From Clostridium sp. C105KSO13 (GTDB taxonomy: Bacteria; Bacillota; Clostridia; Lachnospirales; Lachnospiraceae), in contig NZ_FBWL01000171.1 of NCBI RefSeq assembly GCF_001517425.1, positions 186,001-250,000 on the forward strand: 64,000 nucleotides of DNA, in the 5' to 3' direction. The translations under genes were made by a program, and so were the position numbers. The notes beneath the pieces are model-generated. The model saw only the letters and a program-made list of their open reading frames with translations, was not told where the DNA came from and did not search any database. This document shows, piece by piece, positions 1 to 64,000 of this stretch. Each line of letters begins with the position of its first letter. The first letter of the stretch is position 1.

Positions 1-38
1 ATGTAGAATAAATCAATGTATGAAAAGGAGCGGGGCTT

Positions 39-2159
39 ATGATGAAGATTATCAAAAAAGACGGGACAAAAGAAGATTTTAATGTACAGAAGGTCGTAGT
101 AGCGGTCAATAAATCAGCTTATCGGGCCCTGATTAAATTCACAGACGAGGAACTGGATTATATCTGTCAATTTGTGGAGGAGAAAGCAAAGTCATTAAAT
201 GTCACAGACATCCCCATTGCAGAGATGCATAATATAGTGGAGGGGGCCCTTGAAAAGGTGAATCCGGTTGTGGCAAAGAGTTACAGGGATTATCGGAATT
301 ACAAACAGGATTTTGTACAGATGCTGGATGATGTGTACAAGAAGAGCCAGTCTATTATGTATATCGGCGACAAAGAGAACAGCAATACCGACAGTGCTCT
401 TGTATCCACTAAGAGAAGTTTGATTTTCAACGAACTGAATAAAGAATTGTATAAGAAGTTCTTTCTGACTGTAGAGGAGATACAGGCTATACGCGAAGGG
501 TACATCTATATCCATGATATGTCTGCCAGAAGGGATACAATGAACTGCTGCCTTTTTGATGTGAAGAGCGTGTTAAATGGCGGCTTTGAGATGGGAAATC
601 TATGGTACAATGAGCCCAAAACTCTGGACACTGCCTTTGACGTTATAGGAGATATTGTGCTGAGTGCGGCAAGCCAGCAGTATGGCGGCTTTACTGTTCC
701 AAACGTAGATGAGATTTTGGAGCCTTATGCCGAAAAATCACACAAACGTCTTCTTGAAAAGTATAGAGGCCTTGAACTTCCCGAAGAGATGGTTCAGAAG
801 GTTGCATGGAAGGATTTAGAGAAAGAGATGGAGCAGGGCTTTCAGGGATGGGAGTACAAGTTTAATTCTGTTTCTTCAAGCCGCGGTGATTATCCCTTTA
901 TTACAGTATCAGCTGGAACCCGTACCAGCATTTACGGCAAACTGGCAACATTTAAGATGTTGGAGGTGCGCCGGAAAGGGCAGGGAAAAGAGGGGCACAA
1001 AAAGCCGGTTCTCTTTCCCAAAATTGTATTTTTATATGATGAGAATCTCCACGGCCCGGGAAAGCCTATGGAGGATTTGTTTGAGGCCGGCATAGAGTGC
1101 TCGAGGAAAACCATGTATCCTGATTGGCTCAGTCTGACCGGAGAAGGTTATGTGCCGAGTATGTACAAAAAGTACGGAAAAATTGTAAGCCCTATGGGCT
1201 GCAGGGCATTTTTATCTCCCTGGTACGAAAGAGGAGGAATGGAGCCCGCAGACGAGAAGGACGAGCCGGTATTTGTGGGCAGATTTAATATAGGGGCTAT
1301 CAGTCTGCATCTGCCTATGATATATGCGAAGTCTCAGCAGGAAAACAAGCCATTTTTTGAAGTATTGGATTATTATCTGAACCTGATCAGGAAGCTGCAC
1401 CAGAGAACCTATGATTATCTGGGTGAACTAAAGGCATCCACCAACCCGCTGGCATACTGTGAAGGTGGATTCTACGGTGGGCATTTGGGCTTATATGATA
1501 AAATAAAGCCTCTCCTGAAGTCGGCAACAGCATCTTTCGGCATTACGGCATTGAATGAACTACAAGAGCTTTACAATAAAAAATCCCTGGTCGAAGACGG
1601 GGAATTTGCCGTTGAGACTTTAAGCCACATTAATGATAAGATCAATGAGTTCAAGGAAGAAGACGGGCATCTGTATGCAATCTACGGTACACCTGCAGAG
1701 AATCTCTGCGGCGTACAGGTACAGCAGTTCCGCAAGAAATACGGGATTATTGAAAATGTGTCTGACAGGGAATATATAAGCAACAGTTTTCACTGTCACG
1801 TGAGCGAGGATATTACACCTATTGAAAAACAGGATCTGGAGGGCCGGTTCTGGAATTTATGTAATGGCGGAAAGATTCAGTATGTAAAATATCCGATTAA
1901 TTATAATATAGAAGCTGTGAAGTCCCTGGTCAGAAGAGCTATGGACAAGGGTTTCTACGAAGGAGTAAACCTTTCTCTTTCTTATTGCGATGACTGCGGA
2001 CACGAAGAATTGGATATGGACATATGCCCGGTGTGCAAAAGCAAAAACCTGACAAAAATAGACAGAATGAACGGATACCTGTCCTATTCCCGTGTGAAGG
2101 GGGATACAAGGCTCAATGATGCAAAGATGGCGGAGATTGCAGAAAGGAAAAGTATGTAA
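39..2159 (+). CDS. nrdD: Anaerobic (class III) ribonucleoside-triphosphate reductase
   Basis: Glycyl-radical enzyme that reduces ribonucleoside triphosphates to deoxyribonucleotides without oxygen, in the cytoplasm. The 706 residues match the usual family length of about 700. Residues 1-90 look like an ATP-cone allosteric domain. Near the C-terminus a zinc site is visible as Cys650, Cys653, Cys663 and Cys666, followed by the radical loop RMNGYL with the predicted radical at Gly679. The start is ATG 39, 8 bases after an AAGGAG at 25-30; a second ATG at 42 is also possible. The activase gene follows one base after the stop, so both are made together. The promoter lies outside the window. Confidence 0.97.
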   Translation: MMKIIKKDGTKEDFNVQKVVVAVNKSAYRALIKFTDEELDYICQFVEEKAKSLNVTDIPIAEMHNIVEGALEKVNPVVAKSYRDYRNYKQDFVQMLDDVYKKSQSIMYIGDKENSNTDSALVSTKRSLIFNELNKELYKKFFLTVEEIQAIREGYIYIHDMSARRDTMNCCLFDVKSVLNGGFEMGNLWYNEPKTLDTAFDVIGDIVLSAASQQYGGFTVPNVDEILEPYAEKSHKRLLEKYRGLELPEEMVQKVAWKDLEKEMEQGFQGWEYKFNSVSSSRGDYPFITVSAGTRTSIYGKLATFKMLEVRRKGQGKEGHKKPVLFPKIVFLYDENLHGPGKPMEDLFEAGIECSRKTMYPDWLSLTGEGYVPSMYKKYGKIVSPMGCRAFLSPWYERGGMEPADEKDEPVFVGRFNIGAISLHLPMIYAKSQQENKPFFEVLDYYLNLIRKLHQRTYDYLGELKASTNPLAYCEGGFYGGHLGLYDKIKPLLKSATASFGITALNELQELYNKKSLVEDGEFAVETLSHINDKINEFKEEDGHLYAIYGTPAENLCGVQVQQFRKKYGIIENVSDREYISNSFHCHVSEDITPIEKQDLEGRFWNLCNGGKIQYVKYPINYNIEAVKSLVRRAMDKGFYEGVNLSLSYCDDCGHEELDMDICPVCKSKNLTKIDRMNGYLSYSRVKGDTRLNDAKMAEIAERKSM

Positions 2160-2160
2160 T

Positions 2161-2652
2161 ATGCAGTACCATAATATTACAAAGGACGATATGTTAAATG
2201 GCGACGGGCTGCGGGTAGTTCTCTGGGTTGCCGGCTGTTCTCATGGCTGCAGGGAATGTCACAACCCTGTCACCTGGGATCCTAACGGGGGAATTCTGTT
2301 TGATCGGGAAGCGAAAGAAGAACTTTATGGGTATCTGAGAAGAGACTATATCAGTGGTATCACATACAGCGGGGGCGACCCGCTGTTTGTCTCTAACAGG
2401 GCCGATATTACAGCATTGGCAGAGGAGATAAAACAAAAGTTCCCAGATAAAACCCAGTGGCTTTACACAGGATATGAGTGGGATGAGGTCAAAGATCTGG
2501 CGGCCATGAAATATCTTGATGTAGTGGTAGACGGAAGATTCGATGTGGATTTAAAAGATACAAAACTGCACTGGAAAGGCAGTGCAAATCAAAAAGTAAT
2601 CGATGTACAGCAAAGCCTTAAGAATGGTGTGATTGTACTGCACGATGAGTAG
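2161..2652 (+). CDS. nrdG: Anaerobic ribonucleotide reductase activating protein (radical SAM)
   Basis: Radical-SAM activase that installs the glycyl radical on NrdD using S-adenosylmethionine and a [4Fe-4S] cluster. The cluster motif CSHGCREC (CxxxCxxC) uses Cys26, Cys30 and Cys33, and a YSGGDPL glycine-rich SAM-binding motif follows. I start it at ATG 2161, giving 163 residues of typical family length. An in-frame ATG at 2116 lies inside nrdD and adds 15 unconserved residues. It sits one base after the nrdD stop with an AGAAAGGAAAA Shine-Dalgarno inside the nrdD end, as expected for coupled translation. Confidence 0.96.
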   Translation: MQYHNITKDDMLNGDGLRVVLWVAGCSHGCRECHNPVTWDPNGGILFDREAKEELYGYLRRDYISGITYSGGDPLFVSNRADITALAEEIKQKFPDKTQWLYTGYEWDEVKDLAAMKYLDVVVDGRFDVDLKDTKLHWKGSANQKVIDVQQSLKNGVIVLHDE

Positions 2653-2664
2653 AAGGAGACAAAC

Positions 2665-3183
2665 ATGCAGAGAATTGCAAAATTTTACAAAGTAAGCCTT
2701 GAACAATTTAAAACAGACTGGGCTGATACCTTTGGATCGGAGGAGGAAGAAACGCTTCAAAATATATATGAAGAAATCAAGCTGCCAAGGCGGGCTACTT
2801 CCGGTTCGGCGGGTTATGATTTCTATGCACCGATGCACTTGGTATTGAAACCCGGTGAAACAGTGAAAATTCCCACAGGTATCCGCGCAGAGATGGAGGA
2901 AGGCTGGGTTTTAAAATGCTATCCCAGAAGCGGTCTTGGCTTCAAATACAGACTACAGATGAATAATACGGTGGGAATTATCGACAGTGACTATTTTTAT
3001 TCTGACAACGAAGGACATATTTTCTCCAAAATAACCAATGATACAAAAGAAGATAAGACTATAGACATCGGCCGAGGAGAAGGATTCATGCAGGGCATAT
3101 TTGTAGAATACGGAATTACAGTAGATGATGATGCCACAGAAACCAGAAACGGTGGATTTGGCAGTACAACTCTAAAATTATAA
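2665..3183 (+). CDS. dut: dUTP diphosphatase (trimeric dUTPase family)
   Basis: Hydrolyses dUTP to dUMP and pyrophosphate, keeping uracil out of DNA and feeding dTMP synthesis. All five dUTPase motifs are seen: motif 1 around residues 43-55 (AGYDFYAP), motif 2 PRSG at 87-90, motif 3 VGIIDSDY at 103-110, motif 4 at 137-150, and motif 5 RNGGFGST at 161-168. About 38 residues precede motif 1, longer than in minimal dUTPases, and their role is unclear. AAGGAG 9 bases upstream supports ATG 2665. It lies 12 bases after nrdG, forming a deoxynucleotide-supply operon. Confidence 0.93.
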   Translation: MQRIAKFYKVSLEQFKTDWADTFGSEEEETLQNIYEEIKLPRRATSGSAGYDFYAPMHLVLKPGETVKIPTGIRAEMEEGWVLKCYPRSGLGFKYRLQMNNTVGIIDSDYFYSDNEGHIFSKITNDTKEDKTIDIGRGEGFMQGIFVEYGITVDDDATETRNGGFGSTTLKL

Positions 3184-3251
3184 AACAATTCTGAAAACGA
3201 GCCTCAAAAGGGTCAGACCCCGTTTAAGATTGGAAGGTTCTGGGTACTCTA

Positions 3252-3296
3252 ACCATAGAATATCAGGCAACAGGAAAGGAATGAATGTTCTATGGT
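3252..3296 (+). promoter_or_regulatory. Inverted repeat over the start codon of the germination gene
   Basis: A perfect 9-base inverted repeat, ACCATAGAA (3252-3260) and TTCTATGGT (3288-3296), encloses a 27-base loop holding the GGAAAGGA Shine-Dalgarno (3272-3279). The right arm contains the start codon at 3292. In mRNA the hairpin would pair the AUG and could limit translation; in DNA it could be an operator. Only the sequence symmetry is observed. Confidence 0.4.
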
Positions 3297-4659
3297 GAAG
3301 AAAGCAGTGGGAAGAGTAAGCGATTCTTTCCGAGAAAATATTGAATATATGAATCAGGTTCTTCCGGTGGAGGAAAGTTTTGATATGCTTCGGCGGGAAA
3401 TTATAATTGGAGGCAGATATGCTACGCTCTACTTTATTAACGGGTTTATGAAAGAGGAGACCATGCAGAAGATCATAACCTCCTTTTTGGGTGTAAAAGA
3501 GAGAGAGATGCCTAAAGATGCAACTTCATTTTCCCGTAAATATATACCCTATGATTCAGTGGATATTATTTCCAGCTTTGATGAGGTGATAAAAAATGTT
3601 TTGTCCGGAATCTCCTGCCTTTTTATTGAAGGATATGAAGCCTGCATTGCCATTGACTGCCGCACTTATCCGGCAAGGAGTGTGGAGGAGCCGGAAAAAG
3701 ATAAATCCTTACATGGCTCCAGAGATGGCTTTGTAGAAAATATTGTATTTAATACAGCAATGATACGCAGGCGTATACGAGATCCTCATCTGATCATGGA
3801 AATGGTGGAGGCGGGAAATACTACCAGAACTGATATCGCCATAAGCTATATGTCTGACAGGGTGGATGAGGAAATGCTGAAAAATATACAAAATCGGATC
3901 AACCAGCTTCAGATAGATGATTTGCGGATGAATCAGCAGACCCTGGCGGAGGAAATGTTTAAAAGAAAATGGTTTAACCCTTTCCCGAAATTTAAATTTA
4001 CAGAGAGACCGGATACAGCGGTGGCGTGTCTTCTGGAGGGGAAGGTTGTGATCCTGGTAGATAATTCTCCCTCTACAATGATTCTGCCCACCTCCATCCT
4101 GGATATGATCGAGGAGGCAAATGATTACTATTTTCCCACTATGACAGGGGTTTACTTAAAATTTACTCGAATATTGATTACAATTCTCACTATGTTTTTG
4201 ACACCGACGTTTATGCTGTTTATGCAAAACCCTGATTGGCTCCCTGACATATTCCGCTTTGTAGCTGTCAAAGATACAATCAACATTCCTTTAATATTTC
4301 AATTCCTGATACTGGAGTTATCCATTGATGGGCTTAGGCTTGCGGCACTGAATACCCCGAGTATGCTCAGTACGCCTTTAAGCGTAATTGCAGGTCTTGT
4401 TATGGGGGAATTTTCGGTACAATCGGGCTGGTTCAATGCAGAGGTAATGTTGTACATGGCCTTTGTGGCGGTTGCCAACTATACCCAGCCCAACTTTGAA
4501 CTCGGTTATGCATTGAAGTTTATGCGGCTTATTCTCTTAATACTGACAGCTTGTTTAAACTTACCGGGATTCATTATCGGATGTGTCCTTATACTGTGTT
4601 TTCTCGCATTTAATAAGACCTTGTCCGGCAGAAACTATCTTAATATAAAGTTACATTAA
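3292..4659 (+). CDS. GerA-family spore germination protein, SpoVAF-like
   Basis: Inner-membrane A-subunit-type protein of the GerA/SpoVAF family, which acts in the nutrient-germination and dipicolinate-channel machinery of endospores. The 455-residue protein has a soluble N-terminal half (about 1-285) containing the N-terminal LPVEESFD stretch usual in SpoVAF. A C-terminal half follows with five or six hydrophobic segments, including stretches near 290-313 and 415-445. SpoVAF is preferred over GerAA because no B and C subunit genes adjoin it and the N-terminal domain is short; this is inference. ATG 3292 is the only start consistent with the SD, since ATG 3281 runs into a stop. Expression is probably sporulation-specific, but no sigma-G site was identified. 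Confidence 0.85.
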   Translation: MVKKAVGRVSDSFRENIEYMNQVLPVEESFDMLRREIIIGGRYATLYFINGFMKEETMQKIITSFLGVKEREMPKDATSFSRKYIPYDSVDIISSFDEVIKNVLSGISCLFIEGYEACIAIDCRTYPARSVEEPEKDKSLHGSRDGFVENIVFNTAMIRRRIRDPHLIMEMVEAGNTTRTDIAISYMSDRVDEEMLKNIQNRINQLQIDDLRMNQQTLAEEMFKRKWFNPFPKFKFTERPDTAVACLLEGKVVILVDNSPSTMILPTSILDMIEEANDYYFPTMTGVYLKFTRILITILTMFLTPTFMLFMQNPDWLPDIFRFVAVKDTINIPLIFQFLILELSIDGLRLAALNTPSMLSTPLSVIAGLVMGEFSVQSGWFNAEVMLYMAFVAVANYTQPNFELGYALKFMRLILLILTACLNLPGFIIGCVLILCFLAFNKTLSGRNYLNIKLH

Positions 4660-4683
4660 TAAAAATTTTCAATGAAAATATTT

Positions 4684-4730
4684 CCTTTTCCCTTTGCGGA
4701 GAAAAAGTTTTTGCGCAAAGGGGAAAAAGG
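4684..4730. repeat. Long imperfect stem-loop upstream of degV
   Basis: CCTTTTCCCTTTGCG (4684-4698) pairs with CGCAAAGGGGAAAAAGG (4714-4730), leaving only two single-base bulges. It is not followed by a T-run on the plus strand. On the plus strand its right arm overlaps the degV promoter spacer. It may be a terminator for spoVAF, an operator, or both. Confidence 0.6.
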
Positions 4731-4739
4731 TGGTATGAT
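4711..4739 (+). promoter_or_regulatory. Sigma-A-type promoter for degV
   Basis: TTGCGC (4711-4716), a 17-base spacer and TATGAT (4734-4739) form a good vegetative promoter 38 bases before the degV start. The -35 box and spacer coincide with the right arm of the stem-loop at 4684-4730, so a factor binding the palindrome could block transcription. Confidence 0.65.
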
Positions 4740-4776
4740 AAAAAAATAAAGTACAGTTCAGGAGGATGGGGATGGG

Positions 4777-5640
4777 ATGAGAGAATTTGTGATTTCAGTA
4801 AACAGCACCGTGGATTTGCCAAAAGAGTGGCTTGAGGAGAGAAATGTCCAGGTAATTCCTTTAAAATATACAATTGATGGTAAGACCTATACTGATATGG
4901 AGGGTCTGACTGGTAAGGAGTTTTTTGCAAAACTTCGGGAAGGAAAAATGTCGGTTACGTCTCAGGTGAACCCCGAAGAGGCGAAGAGTGCTTTGGAGCC
5001 GTTCTTGAAAGAGGGAAGGGATGTACTTCATCTGGGCTTTTCCTCTGCATTGAGCGGTACATATAACAGCATGAGAATTGCCGGAGAAGAGCTGGCAGAA
5101 AAGTATCCTGAGGCAAAGATTGTTGTCATTGATACATTGTGCGCCTGCCTCGGTGAGGGACTTCTTCTCTATAAAGTACTGCAGTTAAGAGATGCCGGAA
5201 AGAACATGGATGAGATAGCAAAATGGGTGGAAGAGAACAAACTTCATATCTGCCACAATGTTACTGTAGATGATTTGAATCACCTGCATCGGGGCGGCAG
5301 AGTGTCAAAGACAACTGCAGTTGTAGGGACTCTGGTACAGATTAAACCAATTATCCATATGGACAACGAGGGCTCCCTTCAGGTAATCGGGAAAGAGCGC
5401 GGTCGTAAAAGGTCTCTGAATAAGATTGTAGAAATGGCAGTGGAGCAGTCCAAAGGCTGGGAAAATGATGAAATTATGGTCACACACGGTGACTGCCTGG
5501 AGGACGCCGAATACGTAGCGAATCTTGCTAAAGAAAAGCTGGGCGCAGCGGACGTTTTGATTAACAATATAGGAACGGTGATTGGAAGCCATACGGGCCC
5601 CGGTGTAATTGCACTTTTCTTTATGGGAAATGAACGATAA
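4777..5640 (+). CDS. DegV-family fatty-acid-binding protein
   Basis: Cytoplasmic DegV/FakB-type protein that binds a fatty acid between two domains; family members can hand it to a FakA kinase. Typical features are the N-terminal NSTVDLP segment, the GFSSALSGTYNS loop near residues 90-100, and a HRGGRVSKT segment mid-protein. The length of 287 residues is normal. ATG 4777 follows GGAGG (4761-4765) by 11 bases; ATG 4766 and 4772 are out of frame. It is monocistronic with its own promoter and has no fakA neighbour, so the substrate and partner are unknown. Confidence 0.9.
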   Translation: MREFVISVNSTVDLPKEWLEERNVQVIPLKYTIDGKTYTDMEGLTGKEFFAKLREGKMSVTSQVNPEEAKSALEPFLKEGRDVLHLGFSSALSGTYNSMRIAGEELAEKYPEAKIVVIDTLCACLGEGLLLYKVLQLRDAGKNMDEIAKWVEENKLHICHNVTVDDLNHLHRGGRVSKTTAVVGTLVQIKPIIHMDNEGSLQVIGKERGRKRSLNKIVEMAVEQSKGWENDEIMVTHGDCLEDAEYVANLAKEKLGAADVLINNIGTVIGSHTGPGVIALFFMGNER

Positions 5641-5641
5641 A

Positions 5642-5746
5642 AGTCATAACGAAGCTGTCCTGAAGGAGTATCGAAGAAACCTTCGGTGCTCCATTGGTGT
5701 GTTCTGTCATAGTAAGACACAACAAAGCAGAATCGTAGTTATGGCT
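5642..5746. other. Intergenic element able to fold as a three-way junction
   Basis: An outer 9-bp helix, AGTCATAAC (5642-5650) with GTTATGGCT (5738-5746), encloses two hairpins. Hairpin 1 has GGAG (5665-5668) with CTCC (5689-5692) and inner CGAAG/CTTCG (5672-5685). Hairpin 2 has TTGGTGTGT (5694-5702) with ACACAACAA (5717-5725), one mismatch. It lies just after the degV stop and before the infC promoter. It could be an RNA element, a small non-coding RNA or a MITE-like repeat. I do not recognise the family. Confidence 0.4.
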
Positions 5747-5773
5747 GAAGTATAATGTTTTTGTGAAAATATA

Positions 5774-5802
5774 TTGACATTTATTCTGGAATATGATAGT
5801 TT
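5774..5802 (+). promoter_or_regulatory. Sigma-A-type promoter for infC-rpmI-rplT
   Basis: Consensus TTGACA (5774-5779) with a 17-base spacer and TAGTTT (5797-5802). It places a transcript start about 110 bases before the leader terminator, as expected for an attenuated ribosomal-protein operon. Confidence 0.7.
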
Positions 5803-5809
5803 AAATAGT

Positions 5810-5952
5810 GCGTGAGGCAAAAAAGAAAGTAGAGTATCCACTCTCACCATAGCACAAGCAGGTGACTATTGGTTCGATATTGAAGTATTCACATGATTTT
5901 TTATAATGTGTGCATACCCAGGTACGAGTGGAGAGTGTTCACTCGTTTTTTT
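5810..5952 (+). promoter_or_regulatory. Ribosomal protein leader (L20-type) attenuator
   Basis: Untranslated leader between the infC promoter and infC, in the place of the Bacillota L20 leader. In that system excess L20 binds the leader RNA and favours premature termination. Two exclusive pairings are visible: an antiterminator CACTCTC (5839-5845) with GAGAGTG (5931-5937), and a terminator ACGAGTG (5924-5930) with CACTCGT (5940-5946). The L20 assignment rests on operon context and this switch, not on a covariance search. Confidence 0.75.
5924..5952 (+). terminator. Leader terminator upstream of infC
   Basis: ACGAGTG pairs with CACTCGT around a 9-base loop, followed by seven T residues (5946-5952). 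It lies in the leader before infC, so it is regulatory, not a gene-end terminator. Confidence 0.85.
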
Positions 5953-6040
5953 ATGCGGCGGGGGACTTTAATTTTTATCTTTCAAATTTGTTTTTACGGA
6001 AAGAACCTGGAAAGAATTCATTTAACGGAGGTATACGACA

Positions 6041-6547
6041 ATTAGCGATTTAATGATTAATGAGCAGATCAGAGACAAGGAAGTTCGATTGGTCAGTGAG
6101 GATGGGGAACAACTAGGAATCATGTCATCCAGAGAGGCCCTGAAGAAGGCTATGGAGGCAGAGCTTGATTTGGTGAAGATTGCACCGATGGCAAAACCGC
6201 CGGTCTGCAAGATTATTGATTATGGAAAATACAGATATGAGCAGGCACGCAAGGAAAAAGAAGCCAAGAAAAAGCAGAAGACTGTCGAGTTGAAGGAAGT
6301 GCGATTATCACCGAATATTGATACCAATGATTTGAATACGAAGGTCAACAATGCAAAGAAATTTATCATGAAAGGTAATAAAGTGAAGGTAACTTTGCGT
6401 TTCCGTGGAAGAGAGATGGCACATGTATATCAGAGCAAACATATTTTAGATGATTTTGCAGCCCAGCTGGAAGACATTGCATCTATCGAAAAACCGGCGA
6501 AGTTAGAAGGCCGAAATATGAGCATGGTTTTAACTGAAAAACGTTAA
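6041..6547 (+). CDS. infC: Translation initiation factor IF-3 (ATT start)
   Basis: IF-3 binds the 30S subunit, blocks 50S joining and discriminates against non-canonical start codons. The protein reads (M)[14 protein letters not shown] onward, 168 residues. The next in-frame ATG, 6053, is 20 bases from the CGGAGGT Shine-Dalgarno (6026-6032), whereas ATT at 6041 is 8 bases away and in frame. I therefore call ATT as the start, as in other bacteria where IF-3 represses its own mRNA through an AUU codon. It is the first gene of infC-rpmI-rplT and follows the attenuator leader. Confidence 0.93.
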
Positions 6548-6608
6548 AAATAAATCATTACGGGCGCTTTCGGCTCCCAGTAAGCACACAATGAAGGAGG
6601 AACTTATT

Positions 6609-6806
6609 ATGCCAAAAATTAAAACAAATAGAGCGGCAGCAAAACGTTTCAAAGTAACAGGTACAGGAAAGCTGAAAAGAAATAAAGCATACAAAAGCCA
6701 TATCTTAACCAAGAAGTCTACGAAGAGAAAAAGAAATCTCAGACATCCGGCTATTACAGATGCTACAAATGTTAAAAATATGAAGAAAGTATTACCATAT
6801 CTGTAA
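6609..6806 (+). CDS. rpmI: Large-subunit ribosomal protein bL35
   Basis: Small basic 50S protein of 65 residues starting [14 protein letters not shown], the conserved L35 opening. The chosen start, ATG 6609, follows AAGGAGG (6594-6600) by 8 bases. An in-frame ATG at 6591 overlaps the SD and would add six unconserved residues. Middle gene of the infC operon. Confidence 0.97.
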
Positions 6807-6836
6807 GATTTGGAAATTGATAAGGAGGATTAGGAA

Positions 6837-7193
6837 ATGGCAAGAATTAAAGGCGGAATGAACGCTAAGAAAAAACATAACAGAACTTTGAAATTGGCTA
6901 AAGGATACAGAGGAGCACGCTCCAAACAGTACAGGGTTGCAAAACAGTCTGTCATGAGAGCACTTACATCTTCCTACGCTGGCAGAAAACAGCGTAAGCG
7001 TCAGATGAGACAATTGTGGATTGCACGTATCAATGCAGCTGCAAGAATGAATGGACTGTCCTACAGCAAGTTTATGTATGGTTTGAAACAGTCTAATATC
7101 GATGTGAACAGAAAAATGCTGGCAGAACTTGCAGTGAGTGACAAAGAAGGATTTGCCACACTGGCAGAGCTTGCAAAAGAAAAAATTGCATAA
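6837..7193 (+). CDS. rplT: Large-subunit ribosomal protein bL20
   Basis: 50S assembly protein of 118 residues, the normal length, with a strongly basic N-terminal arm ([15 protein letters not shown]) and a globular C-terminal half. It is also the likely repressor acting on the leader at 5810-5952. AAGGAGG precedes ATG 6837. No hairpin terminator is evident after it; a new promoter for the tRNA begins 30 bases downstream. Confidence 0.98.
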
Positions 7194-7223
7194 TAAAGGC
7201 CAATAAAAAACATAAAAAATATG

Positions 7224-7252
7224 TTGACATTTGGAGAAACAAATAGTAAAAT
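7224..7252 (+). promoter_or_regulatory. Strong sigma-A promoter for tRNA-Leu
   Basis: TTGACA (7224-7229), 17-base spacer, TAAAAT (7247-7252), 45 bases before the mature tRNA 5' end. It is nearly consensus, as usual for stable RNA genes. Confidence 0.85.
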
Positions 7253-7297
7253 ATCACTTGTGGCGTGTGAACGAGAAACTTTCTTCACCGCCGAAAT

Positions 7298-7382
7298 GCG
7301 GAAGTGTCGGAACTGGCAGACGAGCAAGACTAAGGATCTTGTGAGCAATGCGCTCGTGTGGGTTCAAGTCCCATCTTCCGCA
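7298..7382 (+). tRNA. tRNA-Leu, anticodon AAG
   Basis: Class II tRNA with acceptor GCGGAAG (7298-7304) pairing with CTTCCGC (7375-7381), discriminator A, and no encoded CCA. The anticodon stem CAAGA/TCTTG encloses the loop CTAAGGA, giving anticodon AAG with G37, as expected for CUN leucine. A long variable arm (TGAGC-AATG-CGCTCG) and T-loop TTCAAGT are present. A34 would need deamination to inosine to read CUU and CUC. Confidence 0.95.
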
Positions 7383-7394
7383 CTAATATAAAAG

Positions 7395-7437
7395 AACCTC
7401 AATTCTACTAAAAATAAGTGGAATTGAGGTTTTTTTT
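7395..7437 (+). terminator. Intrinsic terminator after tRNA-Leu
   Basis: AACCTCAATTC (7395-7405) pairs with GAATTGAGGTT (7421-7431) and runs into eight T residues (7430-7437). Confidence 0.92.
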
Positions 7438-7447
7438 GAGAATCACT

Positions 7448-7473
7448 TAAAAATCTCATGGTCTTGTCGATAT
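7448..7473 (+). promoter_or_regulatory. Sigma-D (sigma-28) type promoter for the large surface protein
   Basis: TAAA (7448-7451) followed after 14 bases by GTCGATAT (7466-7473), one mismatch from the GCCGATAT box used by motility sigma factors. It lies 47 bases before the start codon, in the gap after the tRNA terminator. Similar boxes precede fliD and flgM in this window, which supports the call. Confidence 0.7.
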
Positions 7474-7520
7474 TATAACATAATAGTAGTTCTACCATTG
7501 GATAAAAACGGGAGGGCACC

Positions 7521-10500
7521 ATGGGGATTAGAAACGAGAAAAATAGAATATTAGGAGTATGTGGTATTCTTCTAACCATTCTTGTCTTTGCGCTCCTTTC
7601 CAGAGTGATTACAGTGCGGGCACAAGGGGTTTATGTACAGGAGAACATAGGGGATGAAAAAGTTGACCGTGAAGCAGCCAAAGAAGCAAAGGAAATTCAA
7701 AATCTTTTAAAATCAGGCGGCACATCCCAAACAGCAGAACAACAAGATGAGGCTCAGAATACTACAGGTCCTGCACTACATCTGAAGGAACAGCTTCAGA
7801 AAATGGCTGATGGTACAGTCAATGCGAACAAAGTACTGCTGAAAAGCAAAATGCATGTGTTAAGAACAGAAACTACAGACAACACGTTTAATATGGAGAA
7901 CGGCGATATTGTTTTGAAACCGGGTGGGGAATACAGTCAAACAAATGATACTTCATCCTTTGATAGTGCAGGAACGGTGCCGGATGAAAAATTTGTAATT
8001 AACGGCGGAGTAAGCGGTTGGACAGATCAGTATAATATAACAGTAAAACGAGGAGCTAATCCGGTAATCACACTTGAAGATTTAAAAATCGATTTATCAG
8101 GTTTCAATGATTTAGCTCCAAAAAGTCCCCTTTATATAGAAAGCGGTGCTACTGTTACACTTGTTTTATCAGGTGGACAAGATGAGGCAAAAGTGCTCCT
8201 GCAGGGAAGCCCGCTGGTGTCGGGAATTACTTTGGAAACAGGAGCCACGCTTCGTATTCAGGGGAAAGGTGATATCCTTGTATATGGGGGCGGAGGTGCG
8301 TATGCAGTTGGAAACGGAAACACTGCAGGAGGTTCGTTTTGGGTCGGTGAGGACGCAAGATTTCAGGCATACAGCAATATGGCAGATGGTGCAATCAATG
8401 TAAAAGTGTCTCAGACTGCAGATACAAGGCGAATTCTGCAGGGATCTCTTGCTGCAGCATTGGACGGCGCTGCTATTATCAAGGCTGAAAACAGGGACGA
8501 CTGGAATGAGCAGTACACCATGCATCTTCCGGATCAGTTCAGATCCTTTGCAGTGTCTACGACAACGCCAGGCGGTGATTATGTATCCTATATAGCTGCA
8601 GATGAAAATGCAGGTGTAAAGGATTCCATGCTGCTGGCGAACAGTTTAAATAAAGCGCAGCACAGCTATAATCTTACTGGCGCAGGCAACACAATTGCCT
8701 CACTGAAAGAACTGAAAAGTCAGAAGATTACATACACTGTATTACTTGACGCAAACGGAGGAACCTTTTCAGACAGAGACCCCAAGAAAATGTATGATAT
8801 TGGATATGGAACAACGATCAGTCTCCCGACAGCAGCTGCCCTTATCAGAGATAACCATGATTTTTCCGGCTGGCATAGAACAAAGGATTCCTTTGAAGAC
8901 GGGGATGAATGGGAATCTGACACGAAGGTAGTAAGAGACAGTACCTGGCTTTATGCATCCTGGATACCCCGGAACTGTACAGTTGAATATCGCTACGAAA
9001 ATGAGATCAAAAAGAAAGTAGAGGGGAAGAAATTCGGAGATACACTGAGTGATGATGAGTCAAATGCAGAGGAAACCCCACCTACTATTAATAAGACAAA
9101 CTATACAGTTGTAGGCTGGCTTGCGGAGGACGGCTCTAAGTGGGTATTTGGTAAAGATGGAACAAGGATTACGAAAGAAACTACTATACTTAAGCCATAT
9201 CTACTTGCAGACTGTAAAGTTACATTTAAAGAAAATGCGGGTAAAGATACTGTAACTAATATGCCTTCTATCAATCCAATGACAGTACCGGCAACTACCA
9301 GTCTTTCGGCAGTAACGACGGTGCCCGAGCGTGCTGACTATACATTTATAGGATGGTACAGGGATGCTAAGTGTACAAAGCCGTGGGATATGAATGCCGA
9401 CAAGGTTACGACCAGCATTACGCTGTATGCGGGCTGGGGAGCCAATGAGACAATAGTGACCTTTCATGTAGCAGAAGAAGGAGAAGAAAGTGTAGATCCT
9501 CCTTCAAGAACCGTCCCATTTGGGGAGAAAATCCCATCGCCGCATGCAGCAAAGAGTGAGCGTAAAACAAGCCTGCCCACAGGCTATAAAGTGGAAGGGT
9601 GGTATACGGATGAAAAGCTTACAAATAAGTGGGATTTTTCAGAGGGGCTGAAAGATTCTGATGGAAAATTTGACCTTTATGTAAAGTGGCATCAAGATAC
9701 ATGCTGGGCAACTTTTCTGCCTAACAGCACTGATGCAGCACTTCATGGGGAGCAGTCCCTATCGGTAGGTTATAACGAGAGTTTAAAGGGAGTTCATGTT
9801 GATTTGGAGAGCAAGCTTGAGAGCATGATTACACGAACCGGGTATGAGGTGAAAAACTGGGTTACCAGTGGAGGCAAAGTGTGGGATATGTCTGCTCCAT
9901 TGACAGAAGATATTGAGTTGAAAGCTCAATGGACGCCGAAGATTTTTGAAATCAACTTTAAGACTCCTCAGGAGGATTGCCCCATCTTATCTTCCGGTGA
10001 AAGCTCAAAGCAGGTTGCATATGGAAAAACATTAAGCGAACCAAAGTACCCCGCAGACGGGCAGACTTGGCCGGGGCATACGTTTCAGGGCTGGTATACA
10101 GAAAAAGACGGTAAGGGAGAAAAATGGAACTTTGCCGGCGCCCAAGCTGCAAATACAGTAGAAGGAGATACAGATCTTTACGCATACTGGACTCAGGACG
10201 AATATACAATTAATTTCCAAACCTATGCAGAGGACGAGAATCCTCCTGAACCGTATAAAGGATTCCTTTACGGTGAACTGCTTGCAAAACCTGACGATCC
10301 GGTCAGGGAAAGATATGAGCTTCTTGGATGGTATAGGGATGAAAATTGTACAGAATCGTGGGATTTTGATACAGATACAGTAACTGGAGATATGACCCTC
10401 TATGCCGGGTGGCAGGGGGAACCTGTAGATGTTATCCTCAATATAGAATACGAACCGGAAAATGAGAAACCAGGGAAGAACGTTCAGGTGGATGTGCAAG

Positions 10501-12098
10501 GAGTGCGCTTTGGAGACTTCTTAACGCGTGAACAAGTGGAGGATCAGGAAACGGAAGCGACAAAGAAGAGGCCCGGATATACGTTAAATGGCTGGTATAC
10601 AGATGAGCTGCATCAGGAAGAGGGGCTGTGGGATTTTGCACTGAACAGGGTGGAACCTCCGAAAAGCGAACCTCTCAATCTGTATGCGTACTGGACCTGG
10701 GATGAATATACAGCTCAGTTTATCACTTTTGACGGGGACACCAGCATTCCACCTCAAACCGGTCTGCGGTACGGCAATTTACTAACTAAGCCTTCACCGG
10801 ATCCTGAGAGGGAACATTATACTTTCGGAGCATGGCATACGGTTCAGAACCCGGAAGACGATACAACCGTATGGGATTTTGAAAAAACTAAAATAACAGG
10901 AGATATGTGTCTTTATGCGTCCTGGACACCGGACGTCTATACATTGTCCTTTGAGACAAACGGTGGTTCGGCCCTTGAGCCTGTAAAAGTAACTTATGGC
11001 ACGTATGTTCCCGATGAAAGTATGAAAACAACCAAAGAGGGATATGTGCTTGCAGGATGGTACCGTGACCCCGAGCTGACACAGCTTTTTGTGCCCGCTT
11101 CTGAATATGTTGACCATACAATGACCATTTATGCAAAATGGGAACTGAAAAAATATACAGTGCGCTATCACTATAGAGATTCCCCGGACAGTGATGAAGA
11201 AGAGGTGGAGACCTATAAGGAAGCTTTTAAAGTCGGAGATTATCTTACGAAACCAAATAAGACACTACCTCATAAAACTTTGAGTGCCTGGTATCAGGAT
11301 GATACATATCAGGATAAATGGGTATTTAAGCGGGATCAGGTCCGAGGTGATACGGAACTTTATGCATACTGGTCGGATACATTGTATTCGGTACATTTTG
11401 AAACTTATGATGGTACGGAAATAAAAGACCTGGAAATGATCTGGGGAGAACAGTTCGAGCCGCCGAAGGATCCTGAGAGAACAGGCTATACATTTACGGG
11501 CTGGTATAAAGATGCCCAGTGGAAGGAACCCTGGGATTTTAATGAGGACTTTGTGAATGGAAACACAATCATTTATTCCGGATGGAAAGCAAACATGTAC
11601 ACAGTCAGCTTTGATACCGCCGGGGGCTCGGAGCCTGTCGAGTCCCAGACGCTGGCCTATGATTCGCTGATTACAGAGCCATCCGCACCGGCGAAGGATG
11701 GATATACATTTGAAGGCTGGACGGATGCAGGAGGAAACAAATGGGATTTCGGTAGGGATACAATAAAGGAGGATACAGTATTAACAGCACAGTGGTCTGA
11801 AAATAAAGACGAGGATGACGATAATGAAACCACATCCGGCGGTACCCCTGGGACAGGCACAAAAAGCACCGACGCCCCAGGCTCAGAAACACAGAACTTG
11901 GGAACTGCAGGCGCAGGCACCCCAGGTGCAGGTGACACAGGTTCGGGAACAGGTACATCTGGTCAGGCGCTTAAAGATGCTGCCGGCGATTTAAAGGAAA
12001 TTCTCACCGGGGATAAAGCTCCGCTGACATATTCGATTGCAGGAATTATATTAGCTGCAGCCGGCATTCTCGGGTCATTGTATAAAAAGATGAGATAA
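7521..12098 (+). CDS. Large surface protein with 13 InlB/Flg_new-type repeats
   Basis: Secreted cell-surface protein of 1525 residues. A basic N-terminus and hydrophobic stretch (about 11-33) form a signal peptide. Residues about 100-400 are a beta-rich region with gly-rich turns and no recognised domain. Residues 403-1426 hold 13 repeats of about 70-90 residues of the InlB B-repeat family, each ending in the GWY...WDF...LYAxW pattern. Then comes a Gly/Thr/Ser/Pro-rich linker and a terminal hydrophobic segment (SIAGIILAAAGILGSLY) with a KKMR tail. No LPxTG motif is seen, so anchoring is probably by the C-terminal membrane segment. GGGAGG supports ATG 7521. Two hemerythrins follow within 20 bases in the same operon. 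The role is probably adhesion or matrix binding; the ligand is unknown. Confidence 0.9.
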   Translation: MGIRNEKNRILGVCGILLTILVFALLSRVITVRAQGVYVQENIGDEKVDREAAKEAKEIQNLLKSGGTSQTAEQQDEAQNTTGPALHLKEQLQKMADGTVNANKVLLKSKMHVLRTETTDNTFNMENGDIVLKPGGEYSQTNDTSSFDSAGTVPDEKFVINGGVSGWTDQYNITVKRGANPVITLEDLKIDLSGFNDLAPKSPLYIESGATVTLVLSGGQDEAKVLLQGSPLVSGITLETGATLRIQGKGDILVYGGGGAYAVGNGNTAGGSFWVGEDARFQAYSNMADGAINVKVSQTADTRRILQGSLAAALDGAAIIKAENRDDWNEQYTMHLPDQFRSFAVSTTTPGGDYVSYIAADENAGVKDSMLLANSLNKAQHSYNLTGAGNTIASLKELKSQKITYTVLLDANGGTFSDRDPKKMYDIGYGTTISLPTAAALIRDNHDFSGWHRTKDSFEDGDEWESDTKVVRDSTWLYASWIPRNCTVEYRYENEIKKKVEGKKFGDTLSDDESNAEETPPTINKTNYTVVGWLAEDGSKWVFGKDGTRITKETTILKPYLLADCKVTFKENAGKDTVTNMPSINPMTVPATTSLSAVTTVPERADYTFIGWYRDAKCTKPWDMNADKVTTSITLYAGWGANETIVTFHVAEEGEESVDPPSRTVPFGEKIPSPHAAKSERKTSLPTGYKVEGWYTDEKLTNKWDFSEGLKDSDGKFDLYVKWHQDTCWATFLPNSTDAALHGEQSLSVGYNESLKGVHVDLESKLESMITRTGYEVKNWVTSGGKVWDMSAPLTEDIELKAQWTPKIFEINFKTPQEDCPILSSGESSKQVAYGKTLSEPKYPADGQTWPGHTFQGWYTEKDGKGEKWNFAGAQAANTVEGDTDLYAYWTQDEYTINFQTYAEDENPPEPYKGFLYGELLAKPDDPVRERYELLGWYRDENCTESWDFDTDTVTGDMTLYAGWQGEPVDVILNIEYEPENEKPGKNVQVDVQGVRFGDFLTREQVEDQETEATKKRPGYTLNGWYTDELHQEEGLWDFALNRVEPPKSEPLNLYAYWTWDEYTAQFITFDGDTSIPPQTGLRYGNLLTKPSPDPEREHYTFGAWHTVQNPEDDTTVWDFEKTKITGDMCLYASWTPDVYTLSFETNGGSALEPVKVTYGTYVPDESMKTTKEGYVLAGWYRDPELTQLFVPASEYVDHTMTIYAKWELKKYTVRYHYRDSPDSDEEEVETYKEAFKVGDYLTKPNKTLPHKTLSAWYQDDTYQDKWVFKRDQVRGDTELYAYWSDTLYSVHFETYDGTEIKDLEMIWGEQFEPPKDPERTGYTFTGWYKDAQWKEPWDFNEDFVNGNTIIYSGWKANMYTVSFDTAGGSEPVESQTLAYDSLITEPSAPAKDGYTFEGWTDAGGNKWDFGRDTIKEDTVLTAQWSENKDEDDDNETTSGGTPGTGTKSTDAPGSETQNLGTAGAGTPGAGDTGSGTGTSGQALKDAAGDLKEILTGDKAPLTYSIAGIILAAAGILGSLYKKMR
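8727..11798 (+). repeat. Block of 13 divergent InlB-type protein repeats
   Basis: Thirteen tandem units within the surface protein, each opening with a beta strand (such as YTVSFDT) and closing with GWY plus a WDF or WDM turn and an LYAxW strand. The units are strongly diverged, with variable insertions, so DNA-level recombination between them looks unlikely to be recent. Confidence 0.88.
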
Positions 12099-12116
12099 GG
12101 AGATGGAGAAAAAGCT

Positions 12117-12527
12117 ATGAAATATGAACTGACAAAAGATCTGGAAACGGGGAATACATTGATTGATTCCGAGCACAGAGAACTGTTCAGAATGGTCAAT
12201 AATCTGCAGGAAGCCTGTGCAAAGGGGCAGGGGCGAAGTCAGGTGGAGACAGCAGCCGGATTTCTTGTGAATTATGTAAAAAAGCATTTCAGGGATGAAC
12301 AGAATCTTCAGACGAGTGTAAGCTATCCGGGATACCCGGCACACAGAAGTTTCCATGAAAATTACATATCACAAATTTCGGCTGCTGCTGACACAATACT
12401 TGTGAGCAATGCAGATATTGCCTCCCTGGCGGAGCTGAATCGTCTGATTGGCATACTGATCGCCCATATCCGCACAGAGGATAAGAAATTGGCAGCATAT
12501 ATTGTAAGTTATAAGAAACAGAAATAG
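12117..12527 (+). CDS. Bacteriohemerythrin, copy 1
   Basis: Di-iron, oxygen-binding four-helix-bundle protein of 136 residues. The full ligand set is visible: His20, His57, Glu61 (HFRDE), His76, His80 (HRSFH), His117 and Asp122 (HIRTED). Cytoplasmic, with no signal peptide. AAGGAGATGGAGAAA precedes ATG 12117, 18 bases after the surface-protein stop, so it is probably co-transcribed from the sigma-D-type promoter. In anaerobes such proteins store, sense or scavenge oxygen, and some act near chemotaxis systems; the exact role here is inferred. Confidence 0.92.
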   Translation: MKYELTKDLETGNTLIDSEHRELFRMVNNLQEACAKGQGRSQVETAAGFLVNYVKKHFRDEQNLQTSVSYPGYPAHRSFHENYISQISAAADTILVSNADIASLAELNRLIGILIAHIRTEDKKLAAYIVSYKKQK

Positions 12528-12558
12528 GTGTATTAATTGAAAGGGCTGGAAAAAGAAT

Positions 12559-12963
12559 ATGAAGTATGAACTGACAAAGGATTTGCAAACCGGAAACGCA
12601 TTGATTGATTCCGAGCACAGAGAATTGTTTCGGATTATTAATAATTTACAGGAGGCCTGTGCAAAAGGGCAGGGACGCGGTAAGGTTGAACCCACCGCAA
12701 AATTTCTTGTGGATTATGTAAAAAAACATTTTCGAGATGAGGAAGAACTGCAGAAAAGTGTTGAGTATCCTGGGTATTCGGTACACAAAAAATTTCATGA
12801 AGACTATATTATACAGATAGAAGGGGGAGCGGATAAAATACTGACTCATAATGCGGACATAGCGTCTTTGGCAGAGCTAAACAAGCTGATTGGTATATTG
12901 GTGGCTCATATTCGTACAGAAGACAGAAAGCTTGCATCTTATGTCAGCACACATGATAAATAG
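12559..12963 (+). CDS. Bacteriohemerythrin, copy 2
   Basis: Tandem paralogue of the preceding gene, 134 residues, identical at 99 of 134 aligned positions by eye count. All di-iron ligands are kept at the same positions (His20, His57, Glu61, His76, His80, His117, Asp122). Most changes fall between residues 41 and 90, around the metal-ligand helices, which may tune oxygen affinity. It lies 31 bases after copy 1 and ends just before a shared terminator. Confidence 0.92.
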   Translation: MKYELTKDLQTGNALIDSEHRELFRIINNLQEACAKGQGRGKVEPTAKFLVDYVKKHFRDEEELQKSVEYPGYSVHKKFHEDYIIQIEGGADKILTHNADIASLAELNKLIGILVAHIRTEDRKLASYVSTHDK

Positions 12964-12983
12964 AAAAATGTAATAGTAGTAAC

Positions 12984-13017
12984 AAAAAAGCATCTGTTCT
13001 AAAACAGATGCTTTTTT
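12984..13017. terminator. Bidirectional terminator between hemerythrin 2 and cheB
   Basis: AAAAAAGCATCTGTT and ACAGATGCTTTTTT form a symmetrical stem with A and T tails. It can end transcription of the hemerythrin operon (plus) and cheA-cheW-cheB (minus), which converge here. Confidence 0.9.
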
Positions 13018-13054
13018 AGATACATTATATTTTGATTTACATGGATTTCACGCT

Positions 13055-13657
13055 TTATATTTCGGGTGGAAGATTCTTTCGAAGATATGCCATTAACAAG
13101 CCGGCTATATTCTGACAGGGTGCCTGTACACATACGGCGCCTATTTGGTGAGCCACCATTGGCATTCCATATACGACACTGGAATCTTTATCCTGCCCGA
13201 TGGTATAGGCTCCTTTTTGGCGCATGTGTAAGAGCCCCTGTGCTCCATCTCGCCCCATCCCGGTTAATATGATGCCCACCCCGCGCTGTCCGGCCGTTTC
13301 TGCCACAGAATGAAATAAAACATCTACAGAGGGGCGGTGTCCGCTTATCTTTTCCCCCGGAAATAAACCAACACGATAGTGGCTGCCGTCACGCAGCACC
13401 TTCATCTGCAGATCACCGCCGGGAGCAATCAGGGCAAGTCCGGGAGATATAATATCCCCATCTTTTGCTTCCCGCACCTCCATACGACAAAGTTTGTCCA
13501 GCCGATCGGCGTACATTTTTGTAAAGCCCTCCGGCATATGCTGCGTTATCACAATACCGGGAATATTTTCGGGAAGATCACGGAGGATTTGCAAAGTTGC
13601 CTCTGTACCGCCTGTGGAGGCCCCCACCGCAATCAGCATGGAGGATGGGACTTTCAT
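13055..13657 (-). CDS. cheB: Chemotaxis protein-glutamate methylesterase domain protein, receiver-less
   Basis: Removes methyl groups from receptor glutamates, and may deamidate glutamines, during adaptation. The 200 residues hold only the CheB esterase domain: Ser14 in GASTGG, His40 in TQHMP and Asp137 in LTGMGRDG make the expected catalytic triad. The N-terminal receiver domain and linker of canonical CheB (about 350 residues) are missing, so CheA cannot activate it by phosphorylation of this chain. The start overlaps the cheW stop by ATGA, so there is no room for a receiver in this frame upstream. It is the last gene of cheA-cheW-cheB. Confidence 0.9.
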   Translation of the reverse strand: MKVPSSMLIAVGASTGGTEATLQILRDLPENIPGIVITQHMPEGFTKMYADRLDKLCRMEVREAKDGDIISPGLALIAPGGDLQMKVLRDGSHYRVGLFPGEKISGHRPSVDVLFHSVAETAGQRGVGIILTGMGRDGAQGLLHMRQKGAYTIGQDKDSSVVYGMPMVAHQIGAVCVQAPCQNIAGLLMAYLRKNLPPEI

Positions 13658-14112
13658 AGTGAGCCTCTGACGATGGCCTCGCAGTCCAACAGCAGAACTA
13701 CGGTACCATCCTCAAGAGAAAGCATCAGATTTGTAAGTTCCTGGCGGTTCTCAATAGGAATAGGGGCTGCAAGTGCAGTATTTATATTTTGAACCTGTAA
13801 AACGGAATCCACTGCAATACCAATGTGAATAGAGTTTATTTCCAGAATGATAATACAAGTGGAAGAAGTATATTCTACAAAAGGCTTGCCTAACTTAAGC
13901 CGCATGTCCATGACCGGGATAATCTGTCCTCTGAGATTGATAATACCCTTTATATAATCCGGTACCAGGGGAAGTGGGCGGATTGTATAGTTAGTAATAA
14001 TTTCAATTACGTTATCTGTGCTGACTCCGAACACCAGTTTGTCTGATGTGAAAGTCAGAAATCGGGAAGTAGTCTGCTGTTCTTCTTCCAAAGTGTCTGC
14101 TGTGTCTGACAT
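13654..14112 (-). CDS. cheW: Chemotaxis coupling protein CheW
   Basis: Scaffold linking chemoreceptors to CheA. The 152 residues form one CheW domain, with the characteristic PDYIKGIINLRGQIIPVMD core and a C-terminal strand-rich half. About 15 polar residues precede the domain. It is 23 bases downstream of cheA and overlaps cheB by 4 bases. A CheV-like CheW-domain protein is encoded at 42221-42772, so the cell has at least two couplers. Confidence 0.93.
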   Translation of the reverse strand: MSDTADTLEEEQQTTSRFLTFTSDKLVFGVSTDNVIEIITNYTIRPLPLVPDYIKGIINLRGQIIPVMDMRLKLGKPFVEYTSSTCIIILEINSIHIGIAVDSVLQVQNINTALAAPIPIENRQELTNLMLSLEDGTVVLLLDCEAIVRGSL

Positions 14113-14135
14113 AATATAACCTCCAATCTATTTGC

Positions 14136-16187
14136 CTAAAACATTTCCTGGGCAGCGGTGTATATGCTGCCGATATCCAGAATAATACTGATATTGCCAT
14201 CACCGAGAACAGTACAGCCACTGATGCCGGAGTGTTTAATATTAAAGTTGTTAAGATATGGCGGAAATGGCTTGACAACTACCTGCTGTTCTCCGATTAA
14301 CTGATCTACAAAGATACAGTATGACTTATCACTTGCCTCTACCCACATCATAATTCCATCATCAATATCTGTAAAGCCTTCTTCCATACAAAACAGACTG
14401 CGGATTCGAACGACGGGGAAAAATTCATCCATACATTTTATGATTTCATGGCCTGAGGCATCCAGGATGATGTCCTCATTTGATGCTTTAAATGACTGTC
14501 TTATGTTGGCGATAGGAATCGTAAATATACTTCCTCCAATTGAAATTTCCATACCATCCACAATAGCAAGTGTTAGAGGAAGCTTTAAGGTTGTCTTGCT
14601 CCCCTTTCCTTTTTCACTGGAAATACTGACAACACCGCCAATCGCTTCTACGTTTTTACGGACAACATCCAGCCCGACCCCTCTGCCAGAAAATTCGGTA
14701 ACTTCGGAATTTGTAGAAAATCCGGGCAGCATTAGAAGAGATAAAATTTCTTTTTGCGAGTACTCCTCTGCAGGCTTAGTCAGTAGATTGTTCCGGCTTG
14801 CCTTGGCAAGAATTGCATCCGTATCCATGCCTTTCCCGTCGTCTTCCACAGAAATGATAACTTCGCTTCCCGTATGTTTTGCGGAAAGTATAATCTCCGC
14901 CTGGGCCTCTTTTCCCGCATCGATACGCTCCTGAACGCTATCTTCAATGCCGTGATCCATTGAGTTTCGTACAATGTGCATAATAGGATCTGATATATTG
15001 TCTACGATGGTTTTGTCCACTTCTGTGTCTTCCCCGATTATAGTCAGCCGCACATCCTTATTCAGTGTCTTTTTCATGTCACGGACAATGCGGTTCATTT
15101 TTTGGAATACACTGGAAACGGGTACAATCCGCAGTGACATTGCAATATCCTGAAGATCATCCGTCAGTTTGCGGAGCTGGCGTGCTGATTTCAGAAAATT
15201 ATCCAGCTTTACATTTTGAAGCTCCGGAGAAGCAATCACCATAGATTCTGTAATAACAATTTCACCCACAACTGCCATCAGTTTATCCAGCTTGCTGAGA
15301 TTAACACTGATTAAACTCTGCTTTGTATGTGTGGCCGGGGCAAAATTGCCGGCGGTCGGAGTGGAACCTGCTGCAGGGGTATGCCTTGCTTTGCCGGCTG
15401 CGGCAGCTTTTGATGTATCCTTCTCTTTTTGTGGGTCATCTTCGCTGGAAATCAATTCATAGGTGTGAATATTACTGGTGCCTTTTAGAACACTTATTGC
15501 ACTTTGGGCATCTTTTTCAGAAGAAAATCCGAGAAGAAATCCGTCTTTTGCAATCGCATCTTTAGTGCCGGAGTTTGTCTCCACGTCTTCTGGAACAAAT
15601 TGAAAGGTCAGGTTCTTGTCTCTGAGTGCTGTCACGAGCATAAAAGCGCGAAGGTTTTCCATGCCGCAGTCCGGCTCAAAGAAAACCTGGATCTGGTAAG
15701 GAGCATTTATTCCAAAAGAATTTTGAGCCGAAGAATTCACTGCGGAGGAATCTAAGGAAGAACTACCGGTGTCTTCTTTTTGTATTCGTTTCAGAAAGCT
15801 GTTAATTTTGTCTGTAAAATCTGTAATGTCTGCATCCAGAGGCTGATTATTTTCTACCCGGATGATGTCTGCACTGAGCCTGTCCATAGATTGAAACATC
15901 AAATCAAAAAGATCACTTTTCTGTTCTTCATCCAAAGTGTCCATGCCGTTTTCGCGTATGTAAAAGAAGAGGTCTTCAATATGATGTGCCACTTCCATTA
16001 AAGACTGGAATTCAAGCATTGCAGAGGACCCTTTGATTGTATGCATACTTCTGAAAATCTCGTTTACGTCGTCTTCAGTAAAGCTGCCTGCTTTTTCGGC
16101 ATTAATAAGCCTTTCATCTAACTGCTCTAAAAGGGAATTTGTTTCAAACAGGAAGGTTTCGAGCAGGCTGTCTGTTGTATTGTCCAT
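14136..16187 (-). CDS. cheA: Chemotaxis histidine kinase CheA
   Basis: Receptor-coupled kinase that phosphorylates CheY and is the core of the array. Its 683 residues read as an Hpt domain (1-105) with phospho-acceptor His49 in MHTIKGS, a P2-like domain (about 160-248), and an Ala/Pro/Thr linker. Then come the P3 dimerisation helices (290-355), the ATPase domain (370-540) with N box near 398-413, G1 VEDDGKGMD and G2 GRGVGLD, and a C-terminal CheW-like domain (541-683). The start is ATG 16187 with AAGGCGGTG upstream. Its transcription is divergent from the ylqG-like gene, and a sigma-D-like box lies upstream at 16319-16345. Confidence 0.97.
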   Translation of the reverse strand: MDNTTDSLLETFLFETNSLLEQLDERLINAEKAGSFTEDDVNEIFRSMHTIKGSSAMLEFQSLMEVAHHIEDLFFYIRENGMDTLDEEQKSDLFDLMFQSMDRLSADIIRVENNQPLDADITDFTDKINSFLKRIQKEDTGSSSLDSSAVNSSAQNSFGINAPYQIQVFFEPDCGMENLRAFMLVTALRDKNLTFQFVPEDVETNSGTKDAIAKDGFLLGFSSEKDAQSAISVLKGTSNIHTYELISSEDDPQKEKDTSKAAAAGKARHTPAAGSTPTAGNFAPATHTKQSLISVNLSKLDKLMAVVGEIVITESMVIASPELQNVKLDNFLKSARQLRKLTDDLQDIAMSLRIVPVSSVFQKMNRIVRDMKKTLNKDVRLTIIGEDTEVDKTIVDNISDPIMHIVRNSMDHGIEDSVQERIDAGKEAQAEIILSAKHTGSEVIISVEDDGKGMDTDAILAKASRNNLLTKPAEEYSQKEILSLLMLPGFSTNSEVTEFSGRGVGLDVVRKNVEAIGGVVSISSEKGKGSKTTLKLPLTLAIVDGMEISIGGSIFTIPIANIRQSFKASNEDIILDASGHEIIKCMDEFFPVVRIRSLFCMEEGFTDIDDGIMMWVEASDKSYCIFVDQLIGEQQVVVKPFPPYLNNFNIKHSGISGCTVLGDGNISIILDIGSIYTAAQEMF

Positions 16188-16265
16188 AATTGCACCGCCT
16201 TATTTTATATTTGGTAAAAACATTGCAAAAGCAAGGGTATGTGTGGTAATGTACTTTTAGCATGT

Positions 16266-16294
16266 TTGACAATAAAAGAAAATGCTTCATTATT
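16266..16294 (+). promoter_or_regulatory. Sigma-A-like promoter for the ylqG-like gene
   Basis: Consensus TTGACA (16266-16271) with CATTAT after 16 bases or ATTATT after 17 bases. The -35 is strong and the -10 mediocre. It lies in the 175-base divergent gap with cheA. Confidence 0.45.
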
Positions 16295-16318
16295 ACACAT
16301 AGATCCACTATAAGTCAT

Positions 16319-16345
16319 ATATCGGCAAGGCAAACAAAAAAATAA
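16319..16345 (-). promoter_or_regulatory. Candidate sigma-D promoter for cheA-cheW-cheB
   Basis: On the minus strand a perfect GCCGATAT box (16326 to 16319) is preceded after 15 bases by TTAT (16345-16342), one base off the TAAT seen before fliD and flgM. It gives a 5' leader of roughly 130 bases before cheA. The weak -35 keeps confidence moderate. Confidence 0.45.
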
Positions 16346-16362
16346 TCAGGGCAGGTGATAAA

Positions 16363-17796
16363 ATGTCAAATGTTTTAAAAGTTACAACACCAATGACCGG
16401 ATATGAAAATTCAAATCAATTAAAGACAAACCCTTTAAAGACGGCGGACCCTTCCATACAGGGGCAGGTAAATCCGGAGAAAGTGGTAAGGCCGGATGCC
16501 AGGAATGACTCCGGGGCGGGACAAGATGCGGGATTGAAGTTTCAGTATGAATCCAATTATGGAACTTTCCTTCAGCAGCTGAAAGAAAGCCCTGCTCTGA
16601 CAGAGGAGTTTTCACAGATTTTTATGAGAGGCACAGGCACACTGGCAGAGTCGGGACTGAAGGAGGGATTTGCACAAAAGCTGACAGAGTTTTTCGAGAT
16701 GATTGAGTTCTCTCCCCGGGATATGCTGGGACTACTTAAGAATCAGAGCAATGCAGCTGTCCGCTTCAGCGGAACTTTTTTTTCTATGCTCAGGCAGGTG
16801 ATGAATTCCGACTCTCCCCTGGAACTTAAAGCGTCCATTCTTGATTTTATGAGACGGTACACAGATATGGCAGAGACACCACATCTTATGGAGAATATCC
16901 GACGTACACTGAACAATATAAAAGGGCAGATGTACAGAGATTCAAGAGAACAGCTGGAGCAGTTGGAGGAAAAACTTCAATATGGTACGGGCGGCGAAGA
17001 GATGAAGGAGAATATGGAAGCAATCCGCGGAAAAATTTTACCTTTCCTGAATCTTTACATATCCAGAAGCCATGAAAGAGGGAACTTAAGAGACATGGCT
17101 GCCCTTCTGGCATCATTTGCTGCACGCTGTGAAAACGGCAACCCGGACAGGGTTCAGGCTTCTTTTGAACAACTGATGAGATATCCGGACATGCAGAAGT
17201 GTTTCCGGGGATTTGACGTCTCTGCGCTGCTGCAGGTACTGGCCAATACTGAGTATGAAAAAGCATCCAGGCAGAATGAATGGATGAACCGGTTTGCGGA
17301 GATTATTAAATCGGGTATGGCAGGGGAGGCCGGAAGCAGTCAGAAGGCAGCCTTTGAAAATATGATGCATTCCATTCTGCTTAACGAAAGCGTATATATG
17401 CCGGTTCTCCACATGATGCTCCCCATGCAGGTGGGGGAACGACTTATGTTTGCGGAGATGTGGATAGACCCGGACGCTGAAGGTCAGGAGACACAAAAGA
17501 AATCCGTGATAGCAAAAAGGACAGTGCAGGGACTTTTAAAATTTGATATCAGAAATCTGGGTTTCTTTGATCTGTATTTTATCTATCAGGGCGGCAGCAT
17601 CAAGATGCAGCTGAACTGTCCGGAGAAACTGGAAGACAAAAGCCGCACTATTAAAGACGATATTTCAAAAATCATGTCTGAAAACGGGATAAAAGCAGAA
17701 GAACTATTTGTGGAAACAGGGCAGGAGTCTATCCCTGTATCCGATGCGTTTCCCAAAATATTTGAAAGGAAGAATTCAGTCAATGTCAGAATTTAA
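16363..17796 (+). CDS. YlqG-like protein with FliK-type C-terminal domain
   Basis: Protein of 477 residues with a polar N-terminus, a helical middle (about 65-350) and a C-terminal segment (about 370-465) resembling the flagellar hook-length (Flg_hook) domain. Its closest contextual analogue is Bacillus ylqG, which also precedes a FlhB C-terminal-like gene. It is distinct from the true FliK at 26098-27153. The function is unproven; an export or length-control link is suggested by the neighbour. The start ATG 16363 follows GGGCAGGTG. The downstream gene overlaps it by 14 bases. Confidence 0.6.
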   Translation: MSNVLKVTTPMTGYENSNQLKTNPLKTADPSIQGQVNPEKVVRPDARNDSGAGQDAGLKFQYESNYGTFLQQLKESPALTEEFSQIFMRGTGTLAESGLKEGFAQKLTEFFEMIEFSPRDMLGLLKNQSNAAVRFSGTFFSMLRQVMNSDSPLELKASILDFMRRYTDMAETPHLMENIRRTLNNIKGQMYRDSREQLEQLEEKLQYGTGGEEMKENMEAIRGKILPFLNLYISRSHERGNLRDMAALLASFAARCENGNPDRVQASFEQLMRYPDMQKCFRGFDVSALLQVLANTEYEKASRQNEWMNRFAEIIKSGMAGEAGSSQKAAFENMMHSILLNESVYMPVLHMMLPMQVGERLMFAEMWIDPDAEGQETQKKSVIAKRTVQGLLKFDIRNLGFFDLYFIYQGGSIKMQLNCPEKLEDKSRTIKDDISKIMSENGIKAEELFVETGQESIPVSDAFPKIFERKNSVNVRI

Positions 17797-18073
17797 AGAA
17801 CTTCTCAATCAAAAGGCGGTTGCACTGACTTATGATGAACACCGGCAGGCAGCTCCGGTTATTGTTGCGTCGGGGATGGGGTATATGGCTGAGAAAATAA
17901 TTGAAGCGGCAGAGGATAACGGAGTACCTGTCTATGAAGATAATTCACTTGCAACTATACTTACCCAACTGGAGCTGGGCACGGAGGTACCGGAAGAATT
18001 ATATCAGGCAATTGTGGATATCTATATGTACTTTCTGGATTATGTTCCTGAGAAAGAAATCCAGCCAAAGTGA
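17783..18073 (+). CDS. FlhB C-terminal-domain homologue (YlqH-like)
   Basis: Soluble 96-residue protein that corresponds to the cytoplasmic domain of FlhB after its NPTH cleavage point. It aligns from ALTYDEHRQAAPVIVASG onward with FlhB residues following NPTH at 35634-36719. It has no membrane segments and no NPTH of its own. The start ATG 17783 has AAAGGAAGAA upstream and lies inside the 3' end of the ylqG-like gene. Such proteins can substitute for the FlhB C-terminal fragment in other bacteria, so a role at the export gate is plausible. Confidence 0.82.
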   Translation: MSEFKELLNQKAVALTYDEHRQAAPVIVASGMGYMAEKIIEAAEDNGVPVYEDNSLATILTQLELGTEVPEELYQAIVDIYMYFLDYVPEKEIQPK

Positions 18074-18110
18074 TATAATATATAGAGGCAATTATTCAAT
18101 ATCAGGCTCG

Positions 18111-18153
18111 AAAAGGACTGTTTTGTCAGAGATATATGGATACAGTCTTTTTT
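18111..18153 (+). terminator. Intrinsic terminator after the ylqH-like gene
   Basis: AAAAGGACTGT (18111-18121) pairs with ACAGTCTTTT (18142-18151) around a 20-base loop, with T residues running to 18153. Confidence 0.7.
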
Positions 18154-18233
18154 GTTTATGTAAAACCTAAGCAAGTTACTTCTCATTCGATTGATTTTCA
18201 TTTTAAAATATAACATAGTCTTATAATTTTTGC

Positions 18234-18262
18234 TTGATTATCGAAACAATATGTAGTAGAAT
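18234..18262 (+). promoter_or_regulatory. Sigma-A-type promoter for the PAS-GGDEF-EAL gene
   Basis: TTGATT (18234-18239), 17-base spacer, TAGAAT (18257-18262). This 343-base gap (18074-18416) otherwise holds only the terminator at 18111-18153 and AT-rich sequence; the 5' leader of about 150 bases shows no structure I recognise. Confidence 0.6.
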
Positions 18263-18416
18263 TTGTTAGATAAGGGGAAATATTAACGATATATTTTCAG
18301 CGAAAGGAAATAGAAAATACGATGTTTACAGGGGATATAATCACACGATAATGAAATGTGAAAAGAAATGATACGATAAATATATAAGATAGATATATAA
18401 AGGAGTACAGAGAATT

Positions 18417-20045
18417 ATGGAAAATGATTTTGGAGAGATTCTTCTCTCTGCTCTGGATGAGGGAAATGATATCATATATCTTTCTGATCCTGAAAATTAT
18501 AAACTATATTATCTCAACAAAACAGCAAAAAATGCACTGGGAAATCCACCCAGGACACAGTGGTTTGAGAAGCCCTGCTACCAGGTGCTGCATGGCAGCG
18601 AAAGTCCATGTAATTTTTGTCCATGCCCTAGGCTTTCAGACCAGGTCCAAAAATGGGAATGTTTTAGCAAGAAAATGGGAAAACACCTCCATGGTAAAAG
18701 CCTAGCGGTTGAAAGCGGGAATAGAATATTTCAGGTGGGAATCGCAGCTAATATTACAAAACAGGTGGAGCTGGAGAACAGGATTAATTACCTGAATAAG
18801 ATGGATGAACTTACAGGAGCGGGAAATCGCAGAAGCTACCTTGACAGACTGTCCCGGATTGATGAATGCGAATCCGGCGGAATTGGCATCCTTGTGACAG
18901 ATATAGACCGGCTGCGGGATGTCAACGATGCATACGGATGCCAGTGGGGGGATTTTATATTAATTCATACAGCCGAGGTATTGAAATCAATCTTTGGGGA
19001 GGAACTTTACCGCATCGGTGAAGATGAGTTTATGGCATTTGGAACGGATATGGATGAAGCCCGGTTTGAGAGCGTTGTAAAAGAACTTACCGAACGGGCA
19101 AAGTGGGACGAGCAGTTCCAGGTATCTCTGGGTGCAAGCTATTACGACGGAGAAAGAGATATTGAATATCATATTTCTGCAGCAAATGAAAAAATGAATC
19201 TTGCCAAGCTTTATCATTACAGTGAGAGTGAGGATCAGATCCTGGAAGGAACACCGTCTGAAAACGGAGGAAAATACCAGACTGTCCGCTCAGAGAAATT
19301 AAAAGCTGAGATTCAAGGTGAACGGTTCCAACTTTTCCTTCAGCCTCAGATCAGTCTGAAGTCAGGGGAAATCGGTGGAGCGGAGGCTCTGGTGAGGTAT
19401 ATAGATGAGAAAGGGAATATCATTTACCCAAATGCTTTTATTGATAAGTATGAGACAGAGGGACTAATCCGCTATATTGATATGTATATGCTGGAGGGTG
19501 TCTGCCGTCTGCTCGCAAAATGGCAGTTATCCGGCAAACAGAAATTGAATATTTCCGTAAACTTTTCCCGTGTTACGCTGATTGAAGACAACATTGTGAA
19601 AAAAATGAAAACAATCTGTGAAAAACATAAAGTTCCGCCTTCCATGGTGAAGATTGAGATTACAGAAAGCGTGGGAGTGCTGGGACGCCGTGAGCTGGAG
19701 CACCTGTTGATATCTCTTCAAAGAGCAGGCTTTTCCATATCTCTGGATGATTTCGGCTCCCGATATTCTGATCTTGCAATTTTGTCAATTGCTAATTTTG
19801 ACGAGATTAAGCTGGATAAAAGTCTTGTAGATAAAATAGAAAATAAAGGAAAATCCAGAACCATTGCAGAGTATATATTACATATGTGTATGGATTTGGA
19901 GCTGACACATACGGTGGCTGAAGGAATTGAAACGGTTCCCCAGAGAGAAATATTTAAACAGTATGGTTGTGAACTTGGACAGGGGTATTTGTTTGACAGG
20001 CCCATGCCTGTGGAGGACTTTGAAAGAAAATATATACTATCTTAA
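18417..20045 (+). CDS. PAS-GGDEF-EAL protein, probable cyclic-di-GMP phosphodiesterase
   Basis: Cytoplasmic signalling protein of 542 residues. Residues 15-115 form a PAS-like sensor with a cysteine cluster (Cys54, Cys65, Cys68, Cys70). Residues 125-265 are a GGDEF domain whose motif reads GEDEF (201-205), with the second glycine replaced, so cyclase activity is doubtful. Residues 290-535 are an EAL domain with intact catalytic positions: EAL at 323-325, Asn382, Glu414, Asp444-Asp445, Lys465, Glu502 and Gln522. It probably degrades cyclic-di-GMP, perhaps with GTP sensing by the GGDEF part. It lies 80 bases before flgB with no terminator between, so it may lead the flagellar operon. Confidence 0.9.
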   Translation: MENDFGEILLSALDEGNDIIYLSDPENYKLYYLNKTAKNALGNPPRTQWFEKPCYQVLHGSESPCNFCPCPRLSDQVQKWECFSKKMGKHLHGKSLAVESGNRIFQVGIAANITKQVELENRINYLNKMDELTGAGNRRSYLDRLSRIDECESGGIGILVTDIDRLRDVNDAYGCQWGDFILIHTAEVLKSIFGEELYRIGEDEFMAFGTDMDEARFESVVKELTERAKWDEQFQVSLGASYYDGERDIEYHISAANEKMNLAKLYHYSESEDQILEGTPSENGGKYQTVRSEKLKAEIQGERFQLFLQPQISLKSGEIGGAEALVRYIDEKGNIIYPNAFIDKYETEGLIRYIDMYMLEGVCRLLAKWQLSGKQKLNISVNFSRVTLIEDNIVKKMKTICEKHKVPPSMVKIEITESVGVLGRRELEHLLISLQRAGFSISLDDFGSRYSDLAILSIANFDEIKLDKSLVDKIENKGKSRTIAEYILHMCMDLELTHTVAEGIETVPQREIFKQYGCELGQGYLFDRPMPVEDFERKYILS

Positions 20046-20125
20046 TTTTTTTTTGACTGGCAGTGTCGAAAAAGGTCAGGTTATGTTTGAAGAGAAGGTT
20101 ACAGCAGACAAAAAGGAGGATTAAT

Positions 20126-20521
20126 ATGTCAGGTATCAATGGACTTTGGGGGAATTCTATTTCTATGGTGGAGAAATCCCTGGATTATTTATGGGAAAAA
20201 CAGCAGGCCATATCAAATAATATTGCAAATGCGGAAACTCCAGGGTATAAGTCGAAGTATGTGACTTTTGAAGAGAGCTACAGGGAGAGACTTCAGGAGG
20301 CATTGAAAGCAAAAGATCCGTCACAGGTTCAAAAGGCTATTTCCGGGGCACGGACGACCATTATGGAAGCATCAAAGGAGTCGGCCAGGCTGGACGGCAA
20401 TAATGTGAATGCAGATGTGCAGCTGATAGAGATGAGCAGAACCGCTCTGCAGTACCAGTACGGTCTGAATGCAATAAACAGCGACATAGCAAGACTTAGC
20501 ACCGCGATCAAAGGACAGTAG
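20126..20521 (+). CDS. flgB: Flagellar basal-body rod protein FlgB
   Basis: Proximal rod subunit of 131 residues with the N-terminal SNNIANAETPGYK motif of rod-hook proteins and a C-terminal helix. ATG 20126 follows AAAAAGGAGG by 6 bases; an upstream in-frame start would add 21 basic residues without support. It opens the long flagellar operon, but flgC does not follow as usual (see 31862-32296). Confidence 0.96.
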   Translation: MSGINGLWGNSISMVEKSLDYLWEKQQAISNNIANAETPGYKSKYVTFEESYRERLQEALKAKDPSQVQKAISGARTTIMEASKESARLDGNNVNADVQLIEMSRTALQYQYGLNAINSDIARLSTAIKGQ

Positions 20522-20531
20522 GAGGCAGAAG

Positions 20532-20834
20532 ATGGACGCAGGATTTATAACACCTATAAAATTATGGGAAAATCTTCCGGAGGCAACAAAAGCCGGACAG
20601 ATAGAAAATGACAGTGATGTGTTCAAAAGTATATTTGAGCATGCGGTGAAGGACGTAACGAATACACAGAAAACATTAGAACAGCAGCAGTATTTGCTGG
20701 CAACCGGACAAATGGATGATGTACACAGTGTGTCGGTTGCGGCATCGGAAGCACAGCTGTCTGTGGATATGCTGGTTCAGCTGAGAAATAAAGCGATTGA
20801 ATCTTACAATGAACTGATGAGAATCAGCCTGTAA
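20532..20834 (+). CDS. fliE: Flagellar hook-basal body protein FliE
   Basis: Adaptor between the MS ring and rod, 100 residues, with the helical C-terminal half (VSVAASEAQLSVDMLVQLRNK) typical of FliE. GGAGGCAG precedes ATG 20532, 10 bases after flgB. In most Bacillota flgC would lie between these two genes. Confidence 0.95.
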   Translation: MDAGFITPIKLWENLPEATKAGQIENDSDVFKSIFEHAVKDVTNTQKTLEQQQYLLATGQMDDVHSVSVAASEAQLSVDMLVQLRNKAIESYNELMRISL

Positions 20835-20852
20835 GTAATAAAAAGATGAAGG

Positions 20853-22493
20853 ATGTTGGCTGAAGGCATGGAAAAGATAAAAATAAAAGTGGAAGATCTG
20901 AAACAATTTTTAGACAGGTACAGTACCAGGACAAAGGTGTTGGCTGTGGGAGGAGCGGTTGTTATTCTGTCAGCAGCCATAATTGTAGCTTTGATTTTAA
21001 ATCATAAAGAGTATACAGTGCTCTTTTCAGGGGTTACACAGGAAGAAGAGGCCCAGATTGTAGGGAAACTTTCGGAGGCAGGAGTAGAATATCAGTATAA
21101 AGATAACGGTAATATTCTTGTCCCCGAGGACGTCGCGGATCAAACCAGAGCAGACCTTGCCTATGAAGGATATCCCAAAAGTGGTTTTACATATGATGTC
21201 TTTACTGAACATGCGGGCGGAATGACCACCGATACAGAAAAGCAGACATATAAGCTCTATGATCTGCAGAATCGTATCGGTGCTACAATCCGTCTTTTTG
21301 ATGGAGTGAAAGATGCAAAAGTAACGATAGCCTTAGAAGATGAACAGAAGTATGTTCTGGAGGATAAAGAAGATGAAACATCAGCAGCTACTGCCTCTGC
21401 CGTTGTCACTATGAAAGATGACGGTTCTCCTTCGGAAAAACAGGCCTTAGCTATACAGAGACTTGTTGCCGGGAGTGTGCCGGGCATGCAGATGGAGAAT
21501 GTATCTGTGTTTGATGGAAATGGAATCGAAATCTCTGTGGATTCTGACAAGGCAGGCACCTCCGGTGATGCAGGAGAACAAATTGCTCAGCTGATAGAGA
21601 CGCAGATTTCAAAAAAGGTTATAAATGTTTTGGGTCCCTTTTTTGGAAATAATAACATACGGGTTTCGGCGCGGGGTAAGATTAACATGGAGAAAGTAGT
21701 CCGTGAAACCACAACCTATAATACACCGGAGAAGGTTGATGAAAAGGATAAGACAGGAATCGTATCCAATGAAAGCACCGACAAAAGTACTGCAGATTCA
21801 GGAGAGACCGCTGGAGGTACAGCTGGAACAGAGGCAAATTCCGATGTCACCGAATACAATGCTGACAGCGGTACAGATGCCGGCAGTGTGGTGGACGAAA
21901 GCACAACCAGGGATTATCTTGTGAATCAGATAAAAGAACAAGGCGCATTAGATCCGGGAGTTTTGGAAGACCTGACGGTATCTGTTGCCGTTAACAGTGA
22001 TTCCCGAAGCAATATCAGTATGAACCAGCTGATAGATCTTGTAGGAAATGCAACGGGAATTGCGGCGGCGGACAGAAAAGAAAAGATTACAATTGTGAAT
22101 TCTCCCTTCTATGAACCCCAAAAGGCGGAGGCTAAAGAGACAGCAATGACGGATATTAGTGGCAAAGTAAAGGAATATTTTCCGATTGTTGCAGTGGCAG
22201 CACTCCTAGCAGCTGTTGTTATTTTAATTACTGTACTTTTGCTGAAAAGAAGGAAAAAGAAAAATCCTGAGCCTGAGGAAGCGGAACAAAAGCAGGAAAC
22301 AGAAGATCTTGATGAGTTCCTTATCCCGGAGGAAACTATAAAACCGGAGATTCTGCATGCACAAAATGAAAAGAGCAGGGAATTGAGAGAAAATGTGAGA
22401 GAATTTGCGGATACGAATCCGGAGATTTCTGCGCAAATGATTAGAACCTGGCTGAATGGAGGAAATCAAGATGGAAGCAACCCGGCCAAATAG
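20853..22493 (+). CDS. fliF: Flagellar MS-ring protein FliF
   Basis: Builds the membrane MS ring. The 546 residues show a first membrane helix near 28-49, paired ring-building domains (about 50-230) and a variable acidic Ser/Thr-rich insertion near 285-350. A second membrane helix lies near 440-462, followed by a cytoplasmic tail ending in the FliG-binding segment (SAQMIRTWL). The start is uncertain: ATG 20853 abuts a GAAGG, TTG 20856 and ATG 20868 are alternatives, and the latter would remove five residues. FliG starts within its last 23 bases. Confidence 0.95.
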   Translation: MLAEGMEKIKIKVEDLKQFLDRYSTRTKVLAVGGAVVILSAAIIVALILNHKEYTVLFSGVTQEEEAQIVGKLSEAGVEYQYKDNGNILVPEDVADQTRADLAYEGYPKSGFTYDVFTEHAGGMTTDTEKQTYKLYDLQNRIGATIRLFDGVKDAKVTIALEDEQKYVLEDKEDETSAATASAVVTMKDDGSPSEKQALAIQRLVAGSVPGMQMENVSVFDGNGIEISVDSDKAGTSGDAGEQIAQLIETQISKKVINVLGPFFGNNNIRVSARGKINMEKVVRETTTYNTPEKVDEKDKTGIVSNESTDKSTADSGETAGGTAGTEANSDVTEYNADSGTDAGSVVDESTTRDYLVNQIKEQGALDPGVLEDLTVSVAVNSDSRSNISMNQLIDLVGNATGIAAADRKEKITIVNSPFYEPQKAEAKETAMTDISGKVKEYFPIVAVAALLAAVVILITVLLLKRRKKKNPEPEEAEQKQETEDLDEFLIPEETIKPEILHAQNEKSRELRENVREFADTNPEISAQMIRTWLNGGNQDGSNPAK

Positions 22494-23496
22494 AGCTCCA
22501 AAGTTGACACCCGGGCAGAAAGCGGCGGCGGTTATAGCTGCCCTTGGGGCAGACAAAGCATCTAAAGTATATAAGTATCTGACAGAGGAAGAGGTGGAGC
22601 AGCTCACTTTAGAAGTGGCGAAACTGGGCCATCTGGAATCGGAGCAGACGGAGGCTATTTTGGATGACTTTTATAAAACCTGTCTGACCCAGAAGGTTGT
22701 GACAGACGGCGGGCTTGAGTATGCCAGGGCTGTGCTTGAAAAGACTTACGGGGAATCAGTGGCAAATGAACTTCTGAGGAAAGTTACTAAATATATGAAG
22801 AATCGGTCTTTTGACTTCATTACAAAGACAGATACAAAAAATTTATTTTCCCTTCTTCAGCATGAAAGACCCCAGACAATTGCACTGGTACTGTCTTACC
22901 TGGATTCTTCGCAGGCAGCCGAATTGATTGCGGAGCTTCCCGAAGACATGAGACTGAAGGTAGTAGAGAGTATTGCAAGAATGGAAAGCGCTTCACCTGA
23001 GGCAATTAAGATTGTGGAGGTACAGCTGGCAAAGAAATTTGACAATATTCTTACGACAGACTTCACCAGCATCGGAGGTGTGGATTATATTGCGGATGTT
23101 ATGAACCGTATGGACAGAGGTAATGAAAAGTATATCTTTGACGAGATGGGAAAAGACGACCCGGAACTGGCCGAAACAATTCGCAAGAAGATGTTCGTAT
23201 TCGAGGATATTCTTACGATGGACGACCGTGCGATACAGCGGTTTATGCGTGAGTGCGATATGAAGGATATTGTATACGCCTTAAAGAACGCCAGTGAGGA
23301 AATGCTTAGTCTGTTCTATAACAATATGTCAAGCCGTATGGCAGACACGGTACGGTCTGATCTGGAGGTTACCGTCAATGTACGTCTGCGCGATGTGGAA
23401 GAAGCGCAGCAGCGGATCGTCGAAATTATCAGAAAGCTTGATGAGGAAGGCGAGGTCGTCATAGGCAAAGGCGGAAAGGATGAAATTATTGTATAG
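22471..23496 (+). CDS. fliG: Flagellar motor switch protein FliG
   Basis: Rotor protein that contacts the stator and couples FliF to FliM. The 341 residues hold the three FliG regions, with ERPQTIAL in the middle domain and the charged torque helix DDRAIQRFMREC near the C-terminus. ATG 22471 follows GGAGGAA (22458-22464) by 6 bases; an earlier ATG at 22456 precedes that SD. It overlaps fliF by 23 bases. Confidence 0.97.
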   Translation: MEATRPNRAPKLTPGQKAAAVIAALGADKASKVYKYLTEEEVEQLTLEVAKLGHLESEQTEAILDDFYKTCLTQKVVTDGGLEYARAVLEKTYGESVANELLRKVTKYMKNRSFDFITKTDTKNLFSLLQHERPQTIALVLSYLDSSQAAELIAELPEDMRLKVVESIARMESASPEAIKIVEVQLAKKFDNILTTDFTSIGGVDYIADVMNRMDRGNEKYIFDEMGKDDPELAETIRKKMFVFEDILTMDDRAIQRFMRECDMKDIVYALKNASEEMLSLFYNNMSSRMADTVRSDLEVTVNVRLRDVEEAQQRIVEIIRKLDEEGEVVIGKGGKDEIIV

Positions 23497-24238
23497 GGTG
23501 ATGAAAAGTGAGCCGGAGGCTGTGCTAAGCCTGGGAAAGGATGTACTATATCCGGATTTCGCCGCTGAAGGGAAAGAGGAGATACTTTCTGCGGAAGAAA
23601 CAGCAGAGGATGAAGAGGAAAGTGAAACCCAGGATATTATGGCCGGGGTATATGCCCAGGCAAAGGAGATACTTGAGGCTGCCAAAAAAGAGGCGGAAGA
23701 TATACGGACTGAAGCTTATCAGACCGGCTTTAAAGCCGGAAATGAGGAAGGTTACAAACAGGGGGCCGGGCGGGCCCTGAAGGCATATAATCTTCGGTTT
23801 GAGGCCGAGTTTAAGGCTCTCCAGAAACAGCTTGCAGAGTATATAAAAGATGTAGAAGTTGCGAAAGACACTCTGTTGGAACAATACATAGATGATTTGA
23901 AAAACATAGCATTGGCAATCGGTGAAAAGATTATACAAACCAGCTTAAAATCCAGCAGTGAGGTTGTTGAACGTATGATTTTGTCTGCTACAGGCAGAAT
24001 TAAAAAATCAGCATGGGCTAAGATTTATATCGGCAAAGGCCAGGAGACTATGGATGTCCGAGGGGATGTAAAGTTCTTGCAGGAACTTTCTAAATTGTCA
24101 GACAATGTAAAGATTATCATGCTTGAGGAAGAAGAGACAGGAACCTGTATTGTAGAGCTGCCAGATGAGGTCATTGACATGAGTGTAAAGACGCAGCTTG
24201 AAAATATAAAAGAGATTCTCAATAACGCGCGTCTGTAA
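23480..24238 (+). CDS. fliH: Flagellar export ATPase regulator FliH
   Basis: Binds and regulates the FliI ATPase and docks it to the C ring. The 252 residues include an acidic N-terminal region, a long coiled coil with the FliH-type small-residue pattern (GFKAGNEEGYKQGAGRAL, about 94-111), and a C-terminal FliH/VATPase-E domain. ATG 23480 overlaps fliG by 17 bases; ATG 23501 is an alternative that shortens it by seven residues. Confidence 0.92.
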   Translation: MKLLYRVMKSEPEAVLSLGKDVLYPDFAAEGKEEILSAEETAEDEEESETQDIMAGVYAQAKEILEAAKKEAEDIRTEAYQTGFKAGNEEGYKQGAGRALKAYNLRFEAEFKALQKQLAEYIKDVEVAKDTLLEQYIDDLKNIALAIGEKIIQTSLKSSSEVVERMILSATGRIKKSAWAKIYIGKGQETMDVRGDVKFLQELSKLSDNVKIIMLEEEETGTCIVELPDEVIDMSVKTQLENIKEILNNARL

Positions 24239-24275
24239 GTGTGGGGATATAGACAAAGTAAATGGAGGAAAACGG

Positions 24276-25577
24276 ATGCTTAAAGATTTACCCGGTCTGA
24301 TTATGAAATCTGAGTCAATCAGCCATATCGGAAAAATTGAAAACATTACCGGGATGGCCATGGAAGCATCTGGCGGAGGCGCCAACATAGGCGATATTGT
24401 TCTGATTTATAATGATGAGCAGAAAAAGCAGATACCCGCCGAAGTTGTCGGCTTTCGGGATGATAAGATACAACTGATGGCATATGAGAATATGCATGGC
24501 ATTGGCACAGAAAGTTTTGTCAGAAATACAAAGAAAAGGCTGAAGGTTCTTGTGGGCGAATTTTTAAGAGGCAGGGTCATAGATGCACTGGGAAATCCTC
24601 TGGACGATGTGGGGGCGTTTAACTCCGATCGGTACTATTATGTGGATAACCCGAAGATCAACCCTCTTACGAGACCTCCAATTACCGAGGAACTTGAATT
24701 CGGGGTCAGAGCAATCGACGGCTTGAATACCATAGGTAAAGGGCAGAGGATCGGGATTTTTGCCGGGAGCGGTGTGGGGAAAAGTACTTTGCTTGGAATG
24801 ATAGCCAGAAATGTAAAAACGGATATCAATGTGATTGCTCTGGTTGGAGAGCGTGGGCGTGAGGTGCGTGAATTTGTAGAGAAAGATCTGGGACCGGATG
24901 GCATGAAGCGTTCTGTTCTGGTAGTTGCCACTTCAGATCAGCCTGCGATGCTGAGAATGAAGTGTCCCATGGTTGCAACGACTATTGCTGAGTATTTTAA
25001 AGACCAGGGAAAGGATGTGCTGCTGATGATGGATTCACTGACGCGTTTTGCTATGGCCCAAAGAGAGATTGGCCTTGCGACAGGGGAGCCTCCCGTGGCT
25101 CGGGGATATACCCCTTCCATTTATGCCGAATTTCCAAAACTTCTCGAGAGAAGCGGAAACTTTGCAAAAGGTTCTATAACCGGAGTCTACACAGTTCTTG
25201 TGGAGGGGGATGACACAAATGAACCCGTAGCCGACACGGTTCGGGGAATCCTTGACGGGCATATTGTTCTTACCAGAAAGCTGGCAAACCGAGGACATTT
25301 TCCAGCTATTGATGTCAATGCCAGCATTTCCAGGCTGATGAGCAATATTGTTACGCCTGAACATAAGGAACTTGCTTCAAAAATCAGAGATCTCCTGAGT
25401 CTGTATGAACAAAACGAGGACTTAATATCAATTGGTGCATATAAAACAGGGACAAACCCTAAACTGGATGAAGCAATTTCTAAAATTGACAAGATAAATG
25501 CCTTTTTGATGCAGGAGGTAGAGAACAGTTACAGTAAAGAAGAGACTTTTCAAATGATGAAAGACATATTGAAATAA
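24276..25577 (+). CDS. fliI: Flagellum-specific export ATPase FliI
   Basis: Energises and orders type III flagellar export. The 433 residues have an N-terminal beta domain and an F1-like ATPase core with Walker A AGSGVGKST near residue 163 and Walker B VLLMMDSLTRFAMA near 250. ERSG and GEPPVARGY family motifs follow. GGAGG precedes ATG 24276. It is followed by fliJ. Confidence 0.98.
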   Translation: MLKDLPGLIMKSESISHIGKIENITGMAMEASGGGANIGDIVLIYNDEQKKQIPAEVVGFRDDKIQLMAYENMHGIGTESFVRNTKKRLKVLVGEFLRGRVIDALGNPLDDVGAFNSDRYYYVDNPKINPLTRPPITEELEFGVRAIDGLNTIGKGQRIGIFAGSGVGKSTLLGMIARNVKTDINVIALVGERGREVREFVEKDLGPDGMKRSVLVVATSDQPAMLRMKCPMVATTIAEYFKDQGKDVLLMMDSLTRFAMAQREIGLATGEPPVARGYTPSIYAEFPKLLERSGNFAKGSITGVYTVLVEGDDTNEPVADTVRGILDGHIVLTRKLANRGHFPAIDVNASISRLMSNIVTPEHKELASKIRDLLSLYEQNEDLISIGAYKTGTNPKLDEAISKIDKINAFLMQEVENSYSKEETFQMMKDILK

Positions 25578-25593
25578 GAGTGGAGGAAGGCAG

Positions 25594-26043
25594 TTGAAAC
25601 GGTTTTCATTTGCGTTGGACAGAGTTTTGAACTATAAAATCCAGATTGAAAGAAATTTGAGAAATGAATATGCACAGATTGTGCAGAAAGTTATGAGAAA
25701 GGAAGAACAGATCAAAGGACTGGAGCAAAGACACAGAGTGTGTGCTGTTGATTATGATCAGGAGAAAGAACGTGGTGCCATGGTAAACAGACTGCGTACG
25801 TTTGAAGATTATCTTCAGTCTCTTTCAGATAAAATAAATGCAGAAAAACAAAACCTGGCACAACTTAAAGTTATAGAAGAAAAGAAGAGACAGGAAGTAA
25901 TTGCTGCGAAGCAGGATACGGCTTCTATTGATATGTTGAAGACGAAAAGAATGCAGGAATATGATAAAGAGGTCCAGAAAGACGATGAAAGGCTGATAGA
26001 GGAGTTTGTATCCAACATGATGTCAGGCAGTGCCTCTGCATAA
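25594..26043 (+). CDS. fliJ: Flagellar export chaperone/stalk protein FliJ (TTG start)
   Basis: Coiled-coil protein of 149 residues that fits into the FliI ring. It opens KRFSFALDRVLNYK and is helical and charged throughout, as in FliJ. The start is TTG 25594, 9 bases after GGAGGAAGG, and no ATG fits the conserved N-terminus. It sits between fliI and fliK. Confidence 0.9.
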   Translation: MKRFSFALDRVLNYKIQIERNLRNEYAQIVQKVMRKEEQIKGLEQRHRVCAVDYDQEKERGAMVNRLRTFEDYLQSLSDKINAEKQNLAQLKVIEEKKRQEVIAAKQDTASIDMLKTKRMQEYDKEVQKDDERLIEEFVSNMMSGSASA

Positions 26044-26056
26044 TAGGAGGTGTCAT

Positions 26057-26101
26057 ATGCAGATTACTATAGATATGAAGGTGAAGGGAGGAGGAAGATG
26101 A
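26057..26101 (+). other. 14-codon leader ORF overlapping the fliK start
   Basis: ATG 26057 has an optimal AGGAGG (26045-26050) six bases upstream and encodes MQITIDMKVKGGGR before a TGA at 26099-26101. That stop overlaps the fliK ATG at 26098. It may couple fliJ and fliK translation or be incidental. No homology is claimed. Confidence 0.35.
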
Positions 26102-27153
26102 ATCAGATCACGGAGACTTTGCCCCGACAGGAGAAGAAGTGTCATGTTTTGGGAAAAGGAAAAAACAAGGAAAAAGTTCAAAAGAGCTTTGAGGATATCT
26201 TAAAGGGGCAGAAGAAAGCTCAGACAGTGTTTACAGGGGACGGGGCAATTGTTTGTCCCCAGATGCAGGCTATGTTTTTCCAGACCTTGCCCGGGAAAAC
26301 GGTGAAGATTCAGAATGATTTGAGTAAATTATCTTCTGTTTCTCAAATACAGGAAGGGCCTTTAGCCGGTCATCCAAAAGAAGGACAGGAGACTGTGCAG
26401 GATACTACGATGGAAAATATAGCAGGCAAAACGGAAGATTCTTTTAATACAATCCGGCCGGTAATACAGATGTCCCAGGATAATAGTACACAAGCAGCGC
26501 AATCCACGAGCTTAAAGGGGCAGACGGCAGATTCTCTGGGGACGATTTCATCAGTTGAGACAGCAGGAAAAGAGAGGCCGGCAACTGCTCCGGAAAGAAA
26601 GAGCAGTATGCCGAAGGTTACGGAGGAAAGACCGGCAGCTGCGAAAGAAACAGGCAATGAAATGCAGGCTGTTCAGAAATTTACCGTCCACACGGAATAT
26701 GTACATGATGCAAAGGCCGGGAGAGAAGCTGCTTTAGCTCCCCGGGAAAAGATACAGCCGGATATACAGGATCTTAAAAGCAAAATTATAGATCAAATGA
26801 ATACAGGGAAGAAAGAATTTCAAGTGCAGCTAAAACCGGATAACCTTGGGACGGTGCTTGTGAAGGCATCCTATGAAAACGGAAAGGCGGTCATTTCTAT
26901 TGTATGTATGGAATCTAAGACCGTGCATACAATGGCCCAGAATGCAGAAGAGCTGGGAAACCTAATTCAGTCCAGGCTGGGCGGCCCAACCCAGGTAATG
27001 GTTGAGATGCCACACACGGATTATCTGGAACAGCAGGGCAAAAGGCAGGAGGGCAGGGAGCAGCAAGACAGAGGCCGGCAAGAGAAAAAAGAGAATCCTG
27101 CCAATGAAGGATCAGAAGAGTTCCTGCAGCAGCTAAGGTTAGGGCTAACATAA
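26098..27153 (+). CDS. fliK: Flagellar hook-length control protein FliK
   Basis: Secreted ruler that measures the hook and switches export specificity through FlhB. The 351 residues comprise a long, low-complexity Gln/Thr/Lys-rich N-terminal region and a C-terminal Flg_hook domain (about 235-300) with the VQLKPDNLGTVLV motif. I choose ATG 26098, six bases after GGAGG (26087-26091), over an in-frame GTG at 26050 that overlaps another SD. It lies between fliJ and flgD as in other Bacillota. Confidence 0.9.
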   Translation: MNQITETLPRQEKKCHVLGKGKNKEKVQKSFEDILKGQKKAQTVFTGDGAIVCPQMQAMFFQTLPGKTVKIQNDLSKLSSVSQIQEGPLAGHPKEGQETVQDTTMENIAGKTEDSFNTIRPVIQMSQDNSTQAAQSTSLKGQTADSLGTISSVETAGKERPATAPERKSSMPKVTEERPAAAKETGNEMQAVQKFTVHTEYVHDAKAGREAALAPREKIQPDIQDLKSKIIDQMNTGKKEFQVQLKPDNLGTVLVKASYENGKAVISIVCMESKTVHTMAQNAEELGNLIQSRLGGPTQVMVEMPHTDYLEQQGKRQEGREQQDRGRQEKKENPANEGSEEFLQQLRLGLT

Positions 27154-27173
27154 GAAGGAAAGGGAGATCACTT

Positions 27174-27659
27174 ATGGATGGAATACAGGCATTAAGCAAT
27201 AACAGCAGTACTTCAGTAGAGGCAGGAAGCGCAACGGGTACATCAGGTTTAAGCATTAATGACTTTTACAAGCTGCTTGCAGCTCAGATGCAATACCAGG
27301 ATGCAGATAACCCAATGGACACAAGTGAGATGATGGCGCAGATGGTACAGACCCATATGATTGAGGCCATTACAAATATGTCCACAATTAATACAATTAC
27401 CTACGCTTCTTCCATGGTTGGAAAAGAAGTGACAATGGCAGAAACTGACTCCCAGGGTCAATTTACGGGAGAACATACTACAGGAACTGTGTCTGGGATA
27501 CTGATGGGGGACAATCCTATTCTTTATATGGGGGATAAGGCCTACCATATGGCTCAGATCATGACAGTAGGCAAGGTGCCGGAGTCTGTAATAGATGATG
27601 GTGAGGGAAGTGAAGGAACGGATACAGATAATAATAAAAACGGAGAATTAGCAGTATAG
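27174..27659 (+). CDS. flgD: Flagellar hook-capping scaffold FlgD
   Basis: Cap protein for hook assembly, 161 residues, with the conserved FYKLLAAQMQYQDADNPMD region near residues 31-49. It keeps the N-terminal FlgD domain and a short beta tail, and lacks the large C-terminal Ig/tudor insert of enteric FlgD. AAGGGAG precedes ATG 27174. Confidence 0.92.
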   Translation: MDGIQALSNNSSTSVEAGSATGTSGLSINDFYKLLAAQMQYQDADNPMDTSEMMAQMVQTHMIEAITNMSTINTITYASSMVGKEVTMAETDSQGQFTGEHTTGTVSGILMGDNPILYMGDKAYHMAQIMTVGKVPESVIDDGEGSEGTDTDNNKNGELAV

Positions 27660-27683
27660 GATAAGAGAAAGAAGGTACAAAAC

Positions 27684-28574
27684 ATGGTTAAATCAATGTA
27701 TGCGGCCATTGCCGGGCTGCGTTCACACCAGAACAAGATGGATGTAATCAGTAACAATATTGCGAATGTAAACACCTGGGGATTTAAGAGCAGGACTGCA
27801 AATTTTCAGGATGCTATGTATCAGAATCTGACAAACAGCACCGGGGGTAATACAACAGAGGGAGGAAACGGTGGTATAAACAGTTCTCAGCTTGGTTACG
27901 GAGTGAATATGGGTTCTATCTCGACAAATTTTACTACAGGAAGCTGGGGGTATACCGGCAATTCAATGAATTGTATGATTGACGGGACAGGCTTCTTTAT
28001 CGTAGGTCCGATGCAGGAGAGCGTCCCTGCTGATGCCCTTGCAGAAAATAATATGAACCTCTCCAGAGTGGGGATATTCAGTGTGGACAATAACGGATAT
28101 CTGGTAGACAACGACGGGAATTATATTTACGGATTTACGGAACAGGCTGCAGACGGCACATGGAACACAGAGAACCTTCAGCCTATAAGAATTCCCACAG
28201 ATGATGCCGGAGAACGTTACAATATATCATCTTACAAAATCGGTGCCGACGGCGTCATCACAGGTATCACAAAGGACAGCCAGAAAATTACCATCGGCCA
28301 GATAGCTGTGGCTACGGTTGAGAATCCCGGTGGACTGGAGCAGACAGCGGGGTATCTGTACACCATCGGCGAAAATGCAGGAAATGTTTTGGGAGTACAG
28401 ACAATGGGAACAACAACTGGCACCATTTTAAGTGGCTATCTGGAGATGTCTAATGTTGATCTTGCAACGGAAATGTCTAATATGATCACGACCCAGAGAG
28501 GCTATCAGGCCAACACAAAAGTGATCACTGTGACAGATGAAATGCTGGAACAGCTGGTCAATATGAAACGCTAG
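27684..28574 (+). CDS. flgE: Flagellar hook protein FlgE
   Basis: Major hook subunit of 296 residues with the N-terminal SNNIANVNTWGFKS motif and C-terminal GYLEMSNVDLATEM and TQRGYQANTK motifs. It is short for a hook protein, lacking much of the variable outer domain. Position after flgD supports FlgE over FlgG. It is followed by flbD. Confidence 0.88.
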   Translation: MVKSMYAAIAGLRSHQNKMDVISNNIANVNTWGFKSRTANFQDAMYQNLTNSTGGNTTEGGNGGINSSQLGYGVNMGSISTNFTTGSWGYTGNSMNCMIDGTGFFIVGPMQESVPADALAENNMNLSRVGIFSVDNNGYLVDNDGNYIYGFTEQAADGTWNTENLQPIRIPTDDAGERYNISSYKIGADGVITGITKDSQKITIGQIAVATVENPGGLEQTAGYLYTIGENAGNVLGVQTMGTTTGTILSGYLEMSNVDLATEMSNMITTQRGYQANTKVITVTDEMLEQLVNMKR

Positions 28575-28602
28575 TGTATTAGGGAAGGAGGCGGAAGCTG
28601 CC

Positions 28603-28803
28603 GTGATAGAGCTGACCAAGTTAAATGGCGAGCCTATTTTAATTAATCCAAATCAAATCGAATATATAGAGCTGATACCGGAATCCAAGATTGTTATGAT
28701 GAACGGAAAATATCACATTGTCTGTGAATATAAGGATGAGATTATTGTACGTATCATCAGGTTCTACAAAGCTATTCACAATATACACAACAGGGAGGAC
28801 TGA
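28603..28803 (+). CDS. flbD: FlbD/SwrD-family motility protein (GTG start)
   Basis: Small 66-residue protein of the FlbD family; the Bacillus homologue SwrD raises flagellar torque. It opens MIELTKLNGEPILINP, the diagnostic stretch. Start is GTG 28603, 8 bases after AAGGAGGCGG. It lies between flgE and motA, its usual place. Confidence 0.93.
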   Translation: MIELTKLNGEPILINPNQIEYIELIPESKIVMMNGKYHIVCEYKDEIIVRIIRFYKAIHNIHNRED

Positions 28804-28807
28804 TTTC

Positions 28808-29641
28808 ATGGATTTTACTACAATTGTCGGTATAGTGGGAGGACTTTTCTTCATTATAAGCGCGATTATGGACGGTGGAGATATAAGCAATTTTGTGGAT
28901 ATGCCCAGTGTGGCCATTGTAATGGGGGGTGTAGTATGTTCTGTTATTGCCAGCTTCCCGTTCAGCATGCTTAAAAATGTGGGGATGCATATGAAGAAAC
29001 TGATCTCCGCAAAAGAATATGCTCCGGAACCGGTAATAAATACAATTGCTGAATTTGCCCAGCTTGCCAGAAGAAATGGACTTCTGGCATTGGAGGATAA
29101 AGCAAACGCGTTGGAGGACCCTTTTTTCAAGCAGGGGATCCTGCTTGTGGTGGATGCTATGGAGGCAGATAAGGTCAGGGAATTGCTGGAAACAGAGGTT
29201 GACAATATGTCGGCCAGGCATGAGGAGGAAGTAGCAATTTATGACAAATCCTCTCAGTATGCTCCGGCGTTTGGTATGATAGGTACTCTTGTAGGACTGA
29301 TTAACATGCTCAAGAGCATGGATTTGTCAGACGGAGCATCCAATAGTCTGGGAGCCAGCATGGCAACAGCTTTGATTACAACATTTTATGGATGTATTCT
29401 GGCTAATCTTGTTTTCATGCCTATTGCGAAAAAGCTCAGAATACGAAATGAAGAAGAGGTAATCTACAAACAGATTATCATAGAAGGGGTCATGAGCATT
29501 CAGGCCGGAGAAAATCCCAAAATCATAAGAGAGAAGCTGACATCTCTGCTCAGGCAGAAGCAACAGAAACAGATACTAACAGGCAAGGGTGAGACTCCTG
29601 CGGGAAAAGGCATGAAAAAGGGAAAAAGGAAAGCAGCATGA
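28808..29641 (+). CDS. motA: Flagellar stator protein MotA
   Basis: Proton-channel stator subunit with four membrane helices and a cytoplasmic loop contacting FliG. The 277 residues begin MDFTTIVGIVGGLFF and contain PAFGMIGTLVGLI and the final SMATALITTFYG helix. The start ATG 28808 follows AGGGAGGA by 8 bases; the longer reading frame from 28718 lies inside flbD. Confidence 0.95.
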   Translation: MDFTTIVGIVGGLFFIISAIMDGGDISNFVDMPSVAIVMGGVVCSVIASFPFSMLKNVGMHMKKLISAKEYAPEPVINTIAEFAQLARRNGLLALEDKANALEDPFFKQGILLVVDAMEADKVRELLETEVDNMSARHEEEVAIYDKSSQYAPAFGMIGTLVGLINMLKSMDLSDGASNSLGASMATALITTFYGCILANLVFMPIAKKLRIRNEEEVIYKQIIIEGVMSIQAGENPKIIREKLTSLLRQKQQKQILTGKGETPAGKGMKKGKRKAA

Positions 29642-29688
29642 CTATAAAGTTTGTATATGACTGAGAAATAGGCAGGAGGAAGAGAGCA

Positions 29689-30444
29689 GTGAAACGTAGA
29701 GGAAAAAAACAGGAAGAAAGCGGAAGCTGGATGGACACATACGGCGACATGGTTACGCTGCTGCTTTGTTTTTTTGTATTACTCTATTCCATATCGTCTG
29801 TTGATCAGACAAAGTGGAAAAACCTGGTAAAAAGCATGAACCCGGAGGCAGCAGAGGCAGTCCAGGATAAGGCAGACAAAGTAGCGGACAGCCCAAAAGC
29901 CAGCGAGTCAGATTCAGATGTGAAATTTGAAGAACTGTATAACAGTCTGGTTCAAATACAAAATTCAGCCGGTGAATCTATGGATATTCAAATTGCGAGA
30001 GGGGACGGGTACCAGTTCATAACTTTCAGAGACCGGGTTTTCTTCGATGGAGACAGCTTTGTACTGAAAGAAGAAGGCAAGAAAGTGCTGGACTCCTTTT
30101 CAGCAGCTATAGCCCCGGCCGCCGAATCGGTGAAGGAGATACAGGTGCTGGGTCATACCACGCAGGCGGATCCGGCCATCCAAAATGAGTTGGTCAGTGA
30201 TAGACTTTTGTCCTCTGACCGTGCGGCTGTAGTGGTTGCCTATATCCAGGGGAAAAACGTGATTGATCCTAAAAAACTGGTGAGTGCCGGGTATGGGCAG
30301 TTCCGTCCTATAGATACTTTTGAAACAGAGGAAGGAAGAAGGCAGAACCGGAGAGTGGAGATTTTAATTACCCAGTCGGGAGCTGTAGAGCAAAGCCTGG
30401 ATGAATATTATAAGCAGGTATATCAGGACGGAGAACAAAAATAA
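29689..30444 (+). CDS. motB: Flagellar stator protein MotB (GTG start)
   Basis: Stator partner of MotA that binds peptidoglycan. The 251 residues show one N-terminal membrane helix with the proton-carrying Asp20 (YGDMVTLLLCFFVLL) and a C-terminal OmpA-like domain (about 115-235) with NRRVEI. Start GTG 29689 follows GGAGGAAGAG. The next gene is fliM; a fliL gene, expected here, is absent. Confidence 0.95.
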   Translation: MKRRGKKQEESGSWMDTYGDMVTLLLCFFVLLYSISSVDQTKWKNLVKSMNPEAAEAVQDKADKVADSPKASESDSDVKFEELYNSLVQIQNSAGESMDIQIARGDGYQFITFRDRVFFDGDSFVLKEEGKKVLDSFSAAIAPAAESVKEIQVLGHTTQADPAIQNELVSDRLLSSDRAAVVVAYIQGKNVIDPKKLVSAGYGQFRPIDTFETEEGRRQNRRVEILITQSGAVEQSLDEYYKQVYQDGEQK

Positions 30445-30457
30445 CAGGAGTAAAATT

Positions 30458-31453
30458 ATGGCAGAAGTATTATCTCAGAATCAGATAGACGCACTGCTGA
30501 ATTCTATGTTGAAGGATCACACAGAAAGCGTCTCTGAATCTCAGAAGGAGCCGGAAAAACCTTGGAAGAAATATGATTTTTCCAGTCCCAAGAAGTTTAC
30601 AAAGGATAAGTTAAAATTAATTAAGGGAATTTATGATAATTATACCCGTCTTGCATCTTCCAGAGTCAATGGGATTCTCAGAGCAAACTGTGAGATGGAA
30701 GTCATAACGGTGGAAGAGCAGCATTATCATGAATTTAATAATGCTTTAAGTGATAATGATGTAATGACCTTGATGCCTCTGAAGCTTCCGGATGACTCAA
30801 AAGCACCTCCTGTTTTAGTACATATAAGCCAAAAGCTGATGCTTAATATGATTGACCGGATGCTGGGCGGGAGCGGGGATGATGACTCTGTGGATTCTTC
30901 TTACAGTTACACAGAGATTGAAAGCGCTCTGTATGAAAAGATGATGGAGTATCTTCTGGGAGTTACGAAGGACGCATGGAACAATTATATTCAAGTCAAA
31001 ATGGGAGACCTCACTCTGGAGACTAACCCGGGGTTATATCAGGAAATCAATATGGAGGAACCGGTGGCAATCATTCTTATTAATGTGAAAATGAATGAGA
31101 TAGAGGGGAATATGACAATTTGCATTCCCGGTAATTTATTGACAAATATTTTTTCGATTATTGATAAGCGGAAACATGTATCCGGTCTTTATGATGAGGG
31201 TATCGAGGACGCTCCGGAGATCATTTTAGATAACCTGAAGAATGGATCTTTGGAAATAAAGGCGGAGCTTAGCCAGGCGGAACTGAGCTTACATGATGTG
31301 TGCAGTCTCCGGGTGGGGGACGTGATAGATCTGAATCAGGGAAAAGATATGGATATCACATTGTATGTACAGGAACAGCCCTGGTTTAAGGGTACTCTCG
31401 GGGCACATAAGAAAAATGCTGCAGTCAGAATAGAGGAACGACTGAGTTATTAG
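30458..31453 (+). CDS. fliM: Flagellar motor switch protein FliM
   Basis: C-ring protein that receives phospho-CheY. The 331 residues start with the CheY-binding peptide LSQNQIDALLNSM (about 5-17), followed by a CheC-like middle domain and a C-terminal SpoA domain. ATG 30458 follows AGGAG by 7 bases; upstream in-frame codons overlap motB and are rejected. Confidence 0.96.
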   Translation: MAEVLSQNQIDALLNSMLKDHTESVSESQKEPEKPWKKYDFSSPKKFTKDKLKLIKGIYDNYTRLASSRVNGILRANCEMEVITVEEQHYHEFNNALSDNDVMTLMPLKLPDDSKAPPVLVHISQKLMLNMIDRMLGGSGDDDSVDSSYSYTEIESALYEKMMEYLLGVTKDAWNNYIQVKMGDLTLETNPGLYQEINMEEPVAIILINVKMNEIEGNMTICIPGNLLTNIFSIIDKRKHVSGLYDEGIEDAPEIILDNLKNGSLEIKAELSQAELSLHDVCSLRVGDVIDLNQGKDMDITLYVQEQPWFKGTLGAHKKNAAVRIEERLSY

Positions 31454-31483
31454 ATTAATTAATCAAAGAAAGAGGTAAAAAAA

Positions 31484-31846
31484 ATGGCGAAAATTATGGT
31501 AGTAGACGATGCAGCGTTTATGCGCATGATGGTGAAGGATACTCTCTCAAAGGGAGGGTATACCGATATATGTGAGGCTGCAGACGGTGCAAAAGCAGTG
31601 CAGATGTATAAAGACATTAAACCGGATCTTGTGCTGATGGACATCACCATGCCTAACATGGACGGGCTGGAGGCTCTGAAGGCGATTAAGGCATATGATG
31701 CAGGAGCCACAGTCGTAATGTGTTCTGCAATGGGACAGGAGACTATGGTTATTGAAGCTATTAAATCAGGAGCAAAAGACTTTATTGTAAAGCCTTTTAA
31801 ACCAAACCGTATTTTAGATACAGTATCAAAAATAATTGATCAATAG
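31484..31846 (+). CDS. cheY: Chemotaxis response regulator CheY
   Basis: Single receiver domain of 120 residues carrying the signal from CheA to FliM. Acidic pocket Asp8-Asp9, phospho-acceptor Asp53 in LMDITMP, Ser in VMCSAMG near residue 80, and Lys in FIVKPFKP near 104 are all present. GAGGTAAAAAA precedes ATG 31484. It lies between fliM and flgC. Confidence 0.96.
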   Translation: MAKIMVVDDAAFMRMMVKDTLSKGGYTDICEAADGAKAVQMYKDIKPDLVLMDITMPNMDGLEALKAIKAYDAGATVVMCSAMGQETMVIEAIKSGAKDFIVKPFKPNRILDTVSKIIDQ

Positions 31847-31861
31847 GCAGGAGGGGGCAAT

Positions 31862-32296
31862 ATGTCTTTTTTAAGTTCTCTGAATATCAGCGCAAGCGGC
31901 ATGACCGCTCAGCGGCTTCGCCTGGATGTTGCGGCGGAAAACATTGCAAATGTTGAGACAACCAGAACGCAGGACGGGAGTCCATACCGCAGAAAGCTGG
32001 TGGTTCTGGAATCAAAAAATGATTTCCGCACAGCCTTTGCTAAAGCAAAAGATAAACAGTCTGCGCAAGGCGGAGTGGAGGCGGCTGCAGTCGTAGAGGA
32101 TGGTACACAATGGAAGGCAGTGTATAATCCCAGTCATCCGGATGCTGATGCTAAGGGGTATGTGATGATGCCCAATGTGGATGTGGTACAGGAAACAACA
32201 GATGCAATGGCGGCCACGCGCTCATACGAAGCCAATATCACTGCGTTTAATGCAGTGAAGCAGATGGCCCAAAAGGCGCTGGAAATAGGAAAATAA
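31862..32296 (+). CDS. flgC: Flagellar basal-body rod protein FlgC, displaced
   Basis: Proximal rod protein of 144 residues with the N-terminal ISASGMTAQRLRLDVAAENIANV motif split by length and a C-terminal SYEANITAFNAVKQ helix, both diagnostic of FlgC. GGAGGGG precedes ATG 31862. It normally follows flgB directly but here lies about 11 kb downstream between cheY and fliY, the only copy seen. Confidence 0.93.
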   Translation: MSFLSSLNISASGMTAQRLRLDVAAENIANVETTRTQDGSPYRRKLVVLESKNDFRTAFAKAKDKQSAQGGVEAAAVVEDGTQWKAVYNPSHPDADAKGYVMMPNVDVVQETTDAMAATRSYEANITAFNAVKQMAQKALEIGK

Positions 32297-32332
32297 AGAG
32301 TGGCTTTGCATTGCCGGAAAGAGAGTTAGAAA

Positions 32333-33538
32333 ATGGACAATAAGAAATTAAGTTCAATGGAAATAGATGCCATAGGAGAAATACTGAATATCAGCCTGGG
32401 TGCTTCTGCGACTGCCATTTCTTCCATGCTGGATGAACGGGTAGATATTACAACTCCGGTTGTCCGTCTCCAGAATAAAGATGAATTTAAGTTCAATCAT
32501 CTGGAGCCGGCTGTGGGAGTGGAGATTGTTTATATAGAAGGTCTTACAGGCAGTAATGTAATGCTCCTGAAGCGCAATGATGTGCGGGTCATCGTTGAAA
32601 AGCTGTTGGGCACGGAGATTGCAGAGGAAGATTTTGAACTGGATGAAATGAATATCAGTGCTATCTGCGAGGTTATGAATCAGATGATGGGAGCGTCGGC
32701 TACCGCACTTTCAGAACTGCTGGGGAGAACAGTAAATATTTCGACTCCGGAGTCCTTTGAAATCACAAGTCCGGATCAATTTAAGGATAAGTATTTTCTG
32801 GATGATAATGTTATGGCTGTAATTGGATTTACCATTCAGATAGCAGACAAACTGCAAAGTGAATTTATGAATCTTATGCCAATAGGGCTTGCCCGTGAGC
32901 TTGTTTCAGGGTTTTTTGCGGACGGGGTTCCCGATGTGGTGGAGGAATCGGATATAGCTTCACCTGCAGACCTGCCAGCTCAGGAGCCTGACAGAGAAAA
33001 ATCTGCAGATGTGCCGGTCCAGGAACAGGCACAGGAATCGTCTGCTGTATCCCAGAATATAGCAGACGAGATGAATACAGAAAATCAAAAAGGCGGGGAG
33101 ACTTCTAATGATATACTAGAGCTGATGCGCCGCCAGATGGAGGCTCAACAACTTCAAATGCAGCAGATGCAGCAAATGCTGCAGATGCAGCAGTCTGACT
33201 CCCCAAAGAAAATAGGCGTAAGACCGCTGCCCCGCCCCAATCTGACAGAGGGTATAGATACCCAGCCAAATGCAAAAGAGCAGGAAGCAAATATGGAATT
33301 AATTATGGGAGTGCCCCTGGATGTATCTGTGGAAATCGGGCGGACAAGAAAACTGGTAAAAGATATTTTGGAACTAAATAAAGGGTCTCTTGTAGTCTTG
33401 GACAAGCTCGCAGGGGAACAAGTGGATTTATTCGTCAACGGACAGTGCATCGCAAAAGGCGACGTGGTTGTAGTAGATGACAATTTTGGCATCCGTATTA
33501 CAGAAATTTTAAATGATGAGATTGCACTGCTTGGGTAA
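32333..33538 (+). CDS. fliY: Flagellar switch phosphatase FliY
   Basis: C-ring protein that dephosphorylates CheY and replaces FliN in Bacillota. The 401 residues hold a CheC-type domain with two active helices, each keeping the E-x2-N pair (IDAIGEILN and SAICEVMN) and a proline 23 residues later. A Gln/Met-rich linker near 265-285 and a C-terminal FliN/SpoA domain (about 315-400) follow. ATG 32333 starts 36 bases after flgC. Both catalytic motifs look intact. Confidence 0.95.
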   Translation: MDNKKLSSMEIDAIGEILNISLGASATAISSMLDERVDITTPVVRLQNKDEFKFNHLEPAVGVEIVYIEGLTGSNVMLLKRNDVRVIVEKLLGTEIAEEDFELDEMNISAICEVMNQMMGASATALSELLGRTVNISTPESFEITSPDQFKDKYFLDDNVMAVIGFTIQIADKLQSEFMNLMPIGLARELVSGFFADGVPDVVEESDIASPADLPAQEPDREKSADVPVQEQAQESSAVSQNIADEMNTENQKGGETSNDILELMRRQMEAQQLQMQQMQQMLQMQQSDSPKKIGVRPLPRPNLTEGIDTQPNAKEQEANMELIMGVPLDVSVEIGRTRKLVKDILELNKGSLVVLDKLAGEQVDLFVNGQCIAKGDVVVVDDNFGIRITEILNDEIALLG

Positions 33539-33550
33539 GGGAGAATACAT

Positions 33551-33889
33551 ATGTTAGATGGAATGGCTACGGCACTGGGAACCTTGCTTATTATGGGCCT
33601 CATCCTCTGGCTAGCCTATGTTTTTTCAAAATATATAGGCAGAACAGGAAAAATCGGCGGTAAAACTCCCTACATGAAAATAATAGCCCAGCTTCCGGCA
33701 GGCCAGTATGGGACCCTTGCTATTGTACAGACCAAAAAGAGTTATCTCCTGCTGGGAATGACGTCCTCGCAGATTACGGTGCTGGACGAGTTTGAAGACC
33801 TGGAGGAATTAGATGAGAGTAATGCCGGCAAAGGGGAGATACCGGATTTCAAATTGCAGTTGGAGAGACTGACAAAAAGGAAGAAGTAA
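33551..33889 (+). CDS. fliO: Flagellar biosynthetic protein FliO
   Basis: Small membrane protein of 112 residues that helps assemble FliP. One N-terminal membrane helix (about 8-28) precedes a short beta domain (MKIIAQLPAGQYGTLAIVQ) and a charged tail. It sits directly before fliP, its usual position. Confidence 0.87.
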   Translation: MLDGMATALGTLLIMGLILWLAYVFSKYIGRTGKIGGKTPYMKIIAQLPAGQYGTLAIVQTKKSYLLLGMTSSQITVLDEFEDLEELDESNAGKGEIPDFKLQLERLTKRKK

Positions 33890-33893
33890 ATAT

Positions 33894-34556
33894 ATGGATA
33901 CAAATTCTTTAGTTAATATAAACGGGAATCAGGTTCCCTCGCTGGAAATCATTGTTATGATGACGGTTTTAATGCTTCTGCCATCCATTGTCATTATGAT
34001 GACCTCATATGTCAGAATTATCATTATCCTTTCTTTTGCGAGAAATGGGCTGGGGGTGCAGCAGACACCGCCCAATATGGTGTTAACCGGAATCGCACTG
34101 TTTCTGACTTTGTTTATTATGAATCCAGTCATCAAGGATGTGAACACTCAGGCCTATGAGCCTTATAAAAGTGGTCAGATTACACAGCAGGAGGCATTGA
34201 AGCGGGCAGAAGTTCCTATGAAAGAATTTATGCTTAGACAGACAGAAAAAAGCAGTCTGAATATGTATATAGAGATGTCCGGGACAGATAAAAAAATAGA
34301 GCCCGAGAACCTGCCGATGACTGTCGTTATCCCCTCTTTTATGACCAGTGAGCTTAAAAGGGGATTTACGGCCGGCCTGCTTTTGCTTATTCCATTTCTC
34401 CTAATTGATATCATCGTATCCAGCACGCTAATGTCCATGGGAATGATTATGCTGCCGCCGGCAACTATTGCATTGCCGTTTAAGCTGCTTTTATTTGTTA
34501 CGCTGAATGGATGGGAGCTTTTGTTCTCTACTATAGTGAAAAGTTTTAATTACTGA
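33894..34556 (+). CDS. fliP: Flagellar export gate protein FliP
   Basis: Core export-gate membrane protein, 220 residues, with conserved TSYVRIIIILSFARNGLG and TPPNMVLTGIALFLTLF motifs and four hydrophobic segments. Start ATG 33894 lies four bases after the fliO stop, with an AAGGAAGAAG Shine-Dalgarno inside fliO. Confidence 0.96.
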   Translation: MDTNSLVNINGNQVPSLEIIVMMTVLMLLPSIVIMMTSYVRIIIILSFARNGLGVQQTPPNMVLTGIALFLTLFIMNPVIKDVNTQAYEPYKSGQITQQEALKRAEVPMKEFMLRQTEKSSLNMYIEMSGTDKKIEPENLPMTVVIPSFMTSELKRGFTAGLLLLIPFLLIDIIVSSTLMSMGMIMLPPATIALPFKLLLFVTLNGWELLFSTIVKSFNY

Positions 34557-34570
34557 CAGGAGGAAGAAAA

Positions 34571-34834
34571 ATGCTGACCACGGGAGAAATTACGGATCTG
34601 ATGTATCAGTTGTTTTTGATGGCGGTAAAGCTGGCCGGTCCCATATTAATCATCAGTATGGTGGTGGGGATTTTCATTTCCATTATTCAGGCGGCAACCC
34701 AGATTCATGAGCAGACGCTGACCTTTGTTCCAAAACTGATAGTTATAGGTGTGCTCCTTGTTGTATCCGGAGATAGTATGCTGAAGTCACTGCAGGAGTT
34801 TACACAGCATATATTCCTCCTGATAGCAGGTTAG
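34571..34834 (+). CDS. fliQ: Flagellar export gate protein FliQ
   Basis: Two-helix membrane protein of 87 residues that joins FliP and FliR in the export gate. The motif QAATQIHEQTLTFVPKL is characteristic. AGGAGGAAGAAAA precedes ATG 34571. Confidence 0.96.
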   Translation: MLTTGEITDLMYQLFLMAVKLAGPILIISMVVGIFISIIQAATQIHEQTLTFVPKLIVIGVLLVVSGDSMLKSLQEFTQHIFLLIAG

Positions 34835-34844
34835 GAGGGACAAT

Positions 34845-35618
34845 ATGTCTTTGACAGCTACGCCGGAGTTTGTGTTATTTACATTGATTTTGATGAGGAT
34901 GTCCGGCTTTGTCTTTTTAAACCCTGTTCTCGGAAGAAAGAATATACCGGCTTTGTTCAAAGCCGGAATGGTATTTGCTCTTACCATAGGAGTGTACCCC
35001 CTGGCTCAGATTCCGGATACAGAGATTACATCAGCGATTGTACTGGGTGTACTTCTTCTGAAAGAATTCGCTTTGGGGTATCTGACAGGGTTTGTGATGC
35101 AGCTATTTGATATGGTTGTAACCTATGCGGGAGCAGTCATTGATTTTCAAATGGGATTATCCATGTCTACGGTATACGATGCACAGAACCAAACACAGAC
35201 AGCCATGACTGGAAACATACTGCAGATATATTATCTTTTATTGTTCTTTGCGGTGGACGGTCATCTGGCTTTGATTAAAATATTATCAGAATCCGGTAAA
35301 GTAGTTCCCTATGCAGGTGTTGTACTGGGTCCGGATGCGGCCAGGTCCATATTGAATATATTTGTGGAGTGTATTGTCCTCGCAGTAAAACTGGCATTCC
35401 CTATGATTGCCTTTGAATTTCTGATGGAGATTGCAACAGGACTTCTGATGCGTATTATTCCCCAGATCAATCTTTTTGTAATAAGTATCCAGCTCAGAGT
35501 AATTCTGGGGATTATCATGATGGTTTTTATGGTTTCGCCGGCAGGAAATTTCCTGAATAGTCTTATTACGGATACGATGAAAACTATACAGGATGTATTA
35601 AGGATTGCAGGGACCTAA
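34845..35618 (+). CDS. fliR: Flagellar export gate protein FliR
   Basis: Polytopic gate subunit of 257 residues with six or so hydrophobic segments and the central AGAVIDFQMGLSMSTVYD motif. AGGAGGG precedes ATG 34845, 10 bases after fliQ; flhB follows 15 bases later. Confidence 0.95.
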   Translation: MSLTATPEFVLFTLILMRMSGFVFLNPVLGRKNIPALFKAGMVFALTIGVYPLAQIPDTEITSAIVLGVLLLKEFALGYLTGFVMQLFDMVVTYAGAVIDFQMGLSMSTVYDAQNQTQTAMTGNILQIYYLLLFFAVDGHLALIKILSESGKVVPYAGVVLGPDAARSILNIFVECIVLAVKLAFPMIAFEFLMEIATGLLMRIIPQINLFVISIQLRVILGIIMMVFMVSPAGNFLNSLITDTMKTIQDVLRIAGT

Positions 35619-35633
35619 AGGGAGGGACATACT

Positions 35634-36719
35634 TTGGCGGCAGATTCAAAAACTGAAAAAGCCACACCGAAAAAAAGGCGTGACGAAAGAAAAGAAGGAA
35701 ATGTTTTCAAAAGTACGGATGTTGCCAACGTTGCATTTGTTTTTATAGCTTTCTATTCTTTAAAGAAGCTGTTTCCTTCTATTTTGAAAACTGTGTCAGA
35801 TTTTATGAAGCACTACCTGGATTTAGCAGGAAGTGCCGGGGAACTAAACCTGAATAATATCGGAGGGTATGGGCGTGAGTTCGCAGCGGCAGCTGCGAAA
35901 ACTATATTGCCTTTTGCATTCATTTGTGTGGCGGTTGGTGTGATCATACATGGGGTACAGACTCGTTTTTTGTTCACTCCGAAGAATTTTTATCCAAAAT
36001 TCAACCGGATAAGCCCTATACGGGGGATAAAAAACTTGTTTTCACTGAAAAATGTGATTGAACTTGTAAAAAATATTTTAAAGGTTATTGTACTTGTGGC
36101 TATACTTTACAACCTACTCAAAACCGATGCAGAGACTGTAATGCGGACGATGGATATGCCTGTAAGTACTTCAGTAACATACATGTTTGACAGGATGATG
36201 ACTATGATTACAAAAGTTTCTTTGGTGTTTGTGGTCATTGCCATTTTTGATTACATGTTCCAGAGATGGGATTATGAACGCAAAATCCGCATGTCAAAGC
36301 AGGAACTAAAAGAAGAATTTAAACAGACGGAAGGAAACCCCGAAATTAAAGGCCGAATCCGTGAATTGCAGAAGCAGCGCGCCAGAACAAGGATGATGCA
36401 GGCAGTTCCTGAAGCAGATGTGATTATTCGAAACCCTACCCATTTTGCAGTTGCTCTTTTGTATGATATGGATAAGAATAATGCCCCAGTTGTGGTTGCA
36501 AAAGGACAGGACGATCTTGCTCTTCGAATTGTCAGGGTTGGGGAGGAACATAAGGTTGCAGTGATAGAGGACGTACCTCTTGCCAGAGGACTATACGCCC
36601 AGGCAGAAATAAACCATGAAATACCCATGGAATATTACGGAGCTGTGGCAGAGGTTCTGGTATTTGTATATAAGATGAACAAGAAAAATGAGGTAAAGCA
36701 TGAAACGGTTATTAAATAA
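35634..36719 (+). CDS. flhB: Flagellar export specificity switch FlhB (TTG start)
   Basis: Export-gate protein whose cytoplasmic domain self-cleaves at NPTH and switches substrate class. The 361 residues begin AADSKTEKATPKKRR, carry four membrane segments and place the cleavage motif NPTH with Asn at residue 267. Start is TTG 35634 after GGGAGGG; no ATG fits. The separate YlqH-like protein at 17783-18073 resembles its post-cleavage domain. flhA overlaps the last 20 bases. Confidence 0.96.
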   Translation: MAADSKTEKATPKKRRDERKEGNVFKSTDVANVAFVFIAFYSLKKLFPSILKTVSDFMKHYLDLAGSAGELNLNNIGGYGREFAAAAAKTILPFAFICVAVGVIIHGVQTRFLFTPKNFYPKFNRISPIRGIKNLFSLKNVIELVKNILKVIVLVAILYNLLKTDAETVMRTMDMPVSTSVTYMFDRMMTMITKVSLVFVVIAIFDYMFQRWDYERKIRMSKQELKEEFKQTEGNPEIKGRIRELQKQRARTRMMQAVPEADVIIRNPTHFAVALLYDMDKNNAPVVVAKGQDDLALRIVRVGEEHKVAVIEDVPLARGLYAQAEINHEIPMEYYGAVAEVLVFVYKMNKKNEVKHETVIK

Positions 36720-38766
36720 TTCAGTGGCTCTTTTCGTAGTAGTCATTGTTCTACTTTTGATTATTCCCATGCCTCCGTTTGTTTTGGATGTCATGATTAT
36801 TATAAATATATCTTTATCAATGATTATTCTTTTAATCAGTATGAATATAAAGGAACCTCTTGAATTCTCTATATTCCCGTCACTTTTGCTGATTACTACA
36901 CTTTTCAGGCTGGGAATCAATGTTTCTTCTACCAGAAATATTCTGACCAGGCAGGGAGAGGCAGGCCAGGTGATCCATTCATTTGGCAGTTTTGTACTTC
37001 AGGGGAATATTGTTGTTGGATTTATTATTTTCTTCATTATTGTATTAGTTCAATTTATTGTTATCACCAAGGGTGCGGAGCGTGTGGCGGAGGTTGCAGC
37101 CAGATTCACACTGGATGCCATGCCCGGAAAGCAGATGGCAATCGATGCAGATTTAAGCTCGGGACTGATCAATGAACAGGAAGCCCGCATGCGAAGAAAT
37201 AAGATACAGCGGGAGGCAGATTTTTATGGTGCCATGGACGGTGCCACAAAGATTGTAAAGGGTGACGCTATTATGGCCCTGATCATAACTGCGATCAATT
37301 TGATCGGCGGTTTTGCCATCGGCATCTTAATGTCAGGGCTGGAGCTTTCTCAGGCACTTTCTGTATACTCCATTGCCACGGTAGGGGATGGGCTGGTGTC
37401 TCAGATTCCGGCACTTTTGATATCTACGTCCACCGGTATGATTGTGACAAGGGCTGTCTCAGAGGGCAGTTTGAATGAAGATGTATCAAAGCAGTTTCTT
37501 GCGCAGCCCAGGGCAATCATGATGACAGGCGCAGTTCTGTTGATTTTGATGCTTGTGCCAGGAATGCCGAAGATCCAGATGGGAATTCTGGCGGCAGTTT
37601 TCATCATCGGCGGTCACAAACTCAGTCAGAAGGTGGAAGAAAATGCAGTCCTGGAGCAACAGGCAAAAGTACAGGAAGCTGAACTTTCTGCCCCACCGGT
37701 CACGGAGGAGGAGTATTTCAAAGATATAAACAACATATATTCTTTGATTGAAGTAGAGCCCATTGAAATGGAGTTTGGCTATAGTCTGATTCCGCTGATA
37801 GACGAATCAAGCGGAGGGAAAATGATAAACCGCATTGTTATTTTCAGGAGACAGTATGCCCAGGACATGGGATTTGTTATCCCTTCGGTCAGACTCAGAG
37901 ACAGCTCCGCCTTAAATACAAATCAGTATGTTATTAAGATTAGGGGGGAGGAGGTTGCACGGGGAGAAATTCTTGTAGATCACTATCTAGCGCTGGAGCC
38001 GCCAAATCCATCAGGAACGATTGACGGTATTGAGACAATCGAGCCTGCCTATGGAATCCCAAGCAAGTGGATTTTACCTGAGAACAAGGAGATGGCAGAG
38101 ATATACGGCTATACGGTTATAGATCCTCTCTCCGTTATGATTACGCATCTTTCGGAAACAATCAAACAGCATGCTTATGAGCTGCTAAACAGGCAGGAAA
38201 CAAACCAGCTTCTTGAAACTGTGAAGAAGACCGTACCGGAGCTGGTGGAAGAAGTAATTCCCGGCCTGATGACTTTGGGTAATTTCCAGAAAATACTTGT
38301 AAACCTGTTAAAAGAAGGAATTCCGATAAAAGGAATGGAGACGATTCTGGAAACGATTGCAAACACCAGTGTCCCCGGTGAAGATACTACAAAGATAACG
38401 GAAAAAATCCGGGTATCACTTAAGCGTACGATTACAAGAAGATTTTGTGTGGGGGGACAGCTTAGAGTCGTAACATTGGATGCGGAACTGGAAAAGAACC
38501 TTGTACAGTGTCTTACCAGAGGTGAGCAGGGCACTTATCTGGCGGTAAGTCCGGATATTATGCAGAGCATACTTACCCAGGTGGGCGAAGAAATCAAAAA
38601 ATTTCAGGAGATATCTCAGGATGTAATTATTCTCACAAGTCAGGTCATCCGTGTGTATCTGTATCAGATGCTGGAACAGTTTTACCCGTCGGTAAACATA
38701 CTGGCATTTAATGAGATAGCCGATAACGTACAGATTCAGGCAATAGGAAATATCAGGCAGGAATAA
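36700..38766 (+). CDS. flhA: Flagellar export gate protein FlhA
   Basis: Large gate protein of 688 residues with about eight membrane helices in the first 330 residues, including the conserved cytoplasmic loop AARFTLDAMPGKQMAIDAD, and a C-terminal docking-platform domain. ATG 36700 is inside the end of flhB with GAGGTAAAGC upstream. flhF and flhG, which usually follow in Bacillota, are missing; fliA comes next. Confidence 0.97.
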   Translation: MKRLLNNSVALFVVVIVLLLIIPMPPFVLDVMIIINISLSMIILLISMNIKEPLEFSIFPSLLLITTLFRLGINVSSTRNILTRQGEAGQVIHSFGSFVLQGNIVVGFIIFFIIVLVQFIVITKGAERVAEVAARFTLDAMPGKQMAIDADLSSGLINEQEARMRRNKIQREADFYGAMDGATKIVKGDAIMALIITAINLIGGFAIGILMSGLELSQALSVYSIATVGDGLVSQIPALLISTSTGMIVTRAVSEGSLNEDVSKQFLAQPRAIMMTGAVLLILMLVPGMPKIQMGILAAVFIIGGHKLSQKVEENAVLEQQAKVQEAELSAPPVTEEEYFKDINNIYSLIEVEPIEMEFGYSLIPLIDESSGGKMINRIVIFRRQYAQDMGFVIPSVRLRDSSALNTNQYVIKIRGEEVARGEILVDHYLALEPPNPSGTIDGIETIEPAYGIPSKWILPENKEMAEIYGYTVIDPLSVMITHLSETIKQHAYELLNRQETNQLLETVKKTVPELVEEVIPGLMTLGNFQKILVNLLKEGIPIKGMETILETIANTSVPGEDTTKITEKIRVSLKRTITRRFCVGGQLRVVTLDAELEKNLVQCLTRGEQGTYLAVSPDIMQSILTQVGEEIKKFQEISQDVIILTSQVIRVYLYQMLEQFYPSVNILAFNEIADNVQIQAIGNIRQE

Positions 38767-38788
38767 GGAAATCAAGAGGGGAACAGGC

Positions 38789-39616
38789 ATGAAAGATAGA
38801 AAAACGCAAAGCAAGGTGCCGGAAGGGTATACAAATGAAGAACTTCTTTCACTTTATCAGGAGACAAAAGAGCCGGAGCTGAAAAAAGAACTGGCCCTCA
38901 GGTATCTTTATATTGTGAAGTGCATTGCTATACAGATGAGAGATGTCTATACCGGATTTACCCAGATGGAGGATATCGTGAATGAGGGTGTTTTGATGCT
39001 GATGACAGCCATTGATAAATTCGACGAAGGCAAAAATGTCAAATTTGAAACTTATGCATCCAGAAGAATCCGGGGAATGATTATTGATATTGCCAGGAAG
39101 CAGGATTGGATACCCCGTACTCTCAGAAAAAATCTGCGGGATATAAATGAAGTGTCCATGAAATTTTATTCCGGACACGGTAGGTATCCTACAATGGAGG
39201 AACTGGCAGAACGTATGGAAATGGAACCACAGAAGATTCGCAGCATAATGGGAAAAGCAAATCTGTCTTCTGTATTGTCACTGGATATGGTTCTTGAAGA
39301 GACCAGTGATCGTTACAGAGCAATCCAGATACCTTCTGACAAAAGAGAGAGCCAGCCGGAAGAAAACTTTCTGGATCAGGAATTCAAAAACACCCTGGCG
39401 AAAGGCATACGCTCTTTAAAGGAAAAAGAACAGACAGTAATCTCTTTATACTACATAGAAGAATTAAACATGAAACAGATTGCGTCGATCATAAATGTAA
39501 GTGAGCCAAGAGTGTCACAGATACATGCAGCCGCAGTTTTAAAGCTGAGAAAATATATAGAAAAGTTAAGCAGAGGTGAGGAAAAGGAGGAGACTTATGT
39601 TTCAGGGATTATATAA
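38789..39616 (+). CDS. fliA: Flagellar sigma factor FliA (sigma-D/sigma-28)
   Basis: RNA polymerase sigma factor for late motility genes, 275 residues. Region 2 has YASRRIRGMIIDIARKQD, and region 4 ends in MKQIASIINVSEPRVSQIH, the helix-turn-helix. It is expected to use the boxes at 7448, 45433 and 50697, and is inhibited by FlgM (50781-51113). GAGGGG precedes ATG 38789, and flgF overlaps its end by 20 bases. Confidence 0.95.
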   Translation: MKDRKTQSKVPEGYTNEELLSLYQETKEPELKKELALRYLYIVKCIAIQMRDVYTGFTQMEDIVNEGVLMLMTAIDKFDEGKNVKFETYASRRIRGMIIDIARKQDWIPRTLRKNLRDINEVSMKFYSGHGRYPTMEELAERMEMEPQKIRSIMGKANLSSVLSLDMVLEETSDRYRAIQIPSDKRESQPEENFLDQEFKNTLAKGIRSLKEKEQTVISLYYIEELNMKQIASIINVSEPRVSQIHAAAVLKLRKYIEKLSRGEEKEETYVSGII

Positions 39617-40349
39617 TCTTACATCCGGCATGCTGACACAGACAAGAAACCTGAATGTTATCAGCAACAATATGTCAAATGTTGCGACTGCCGGGTATAA
39701 GAGCGAGCAATTTACAGCTAAGACATTCCAGGAAGAACTTATTTACAGAAGCGGCAATAAGGATAAAAGCAATGCGGTTCCCATCGGCCGGATGAACCGT
39801 ATTGTAACGGCAGACCGCAACTATACGGATTATACAAATGCCGGGTACAAAAGCACATCCGGAAGTCTGGATTTTGCTTTGGAATCTGACGGATTCTTTT
39901 GCATTCAGGGTGAAGGCGGCACTGTATATACCAGAAACGGTTCATTTTCCCTGGACAGCGGAGGGTATCTTTGTCTTCAGGGAGTGGGAAGAGTACTCGG
40001 CACCAACGGTCCTATTTATCTGGGGACCGACAAGGTCAGTGCCGATTCAGCCGGAAATATTTACACAGAACGGGGAAACGCCTATCTAGGCAGGCTTTCT
40101 GTTGTTGATTTCCAGAATAGGAATGAGCAGCTGACAAGAGGGGGGGACAAAACCTTTACAGCAGAGACACAGGGAACCCCTGTGAACGGAAGTGTCGTAC
40201 AAAAGGCACTGGAATATTCAAATGTGGATACCGTAAAAGAGATGACAGCAATGATGGGCAGTCAGAGAGTACTGCAGAGCAATGCACAGATCTTGAAAAT
40301 GTATGACCAGCTGACAGGAAAAATTGTGTCACAATTAGGTCCGGTATAG
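39597..40349 (+). CDS. flgF: Flagellar rod protein, FlgF/FlgG family (FlhO-like)
   Basis: Distal rod protein of 250 residues, opening MFQGLYNLTSGML with SNNMSNVATAGYKS and closing with an SNVDTVKEMTAMM-type helix. ATG 39597 follows AAAAGGAGG by 6 bases. Two consecutive paralogues here match Bacillus flhO-flhP; which one is FlgF and which FlgG is a judgement from order and length. Confidence 0.85.
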   Translation: MFQGLYNLTSGMLTQTRNLNVISNNMSNVATAGYKSEQFTAKTFQEELIYRSGNKDKSNAVPIGRMNRIVTADRNYTDYTNAGYKSTSGSLDFALESDGFFCIQGEGGTVYTRNGSFSLDSGGYLCLQGVGRVLGTNGPIYLGTDKVSADSAGNIYTERGNAYLGRLSVVDFQNRNEQLTRGGDKTFTAETQGTPVNGSVVQKALEYSNVDTVKEMTAMMGSQRVLQSNAQILKMYDQLTGKIVSQLGPV

Positions 40350-40359
40350 GAGGAGAAGA

Positions 40360-41067
40360 ATGGATACTTCATTTTACACAGCAATGCAGGGTGCAATGAC
40401 ACAACAGGAAAGGATGAATGTGATATCTAACAATATCGCAAATATAAATACGCCGGGGTATAAGGCAAAAGATGCGGTTTTTCTGGAACTAATGCACTAC
40501 AATATGCGGGCCGCCGAAGGTCGGGACACACAGTTGACGGCTGGTGCGGGACCGGCCGTTAATCATACAAATACAAACTTTTCGGGTGCCGGCTTTCAGA
40601 AAGGAGACGGAAATTATAACTTTGCAATTTCCGGGGACGGATTTTTCCTGCTGCAGGATCCGGCAGGAGGTGTTTCTTATACAAGGAACGGACATTTTTC
40701 TCTTTCCAGGAGGCAGGACGGCTTCTATCTGGTTTCTGATTCAGGCAAATTGGTGGCAGACAGCAGTCAAAATCCCATTCGATTTGTAAATAGGAAGATA
40801 CAGGGAACTCCGGGAATCTACACATTTCAGAACACAGACGGTATGTTGAGTACTGGAATGAATGAATTTCAGCCAACGGCAAAAAACGGTACACCCGTCT
40901 TAAGTAACAATGCACGCCTTGAAGAGGGGGTTCTGGAAATGTCTAATGTGGAGCTGGCTAATGAGATGGCAAAGACCATGGAGTCCTCCAGAGCCTACTC
41001 ACTGATGCTTAAAATGATGGAAACTTCGGATGAAGTGGAACAAACCGTGAATAGTTTAAGATCATAA
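40360..41067 (+). CDS. flgG: Flagellar rod protein, FlgF/FlgG family (FlhP-like)
   Basis: Second distal rod paralogue, 235 residues, opening MDTSFYTAMQGAM with SNNIANINTPGYKA and closing with EMSNVELANEMAKTMES. AGGAGGAG precedes ATG 40360, ten bases after the previous rod gene. Confidence 0.85.
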   Translation: MDTSFYTAMQGAMTQQERMNVISNNIANINTPGYKAKDAVFLELMHYNMRAAEGRDTQLTAGAGPAVNHTNTNFSGAGFQKGDGNYNFAISGDGFFLLQDPAGGVSYTRNGHFSLSRRQDGFYLVSDSGKLVADSSQNPIRFVNRKIQGTPGIYTFQNTDGMLSTGMNEFQPTAKNGTPVLSNNARLEEGVLEMSNVELANEMAKTMESSRAYSLMLKMMETSDEVEQTVNSLRS

Positions 41068-41092
41068 ACGAACGGAGAAGGAGACAGGGAAA

Positions 41093-41719
41093 ATGGAAAT
41101 TAGAACCTATGATGATGTAGGGGCACCGGCACTTGATGTAATCCGGGAAGTGGGCAGTATCGGAACAGGAAATGCGGCAACAGCCGTCTCAGAACTTTTG
41201 TCGGCAAATGTAAGAATTAATCTGCCCGATGTGCGGATTGAGGGATTCAACGAGGCAATCAAAGTGCTGGGTAATCCCGAAGATCCGGTGGCTGCTATTC
41301 TTGTGCAGATGTCAGGTGATATGAATGGGATTATGCTTTTTCTTCTGAAAATAGACTTTATCAATGCAGTACTTCATACTATGCTTGGAAAGACAGTTTC
41401 GGATTATTCCATGCTTGATGACATGGAGGTTTCTGCCCTTACTGAAGTTGGAAATATTGTGATATCCTCATATGTGAATGCACTGTCAGGACTCTCCGAC
41501 ATGGAAATCGAATTATCTGTCCCTGCGATTTCCATTAATATGCTGGGAGGAATCTTAAGTGTTCCTATGATAGAACTTGGGTATGAAACAGACAAGATTA
41601 TGATAATATCAGGGGAATTTGTCTTAAATAAACATCAGCTTGACAGCAGTCTGCTGATGCTCCCGGACATCTCATCCCTGAACAAACTGATTAGGTCACT
41701 GGTGGCCGGCCATGAGTAA
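41093..41719 (+). CDS. cheC: CheY-P phosphatase and CheD regulator CheC
   Basis: Adaptation protein of 208 residues that dephosphorylates CheY-P and controls CheD. Two CheC helices are visible. The second keeps E-x2-N in SALTEVGN. In the first, DVIREVGS, serine stands where asparagine is expected, so only one site may be fully active. GGAGAAGGAG precedes ATG 41093. It overlaps cheD by 8 bases, fitting the known CheC-CheD complex. Confidence 0.93.
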   Translation: MEIRTYDDVGAPALDVIREVGSIGTGNAATAVSELLSANVRINLPDVRIEGFNEAIKVLGNPEDPVAAILVQMSGDMNGIMLFLLKIDFINAVLHTMLGKTVSDYSMLDDMEVSALTEVGNIVISSYVNALSGLSDMEIELSVPAISINMLGGILSVPMIELGYETDKIMIISGEFVLNKHQLDSSLLMLPDISSLNKLIRSLVAGHE

Positions 41720-42194
41720 AGAAGTAATTGTCGGAATTGCAGATATGAAGATTCTGCGGCAGGAGGGAACTTTGATTACCTATGCTTTGGGCTCTTGTAT
41801 CGGAATCAGTATCTATGACCCCATGATTAAGCTTACAGCCCTTTTGCATATTATGCTGCCCATGTCCCCGGGAAAAGAAGTTTCCCAGGTATTTAAATTC
41901 GCAGATACAGGTATCCAGGAGACACTTCGCAGAATGTCTGTTTTTGGGGGAATAAAAAGCAGGTATATATGCAAAATTGCAGGCGGTGCCAGAATGTTTG
42001 AGGTATTGCAAAATAGTTCTCTGGCAAATATCGGAGAGAGAAATATTGAAAGTGTAAAGAATATTCTGCAAAAGGAACGGATGCAGCTGACACGGCAGGA
42101 TGTGGGCAGCAATTATGCAAGAACCATGCGTGTCTCTGCAGAAACGGGGACAGTAACTATACATACTTATGGAAGACCGGATGTTATATTGTGA
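41712..42194 (+). CDS. cheD: Chemoreceptor glutamine deamidase CheD
   Basis: Deamidates receptor glutamines and binds CheC. The 160 residues hold the catalytic pair Cys29 (LGSC) and His46 (LLHIMLP), with Thr23 ahead of them, matching the family active site. Its start lies inside the 3' end of cheC, showing translational coupling. Confidence 0.95.
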   Translation: MSKEVIVGIADMKILRQEGTLITYALGSCIGISIYDPMIKLTALLHIMLPMSPGKEVSQVFKFADTGIQETLRRMSVFGGIKSRYICKIAGGARMFEVLQNSSLANIGERNIESVKNILQKERMQLTRQDVGSNYARTMRVSAETGTVTIHTYGRPDVIL

Positions 42195-42220
42195 ATATCC
42201 GCAGATAGGAGGAGCAGGAA

Positions 42221-42772
42221 ATGGCAAAGACAGAGATTTTGCTGGAATCAGGTACAAATGAAATAGAGATTATGGAGTTTACAGTGTATAATGAACTTTA
42301 TGGAATTGATGTAGTCAAAGTGAGAGAGATTATGATGTCTGACAAAGTAAAACCCATACCTCATGCTCATGAAGCAGTAGAAGGAATATTTAAACCGCGG
42401 GATATCATGCTTACGGTGGTGGATCTTCCCTATTATCTTACAGGGGATGAGACGGCACCCGGGGTAAAAGATTTGTTTATGGTAACAAACTTTAATAAAA
42501 TGAACATAGCCTTCCGTGTACATACAGTGGAAGGAATTCAAAGAATATCCCGGACTGATATCAAGAAGCCGGATAAAACACTGAGCAGGGGCTGCGAGAA
42601 TGGAATTGCAGCTGGAATTGCGCAGTGTGGAAAAGAGCTGATTACAATACTGGACTTTGAGAAAATTGCCGCAGATATCGCACCCGAGAAAGGGCTGCAG
42701 ACGGATGAGGAGAAAGGATTTGGCGGGTCGGATACAGAGAGGAAACGCATAAATGGACAGATGTGTAGTTAG
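42221..42772 (+). CDS. CheV-like coupling protein lacking a receiver domain
   Basis: CheW-domain protein of 183 residues. It opens EILLESGTNEIEIMEFTV, the signature of CheV, and keeps the YGIDVVKVREI and DIMLTVVDLP strands. Canonical CheV (about 300 residues) ends in a phospho-receiver, but this one ends with about 25 polar residues and no receiver. It probably couples receptors to CheA without phospho-feedback. GGAGGAG precedes ATG 42221. The next gene overlaps it by 20 bases. Confidence 0.87.
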   Translation: MAKTEILLESGTNEIEIMEFTVYNELYGIDVVKVREIMMSDKVKPIPHAHEAVEGIFKPRDIMLTVVDLPYYLTGDETAPGVKDLFMVTNFNKMNIAFRVHTVEGIQRISRTDIKKPDKTLSRGCENGIAAGIAQCGKELITILDFEKIAADIAPEKGLQTDEEKGFGGSDTERKRINGQMCS

Positions 42773-44072
42773 AAGAGCTATCAAGGAAACGCAAACTGGA
42801 AAAGTGATCGGTTATGAATTACTGTTTCAGGGAAACAAAGATAATCTTTTTGCCCAGCCGGAGACAACCGCGGCGGATATGATATCCAGTTTTTTGATGA
42901 GCAACAGCAATAAGTTCGTAAGTGATAAGACTATGTTTATCACTTTTACCCCCTCGCTCTTATTTAGGAATACGCCCAAAATGTTTGAACCGGGTAAGGT
43001 GGTCATACAGGTTGATGATAATCTGGTTGTGAACCCACTGGCAAAACCTTTTCTCAAGAAGTACCACAAGGCGGGTTATCAGATTGCAGTCAGTGATTTC
43101 CAGTTTTCTCTGCGGTACCTGGACATGTTAGATGACGTAAGCTATATACGTTTAGACATGCATAGAAAAGAGATTTATGAAAACGAAAAGGAAAAAAACA
43201 GTTTAAAGAATATTATAGCTATGGCCCGGGGCGTTCAAAAAAAGTGCATTGCTGTCAATGTTGATTCTAAAGAAATCTATCAGTGTGCAGTTGAGCTGGA
43301 GGTAGATTATCTGGAGGGAAATTACATAGCACGGACGCTTATCACGAAAACGGACAGAGTGACATTCATGGAGGGAAACTTTTTCCAGCTCCTTGTTGAG
43401 GTTTCAAAACCGGAACCGGATATTTCTCAGGTGGAACAAATTATCAGCAGGGATGCAGGCCTTACCTTTTCTCTTTTGAAACTGGTCAACTCGGCCTACT
43501 TTGCACTTAGAAGGAGAACTTCCTCCATACGTCAGGCACTGGTCACATTGGGAATCGGACAGCTCAGACAATGGGTCTATATGTTAAGCTTCAGGCAGGA
43601 TGTGGGGAGCCCTGCTTTGGAGGAACTTCTAAAGCTTTCATTTTTAAGGGCCAAGTTTGCTTCCGAGCTTGTAAATTATGTAAAGAAATGCCCGATTACA
43701 AATAACGAGGCCTATATGATGGGAATGTTTTCAACAATGGAGTATATGGTCGATGCTCCTATCGAAGAAATCCTGGAAAAGATTCCTCTGAATTCAGTTG
43801 TGGAAGAAGCTCTTGTATTAGGAAACGGAGTGGTGGGGAATATTTATAAACTGATTCTGTCCTATGAGAGGGCAGACTGGAAAGTATGTAAAGCTCTGGC
43901 AGAGGAGCTGGGAGTTCCTACGTATCTCCTTGCACAAATTTATATTGACTGTGTAGAAAATGTAAATACAATCTGGAACACTCTGACTACAGAATATGTA
44001 AGAAAAGGAGAGAAGCCTTTATTTTCAGAGAAATCGGATAATACAGAACATATAGAAGATATATTAAAGTAA
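42753..44072 (+). CDS. EAL-like/HDOD signalling protein (YuxH-like)
   Basis: Cytoplasmic protein of 439 residues. Residues 1-198 resemble an EAL domain whose signature is YELLF (21-25), with other catalytic acids lost, so phosphodiesterase activity is unlikely. Residues about 205-400 form an HDOD domain with ISRDAGLTFSLLKLVNSAYF and SIRQALVTLGIGQLRQWV. Proteins of this architecture affect motility in some bacteria, for example CdgJ in Vibrio. The start ATG 42753 with GAGGAAA upstream lies within the CheV-like gene. It directly precedes parA. Confidence 0.88.
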   Translation: MDRCVVRRAIKETQTGKVIGYELLFQGNKDNLFAQPETTAADMISSFLMSNSNKFVSDKTMFITFTPSLLFRNTPKMFEPGKVVIQVDDNLVVNPLAKPFLKKYHKAGYQIAVSDFQFSLRYLDMLDDVSYIRLDMHRKEIYENEKEKNSLKNIIAMARGVQKKCIAVNVDSKEIYQCAVELEVDYLEGNYIARTLITKTDRVTFMEGNFFQLLVEVSKPEPDISQVEQIISRDAGLTFSLLKLVNSAYFALRRRTSSIRQALVTLGIGQLRQWVYMLSFRQDVGSPALEELLKLSFLRAKFASELVNYVKKCPITNNEAYMMGMFSTMEYMVDAPIEEILEKIPLNSVVEEALVLGNGVVGNIYKLILSYERADWKVCKALAEELGVPTYLLAQIYIDCVENVNTIWNTLTTEYVRKGEKPLFSEKSDNTEHIEDILK

Positions 44073-44087
44073 AGTGGAGGTATAGTA

Positions 44088-44861
44088 GTGGCGGTAACAA
44101 TTGTATTGACAAATCAAAAGGGCGGTGTGGGGAAGACAACCTCTTCGGCAGCTCTGGCTTCGGGTCTAAAGCAGGCCGGATACAGGGTTCTGGCGGTAGA
44201 TCTTGATTCACAGGGAAACTTAGGATTCAGCCTCGGACTAGATATAGAAGAGGGACACACGATGTACCAGGTGCTCAAAGGAGAAATACCAGTCAGAGAT
44301 GCTATCAGACACACCGAAGATTGTGCAGACATACTGGCGTCCGACATTCTCTTAAGCGAAGCAGAGATGTTTCTCACCGGTACTGCCCGGCAGCTTAAGC
44401 TAAAAAATATGCTTGATGATGTAAGCGGTGATTATGATTATATCATTATTGATACCCCTCCGGCTTTAAATATATTAACTGTGAACGGGTACGCAGCAGC
44501 AGATTATCTCGTGATACCTATGGCGGCTGAGATCTTGAGCCTTGTGGGACTCATCCAATTGAAGGAAACGATAGAAAGTGTGCAGGGCTCGGTGAATCCA
44601 AAACTGAATGTGCTGGGAATACTTATGACTAAATTTAATAGAAGAACCAGGCTGTCAAGAGAGGTGCTGGAGATGGCTCAGTCAGTCGCTTCACAGATAG
44701 GGACGGAAGTATTTGATACTAAAATCCGCTGTGGAGTTGCCGCTGCAGAGGCTCCAGCTCATGGGTTAAGTATTTTTGACTATGCACCAAGAGCAAATCC
44801 ATCTGTAGATTACCGGGATTTTGTAGAGGAAGCGGTTCAGAAGATACATAAAGGTGCATAG
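44088..44861 (+). CDS. ParA/MinD-family ATPase of the chemotaxis operon (GTG start)
   Basis: Deviant Walker ATPase of 257 residues: KGGVGKTT at 11-18, switch DLDSQGN at 38-44 and Walker B IIIDTPP near 120. It ends without the amphipathic membrane helix of MinD or FlhG, so it belongs with nucleoid- or protein-bound ParA types. ParA proteins position plasmids, carboxysomes and chemosensory arrays (ParC). GTG 44088 follows GTGGAGG by 7 bases. The next gene, a ComFB-domain protein with a basic N-terminus, is its likely partner. No parB or parS is seen. Confidence 0.9.
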   Translation: MAVTIVLTNQKGGVGKTTSSAALASGLKQAGYRVLAVDLDSQGNLGFSLGLDIEEGHTMYQVLKGEIPVRDAIRHTEDCADILASDILLSEAEMFLTGTARQLKLKNMLDDVSGDYDYIIIDTPPALNILTVNGYAAADYLVIPMAAEILSLVGLIQLKETIESVQGSVNPKLNVLGILMTKFNRRTRLSREVLEMAQSVASQIGTEVFDTKIRCGVAAAEAPAHGLSIFDYAPRANPSVDYRDFVEEAVQKIHKGA

Positions 44862-44874
44862 AAGGGGAGAAAAA

Positions 44875-45420
44875 ATGGCAAAGAGAACAAATAAGACAGA
44901 TCATGTACTGAATCTATTGTCAGGCAATGAAGAAAAAAAGGACGCTTCAAACAAACAGGATGCTGCAGTACATCCGCCCACAGACCCTGAAAATACAGTT
45001 TCTGTGATTGATCCAGTGAATGAAGAAGCCAAATTAGCAGATGAAATAAGGAAATCCCTGGAGTCGGAGCTCGCGGAGGAAACAGAAGAAGAGCTTCCCG
45101 AAGAACAGGGTGCGCCAGTCGAAATAGAACCGAAGAAAGAACAGGAAGAATTTGTGTTTCTGAATGTTATGGAGGTGCTGGTGGAGGAAAAGGTAATCCA
45201 TTATATGGAACAGTTCGGAGTGTGTACATGCTCACGCTGCAAGGCGGATGTTATGGCACTTGCCCTGACAAAGCTTCCTGCTAAGTATGTGGTAGTAAAC
45301 AGGGCTGCAGTTTCTCCTCTAATTAATTTTTATTCCAGCAAATATGCGGGTCAGGTTACTGTTGAAATTACGAAAGCCTGTATTCGAGTAAATGAGATTC
45401 CCCATCATAACAGAGACTAG
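44875..45420 (+). CDS. ComFB-domain protein paired with ParA
   Basis: Protein of 181 residues in three parts. Residues 1-20 are basic (MAKRTNKTDHVLNLLSG). Residues 21-92 are acidic and disordered. Residues 93-178 form a ComFB domain with Cys117, Cys119, Cys122, Asp125, then MALALTKLPAKYV. ComFB-family proteins have been reported to bind cyclic dinucleotides. A basic N-terminal peptide on a flexible linker is typical of ParA-activating partners such as ParB and McdB. I infer an adaptor that stimulates the ParA at 44088-44861. ATG 44875 is preferred to GTG/ATG codons inside parA because of AGGGGAGA upstream. It ends the long operon. Confidence 0.85.
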   Translation: MAKRTNKTDHVLNLLSGNEEKKDASNKQDAAVHPPTDPENTVSVIDPVNEEAKLADEIRKSLESELAEETEEELPEEQGAPVEIEPKKEQEEFVFLNVMEVLVEEKVIHYMEQFGVCTCSRCKADVMALALTKLPAKYVVVNRAAVSPLINFYSSKYAGQVTVEITKACIRVNEIPHHNRD

Positions 45421-45432
45421 TACACGAGTGCT

Positions 45433-45459
45433 TAATTATTCTAAAGGTCCGGCCGATAA
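45433..45459 (+). promoter_or_regulatory. Sigma-D promoter for fliD-fliS
   Basis: TAAT (45433-45436), 15-base spacer, GCCGATAA (45452-45459), 55 bases before the fliD start. The -10 matches the sigma-28 consensus fully. Confidence 0.85.
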
Positions 45460-45514
45460 TCAGTATATGGAACTTATCAGGGAATAGTAATAAGATAAAT
45501 AAGGAGTGAACATT

Positions 45515-47917
45515 ATGGCATCAATCGGTGGATTAAGCGCTGCGGCATCATCCGGTGTGAATAATACCAGTTCAATCAAAGGATATGGCGGATTGGCCAG
45601 CGGTCTTGACAGGGATTCTTTAATTGAAAATATGACGCAGGCAACCAGGCGTAAGATTGCAGCGCAAAAGCAAAAAATGCAGACCTTTCAGTGGCAGCAG
45701 ACAGCAATGCAGAATATTACAAGTAAACTCTATGAGTTATCTTCAAAATTTATGTCCTATGCCTCCTCATCAAATCTCACTTCAAGCAAGCTCTTTTCCA
45801 GAAACCTGGTAACGGCCCTTGGAGAAAACAGCAAATATTTGTCTGTGACCGGAAGTGGGGCGTCGGCGGATACCATTTCCGTCCTGGGAGTGAAGAGCCT
45901 TGCAAAAAATGCACAGATGATCTCTAATAATGCTGTTTCCAACCAGACGCTGAAGACGGGAAGCATCAGTAATAATCTAGAGGATATGATACCTTTAGAT
46001 AAAGTGTCCGGTGACTCTATGTATATTACTTATGGAACAAAGACATACACTGTTACTCTCAGCAGCACGTATGATTACAGCAGCGCTGATAAAACAGCGG
46101 CATCCATCAACAAAGCATTGTCTGATGTAACGATTGGAACCGGAAAGACATTGGCAGACGTTATGGAAGTAACGGAGTCGGACAACAAGCTGACATTTGT
46201 TAACAAGGATACAGCGGGAAATACCCTGGCATTATCAGGGAGCACAGGAGATCTGCTGGCAGACCTGGGATTTATGGAGGAAGGTCAGAAATTTGAGGAT
46301 TTGACCGCAGATGAGATTACGATTACAAAAGAAGGACTGCCTGCAAAGAAAACAGCTGATTTACAGAAGGATACCCCCATTTGTAATATATTAAGCGGAA
46401 AGGAAATTAGTTTTTCTTACAATGGAACTATAAAATGGATTACTCTGGGTGAGTATGATGAGGATTCTAAATTAGAAACTGTAACAGCAGATTTGCAGTC
46501 GAAGCTGAATGATGCATTTGGAAAAGGGCGGATTTCAGTGAAGCTTAGGACTTCTGGTGATAACTCGTCATATCTTGAATTCACAACTATAACACCGGGC
46601 GGTACATCAGATGAGAATCTGGATCTTAGCTCTTCACTGGCTATTACTGCGGCGGACAAGGGGATTTTAGGTGATGCCGCGAATACAGTATTTGGGATTC
46701 CCAGCGGGGAATCGAATCGTCTGAATCTCTCGGCCAGTATAGCTAATTCTGGTTTGAAGGATGTCAGTGGAACACCTACAGGGGAAATGGTCATAGAAAA
46801 TGATGGTGAATCCGTAAATTTAAAGGATTTGGGTCTCTCTTGGGACAGTTCAGTTAATGATATTATAAATGCCATTAATAATTCAAAAGAGTTGGGGATA
46901 AAAGTTTCTTATCAGTCTAATACAGATAAATTTTTGGTACAATCAACAGAGCAGGGAGCAAGCGGTAATATTAATTTGAAGGGCAATCTGGCCTCAGTTT
47001 TATTTGGAACTAATTATACAGTAGAAAAAGGGCAGGATGCAGTGATCAGTGTGCAGTATGCAGGTTCCAATACTGTTTCTGAGATTACCCGGGGAAGCAA
47101 TACTATATCAATGGACGGACTGAATATTACATTGAAAGGCACATTTGGATATGACGATGATGGGCTTGTGACTGGTACAAGTCCTGTAACCTTTGATGCA
47201 AATGTGGATACAGACAATACCACTTCAATTGTAAAGGAAATGATAGACGTTTACAACGAAGTACTTGGTCTGATTAATAGCGAAGTAAATCAGAAGCCGG
47301 ACAGGAATTATAAGCCTCTTACCGATGAACAGAGGGCAGAAATGTCAGACAGCCAGGTTGAAAAGTGGGAGACAGAAGCTAAGAAAGGCCTTCTCTTTAA
47401 TGATACGGATTTAAGAGGTCTGGCAGACAGTCTGCGGTTTATTATTCCAAGCGGCCTCAGAGCAGATTTTGAAAAAATGGGAATTACTGTGTCCACCAGC
47501 TACAGTGATAACGGAAAACTTGTATTTGATGAGGAAAAGTTTAAGACTGCTCTTGGAACTGATCCGGATGCAGTAATGCAGGCATTCACGGCCGGTGCCG
47601 GAAAGAATGAGGACAAAACAACAAATACAGGCGGTCTGATGACATCTATGAAGACCATTATGGACCGCTATGCCTCGATGACAGGTGCTACAAAGGGTAT
47701 CCTGGTAGAGCGGGCCGGTTCAGTCTATGCTCCCACTTCGGTGCTGAAAAACGGTATGCAGACTCAGATTGACAGTATCAAAGATTACATTGACCAATTG
47801 AATAAAAAGCTGGCAGCGGAGCAAGATAGATACGTTTCACAGTTTACAGCGCTGGAGACACTGATATCACAGATGAATTCACAGAGTGGTTATTTAAGTT
47901 CTATGTTTAGTTCGTAA
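45515..47917 (+). CDS. fliD: Flagellar filament cap protein FliD
   Basis: Cap that folds flagellin at the filament tip. FliD N-terminal (about 20-125) and C-terminal (about 550-785) domains flank an expanded middle. At 800 residues it is longer than most FliD (about 450-700), with the extra length in the exposed domain. ATG 45515 is 8 bases after AAGGAG; GTG 45506 overlaps the SD. Transcription is probably from the sigma-D box at 45433. Confidence 0.95.
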   Translation: MASIGGLSAAASSGVNNTSSIKGYGGLASGLDRDSLIENMTQATRRKIAAQKQKMQTFQWQQTAMQNITSKLYELSSKFMSYASSSNLTSSKLFSRNLVTALGENSKYLSVTGSGASADTISVLGVKSLAKNAQMISNNAVSNQTLKTGSISNNLEDMIPLDKVSGDSMYITYGTKTYTVTLSSTYDYSSADKTAASINKALSDVTIGTGKTLADVMEVTESDNKLTFVNKDTAGNTLALSGSTGDLLADLGFMEEGQKFEDLTADEITITKEGLPAKKTADLQKDTPICNILSGKEISFSYNGTIKWITLGEYDEDSKLETVTADLQSKLNDAFGKGRISVKLRTSGDNSSYLEFTTITPGGTSDENLDLSSSLAITAADKGILGDAANTVFGIPSGESNRLNLSASIANSGLKDVSGTPTGEMVIENDGESVNLKDLGLSWDSSVNDIINAINNSKELGIKVSYQSNTDKFLVQSTEQGASGNINLKGNLASVLFGTNYTVEKGQDAVISVQYAGSNTVSEITRGSNTISMDGLNITLKGTFGYDDDGLVTGTSPVTFDANVDTDNTTSIVKEMIDVYNEVLGLINSEVNQKPDRNYKPLTDEQRAEMSDSQVEKWETEAKKGLLFNDTDLRGLADSLRFIIPSGLRADFEKMGITVSTSYSDNGKLVFDEEKFKTALGTDPDAVMQAFTAGAGKNEDKTTNTGGLMTSMKTIMDRYASMTGATKGILVERAGSVYAPTSVLKNGMQTQIDSIKDYIDQLNKKLAAEQDRYVSQFTALETLISQMNSQSGYLSSMFSS

Positions 47918-47935
47918 ATGGAAAGTGGGATAAAA

Positions 47936-48301
47936 ATGAATATGGATGGTTACCAACAATATAAAGAGCAGTCTATTATGACGATGACATCAGGGGAGCT
48001 CCTTCTCCTGCTCTATGATGAGCTGATGAAAAGGCTGAAGCGGGCGGAAATCGCTCTGGACACAAAAAATTATGAACTGTTTGAACAGTCAGTGAATCGT
48101 TCTGTGGAAATTGTAAGACATCTGAAAGATACGTTGGATTACAGCTATGCAATCAGCAGAGAACTGGGCAGCATGTATGATTTCTTTATCTATGAACTAG
48201 GCAGACTGCAGGCAGGGAGAAAAAAGGAAACCATACAGGAATTACAGTCTCTTGTCAAGGAACTTAAAGATGCATTTGCTATGGCGGAGAAAGCGGTATG
48301 A
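47936..48301 (+). CDS. fliS: Flagellin export chaperone FliS
   Basis: Four-helix chaperone that binds the flagellin C-terminus in the cytoplasm. The 121 residues open MNMDGYQQYKEQSIMTMTSGEL, split here for length, and contain LLLLYDELMKRLKRA. I choose ATG 47936, six bases after AGTGGGA; ATG 47918 touches the fliD stop and has no SD. It overlaps the next gene by ATGA. Confidence 0.93.
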   Translation: MNMDGYQQYKEQSIMTMTSGELLLLLYDELMKRLKRAEIALDTKNYELFEQSVNRSVEIVRHLKDTLDYSYAISRELGSMYDFFIYELGRLQAGRKKETIQELQSLVKELKDAFAMAEKAV

Positions 48302-48753
48302 GAGAAAGATATATCAGAGAGCTGCTGTCGGCAGTTACGGCAGAGGTTCAGAAAAAGTACTGCTCCATGAATGAAGTATATCGGCTTACAAAGGAGCTTG
48401 GTGAAGGGCTTTCAAATGATGATAAACTGGTTGTGCACATGATGCTTGAAATGAGGGGGAAGGAACTGGAAAAAATGAAAGACTGTGACATCTGCATCGA
48501 GCGCCTTATCCCTGGTGCTTCGGAGGATATACGGGAAAAACTTCATGTTGCATTGAAAGGCACTGTGCCGGGCCATGTTATAGATGAAAAAGAGAGTGCC
48601 ATGTGGAAACAGATAACAGACACCACACTGGCAACAAAACGTATCTGGAAGCAGACAGTTGAAGTAGACAGGGTATTGAGCCGCCGTCTTGCCGGCAGCG
48701 ACTCTTACTACTGTCAGGCAAAGGAACCTTCGGGATTGCAGACTGGGTTGTAA
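48298..48753 (+). CDS. FliT-position helical protein, function unassigned
   Basis: Protein of 151 residues translated from an ATGA overlap with fliS. It is predicted helical and charged, with Cys22, Cys59 and Cys62 and no recognised motif. Its place after fliD-fliS matches fliT, the FliD chaperone, so a chaperone role is likely, but the sequence does not show a clear FliT signature. It ends inside the terminator at 48727-48769. Confidence 0.6.
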   Translation: MRERYIRELLSAVTAEVQKKYCSMNEVYRLTKELGEGLSNDDKLVVHMMLEMRGKELEKMKDCDICIERLIPGASEDIREKLHVALKGTVPGHVIDEKESAMWKQITDTTLATKRIWKQTVEVDRVLSRRLAGSDSYYCQAKEPSGLQTGL

Positions 48754-48769
48754 TTCCGAGGGCTTTTTT
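48727..48769 (+). terminator. Intrinsic terminator ending fliD-fliS-fliT-like
   Basis: CCTTCGG (48727-48733) pairs with CCGAGGG (48756-48762), including a G-U pair, followed by six T residues (48764-48769). The left arm lies within the coding end of the upstream gene. Confidence 0.65.
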
Positions 48770-48847
48770 AAGTAATCTTACATATATTATTATCGGTTTT
48801 GTGCGGGAAAAGATAAGCAGGCAAGTTAGAAAGAAAAGAGTCATATC

Positions 48848-49597
48848 ATGAAAGAAATAGAGTTTAAAAATGTCACAAAAATATTTAATAATGATATCAT
48901 AGGCATTGAAAACGTATCTTTTAAAATAGAAAAGGGTGAATTTGTATTTATAGTAGGCCGAAGCGGTTCAGGTAAGAGTACTCTGCTGAAACTTCTCAGC
49001 AGTCAGATTGAACCTACTTCCGGTGATATATTAGTGGGCGGGATTGACACAGGAAAACTTTCTGATTATAAAAGACCTTATTTCCGCAGGCAGTTCGGCA
49101 TTATGGAGAGAGAACTGGGACTGCTGGATGATCGGACAGCGTTCGATAACGTCAGCCTTGCCATGTATGCGACCGAGCAGCCGTCCCGTCTGATAAAAAA
49201 GAGAGTGGGGCAGGCTTTAAGCACTACGGGAATTTCCCACCGGGCTTTGGCCTTTCCCCACGAGTTGTCTGTCGGTGAGACAGCAAGGGTATTGCTGGCA
49301 AGGGCTCTTGTAATTAATCCTAAAATCATGGTTGTGGATGAACCCACCGCTAATCTGGATCCGGATGCTTCCTGGGATCTGATGTGTCTTTTGGATGATT
49401 TAAACAGACTTGGTGTGACAATGATTGTTGCCAGTCACTCCAGAGAACTTGTTACAATTATGAAAAAACGGGTAATCACACTGGTGTCAGGCGTAAAGGT
49501 GCTGGATGAAAAACACGGGATTTATAATGCAAAGGCTATGGACATATTTGAAGAGAAGAGAGTGGAAAGTGAGCGAAAAAATAAACAGAAGTTATGA
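48848..49597 (+). CDS. Orphan FtsE-like ABC ATPase
   Basis: ATP-binding protein of 249 residues with Walker A GRSGSGKST (residues 38-46), a variant signature LSVGE (usually LSGGQ/E), Walker B IMVVDEPTANLD and the H-loop ASHS. It resembles FtsE/LolD-type ATPases. No FtsX or other permease gene is adjacent, so its partner is unknown. A 30-residue charged tail follows the core. The start ATG 48848 has AGAAAGAAAAGAG upstream, a weak SD. It is flanked by late flagellar genes and overlaps the next gene by about 29 bases. Confidence 0.85.
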   Translation: MKEIEFKNVTKIFNNDIIGIENVSFKIEKGEFVFIVGRSGSGKSTLLKLLSSQIEPTSGDILVGGIDTGKLSDYKRPYFRRQFGIMERELGLLDDRTAFDNVSLAMYATEQPSRLIKKRVGQALSTTGISHRALAFPHELSVGETARVLLARALVINPKIMVVDEPTANLDPDASWDLMCLLDDLNRLGVTMIVASHSRELVTIMKKRVITLVSGVKVLDEKHGIYNAKAMDIFEEKRVESERKNKQKL

Positions 49598-50699
49598 AGT
49601 GAAATGTCTGACAGAACTGTTGGGTGCACTAGTGAATCAGGAGGAGATTCCCAAATGGACCCGTGAGCCTGACTGGGGCAGACTCTATAAACTGGCAGAT
49701 TATCACGGTGTTGCAAATATGGTCTATTATGGGATTCTGGGTGCAGAAAGCAAAGCACTGAAGCCCTGGAAAAAGAAATTTGAAGAACGTTTTCACCAGG
49801 CAGTACTCAGTGATGAACGTTTTTCTTTTGCAGTTCCACTTGTTCTAAACAGTCTGGAGCAGCACAAAGTACACAGCATTCTGCTCCATGAATACCGTAT
49901 GCGGCATTTTTACCCTCAGACAGATATGAGAGCAACCAGATATGCGCGGGTACTTGTGGAAAAAGGAAAAGAAGATACAGTCAAAAAAGCAATGGAGTAC
50001 CTGGATTTTGAACAACAGGATTCCAGGACGCAAGGGGAGACCTGGTATTATAAGATACCGGGAATACTAATTATTTTTCAGAACAGCATGACTTTTACAA
50101 ACAAGAAAGTAAAGAAATATTTCTCTCTTTCTGTAAAGGATTATAAAAAAGAGAATGGATGCCGTTATATTCATGCTTTTGAACCTGAGGAGTTCTATGT
50201 CTATGTGATAGCCTGTGCAGCGGAAAGCTATGCGAAGGGAAACCTGGACATTCAGTTTATACTGGACATCTGGTTTTATTATATCAATGTATATAAAAGT
50301 CTGGACTGGACGGTCATTTATAAGGAACTGTCCTATCTGAATCTGGGAAACTTTCCTGACTACATTATTAAGTTGGCAGCTTTCTGGTTTGGCGGCATGC
50401 TTTTTCCGGAAGAAGAAGATTTTTTTGATTATATGGAAAGGTATATTTTATCAAAAGGTATTCAGTGTAGAAAAGAAAATGAGGAATTACTGCCTCTTGT
50501 GAAAGAAGTAGCAGATTTTTATAAAAAGGATTTGAAGCACAGACAAAGGGAACAGACGCTGGAGCAGCTTTTCCCCCAAAAGCAGTATATGAGTACTATG
50601 TTCCCGTTACTTTTGAAGCATCACTGGCTGCTCCCTGCATGCTGGGTATTTCGCCTGCTGCGAATGGCTGTACGAAAAAACAGGAGAACAAAAACTTAA
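49569..50699 (+). CDS. Degenerate nucleotidyltransferase-family protein
   Basis: Protein of about 376 residues resembling the uncharacterised nucleotidyltransferase family (NTP_transf_5): ADYHGVANMVYYGI near the N-terminus and a LLHEYRMRHFYP segment. Where active members have a GDxD pair the sequence reads DMRATRYARVLVE, so the catalytic acids appear lost. The start is uncertain; GTG 49569 with GAGAAGAGAG upstream is chosen, but GTG 49599 or in-frame ATG 49506 within the ABC gene are possible. The C-terminus is strongly basic. Its stop overlaps the flgM promoter. The function is unknown. Confidence 0.6.
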   Translation: MSEKINRSYEVKCLTELLGALVNQEEIPKWTREPDWGRLYKLADYHGVANMVYYGILGAESKALKPWKKKFEERFHQAVLSDERFSFAVPLVLNSLEQHKVHSILLHEYRMRHFYPQTDMRATRYARVLVEKGKEDTVKKAMEYLDFEQQDSRTQGETWYYKIPGILIIFQNSMTFTNKKVKKYFSLSVKDYKKENGCRYIHAFEPEEFYVYVIACAAESYAKGNLDIQFILDIWFYYINVYKSLDWTVIYKELSYLNLGNFPDYIIKLAAFWFGGMLFPEEEDFFDYMERYILSKGIQCRKENEELLPLVKEVADFYKKDLKHRQREQTLEQLFPQKQYMSTMFPLLLKHHWLLPACWVFRLLRMAVRKNRRTKT

Positions 50700-50722
50700 T
50701 TACAGCCCAGAAACGCCGATAT
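50697..50722 (+). promoter_or_regulatory. Sigma-D promoter for flgM-flgN-flgK-flgL
   Basis: TAAT (50697-50700), 14-base spacer, perfect GCCGATAT (50715-50722), 58 bases before flgM. The -35 uses the stop codon of the upstream gene. Confidence 0.87.
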
Positions 50723-50780
50723 TAAAATATAAGAGAAAATAAGCCATGAATTGCTGTGATTTAAAAAGGAGGCATGAAAG

Positions 50781-51113
50781 ATGGATATATCTATAGACAG
50801 TTCGGTGGATAACATAAGAAATTCTTATAAGAACCGAACTGTTTCAGACGCCGCAGAAAAAAGAAATCTTTCGGGCTGTTCAAGAGAACGGCAGTTTGAT
50901 AAGGTCATCATTACATCCAGCAGCCGTCAGGTTGAGGAGAAGAAGATAGCAGAAGAACTGACCAGACAGATTTTATCAGAAGTAAATACCCCCACACCGG
51001 AAGCAAAGATAGAGGAATTAAAGCAAAGAGTTACACAGGGAACTTATCTGGTCGATGCAGACAGACTGGCCGATAAAATACTGCTGCAAAGAGGAGAACA
51101 GACGGATGAATGA
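50781..51113 (+). CDS. flgM: Anti-sigma-D factor FlgM
   Basis: Binds FliA in the cytoplasm until the hook is finished and FlgM is exported. The 110 residues are polar and disordered at the N-terminus, with the C-terminal sigma-binding stretch ELKQRVTQGTYLVDADRLADKIL. AAAAAGGAGG precedes ATG 50781. It overlaps flgN by 8 bases and has its own sigma-D promoter, giving negative feedback. Confidence 0.92.
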   Translation: MDISIDSSVDNIRNSYKNRTVSDAAEKRNLSGCSRERQFDKVIITSSSRQVEEKKIAEELTRQILSEVNTPTPEAKIEELKQRVTQGTYLVDADRLADKILLQRGEQTDE

Positions 51114-51510
51114 ATTTCAGGAAGCAATCCAAAAAATGATTCTTTTGTTCCGGGATTTGACAGCTATTGAAAGCAAAATGCTGGAGGCTGCCAGAGAGAA
51201 GCGTATCGGACTCCTTGAAAACTATATGACGAAGGAACAGGCTTTTATCATGCAGCTTAAGGCTCTGGAAAGAGAAAAGGATAAGGCACAGACTGAGGCC
51301 GGGTACCAGAAAATGAGTTTTCGGGAAATACTGGAGGTATTAAGCGAAGAAAAGAGGGGACGTTTTCTTCCTCTCTTTAGGGAACTGAGCCGGGAAGTAC
51401 AGATGTTTCAGGAAACCCATGAAGATTTGACGATGATTGTGACAGTAAATTTACGCCAGATTAACAAGAGGCTTGATGGCACAGAAGGATATATCAGCAG
51501 GAGAGTTTGA
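51106..51510 (+). CDS. flgN: FlgK/FlgL export chaperone FlgN
   Basis: Helical chaperone of 134 residues placed between flgM and flgK as in Bacillus. It shows heptad-like helices throughout. ATG 51106 follows GAGGAGA; an earlier in-frame start at 51055 lies within flgM. Assignment rests on position and helical character. Confidence 0.85.
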   Translation: MNEFQEAIQKMILLFRDLTAIESKMLEAAREKRIGLLENYMTKEQAFIMQLKALEREKDKAQTEAGYQKMSFREILEVLSEEKRGRFLPLFRELSREVQMFQETHEDLTMIVTVNLRQINKRLDGTEGYISRRV

Positions 51511-51528
51511 TTTAGGGAGGAGAATACA

Positions 51529-53085
51529 ATGATTCGTTCTACATTTTCAGGGTTTACGATGGCCCAGCTTGCTTTGAGTGCAAGCCAGAGAGCAATTGAC
51601 GTTGCAGGCCAGAATCTCTCTAATGTAAATACGAGTGGCTATACAAGGCAGCGTCTGGATCTAACCAGCATCAACCCGATAGGCGCTAGTTTTTCGAGCT
51701 CAAAGTTCGACAATAAAGTGGGACAGGGAGTTATGATGAACGGTATCACTCAGATAAGAGATCCATATCTAGATATACAATACAGAAATCAGATTGCTAA
51801 GGCAGGCACAGCTGATGCCACTGACCAGATTTTAGAAAAAATAGGAAATATTTTTGACGAGACAGACAGTAAAGGTATACGGAGTGCTTTTAATGATATC
51901 ATTTCACAGCTTACAAATATAGCACAGCCTTCTGAGGCCGGCGAGGAAAGCTCGGATGCCCTGGTTCGTTCAGCTTGTACGGTTTTTTTAAATGCAATAC
52001 ATCAGAACGCTACCTCCATTGAGAATATGATAAAAGATGTGGTAGATGAGCTTCAGAACTCGGATATTAAAAATGTGAATTCCTGTATTCAACAGATTTT
52101 GGAACTGAACACCACAATCAAGAACACCCAGATAATGGGAAATCCAGCCCTTGAGCTTCAAGATCAAAGAAATCAGCTTTTAGATGATCTGGCTACATAT
52201 CTTCCGATTGAGGTTACTTATGAAACTGAGGGCACCGGCAGTCAGGCAGTAGATACTTTGAAGGTGACTTTTAGGGATATAGCAGGAAATGTTCATAACC
52301 TGATTTCTGATAATAAAGGTGGTGAATTCCAGCTTGGCACAGCGGGAGAAGGAATCCCGGTTTCCTTAAAGATTAAGGACGCTCTTACAGCAGACAATCC
52401 GTCAGACCCTACAAATGTCAACAACATTGATGTGGCCGATTTAATGTCAAATGGTGTCCTGAAGGGCAAAATAGACATGCTGAACAAATCCGAGTCTTTC
52501 GATGGCACAGATACAAAGGGAATAGGATATTACAGTTCCATGTTTGATACTTTTGTGAACACTTTCGCCACTTTGATGAATGGGATGAATGCCACAGAAA
52601 ACGGTACGGTTGCTCATGACCTGTTTTCTACGAGCGATGGCTCCGACACATTTACTGCCGGAAACATTAAGATTTCGGATGAGTGGATGAACGGTACGGT
52701 AACTTTGACGAGAACACAAAATACGGGAGCCGGGGACACCGAAAATTCTACAGATTATAGTAATATACTGAAAATGATACATGAATTGAGCAATAAGGAT
52801 CACGATTTTGCGGTATTTAGGGGAACCATGCTTTCAGGATATGACAATATCCAGAATACACAGGCTATAGAACGGAAAGCATCCTCTTCTATATTATCAA
52901 ATCACATTTCTGTATTAAACCAGATTTCCGACTCAAAGGATGCGGTATCCGGTGTTAACCTAGACGAAGAAGTGATGGATATGATGCGTTACCAGCAGTC
53001 TTATAATGCCGCTTCAAGGCTCATGACTACATTGGATCAGCTGCTGGATAAATTGATTAATGAGACCGGTGTTGTCGGAAGATAG
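51529..53085 (+). CDS. flgK: Flagellar hook-filament junction protein FlgK
   Basis: First junction protein (HAP1), 518 residues, with the N-terminal GQNLSNVNTSGYTRQ motif and the C-terminal GVNLDEEVMDMMRYQQSY motif, both diagnostic. GGAGGAG precedes ATG 51529. Confidence 0.96.
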   Translation: MIRSTFSGFTMAQLALSASQRAIDVAGQNLSNVNTSGYTRQRLDLTSINPIGASFSSSKFDNKVGQGVMMNGITQIRDPYLDIQYRNQIAKAGTADATDQILEKIGNIFDETDSKGIRSAFNDIISQLTNIAQPSEAGEESSDALVRSACTVFLNAIHQNATSIENMIKDVVDELQNSDIKNVNSCIQQILELNTTIKNTQIMGNPALELQDQRNQLLDDLATYLPIEVTYETEGTGSQAVDTLKVTFRDIAGNVHNLISDNKGGEFQLGTAGEGIPVSLKIKDALTADNPSDPTNVNNIDVADLMSNGVLKGKIDMLNKSESFDGTDTKGIGYYSSMFDTFVNTFATLMNGMNATENGTVAHDLFSTSDGSDTFTAGNIKISDEWMNGTVTLTRTQNTGAGDTENSTDYSNILKMIHELSNKDHDFAVFRGTMLSGYDNIQNTQAIERKASSSILSNHISVLNQISDSKDAVSGVNLDEEVMDMMRYQQSYNAASRLMTTLDQLLDKLINETGVVGR

Positions 53086-53096
53086 GAGGTGTCCGT

Positions 53097-54098
53097 ATGC
53101 GTATTACGACAAACATGATCAGAAGAAATTATCAGAATAATCTTGGTTCTGCCATGAGTGGTCTGGAACAGGCCCGCAGGCAGGTGGAGACAGGACGCCG
53201 TTTCAGCAATTCATACGAAGACCCTTCGGCTGCAGCCCGGGGAACAGTGCTGGAAACCCGACTTGCAAGGAACACAGATTATACCAATACCGTGAAGAGC
53301 ATACAGAAGTGGCAGGATATACAGGAAGATACAATTACCCAGTTAAGTTCTATGGCAAAAGAAATTGACAAAAATTATTTTGCATCAGCTATGAACGATG
53401 CCACTGGGGAGACGGGAAGGAGCGCATATGCCCAAAATTTAAGAGCCATGCAGAAGTCTATGATTATTACGCTGAATGCAAAATATGGAAATGCTTATGT
53501 CATGGCAGGAAATGACGGTTCCAATAGCCCCTTTGAATTATCGGCAGACGGGAAGGTTCTTTACCGCGGCATAGATGTAGACAGTAAGGATCCCGATGAA
53601 CAGGCTGTTCTGTCGGAACTGTCGAATGAGACAGCATATGTAGATTTGGGATATGGACTTACATTCTCTGAAGGGAAGGTGGTCTCTTCCAGTGCATTCG
53701 ACTCGGCTTCCCCGGGAATAAATGTGGTGGGGTACGGTCAGGCGGCAGACGGAACCAGCAAGAATCTTATTGTTCTGGCAGGTAAGATGGCTGATTTACT
53801 TGATGAAGATGAATTTAACGCTGAGGAGTATGGAAAGCTGTGGACCCAGTTCAATAAAGGCAGCAGTGATATGAGTAATCAGTTAACAGAAATTGGAACA
53901 AAAAGTCAGCTTCTTGAGTCTTCGCTGGACAGACTGGAAAATGAAACCATAAACATTAAAGAGCAATACAAAAGTGATGTGGGAATCGATGAGGCGGAGG
54001 CTATCATGAATTTTTCCTGGGCACAGTATGTGTACAATGCATCACTGAAAATAGGAACAAGTATTTTTTCTGCGTCTCTTTTGGACTTTTTAAGATAG
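53097..54098 (+). CDS. flgL: Flagellar hook-filament junction protein FlgL
   Basis: Second junction protein (HAP3), 333 residues, flagellin-like: MRITTNMIRRNYQNNL at the N-terminus and a C-terminal FSWAQYVYNASLKIGTSI helix. GGAGG precedes ATG 53097, 11 bases after flgK. Confidence 0.95.
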   Translation: MRITTNMIRRNYQNNLGSAMSGLEQARRQVETGRRFSNSYEDPSAAARGTVLETRLARNTDYTNTVKSIQKWQDIQEDTITQLSSMAKEIDKNYFASAMNDATGETGRSAYAQNLRAMQKSMIITLNAKYGNAYVMAGNDGSNSPFELSADGKVLYRGIDVDSKDPDEQAVLSELSNETAYVDLGYGLTFSEGKVVSSSAFDSASPGINVVGYGQAADGTSKNLIVLAGKMADLLDEDEFNAEEYGKLWTQFNKGSSDMSNQLTEIGTKSQLLESSLDRLENETINIKEQYKSDVGIDEAEAIMNFSWAQYVYNASLKIGTSIFSASLLDFLR

Positions 54099-54137
54099 CT
54101 TACTAGTATTAAAAAAAGAAAGGGTGAGAGATAAGCA

Positions 54138-54755
54138 ATGGAACAATTGCTCAAAATTACAACGATACCTATTGAGTATGAGCTGACTGTACATAACGCT
54201 CATCTGGAACGGAAGAACGGCACTGCAGAAGTTGAAATCAGCCGCGATAAAGGTGGAATGAAGATTAAGAGCAGGCCGGTGCGCCTCAGAGTAGATACAT
54301 ATGAGGCCAGAAACTCTGTTGTACCCACAACGAAGACAGCCATTTACCAGGCTGCACAGAAAGGAAAGCAGGCCACATATGAAGCTACGGCACAGTTTGC
54401 CAGGGAGGGTCAGATTTTGCTGAATGCGAAGATAGGAGAGGGGGCGAAAACTCTGCAGTCTATATTGGACCAGAGGAACACTTTGCCCACAGGCCAGTTT
54501 AAATTGGGATTTATACCAAAGACAGGTCCGGATATTGATTGGGATTCTCCGTCTATATCTATCAATTACCAGATGGACAAATTAAATTTTGATGCCAGGA
54601 TAGATTGGGGAAATGTAGAATTTGTACCAGGTAATATTGAGTTGTCGGTGCAGCAGTATCCGGACGTACATATCGAGTATATGGGAAACCCAATCTATGT
54701 ACCGCCCAGTGCAGCCGACAGGTTTACCGGTGAAAATATTGACACAAAGGCGTAG
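54138..54755 (+). CDS. DUF6470/YviE-like protein
   Basis: Protein of 205 residues similar in position and feel to Bacillus YviE, which lies between flgL and fliW. It has beta-rich segments with alternating hydrophobic residues and the central Tyr/Ala-rich helix TAIYQAAQKGKQATYEATA, with no signal peptide. The function of the family is not established; co-transcription with junction and flagellin-control genes suggests filament assembly. AGAAAGGGTGAGAG precedes ATG 54138. Confidence 0.8.
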   Translation: MEQLLKITTIPIEYELTVHNAHLERKNGTAEVEISRDKGGMKIKSRPVRLRVDTYEARNSVVPTTKTAIYQAAQKGKQATYEATAQFAREGQILLNAKIGEGAKTLQSILDQRNTLPTGQFKLGFIPKTGPDIDWDSPSISINYQMDKLNFDARIDWGNVEFVPGNIELSVQQYPDVHIEYMGNPIYVPPSAADRFTGENIDTKA

Positions 54756-54775
54756 AAACTAAAAAGGGAGGAAAT

Positions 54776-55210
54776 ATGGAAGAAGTAATGAAATCCAGTC
54801 TTTTTATGGAGGAGGAGCTAATCTATTTCCGGGAGGGTTTGTTTGGCTTTGAGGAATATAAAACCTTTATCCCTCTCCCTGTCGACGAGACCAGTGATGC
54901 TGTTCTCTGCCTGCAAAGCACGGAAGATCCGGAACTGTCATTTATTATTATGAATCCCTTTTATCTGAAAGAAGATTACCGGCCTGTTTTATCCTCTGCA
55001 GATTATAAAAAACTGGGAACGGAAGATGTAAGCCTGCTTTCATTTTATGTGGTTTGTGTCATTGGAAATTCATCGGAAAAAAGTACTGTAAATCTGAAAT
55101 GCCCCATAGCAGTAAATACCGGGAACAGACAGGCGGTGCAGGTAATCCTTGCATCCGAGGAATATCGTATGCGGCACACGTTGAATGAGTTCCGGAAGAA
55201 AGGGGAGTAG
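54776..55210 (+). CDS. fliW: Flagellar assembly factor FliW
   Basis: Partner-switch protein that binds flagellin or CsrA. When flagellin is exported FliW is free to antagonise CsrA. The 144 residues contain the FREGLFGFEEYKTFIPLPV-type opening and a PIAVNTGNRQAVQVIL core. GGGAGG precedes ATG 54776; csrA begins 3 bases after its stop. Confidence 0.95.
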   Translation: MEEVMKSSLFMEEELIYFREGLFGFEEYKTFIPLPVDETSDAVLCLQSTEDPELSFIIMNPFYLKEDYRPVLSSADYKKLGTEDVSLLSFYVVCVIGNSSEKSTVNLKCPIAVNTGNRQAVQVILASEEYRMRHTLNEFRKKGE

Positions 55211-55213
55211 GGC

Positions 55214-55444
55214 ATGCTTGTACTGCAGCGCAAAAAGGGGGAGTCGGTTTTAATAGGAGACAATATTAAAATATCTGTTGTGGAGGTTTCGTCGGATTCT
55301 GTAAAGCTGGCCGTAGAGGCGCCAAAGGAGGTCAAAATACTGCGTGAAGAACTGGAGGAGGCCATAATTGTCAATCAGGAATCAGTTATGGATAAAGCGC
55401 ATATTGATGACATTAAAAAAATTATACAGAGAGATATTCATTGA
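55214..55444 (+). CDS. csrA: Translational regulator CsrA
   Basis: RNA-binding dimer that represses flagellin translation in Bacillota. The 76 residues start [20 protein letters not shown] and include [17 protein letters not shown] with the RNA-contacting Arg. AAAGGGGAG precedes ATG 55214, coupled to fliW. In Bacillus flagellin (hag) follows; here a desulfoferrodoxin gene does. Confidence 0.97.
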
Positions 55445-55469
55445 TTGCAAATCCAAATTATGGTATAAT
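55441..55469 (+). promoter_or_regulatory. Sigma-A promoter for desulfoferrodoxin
   Basis: TTGATT (55441-55446), 17-base spacer, perfect TATAAT (55464-55469). The -35 overlaps the csrA stop codon. Confidence 0.85.
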
Positions 55470-55507
55470 AGTGTAGAAATAAAATACATAAGAAGGAGTG
55501 TAAGAAT

Positions 55508-55885
55508 ATGGAATTAAAATTTTATGCATGTGAGCTGTGCGGCAAGATTATTGCCATGGTAAAAGACAGCGGGACACCTACAGTCTGTTGCGGACAGACA
55601 ATGAAGGAACTTGTACCCGGAAGTGTAGACGCTGCGGCAGAGAAGCATGTTCCTGTTGTTACTGTTGAAGACAACAAGGTTACAGTCGAAGTAGGTTCCG
55701 TACCACATCCTATGGCAGAAGAACATTTCATTGAGTGGATTGTCATCACTACAAAAGAGGGTGCACAGGGCAAGGCACTTAAACCGGGAGATGAGCCAAA
55801 GGCAGAATTCCTTCTGGCAGACGGAGATGAATTTATTTCTGCATATGAACACTGCAATCTGCATGGTTTATGGCAGTTTAAGTAA
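55508..55885 (+). CDS. dfx: Desulfoferrodoxin (superoxide reductase)
   Basis: Reduces superoxide to hydrogen peroxide in anaerobes. The 125 residues have an N-terminal desulforedoxin iron centre (Cys8, Cys11, Cys27, Cys28) and a C-terminal SOR centre with His ligands in EKHVP, HPMAEEHFIEW and Cys/His in CNLHGLW. AAGGAGTG precedes ATG 55508. It has its own promoter and terminator and is an island between motility operons. Confidence 0.95.
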   Translation: MELKFYACELCGKIIAMVKDSGTPTVCCGQTMKELVPGSVDAAAEKHVPVVTVEDNKVTVEVGSVPHPMAEEHFIEWIVITTKEGAQGKALKPGDEPKAEFLLADGDEFISAYEHCNLHGLWQFK

Positions 55886-55912
55886 CAAGCATTAAAGATA
55901 TTACAAATATAT

Positions 55913-55980
55913 AAAAAAATCCTCCTTTATGATTCAAAGTATAGCTTTATTTATATAAAGTGATGAAGGGGGATTTTTTT
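55913..55980. terminator. Long bidirectional terminator after desulfoferrodoxin
   Basis: AAAAAAATCCTCCTTTAT (55913-55930) pairs along 18 positions with ATGAAGGGGGATTTTTTT (55963-55980), including G-U pairs, around a loop that contains a smaller CTTTAT/ATAAAG hairpin. The cheR gene starts 43 bases after it. Confidence 0.9.
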
Positions 55981-56022
55981 GTGCAAAAATCCAGCCATTT
56001 TACATCTGAAAGAGGGACATTC

Positions 56023-56838
56023 ATGATCGCCATACAAGAGCAGGAATTTAAAGACTTTGCAAATTATATCAGAATCAATTACGGCATTCATTTTAAAGCT
56101 GAGAAAAAGACTTTAATTGAGGGCCGGCTCGGTAATTTAATAACGAGTATGCATATGAATAGTCTGGATGAGTATATGGCATACGTAAAAGCAGATAAAT
56201 CTGGAAAGGCAACATCCGTAATGCTGGATAAGATTACAACAAATTACACATTTTTTATGAGAGAGCCGGAACATTTTACTTATTTTAAGACCACAGTGCT
56301 GCCTTATCTGACAAATAAAGTAAGGGACCGTGATCTGCGCATCTGGAGTGCTGCCTGCTCCACAGGAGAGGAGCCTTACACTCTTGCAATGCTGATTGAT
56401 GAATACTTTGGATTTGACAAGAGGGGATGGGACACAAAAATATTAGCTACAGATATTTCAAAAGCAGCGATTTCAACAGCAAAATCTGGCATTTACGAAA
56501 ATGAAAAGATAGCAGAGCTCCCCTTAAGCTGGCAGAAAAAATATTTTAAAGCATATGATTTTCAACAGAGCGAGGTAATTGATAAAATTAAAAACGAGAT
56601 TATTTTCGGCAACATTAATCTAATGGACAAGTCTCTGCCTTTTAAAAGAAAAATGCATGTTATTTTCTGCCGGAATGTTATGATTTATTTTGATGGCCCG
56701 ACCAAGGAAAAGCTGATTGATAAGCTGTACGATATTACGGAGCCGGGTGGATTTCTGTTTATCGGTCATTCAGAGGGGCTGAATCGGGAGACTACAAAGT
56801 ACAAATATATCAGACCGGCAATTTACAGAAAAGAATAA
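56023..56838 (+). CDS. cheR: Chemoreceptor glutamate methyltransferase CheR
   Basis: Methylates receptor glutamates with S-adenosylmethionine during adaptation. The 271 residues have a helical N-terminal domain and a SAM domain with IWSAACSTGEEPYTLAM (about 107-123) and a VIFCRNVMIYFD motif. ATG 56023 follows GAGGG by 6 bases; an in-frame GTG/ATG at 55960-55965 lies inside the terminator stem and is rejected. It is followed by two receptor genes. No promoter is evident in the 42-base gap after the terminator. Confidence 0.95.
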   Translation: MIAIQEQEFKDFANYIRINYGIHFKAEKKTLIEGRLGNLITSMHMNSLDEYMAYVKADKSGKATSVMLDKITTNYTFFMREPEHFTYFKTTVLPYLTNKVRDRDLRIWSAACSTGEEPYTLAMLIDEYFGFDKRGWDTKILATDISKAAISTAKSGIYENEKIAELPLSWQKKYFKAYDFQQSEVIDKIKNEIIFGNINLMDKSLPFKRKMHVIFCRNVMIYFDGPTKEKLIDKLYDITEPGGFLFIGHSEGLNRETTKYKYIRPAIYRKE

Positions 56839-56867
56839 GGAAACTAATGTGCAAAGGAGAAAACAAT

Positions 56868-58664
56868 ATGAAGAACTTATCTGTAAGCAAGAAGCTTATT
56901 AACGGATTTGGCATTGTACTGATTTTGATGCTGCTGTCCGGTGTCTTTTCCATCTTTAACCTGCATGAAATTAATTCGGAGGTGGAGCGGTACAGTAAGT
57001 ATTCAGTGCCAAATTCAGAATATATCAGAGCCATGCAGGTAAATTTGCGAAGCACCATGCATGAGCTGCTGGGTGCTATGCTTACCAAACCAGAAGAGGC
57101 CGGCAAGATGTTGTCTTCAGCAGATCAACATTCAAAATCAGCTATTGACAAGCTGGAGGATTTTAAGAAGAATCAGAGTGATTCCAGCAGAAATGCCGAC
57201 ATTGAACAGGCCAAAACCATTATTAATTCGGGGAGTTCCGTAAGGGAGGAGATATCGAAACTTATTCTGGCTAATACAGATGAATCCCATAAAAGGGCTC
57301 TTGAGCTGTACCAGGAGCAATATAGTCCACAGCTTGAAAAAGTAATCAGCATCATGGAAAATATTGCGGCTTCGTCCCATGAAAAATCAAAAGTTCAGAA
57401 ATTGGAAGCGGAGAGGATTATGCTGCGTTCAGAAGTGCTTCTTGCATCTGTCTCGGTTTTGTCTATTTTGATTACAATTTTTATTATTATTTTCATTAGA
57501 AAGTCCATTTTAGTTCCGGTTCAAAAAATTATAGTCATGAATAAAGAAGCTGCCAGGGGAAATTTGGACACCGAAATTGAGTATGAGAGCAGAGACGAGT
57601 TCGGCCAGATGATAGAATACATTAAAGAGTCCAATGCACTGCAAAGAAAAATAATTGGTGACATCATTGAAAAGTTTACAAGCATATCAGAAGGAAACCT
57701 GCAGTTTAATGTGGATATGGATTACCCTGGCGATTATGAGATTTTAAAGAAAGCAATCGAAACTACGGCTGACAACCTGAATGTTATTATGGAGACAATT
57801 AGTACAGCTGCCTCACAGGTCAGTGCAGGTGCTTCACAGGTATCCGACGGAGCCTTAGCTCTTGCCTCTGGATCCACAGAACAGGCATCTTCCATAGAAG
57901 AGCTGTCAGCTTCCATTGAGCATATTTCTTCTAGGACGGAGGAGAACGCTTCTGTTGTGAAAACTGTAACAGGATATGTAGAACAGGCAGGTCAGGGAGC
58001 CAAAAGCGGAAATGACTATATGCAGAAGCTTACGGATGCAATGGCTGAGATTGATACAGCTTCAAATGAGATTGTAAATATTACAAAAGCTATTGATGAT
58101 ATTGCATTTCAGACAAACATGCTTTCTCTGAATGCAGCAATTGAGGCGGCCCGGGCGGGAAGTGCCGGAAAAGGATTTACCGTTGTTGCAGATGAAGTGC
58201 GAAATCTTGCAGGGAAATCCGCTGAGGCGGCAAAGCAGACTGCCGAGCTGATTCAAAATACTGTTGCGGCTGTCTCCAGAGGGACTGAATTGACGGATCA
58301 GACGGCAAAGATCCTGCAGGAAGTAGGATCCAATACAAGAAAAGTTGCCGACAGCTTTGTACAGATAGAACAGGCATCTGCCGAACAGTCCGATGCAGTT
58401 GAACAGATGAAGCAGGGGCTTACGCAAGTATCTTCTGTAGTACAGACAAATGCGGCTACCGCAGAAGAAAATTCCGCCACCAGTGAGGAAATGTCAGCGC
58501 AGGCAGATACACTGCGTGCTGAAGTAGAAAAATTTAAGTTAAAAGATAGTATCCAAAAAGAATATGCTTCAGAGAATTCTACACCTGAGGAAATCCCCGA
58601 ACCTGAGGATTGCCCAGAAATCGATGAGGAAAACGATGAGGAATCTGATTTAGGTAAATATTAA
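56868..58664 (+). CDS. Methyl-accepting chemotaxis protein with 4-helix-bundle sensor
   Basis: Membrane chemoreceptor of 598 residues: membrane helix near 11-31, extracellular four-helix-bundle sensor (about 32-180), second membrane helix (about 184-206), HAMP domain (about 207-262), and a cytoplasmic signalling domain with the tip [21 protein letters not shown]. An acidic tail ends the protein, with no CheR-tethering pentapeptide. ATG 56868 follows AAAGGAG; ATG 56847 precedes that SD. The ligand is not predictable. Paired with a second receptor downstream and with cheR upstream. Confidence 0.93.
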
Positions 58665-58693
58665 AGCCAAAAAAGTTCGGAGGAAGAAATACT

Positions 58694-59956
58694 ATGAAAA
58701 AAACAATGAAACAGTCCACACTTATTTATGTTCTAAATGCATGCTCTCTGCTGCTGCTTGCTCTTGCAGGGGCCGGCTTCTATATCTTGTCTTCCAAAGG
58801 AAGTACCGCACAGACCAATGGCATAGCAGCAGTACAGGTTGTTGTGTTTGCCCTGCTTATAGGCGCGGCAGTGCTTCAGGTGATTACTATACTAATCATA
58901 AGTAGAAAGGTACTTCGCCCGATTACATTGGTTGAAAAGGAGATGAAAGAGATTGCAGAAGGCAACCTCTCCTCTGATTTTTCCATGGAAGTGGATACAT
59001 CTGAAATCGGAATGCTTGCAGGTTCTATTTACAGTACCCGCAATACGCTCCAGAAATATATCGGGGATATTTCTGATAAACTTACGCAGATGGCAGAGGG
59101 GAATTTAAACTTGCAGAATGACATGGAATATAATGGAGAATTTTCACCTATTCAGACTGCCCTTGGCGTTATACTTGATTCCTTCAACAGCACATTGAAG
59201 CAGATAAATATTGCTGCTGAACAGGTAAGTACCGGTGCAGCCCAGGTATCCGGCGGGGCTCAGGCACTCTCAGCAGGCTCTACACAACAGGCATCCTCCA
59301 TTGATGAACTGACCCTTTCCGTAGAGAAAGTTGCCGGACAGGCGGAGCAAAATGCTTCAAATGTCCGGGCTGCTACCAGATATGTGGAGCAGGTTGAAAA
59401 AGATATCAATACTGGAAACATCTATATGAAAAATCTTACAGAGGCCATGGGAGAGATGGACGCAGCGTCAAATGAGATTGTGAATATCACAAAAGTGATT
59501 GAGGATATTGCATTTCAGACGAATATTCTTTCTTTGAATGCAAGTATTGAGGCTGCCCGCGCCGGAGAGGCAGGAAAGGGATTTGCGGTTGTAGCCGATG
59601 AAGTCCGTAATCTTGCGGGAAAATCAGCGGAAGCTGCTAAGCAGACCTCAGAGCTGATTCAAAATTCCGTAACAAGTGTATCCAAGGGAACTGCCATTAC
59701 GGCGCAGACCGCTCAGATTCTACAACAGGTTGGTTCCAATATGCAGAATGTATCGGAAAACTTTGTAAGCATTGAACAGGCATCCACAGAACAGACAGAA
59801 TCAATTGAACAAATTCAGACTGGATTGGTTCAGGTGTCTGCTGTTGTACAGACGAATGCTGCCACTTCAGAAGAAAATTCTGCCACAAGCGAGGAAATGT
59901 CCGCTCAGGCAGATATACTGCGGGATGAAGTGGATAAGTTTATCCTGTACTCTTAA
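58694..59956 (+). CDS. Methyl-accepting chemotaxis protein without an extracellular sensor
   Basis: Receptor of 420 residues with two membrane helices (about 8-32 and 49-69) separated by a loop of only 15 or so residues, then a HAMP domain and a signalling domain almost matching the upstream receptor (tip [21 protein letters not shown]). The lack of a ligand domain suggests it senses membrane state or energy, or acts in arrays with other receptors; this is inference. TCGGAGGAAG precedes ATG 58694, 30 bases after the first receptor. Confidence 0.92.
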
Positions 59957-59968
59957 GCAAAGTAATAG

Positions 59969-59997
59969 GAGAGTCCGGCTTGCCGGATTCTCTTTTT
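59969..59997 (+). terminator. Intrinsic terminator after the receptor pair
   Basis: GAGAGTCCGGC (59969-59979) pairs with GCCGGATTCTC (59982-59992) with one G-U pair and a two-base loop, then five T residues (59993-59997). Confidence 0.93.
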
Positions 59998-60013
59998 ACG
60001 TAATTTTACCTGC

Positions 60014-60042
60014 TTGTGCTTTTTAGAAGGCTGTGCTATAAT
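60014..60042 (+). promoter_or_regulatory. Sigma-A promoter for the beta-helix lipoprotein
   Basis: TTGTGC (60014-60019), 17-base spacer, perfect TATAAT (60037-60042), 107 bases before the start codon. The leader contains a small TCGGC/GCCGA hairpin near 60085-60100. Confidence 0.75.
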
Positions 60043-60148
60043 CCCTTACATAGAATCTGGAAAACATTCGATTTCCATTTCTGATCGGCAGATTCGCCGA
60101 AAAATTCAACTGTAACTATTATAAAAACAATGAAAACAGGAGGAGGCT

Positions 60149-63100
60149 ATGAAAAGGTGTAGAAGAGCCTTCATGATTTTGGCGGTTTCGCTGCTTCTGG
60201 CAGCTTGTGCATCCATATCATGCAAGGCACAGGAAGAAGAAGTTAAAAGGACTCTGGAGGATGTGCTTGCCGATGAGACAAGTACTTTCGAGGATGCAAT
60301 GAAAAGTCTGTATCAGGAATCGGAACCTGTCACAGCACTGGAGAATGTAGAAGAAGAGGTGAAAAATTCTTTTTATGACCGGCTTTCTGCCGCAGAGCAA
60401 TATCAACTCACCATACTTTACAAATATGAATTATTATCCAGAGCAGCAAAACACGAAGAAAAGGGTTACACAAAAGAACAGCTGGATGAGGTCTTAATGA
60501 CCTATCAGACACTTACCCAGGTACAGAAAGAAAGTGAAATAGGAGAAGAAATCCAGGTCAAAGAGCAACATCGATTATGGGAGAAAGAAGCTTTTCAATT
60601 TATGGAGAACAACGTTGGAAATCTTATATACTATCAGGAAGAGGAAGAGAAACATGTCACAGACTTTGTGTCCTATGCTCAGTACCTACAGAATACAGCA
60701 GATTTTTCAATCGAGGATCTTTTAACTGAACTCGATAGCTTAGAGACTATACCACCGGATTTGGATCCGGAAAAAGTATTAGAGAAAGTAAAAAGGCGTT
60801 TTTATGAGATTTATGGAATCCCTGCTGAGACTGAATCAAAGACCGGGCCGGTAGCAGAGCCAAAATCAGTAAAAGACAGAAAATTCGAACGTGCTGAAAA
60901 GCAGGCTGAGAAGGAAATGGAAGCAATGCGGATTAATGCGGTGGCACGGGTGGGAGATACTTACTACAAGACTTTTGATGCTGCATTTGCTGCTTTGCCG
61001 CCGGGCGGTACCATGTATGTACTTAAAGACTGTATTGCAGGACACAATGTTACAACCAAGTCCTTCACTATTTATCCAGAAGGACAGAACGTTACTGTGA
61101 CTGCAGACCCGAATCTTAAATGGGAGTCAGCAGGAATCCTTGCGGTTCCGACCGGTGTTGACAAAAATATCTCAGGTACATGGACGTTATCAGGAAATAA
61201 CGGGTATACACTGACTATTGATGGCAACAGGAAATGTTCCTCAGGTATTTTATCATCTCTGTGCAAAATAACTATCAATCTTAAAAACGGGGTCCGCTTG
61301 AGAAACGGTGCGGCGAATGGTGTATGGAACAGCTTGGGAACCACAAATATATATAAGGATGTACTAATTTATAATAATTTACATGCAGGAATTGCCTCCC
61401 AGGGTACGATAAATATGTATGATGGGGAGATTTACGGTAATGCTACCAATGGGATACGGGCAAAAGTTGTCAATGTAGCCGGGGGACAAGTGCATCATAA
61501 TGGGAGTGCCGGGGTACAGACTCAATGGGCAGACAACAGCACAGCAATTACCATCACAGGCGGTAGTATCTACAGTAACGCTACGGACGGAGTCGCCGCA
61601 TATGCCTCAAATGAGGTGTGTACTACCAATATCTCAGGTGGTAAAATCTATTCTAATAATCAGGCAGGAGTCAGATCTCAAGCGTCATCCGGTACATTAA
61701 AACTTTCTGGAGATCCTAATATTTTTCAAAATGCAACAGGTATCATTAATCTGTCAGCCGCAACTATGTCCGGCGGTGCAGTTTATGAAAATTTCAATGG
61801 CGGTATTCATACGTCAAAGTCATTCACCATGACAGGAGGCAGTGTATATGGCAATACATCTGAAAAAAATGGTGGTGGTATTTATAATTCGGGATCTCTT
61901 TTTTTATCTGGCGGGGAGATTTCTTCCAACAGGGGAACTTTTGGCGGTGGTATTTATAATATAGGCACACTGGGGTTAAATAAAACAGCGATTGTAAATA
62001 ATACTGCCCGGGCGGGCAGTGCCGTCTATCAGAACGGAATTATGAATGTGAGCGGAGAGGCCTGGATTGAAGAGAATAATGATGTTTATCTTCCGGAAGT
62101 GGGGAAAGTTATTACAGTTACAGGTCCTCTTACATCTAAAAAGACAGTGGCCCTTATAACACCTTCTGCCTATACCCTGGGGCGTACCTGTGTGAGAGCC
62201 AGCTATAACAAAGAAAAAGGAAGTGGGGTCTATCAGAAGTTTAATTTGAGCCCGCACGCATTCTATTTACTGCGCCCCGGGGATTACCAGTCAGGCGGTG
62301 CCGATACGGCAGATACGGATGTTGTAATCAGCAGGGCGTATACGATACATTATGAAGGAAATTATGATGATGACAGAATCCGGGTTCCGAAGGACGGGAA
62401 AAAGTATTGGTATGAAACTACAACAATATCGAGAGAAGTCCCCTATTTTGAATCTATAGGATTTAAAGGATGGTCCAGAAAGCCTGAGGCAGCGTCAGCG
62501 GCATACCAGCCGGGTGATGCACTCAGTGCAGCTTACAATGAAGAATTGGTTTTTTATGCACTCTGGAAGATGGAAGTTAAAGTTATCTATGTTAATAATG
62601 GTGCGGATTCAGGGACATCAAGGTCAGAATATGTCACTTTAAAGGAGTGCAGGGAGAATAATGGGTACGAAGTAAGAAAAAACACAAATTATACCAGATT
62701 TTCCCGAAAAGGATATAGTTTTATGGGTTGGACAAATGATGAAAAGGAGATAGGTAAGGGGGATGTAAAGTTTCCAGAAAGTAAGAAAAACATCGTCACA
62801 TTTGAGGAATTATGCCGGATATCTGGTGACCAGCAGAAGGATATTGTGGGAGAATCGGATATACCGGAAGTAAAAATGTTCTCCATGTGGAATGCAATTC
62901 CGAAAATCACAGCTAATGGAGTAAGAACATTTTATGAAGGGACCGATGTTACAAAAGAAATGCTCTTATCTAATATAAAAGCCTTTGACAATGAAGATGG
63001 GGATATTACAGAAAATGTCCGTATTATCTCTATAAAATATGCCGATAGAAATAGTCCGGATGGAACAAAACATAAAGGAGAAAGGACCGTCTGGGAGAAA

Positions 63101-63910
63101 GGAATGTCTTCTGATGAAAAATTAGACACCTGGTTTTTGCAGATGGAAAAAGGCGATTCACCTGCCATACATCGCATCACCTATGCAGTAACAGACAGTG
63201 CGGGGGCAGAAGCTGTGCTAGAATGGACAGTGAAAGTCAGGTTCAATGAATTTCCTGTCATAGAGGCGGCAGACAGGTATTTTACTTTGGAAGAGGCTCA
63301 AACAGGGAAAATTACAGAAGAAGAAATTCGGCAATATGCTTTAAAGACCGGGCGCATGAAGGCTTCAGATCAGGAAGATGATGCGTTGTATCCCGGGAGT
63401 ATACAGGAAAAGTTAAAACTGGTAGATTTCAGGCCGGAAGAGTTTTTAGAATTTAAAAAGCCGGGATATGTGGTGCTCACTTGCTCTGTACAAGACAGTA
63501 TGGGACCGGGGGGAGCAGGAAAGGAAACTTTACGCCAGTTTACCGTTCACATATTAGAAGACGGTGAAATTATAAAGCCGGAAGGACCAAAGTATGTGCG
63601 CTTTATTAATAGAGAAAATTACGAAAAAAATGCATACCTGGAAGCAGAAAACTTAAGCGCTTTTAAAAAAGAAAGTCTGAACCAAAACGGAGGCCTACAG
63701 GTGGATTCCAGGTGGTATCGGAATCCAGAGTATAAAGAATTAATATCGGGCTTATGGGAGAAAGGAAGAACAGCAGAGAAGGTGTGGAATTTTTCGCAGG
63801 GAGATGTGGGAAAAGTCAAAGAGTACATAAATACCCATGGTATTGGAAACAGTAAAGAGAAAAATGCATTGACACGGTTTTTGAGGCAGTTCGATTCTCA
63901 AAATCATTAA
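60149..63910 (+). CDS. Large beta-helix surface lipoprotein with InlB-like and Ig-like regions
   Basis: Exported protein of 1253 residues. The signal sequence ends in a lipobox-like LAAC at Cys20, suggesting lipid anchoring; cleavage after CKA is an alternative. Residues 35-230 are helical and acidic. Residues about 330-635 form a right-handed beta-helix of GGxIYxN-type rungs (GGSVYGNTSEKNGGGIYNSG). Residues about 730-915 contain two InlB/Flg_new-like units (FKGWSRK, FMGWTND). Residues about 916-1080 resemble DUF5011 Ig-like domains (FDNEDGDITENV). No C-terminal anchor is present. GGAGGAGG precedes ATG 60149. The role is unknown, perhaps polysaccharide or host binding. The rest of the window (63911-64000) holds no gene I can support. 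Confidence 0.85.
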   Translation: MKRCRRAFMILAVSLLLAACASISCKAQEEEVKRTLEDVLADETSTFEDAMKSLYQESEPVTALENVEEEVKNSFYDRLSAAEQYQLTILYKYELLSRAAKHEEKGYTKEQLDEVLMTYQTLTQVQKESEIGEEIQVKEQHRLWEKEAFQFMENNVGNLIYYQEEEEKHVTDFVSYAQYLQNTADFSIEDLLTELDSLETIPPDLDPEKVLEKVKRRFYEIYGIPAETESKTGPVAEPKSVKDRKFERAEKQAEKEMEAMRINAVARVGDTYYKTFDAAFAALPPGGTMYVLKDCIAGHNVTTKSFTIYPEGQNVTVTADPNLKWESAGILAVPTGVDKNISGTWTLSGNNGYTLTIDGNRKCSSGILSSLCKITINLKNGVRLRNGAANGVWNSLGTTNIYKDVLIYNNLHAGIASQGTINMYDGEIYGNATNGIRAKVVNVAGGQVHHNGSAGVQTQWADNSTAITITGGSIYSNATDGVAAYASNEVCTTNISGGKIYSNNQAGVRSQASSGTLKLSGDPNIFQNATGIINLSAATMSGGAVYENFNGGIHTSKSFTMTGGSVYGNTSEKNGGGIYNSGSLFLSGGEISSNRGTFGGGIYNIGTLGLNKTAIVNNTARAGSAVYQNGIMNVSGEAWIEENNDVYLPEVGKVITVTGPLTSKKTVALITPSAYTLGRTCVRASYNKEKGSGVYQKFNLSPHAFYLLRPGDYQSGGADTADTDVVISRAYTIHYEGNYDDDRIRVPKDGKKYWYETTTISREVPYFESIGFKGWSRKPEAASAAYQPGDALSAAYNEELVFYALWKMEVKVIYVNNGADSGTSRSEYVTLKECRENNGYEVRKNTNYTRFSRKGYSFMGWTNDEKEIGKGDVKFPESKKNIVTFEELCRISGDQQKDIVGESDIPEVKMFSMWNAIPKITANGVRTFYEGTDVTKEMLLSNIKAFDNEDGDITENVRIISIKYADRNSPDGTKHKGERTVWEKGMSSDEKLDTWFLQMEKGDSPAIHRITYAVTDSAGAEAVLEWTVKVRFNEFPVIEAADRYFTLEEAQTGKITEEEIRQYALKTGRMKASDQEDDALYPGSIQEKLKLVDFRPEEFLEFKKPGYVVLTCSVQDSMGPGGAGKETLRQFTVHILEDGEIIKPEGPKYVRFINRENYEKNAYLEAENLSAFKKESLNQNGGLQVDSRWYRNPEYKELISGLWEKGRTAEKVWNFSQGDVGKVKEYINTHGIGNSKEKNALTRFLRQFDSQNH

Positions 63911-64000
63911 AAAGTGGTGCAGAAAAACATTGGAAGGCAGAAAAATCTTAAGATAAAGGAAAAAAGACAAAGTCGCAGAATATAGTATATATATGATATA

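Follow-up and report, generated by a model that had tools for sequence, protein, structure and literature searches.

A probable sigma-28-dependent operon combining a fibrillar-adhesin-like stalk protein with bacteriohemerythrins in two Lachnospiraceae genera

The window, i.e. the whole 64-kb stretch of DNA that was analysed, belongs to a 3.2-Mb genome and contains a gene for a 1525-aa repeat protein followed by two hemerythrin genes, an arrangement that a sequence-only reading had proposed and that the ORF list and profile searches bear out (Table 1). The gaps in this unit, referred to here as the stalk operon, are 18 nt between the ORF at 7521-12098 and hemerythrin 1 and 31 nt between the two hemerythrins; neither holds a hairpin, in agreement with the earlier statement that no terminator lies inside the unit. 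The promoter-like element of that reading is also base-exact, with TAAA at 7448-7451, a 14-nt spacer, and GTCGATAT at 7466-7473, and 47 nt (7474-7520) separate it from the ATG at 7521, as had been claimed. This TAAA-N14-GTCGATAT stretch (7448-7473) is enclosed by the longer CTTA-N16-GTCGATATT (7446-7474). Downstream of the stalk operon, and convergent with it, are cheB, cheW, and cheA. Further along the window, profile searches identified FliE, FliF, FliG, FliA, FliD, FlgM, FlgK, FlgL, and CheR, with the FlgM frame (PF04316) at 50781-51113.

Table 1. Features of the stalk operon and reference features elsewhere in the window
Feature	Position	Strand	Basis
Intrinsic terminator 3' of tRNA-Leu	about 7390..7437	+	Stem-loop -24.4 kcal/mol, z -7.2, then T8
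Predicted sigma-28 (FliA/SigD) promoter, CTTA-N16-GTCGATATT	7446..7474	+	Motif and spacing as in fliC and flgM promoters
Ribosome-binding site GGGAGGG	7510..7516	+	Read from sequence
1525-aa fibrillar-adhesin-like surface protein	7521..12098	+	ORF, Pfam, structure prediction
Bacteriohemerythrin 1, 136 aa	12117..12527	+	Profile match, all seven di-iron ligands
Bacteriohemerythrin 2, 134 aa	12559..12963	+	Profile match, all seven di-iron ligands
Terminator between hemerythrin 2 and convergent cheB	12984..13017	+	-17.8 kcal/mol, z -5.2
Reference sigma-28 promoter, TTA-N16-GCCGATAT, cheA-cheW-cheB operon	16318..16346	-	Matrix; kept in congeners
fliA, motility sigma factor, in flagellar gene cluster	38789..39616	+	TIGR02479, 221 bits, cut-off 189.6
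Reference sigma-28 promoter, flgM-flgN-flgK-flgL operon	50694..50723	+	Genus motif, matrix

A scan of related genomes for the same operon, which the sequence-only reading had suggested, found it in all four genomes of the genus and, in a longer version, in three genomes of a sister genus; the stretches read in the relatives were those around motility genes and stray motif matches. The congeners compared with the window are Muricomes intestini DSM 29489, Faecalicatena contorta NLAE-zl-C134, and Ruminococcus sp. MAG_3. The box is kept before the stalk gene in 4/4 genomes, and the congeners carry the canonical GCCGATAA shortly 5' of the start codon. DNA and genes farther upstream are unrelated among the four: the neighbour is tRNA-Leu in the window, an unrelated gene in M. 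intestini, and a divergent Fe/Mn superoxide dismutase in F. contorta (where this was read by Pfam) and MAG_3. Since the upstream genes differ between species, the box has not been carried along by its context. The operon holds one hemerythrin copy in M. intestini and two in the window, F. contorta, and MAG_3, and the copy number presumably varies by tandem duplication. A convergent flagellin gene follows the operon in F. contorta, and fliA was found in the window and in all congeners. The superoxide dismutase gene of F. contorta is at L083:7130-7765 (-), with two MCP genes beyond it, and the upstream region of MAG_3 starts in the same way.

In the sister genus, the orthologous operon is present in G087, Dorea sp. 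D27 (L084), and Lachnospiraceae CE91-St61 (L085), and its order is box, CZB-MCP, stalk protein, FapA, EAL phosphodiesterase, and hemerythrin. The MCP encoded by the first gene is soluble and has a zinc-binding CZB domain, FapA is broken into two ORFs in Dorea sp. D27, and the stalk-protein orthologue is 45-48% identical over its full length. The box at the operon head reads TTA-N16/17-GYCGATATATA in the three genomes. In CE91-St61 and G087, the hemerythrin has a flagellin gene with a box of its own at a distance of about 1.3-2.5 kb, and none was found within the stretch examined in Dorea sp. D27. Convergent with the sister-genus hemerythrin is a gene for a protein of about 380 aa without a clear family and with its own sigma-28-like box (L084:15954-17102 (-) and L161:2957-4243 (+)). 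Across 397 Lachnospiraceae genomes, the N-terminal domain of the stalk protein occurs in five and is confined to the two genera. All five operon-bearing genomes of this family sample have fliA; since 52% of the family genomes have it generally, this co-occurrence is weak evidence for sigma-28 control. More distant hemerythrins of the family (57% identity or less) are neither in a stalk operon nor behind a box in the stretches examined.

Both hemerythrins of the window exceed the TIGR02481 cut-off of 51.75 (92.1 and 99.6 bits), and their NF033749 subfamily scores of 82.7 and 85.4 bits fall on either side of the 84-bit cut-off. The second is 74% identical to the first, and the di-iron ligands H20, H57, E61, H76, H80, H117, and D122 (five His, one Glu, one Asp) do not vary among eight sequences. 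Of the solved structures, DcrH (2awc, 2.2e-8) and other bacteriohemerythrins are the closest. The two proteins may buffer or sense O2. It is possible, though somewhat doubtful, that in swimming cells they act as O2 or redox sensors, linked to chemotaxis or to c-di-GMP signalling, and not as protective buffers. In the sister genus, the hemerythrin operon also encodes a CZB chemoreceptor and an EAL phosphodiesterase, and fusions of hemerythrin domains to MCP, DGC, or HD-GYP domains have signalling roles (PMC9388753); however, the window hemerythrins stand alone without an output domain, and in their genus the operon lacks both the MCP and the EAL gene. The sigma-28-dependent hemerythrin FedA of Campylobacter jejuni is needed for chicken colonisation and apparently has no part in protecting Por/Oor (PMC4257069), which would suit a sensor, whereas the superoxide dismutase divergent from the operon in F. 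contorta suggests oxygen defence.

The stalk protein consists of a hydrophobic segment predicted to be a signal peptide or TM helix (residues 8-34), a variable region, a head (about 120-373), and Flg_new repeats (about 400-1425), followed by a Gly/Thr-rich linker, an invariant ILTGDKAPLTY motif, a TM segment (1502-1520), and a basic KKMR tail. Nine significant repeat stretches of the Flg_new/InlB type were detected (PF09479, 2.4e-112); the repeats are about 70 residues long, and InlB B-repeat structures (2y5p and others) match them with 3e-8. In fibrillar adhesin-like proteins, Flg_new serves to build stalks (PMC9210967). A first AlphaFold model of residues 35-416 had a pLDDT of 41 and was unusable; the trimmed head, modelled with eight sequences, is predicted to be beta-helix-like with a mean pLDDT of 83.6. 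The ILTGDKAP motif differs from canonical LPXTG and the genome has two sortases; surface anchoring by the C-terminal segment is uncertain.

The description "adhesin-like" in the sequence-only reading suits the architecture: the putative secretion signal, predicted beta-helix head, Flg_new stalk, and C-terminal membrane segment fit a fibrillar adhesin, and the protein may accordingly bind a target. The Pfam search matched no adhesive, glycosidase, or lyase family and no recognised binding domain in the head. It is unlikely that the protein is instead an enzyme or a structural coat that aids swimming, e.g. by cleaving glycans with its beta-helix head. Some proteins with Flg_new stalks do bear potential catalytic heads (PMC9210967), and VIA-align places the head closest, among solved folds, to pectate lyase and phage tailspike depolymerases (Z 7.7), but that Pfam result gives no lyase or glycosidase, the beta-helix fold is common, and the A-domain of an adhesin-like wall protein also matches (Z 6.1). 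These structural matches, with Z 7.7 or less, may show only the common beta-helix arrangement; Foldseek against the PDB gave no significant match for the head.

The bare box is insignificant by itself since the loose Bacillus-type consensus, TAAA-N13-16-GYCGATA, is not enriched genome-wide (13 matches vs 23 for the reversed control), and this consensus was dropped as evidence and replaced by a motif of the genus. Flagellin genes were found in 4/4 genomes, and their upstream DNA shares CTTAT-N15-GACGATATT. The genus motif, CTTA-N16-GNCGATAWT, was chosen to fit both the flagellin and the stalk-operon box, i.e. it was written with knowledge of the latter; it has 15 exact matches in the four genomes, and the reversed control has six. 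Twelve of the 15 are fliC, the flgM-flgN-flgK-flgL operon, and the stalk operon, each in every genome. The other three (G000:C159, G003:C4, and G003:C7) are inside or antisense to coding frames, have no properly placed gene start behind them, and are regarded as chance.

Because the genus motif was written knowing the stalk-operon box, an independent test was made with a weight matrix trained on 14 fliC, flgM, and cheA promoters, from which the stalk-operon promoters were excluded, and applied to the two window strands (about 128,000 positions). The top scores are flgM (25.8 bits), cheA (25.1), and the box at 7466 (22.6); the next is 13.4, and the best score in 30 simulated windows is at most 17.0. 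When either flgM or cheA is left out of the training, the 7466 box stays at rank 2, and when fliC is left out its score is 12.7 bits and its rank 4. The boxes of the sister genus have lower scores, at 12-18.5 bits. The second base of the -10 box is T in the window and C in the congeners, and most fliC and flgM boxes have an A there. Under the genus-specific motif and matrix, the predicted stalk-operon box is highly significant. A further GCCGATAA box is present at 45452-45459 (+), about 50 nt 5' of fliD; its TTA is 17 nt upstream, a spacing one nt longer than that of the other class-III boxes. Against TIGR02479, most Lachnospiraceae FliA copies reach 260-280 bits, and those of the genus and of the sister genus score below this (about 220 bits in the window); a divergent FliA subclade could account for the uncommon CTTA / GACGATAT motif.

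It is very unlikely that the box resembles a sigma-28 promoter only by chance or descent and that a sigma-A element or read-through from rplT/tRNA-Leu drives the operon: a weak sigma-A-like match (TTAAAA-N18-TATTAT, 9/12, at 7447-7476) does overlap the box and the loose SigD consensus is unenriched, but the CGATA core and the CTTA at fixed N16 are common to the fliC, flgM, and stalk boxes and sigma-A needs neither, the differing upstream genes show that the box is not kept through its context, and the strong terminator between tRNA-Leu and the operon is predicted to insulate it from read-through.

Sigma-28/SigD control, as the sequence-only reading had proposed, is supported by the box in all four congeneric genomes with differing upstream neighbours, by a motif and spacing identical to those before flagellin and flgM in each of these genomes, by the presence of fliA within the same gene block, and by the sigma-28-type box that heads the orthologous operon in three sister-genus species, in two of which (CE91-St61 and G087) it stands beside flagellin. 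We infer transcription by FliA from these promoter comparisons, and sigma-28 control of the stalk operon is very likely. With a probability of roughly 78%, the unit is a class-III FliA-dependent operon that gives a surface stalk protein together with O2-binding cytoplasmic hemerythrins. The further claim that these proteins are produced only in flagellated cells exceeds the evidence and is unproven, an overlapping weak sigma-A match being present.

In the flagellar cascade, FliA is set free once FlgM is exported. In the proposed scheme, completion of the hook and export of FlgM would let FliA-RNA polymerase transcribe flagellin, flgM-K-L, cheA-W-B, and the stalk operon together. The first gene of the operon would yield a fibrillar surface protein that is secreted and anchored at its C-terminus. 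Its Flg_new stalk may hold the N-terminal beta-helix head at a distance from the cell, and the head may attach to a surface, to mucus, or to other cells. Cytoplasmic bacteriohemerythrins, made from the same mRNA, would bind O2 at their di-iron site and buffer or sense it for swimming cells leaving the anoxic lumen.

FedA (CJJ81176_0083) of C. jejuni 81-176, whose gene is controlled by sigma-28 (PMC4257069, citing Barrero-Tobon and Hendrixson 2012), resembles the window proteins as a stand-alone hemerythrin co-expressed with flagella in a gut bacterium; however, PMC4257069 describes no operon with a surface stalk protein, and C. jejuni belongs to another phylum and is a microaerophile rather than an anaerobe. 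In Clostridioides difficile, SigD positively affects the adhesin gene cbpA and the cell-surface/wall protein gene CD0514, and its promoter is similar (TAAA-N15-18-CG with a CGAT-type -10), but the regulon comprises different proteins and hemerythrin is absent from the main text (PMC3865298). HemAT of Bacillus subtilis is likewise an O2-binding protein in a SigD regulon (PMC5540618), although it is heme-based and fused to a chemoreceptor, whereas the window hemerythrins are non-heme di-iron proteins that stand alone. Desulfovibrio DcrH, the closest solved hemerythrin domain, comes from an anaerobe and is linked to chemotaxis, but it is fused to an MCP, unlike the separate proteins of the window. 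The Listeria InlB B-repeat/Flg_new fibrillar adhesin-like proteins share the repeats and a secreted anchored stalk; in comparison, the window protein is without a recognised LRR domain or canonical LPXTG, and its beta-helix-like head carries no annotation and is confined to two genera of the family. A search of the open-access literature, which covered few subscription papers, turned up no sigma-28 operon uniting a stalk protein and hemerythrins and no account of Lachnospiraceae hemerythrins. A sigma-28 hemerythrin and a SigD adhesin have separate precedents, and their combination in one operon of an anaerobe appears to be new.

Class-III flagellar operons usually concern filament, motor, and chemotaxis. 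A conserved one that, in anaerobes, also encodes a giant surface stalk protein and O2-binding proteins points to motility, attachment, and oxygen handling as parts of one programme, in which a swimming cell is probably equipped with a sticky fibre and an oxygen-handling protein of its own. When Campylobacter (FedA) is compared with Muricomes/Faecalicatena and the sister genus, it is plausible, if still tentative, that the coupling of the flagellar sigma factor to hemerythrin is recurring and evolved independently in gut bacteria of different phyla, and that one class-III operon pre-arms swimming cells for the mucosal O2 gradient and supplies an adhesin for landing. The Gram-positive anaerobe case would be a second, independent system besides FedA for asking why swimming cells need hemerythrin.

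Some other proteins of the motility block are recorded here. A 1253-aa protein (60149-63910, +), which ends the block, has Flg_new-like matches only below threshold. A 477-aa protein (16363-17796, +), divergent from cheA and without a Pfam or NCBIfam match, is kept in the congeners beside the flagellar cluster; it does not correspond to the MCP found in the sister-genus operon. CheB of the window (13055-13657, -) has 200 aa and only the methylesterase domain, and CheB of M. intestini also has 200 aa, while that of F. contorta (L083:15970-17061) has 363 aa and includes the receiver domain. Loss of the receiver domain would uncouple CheB from CheA phosphorylation.
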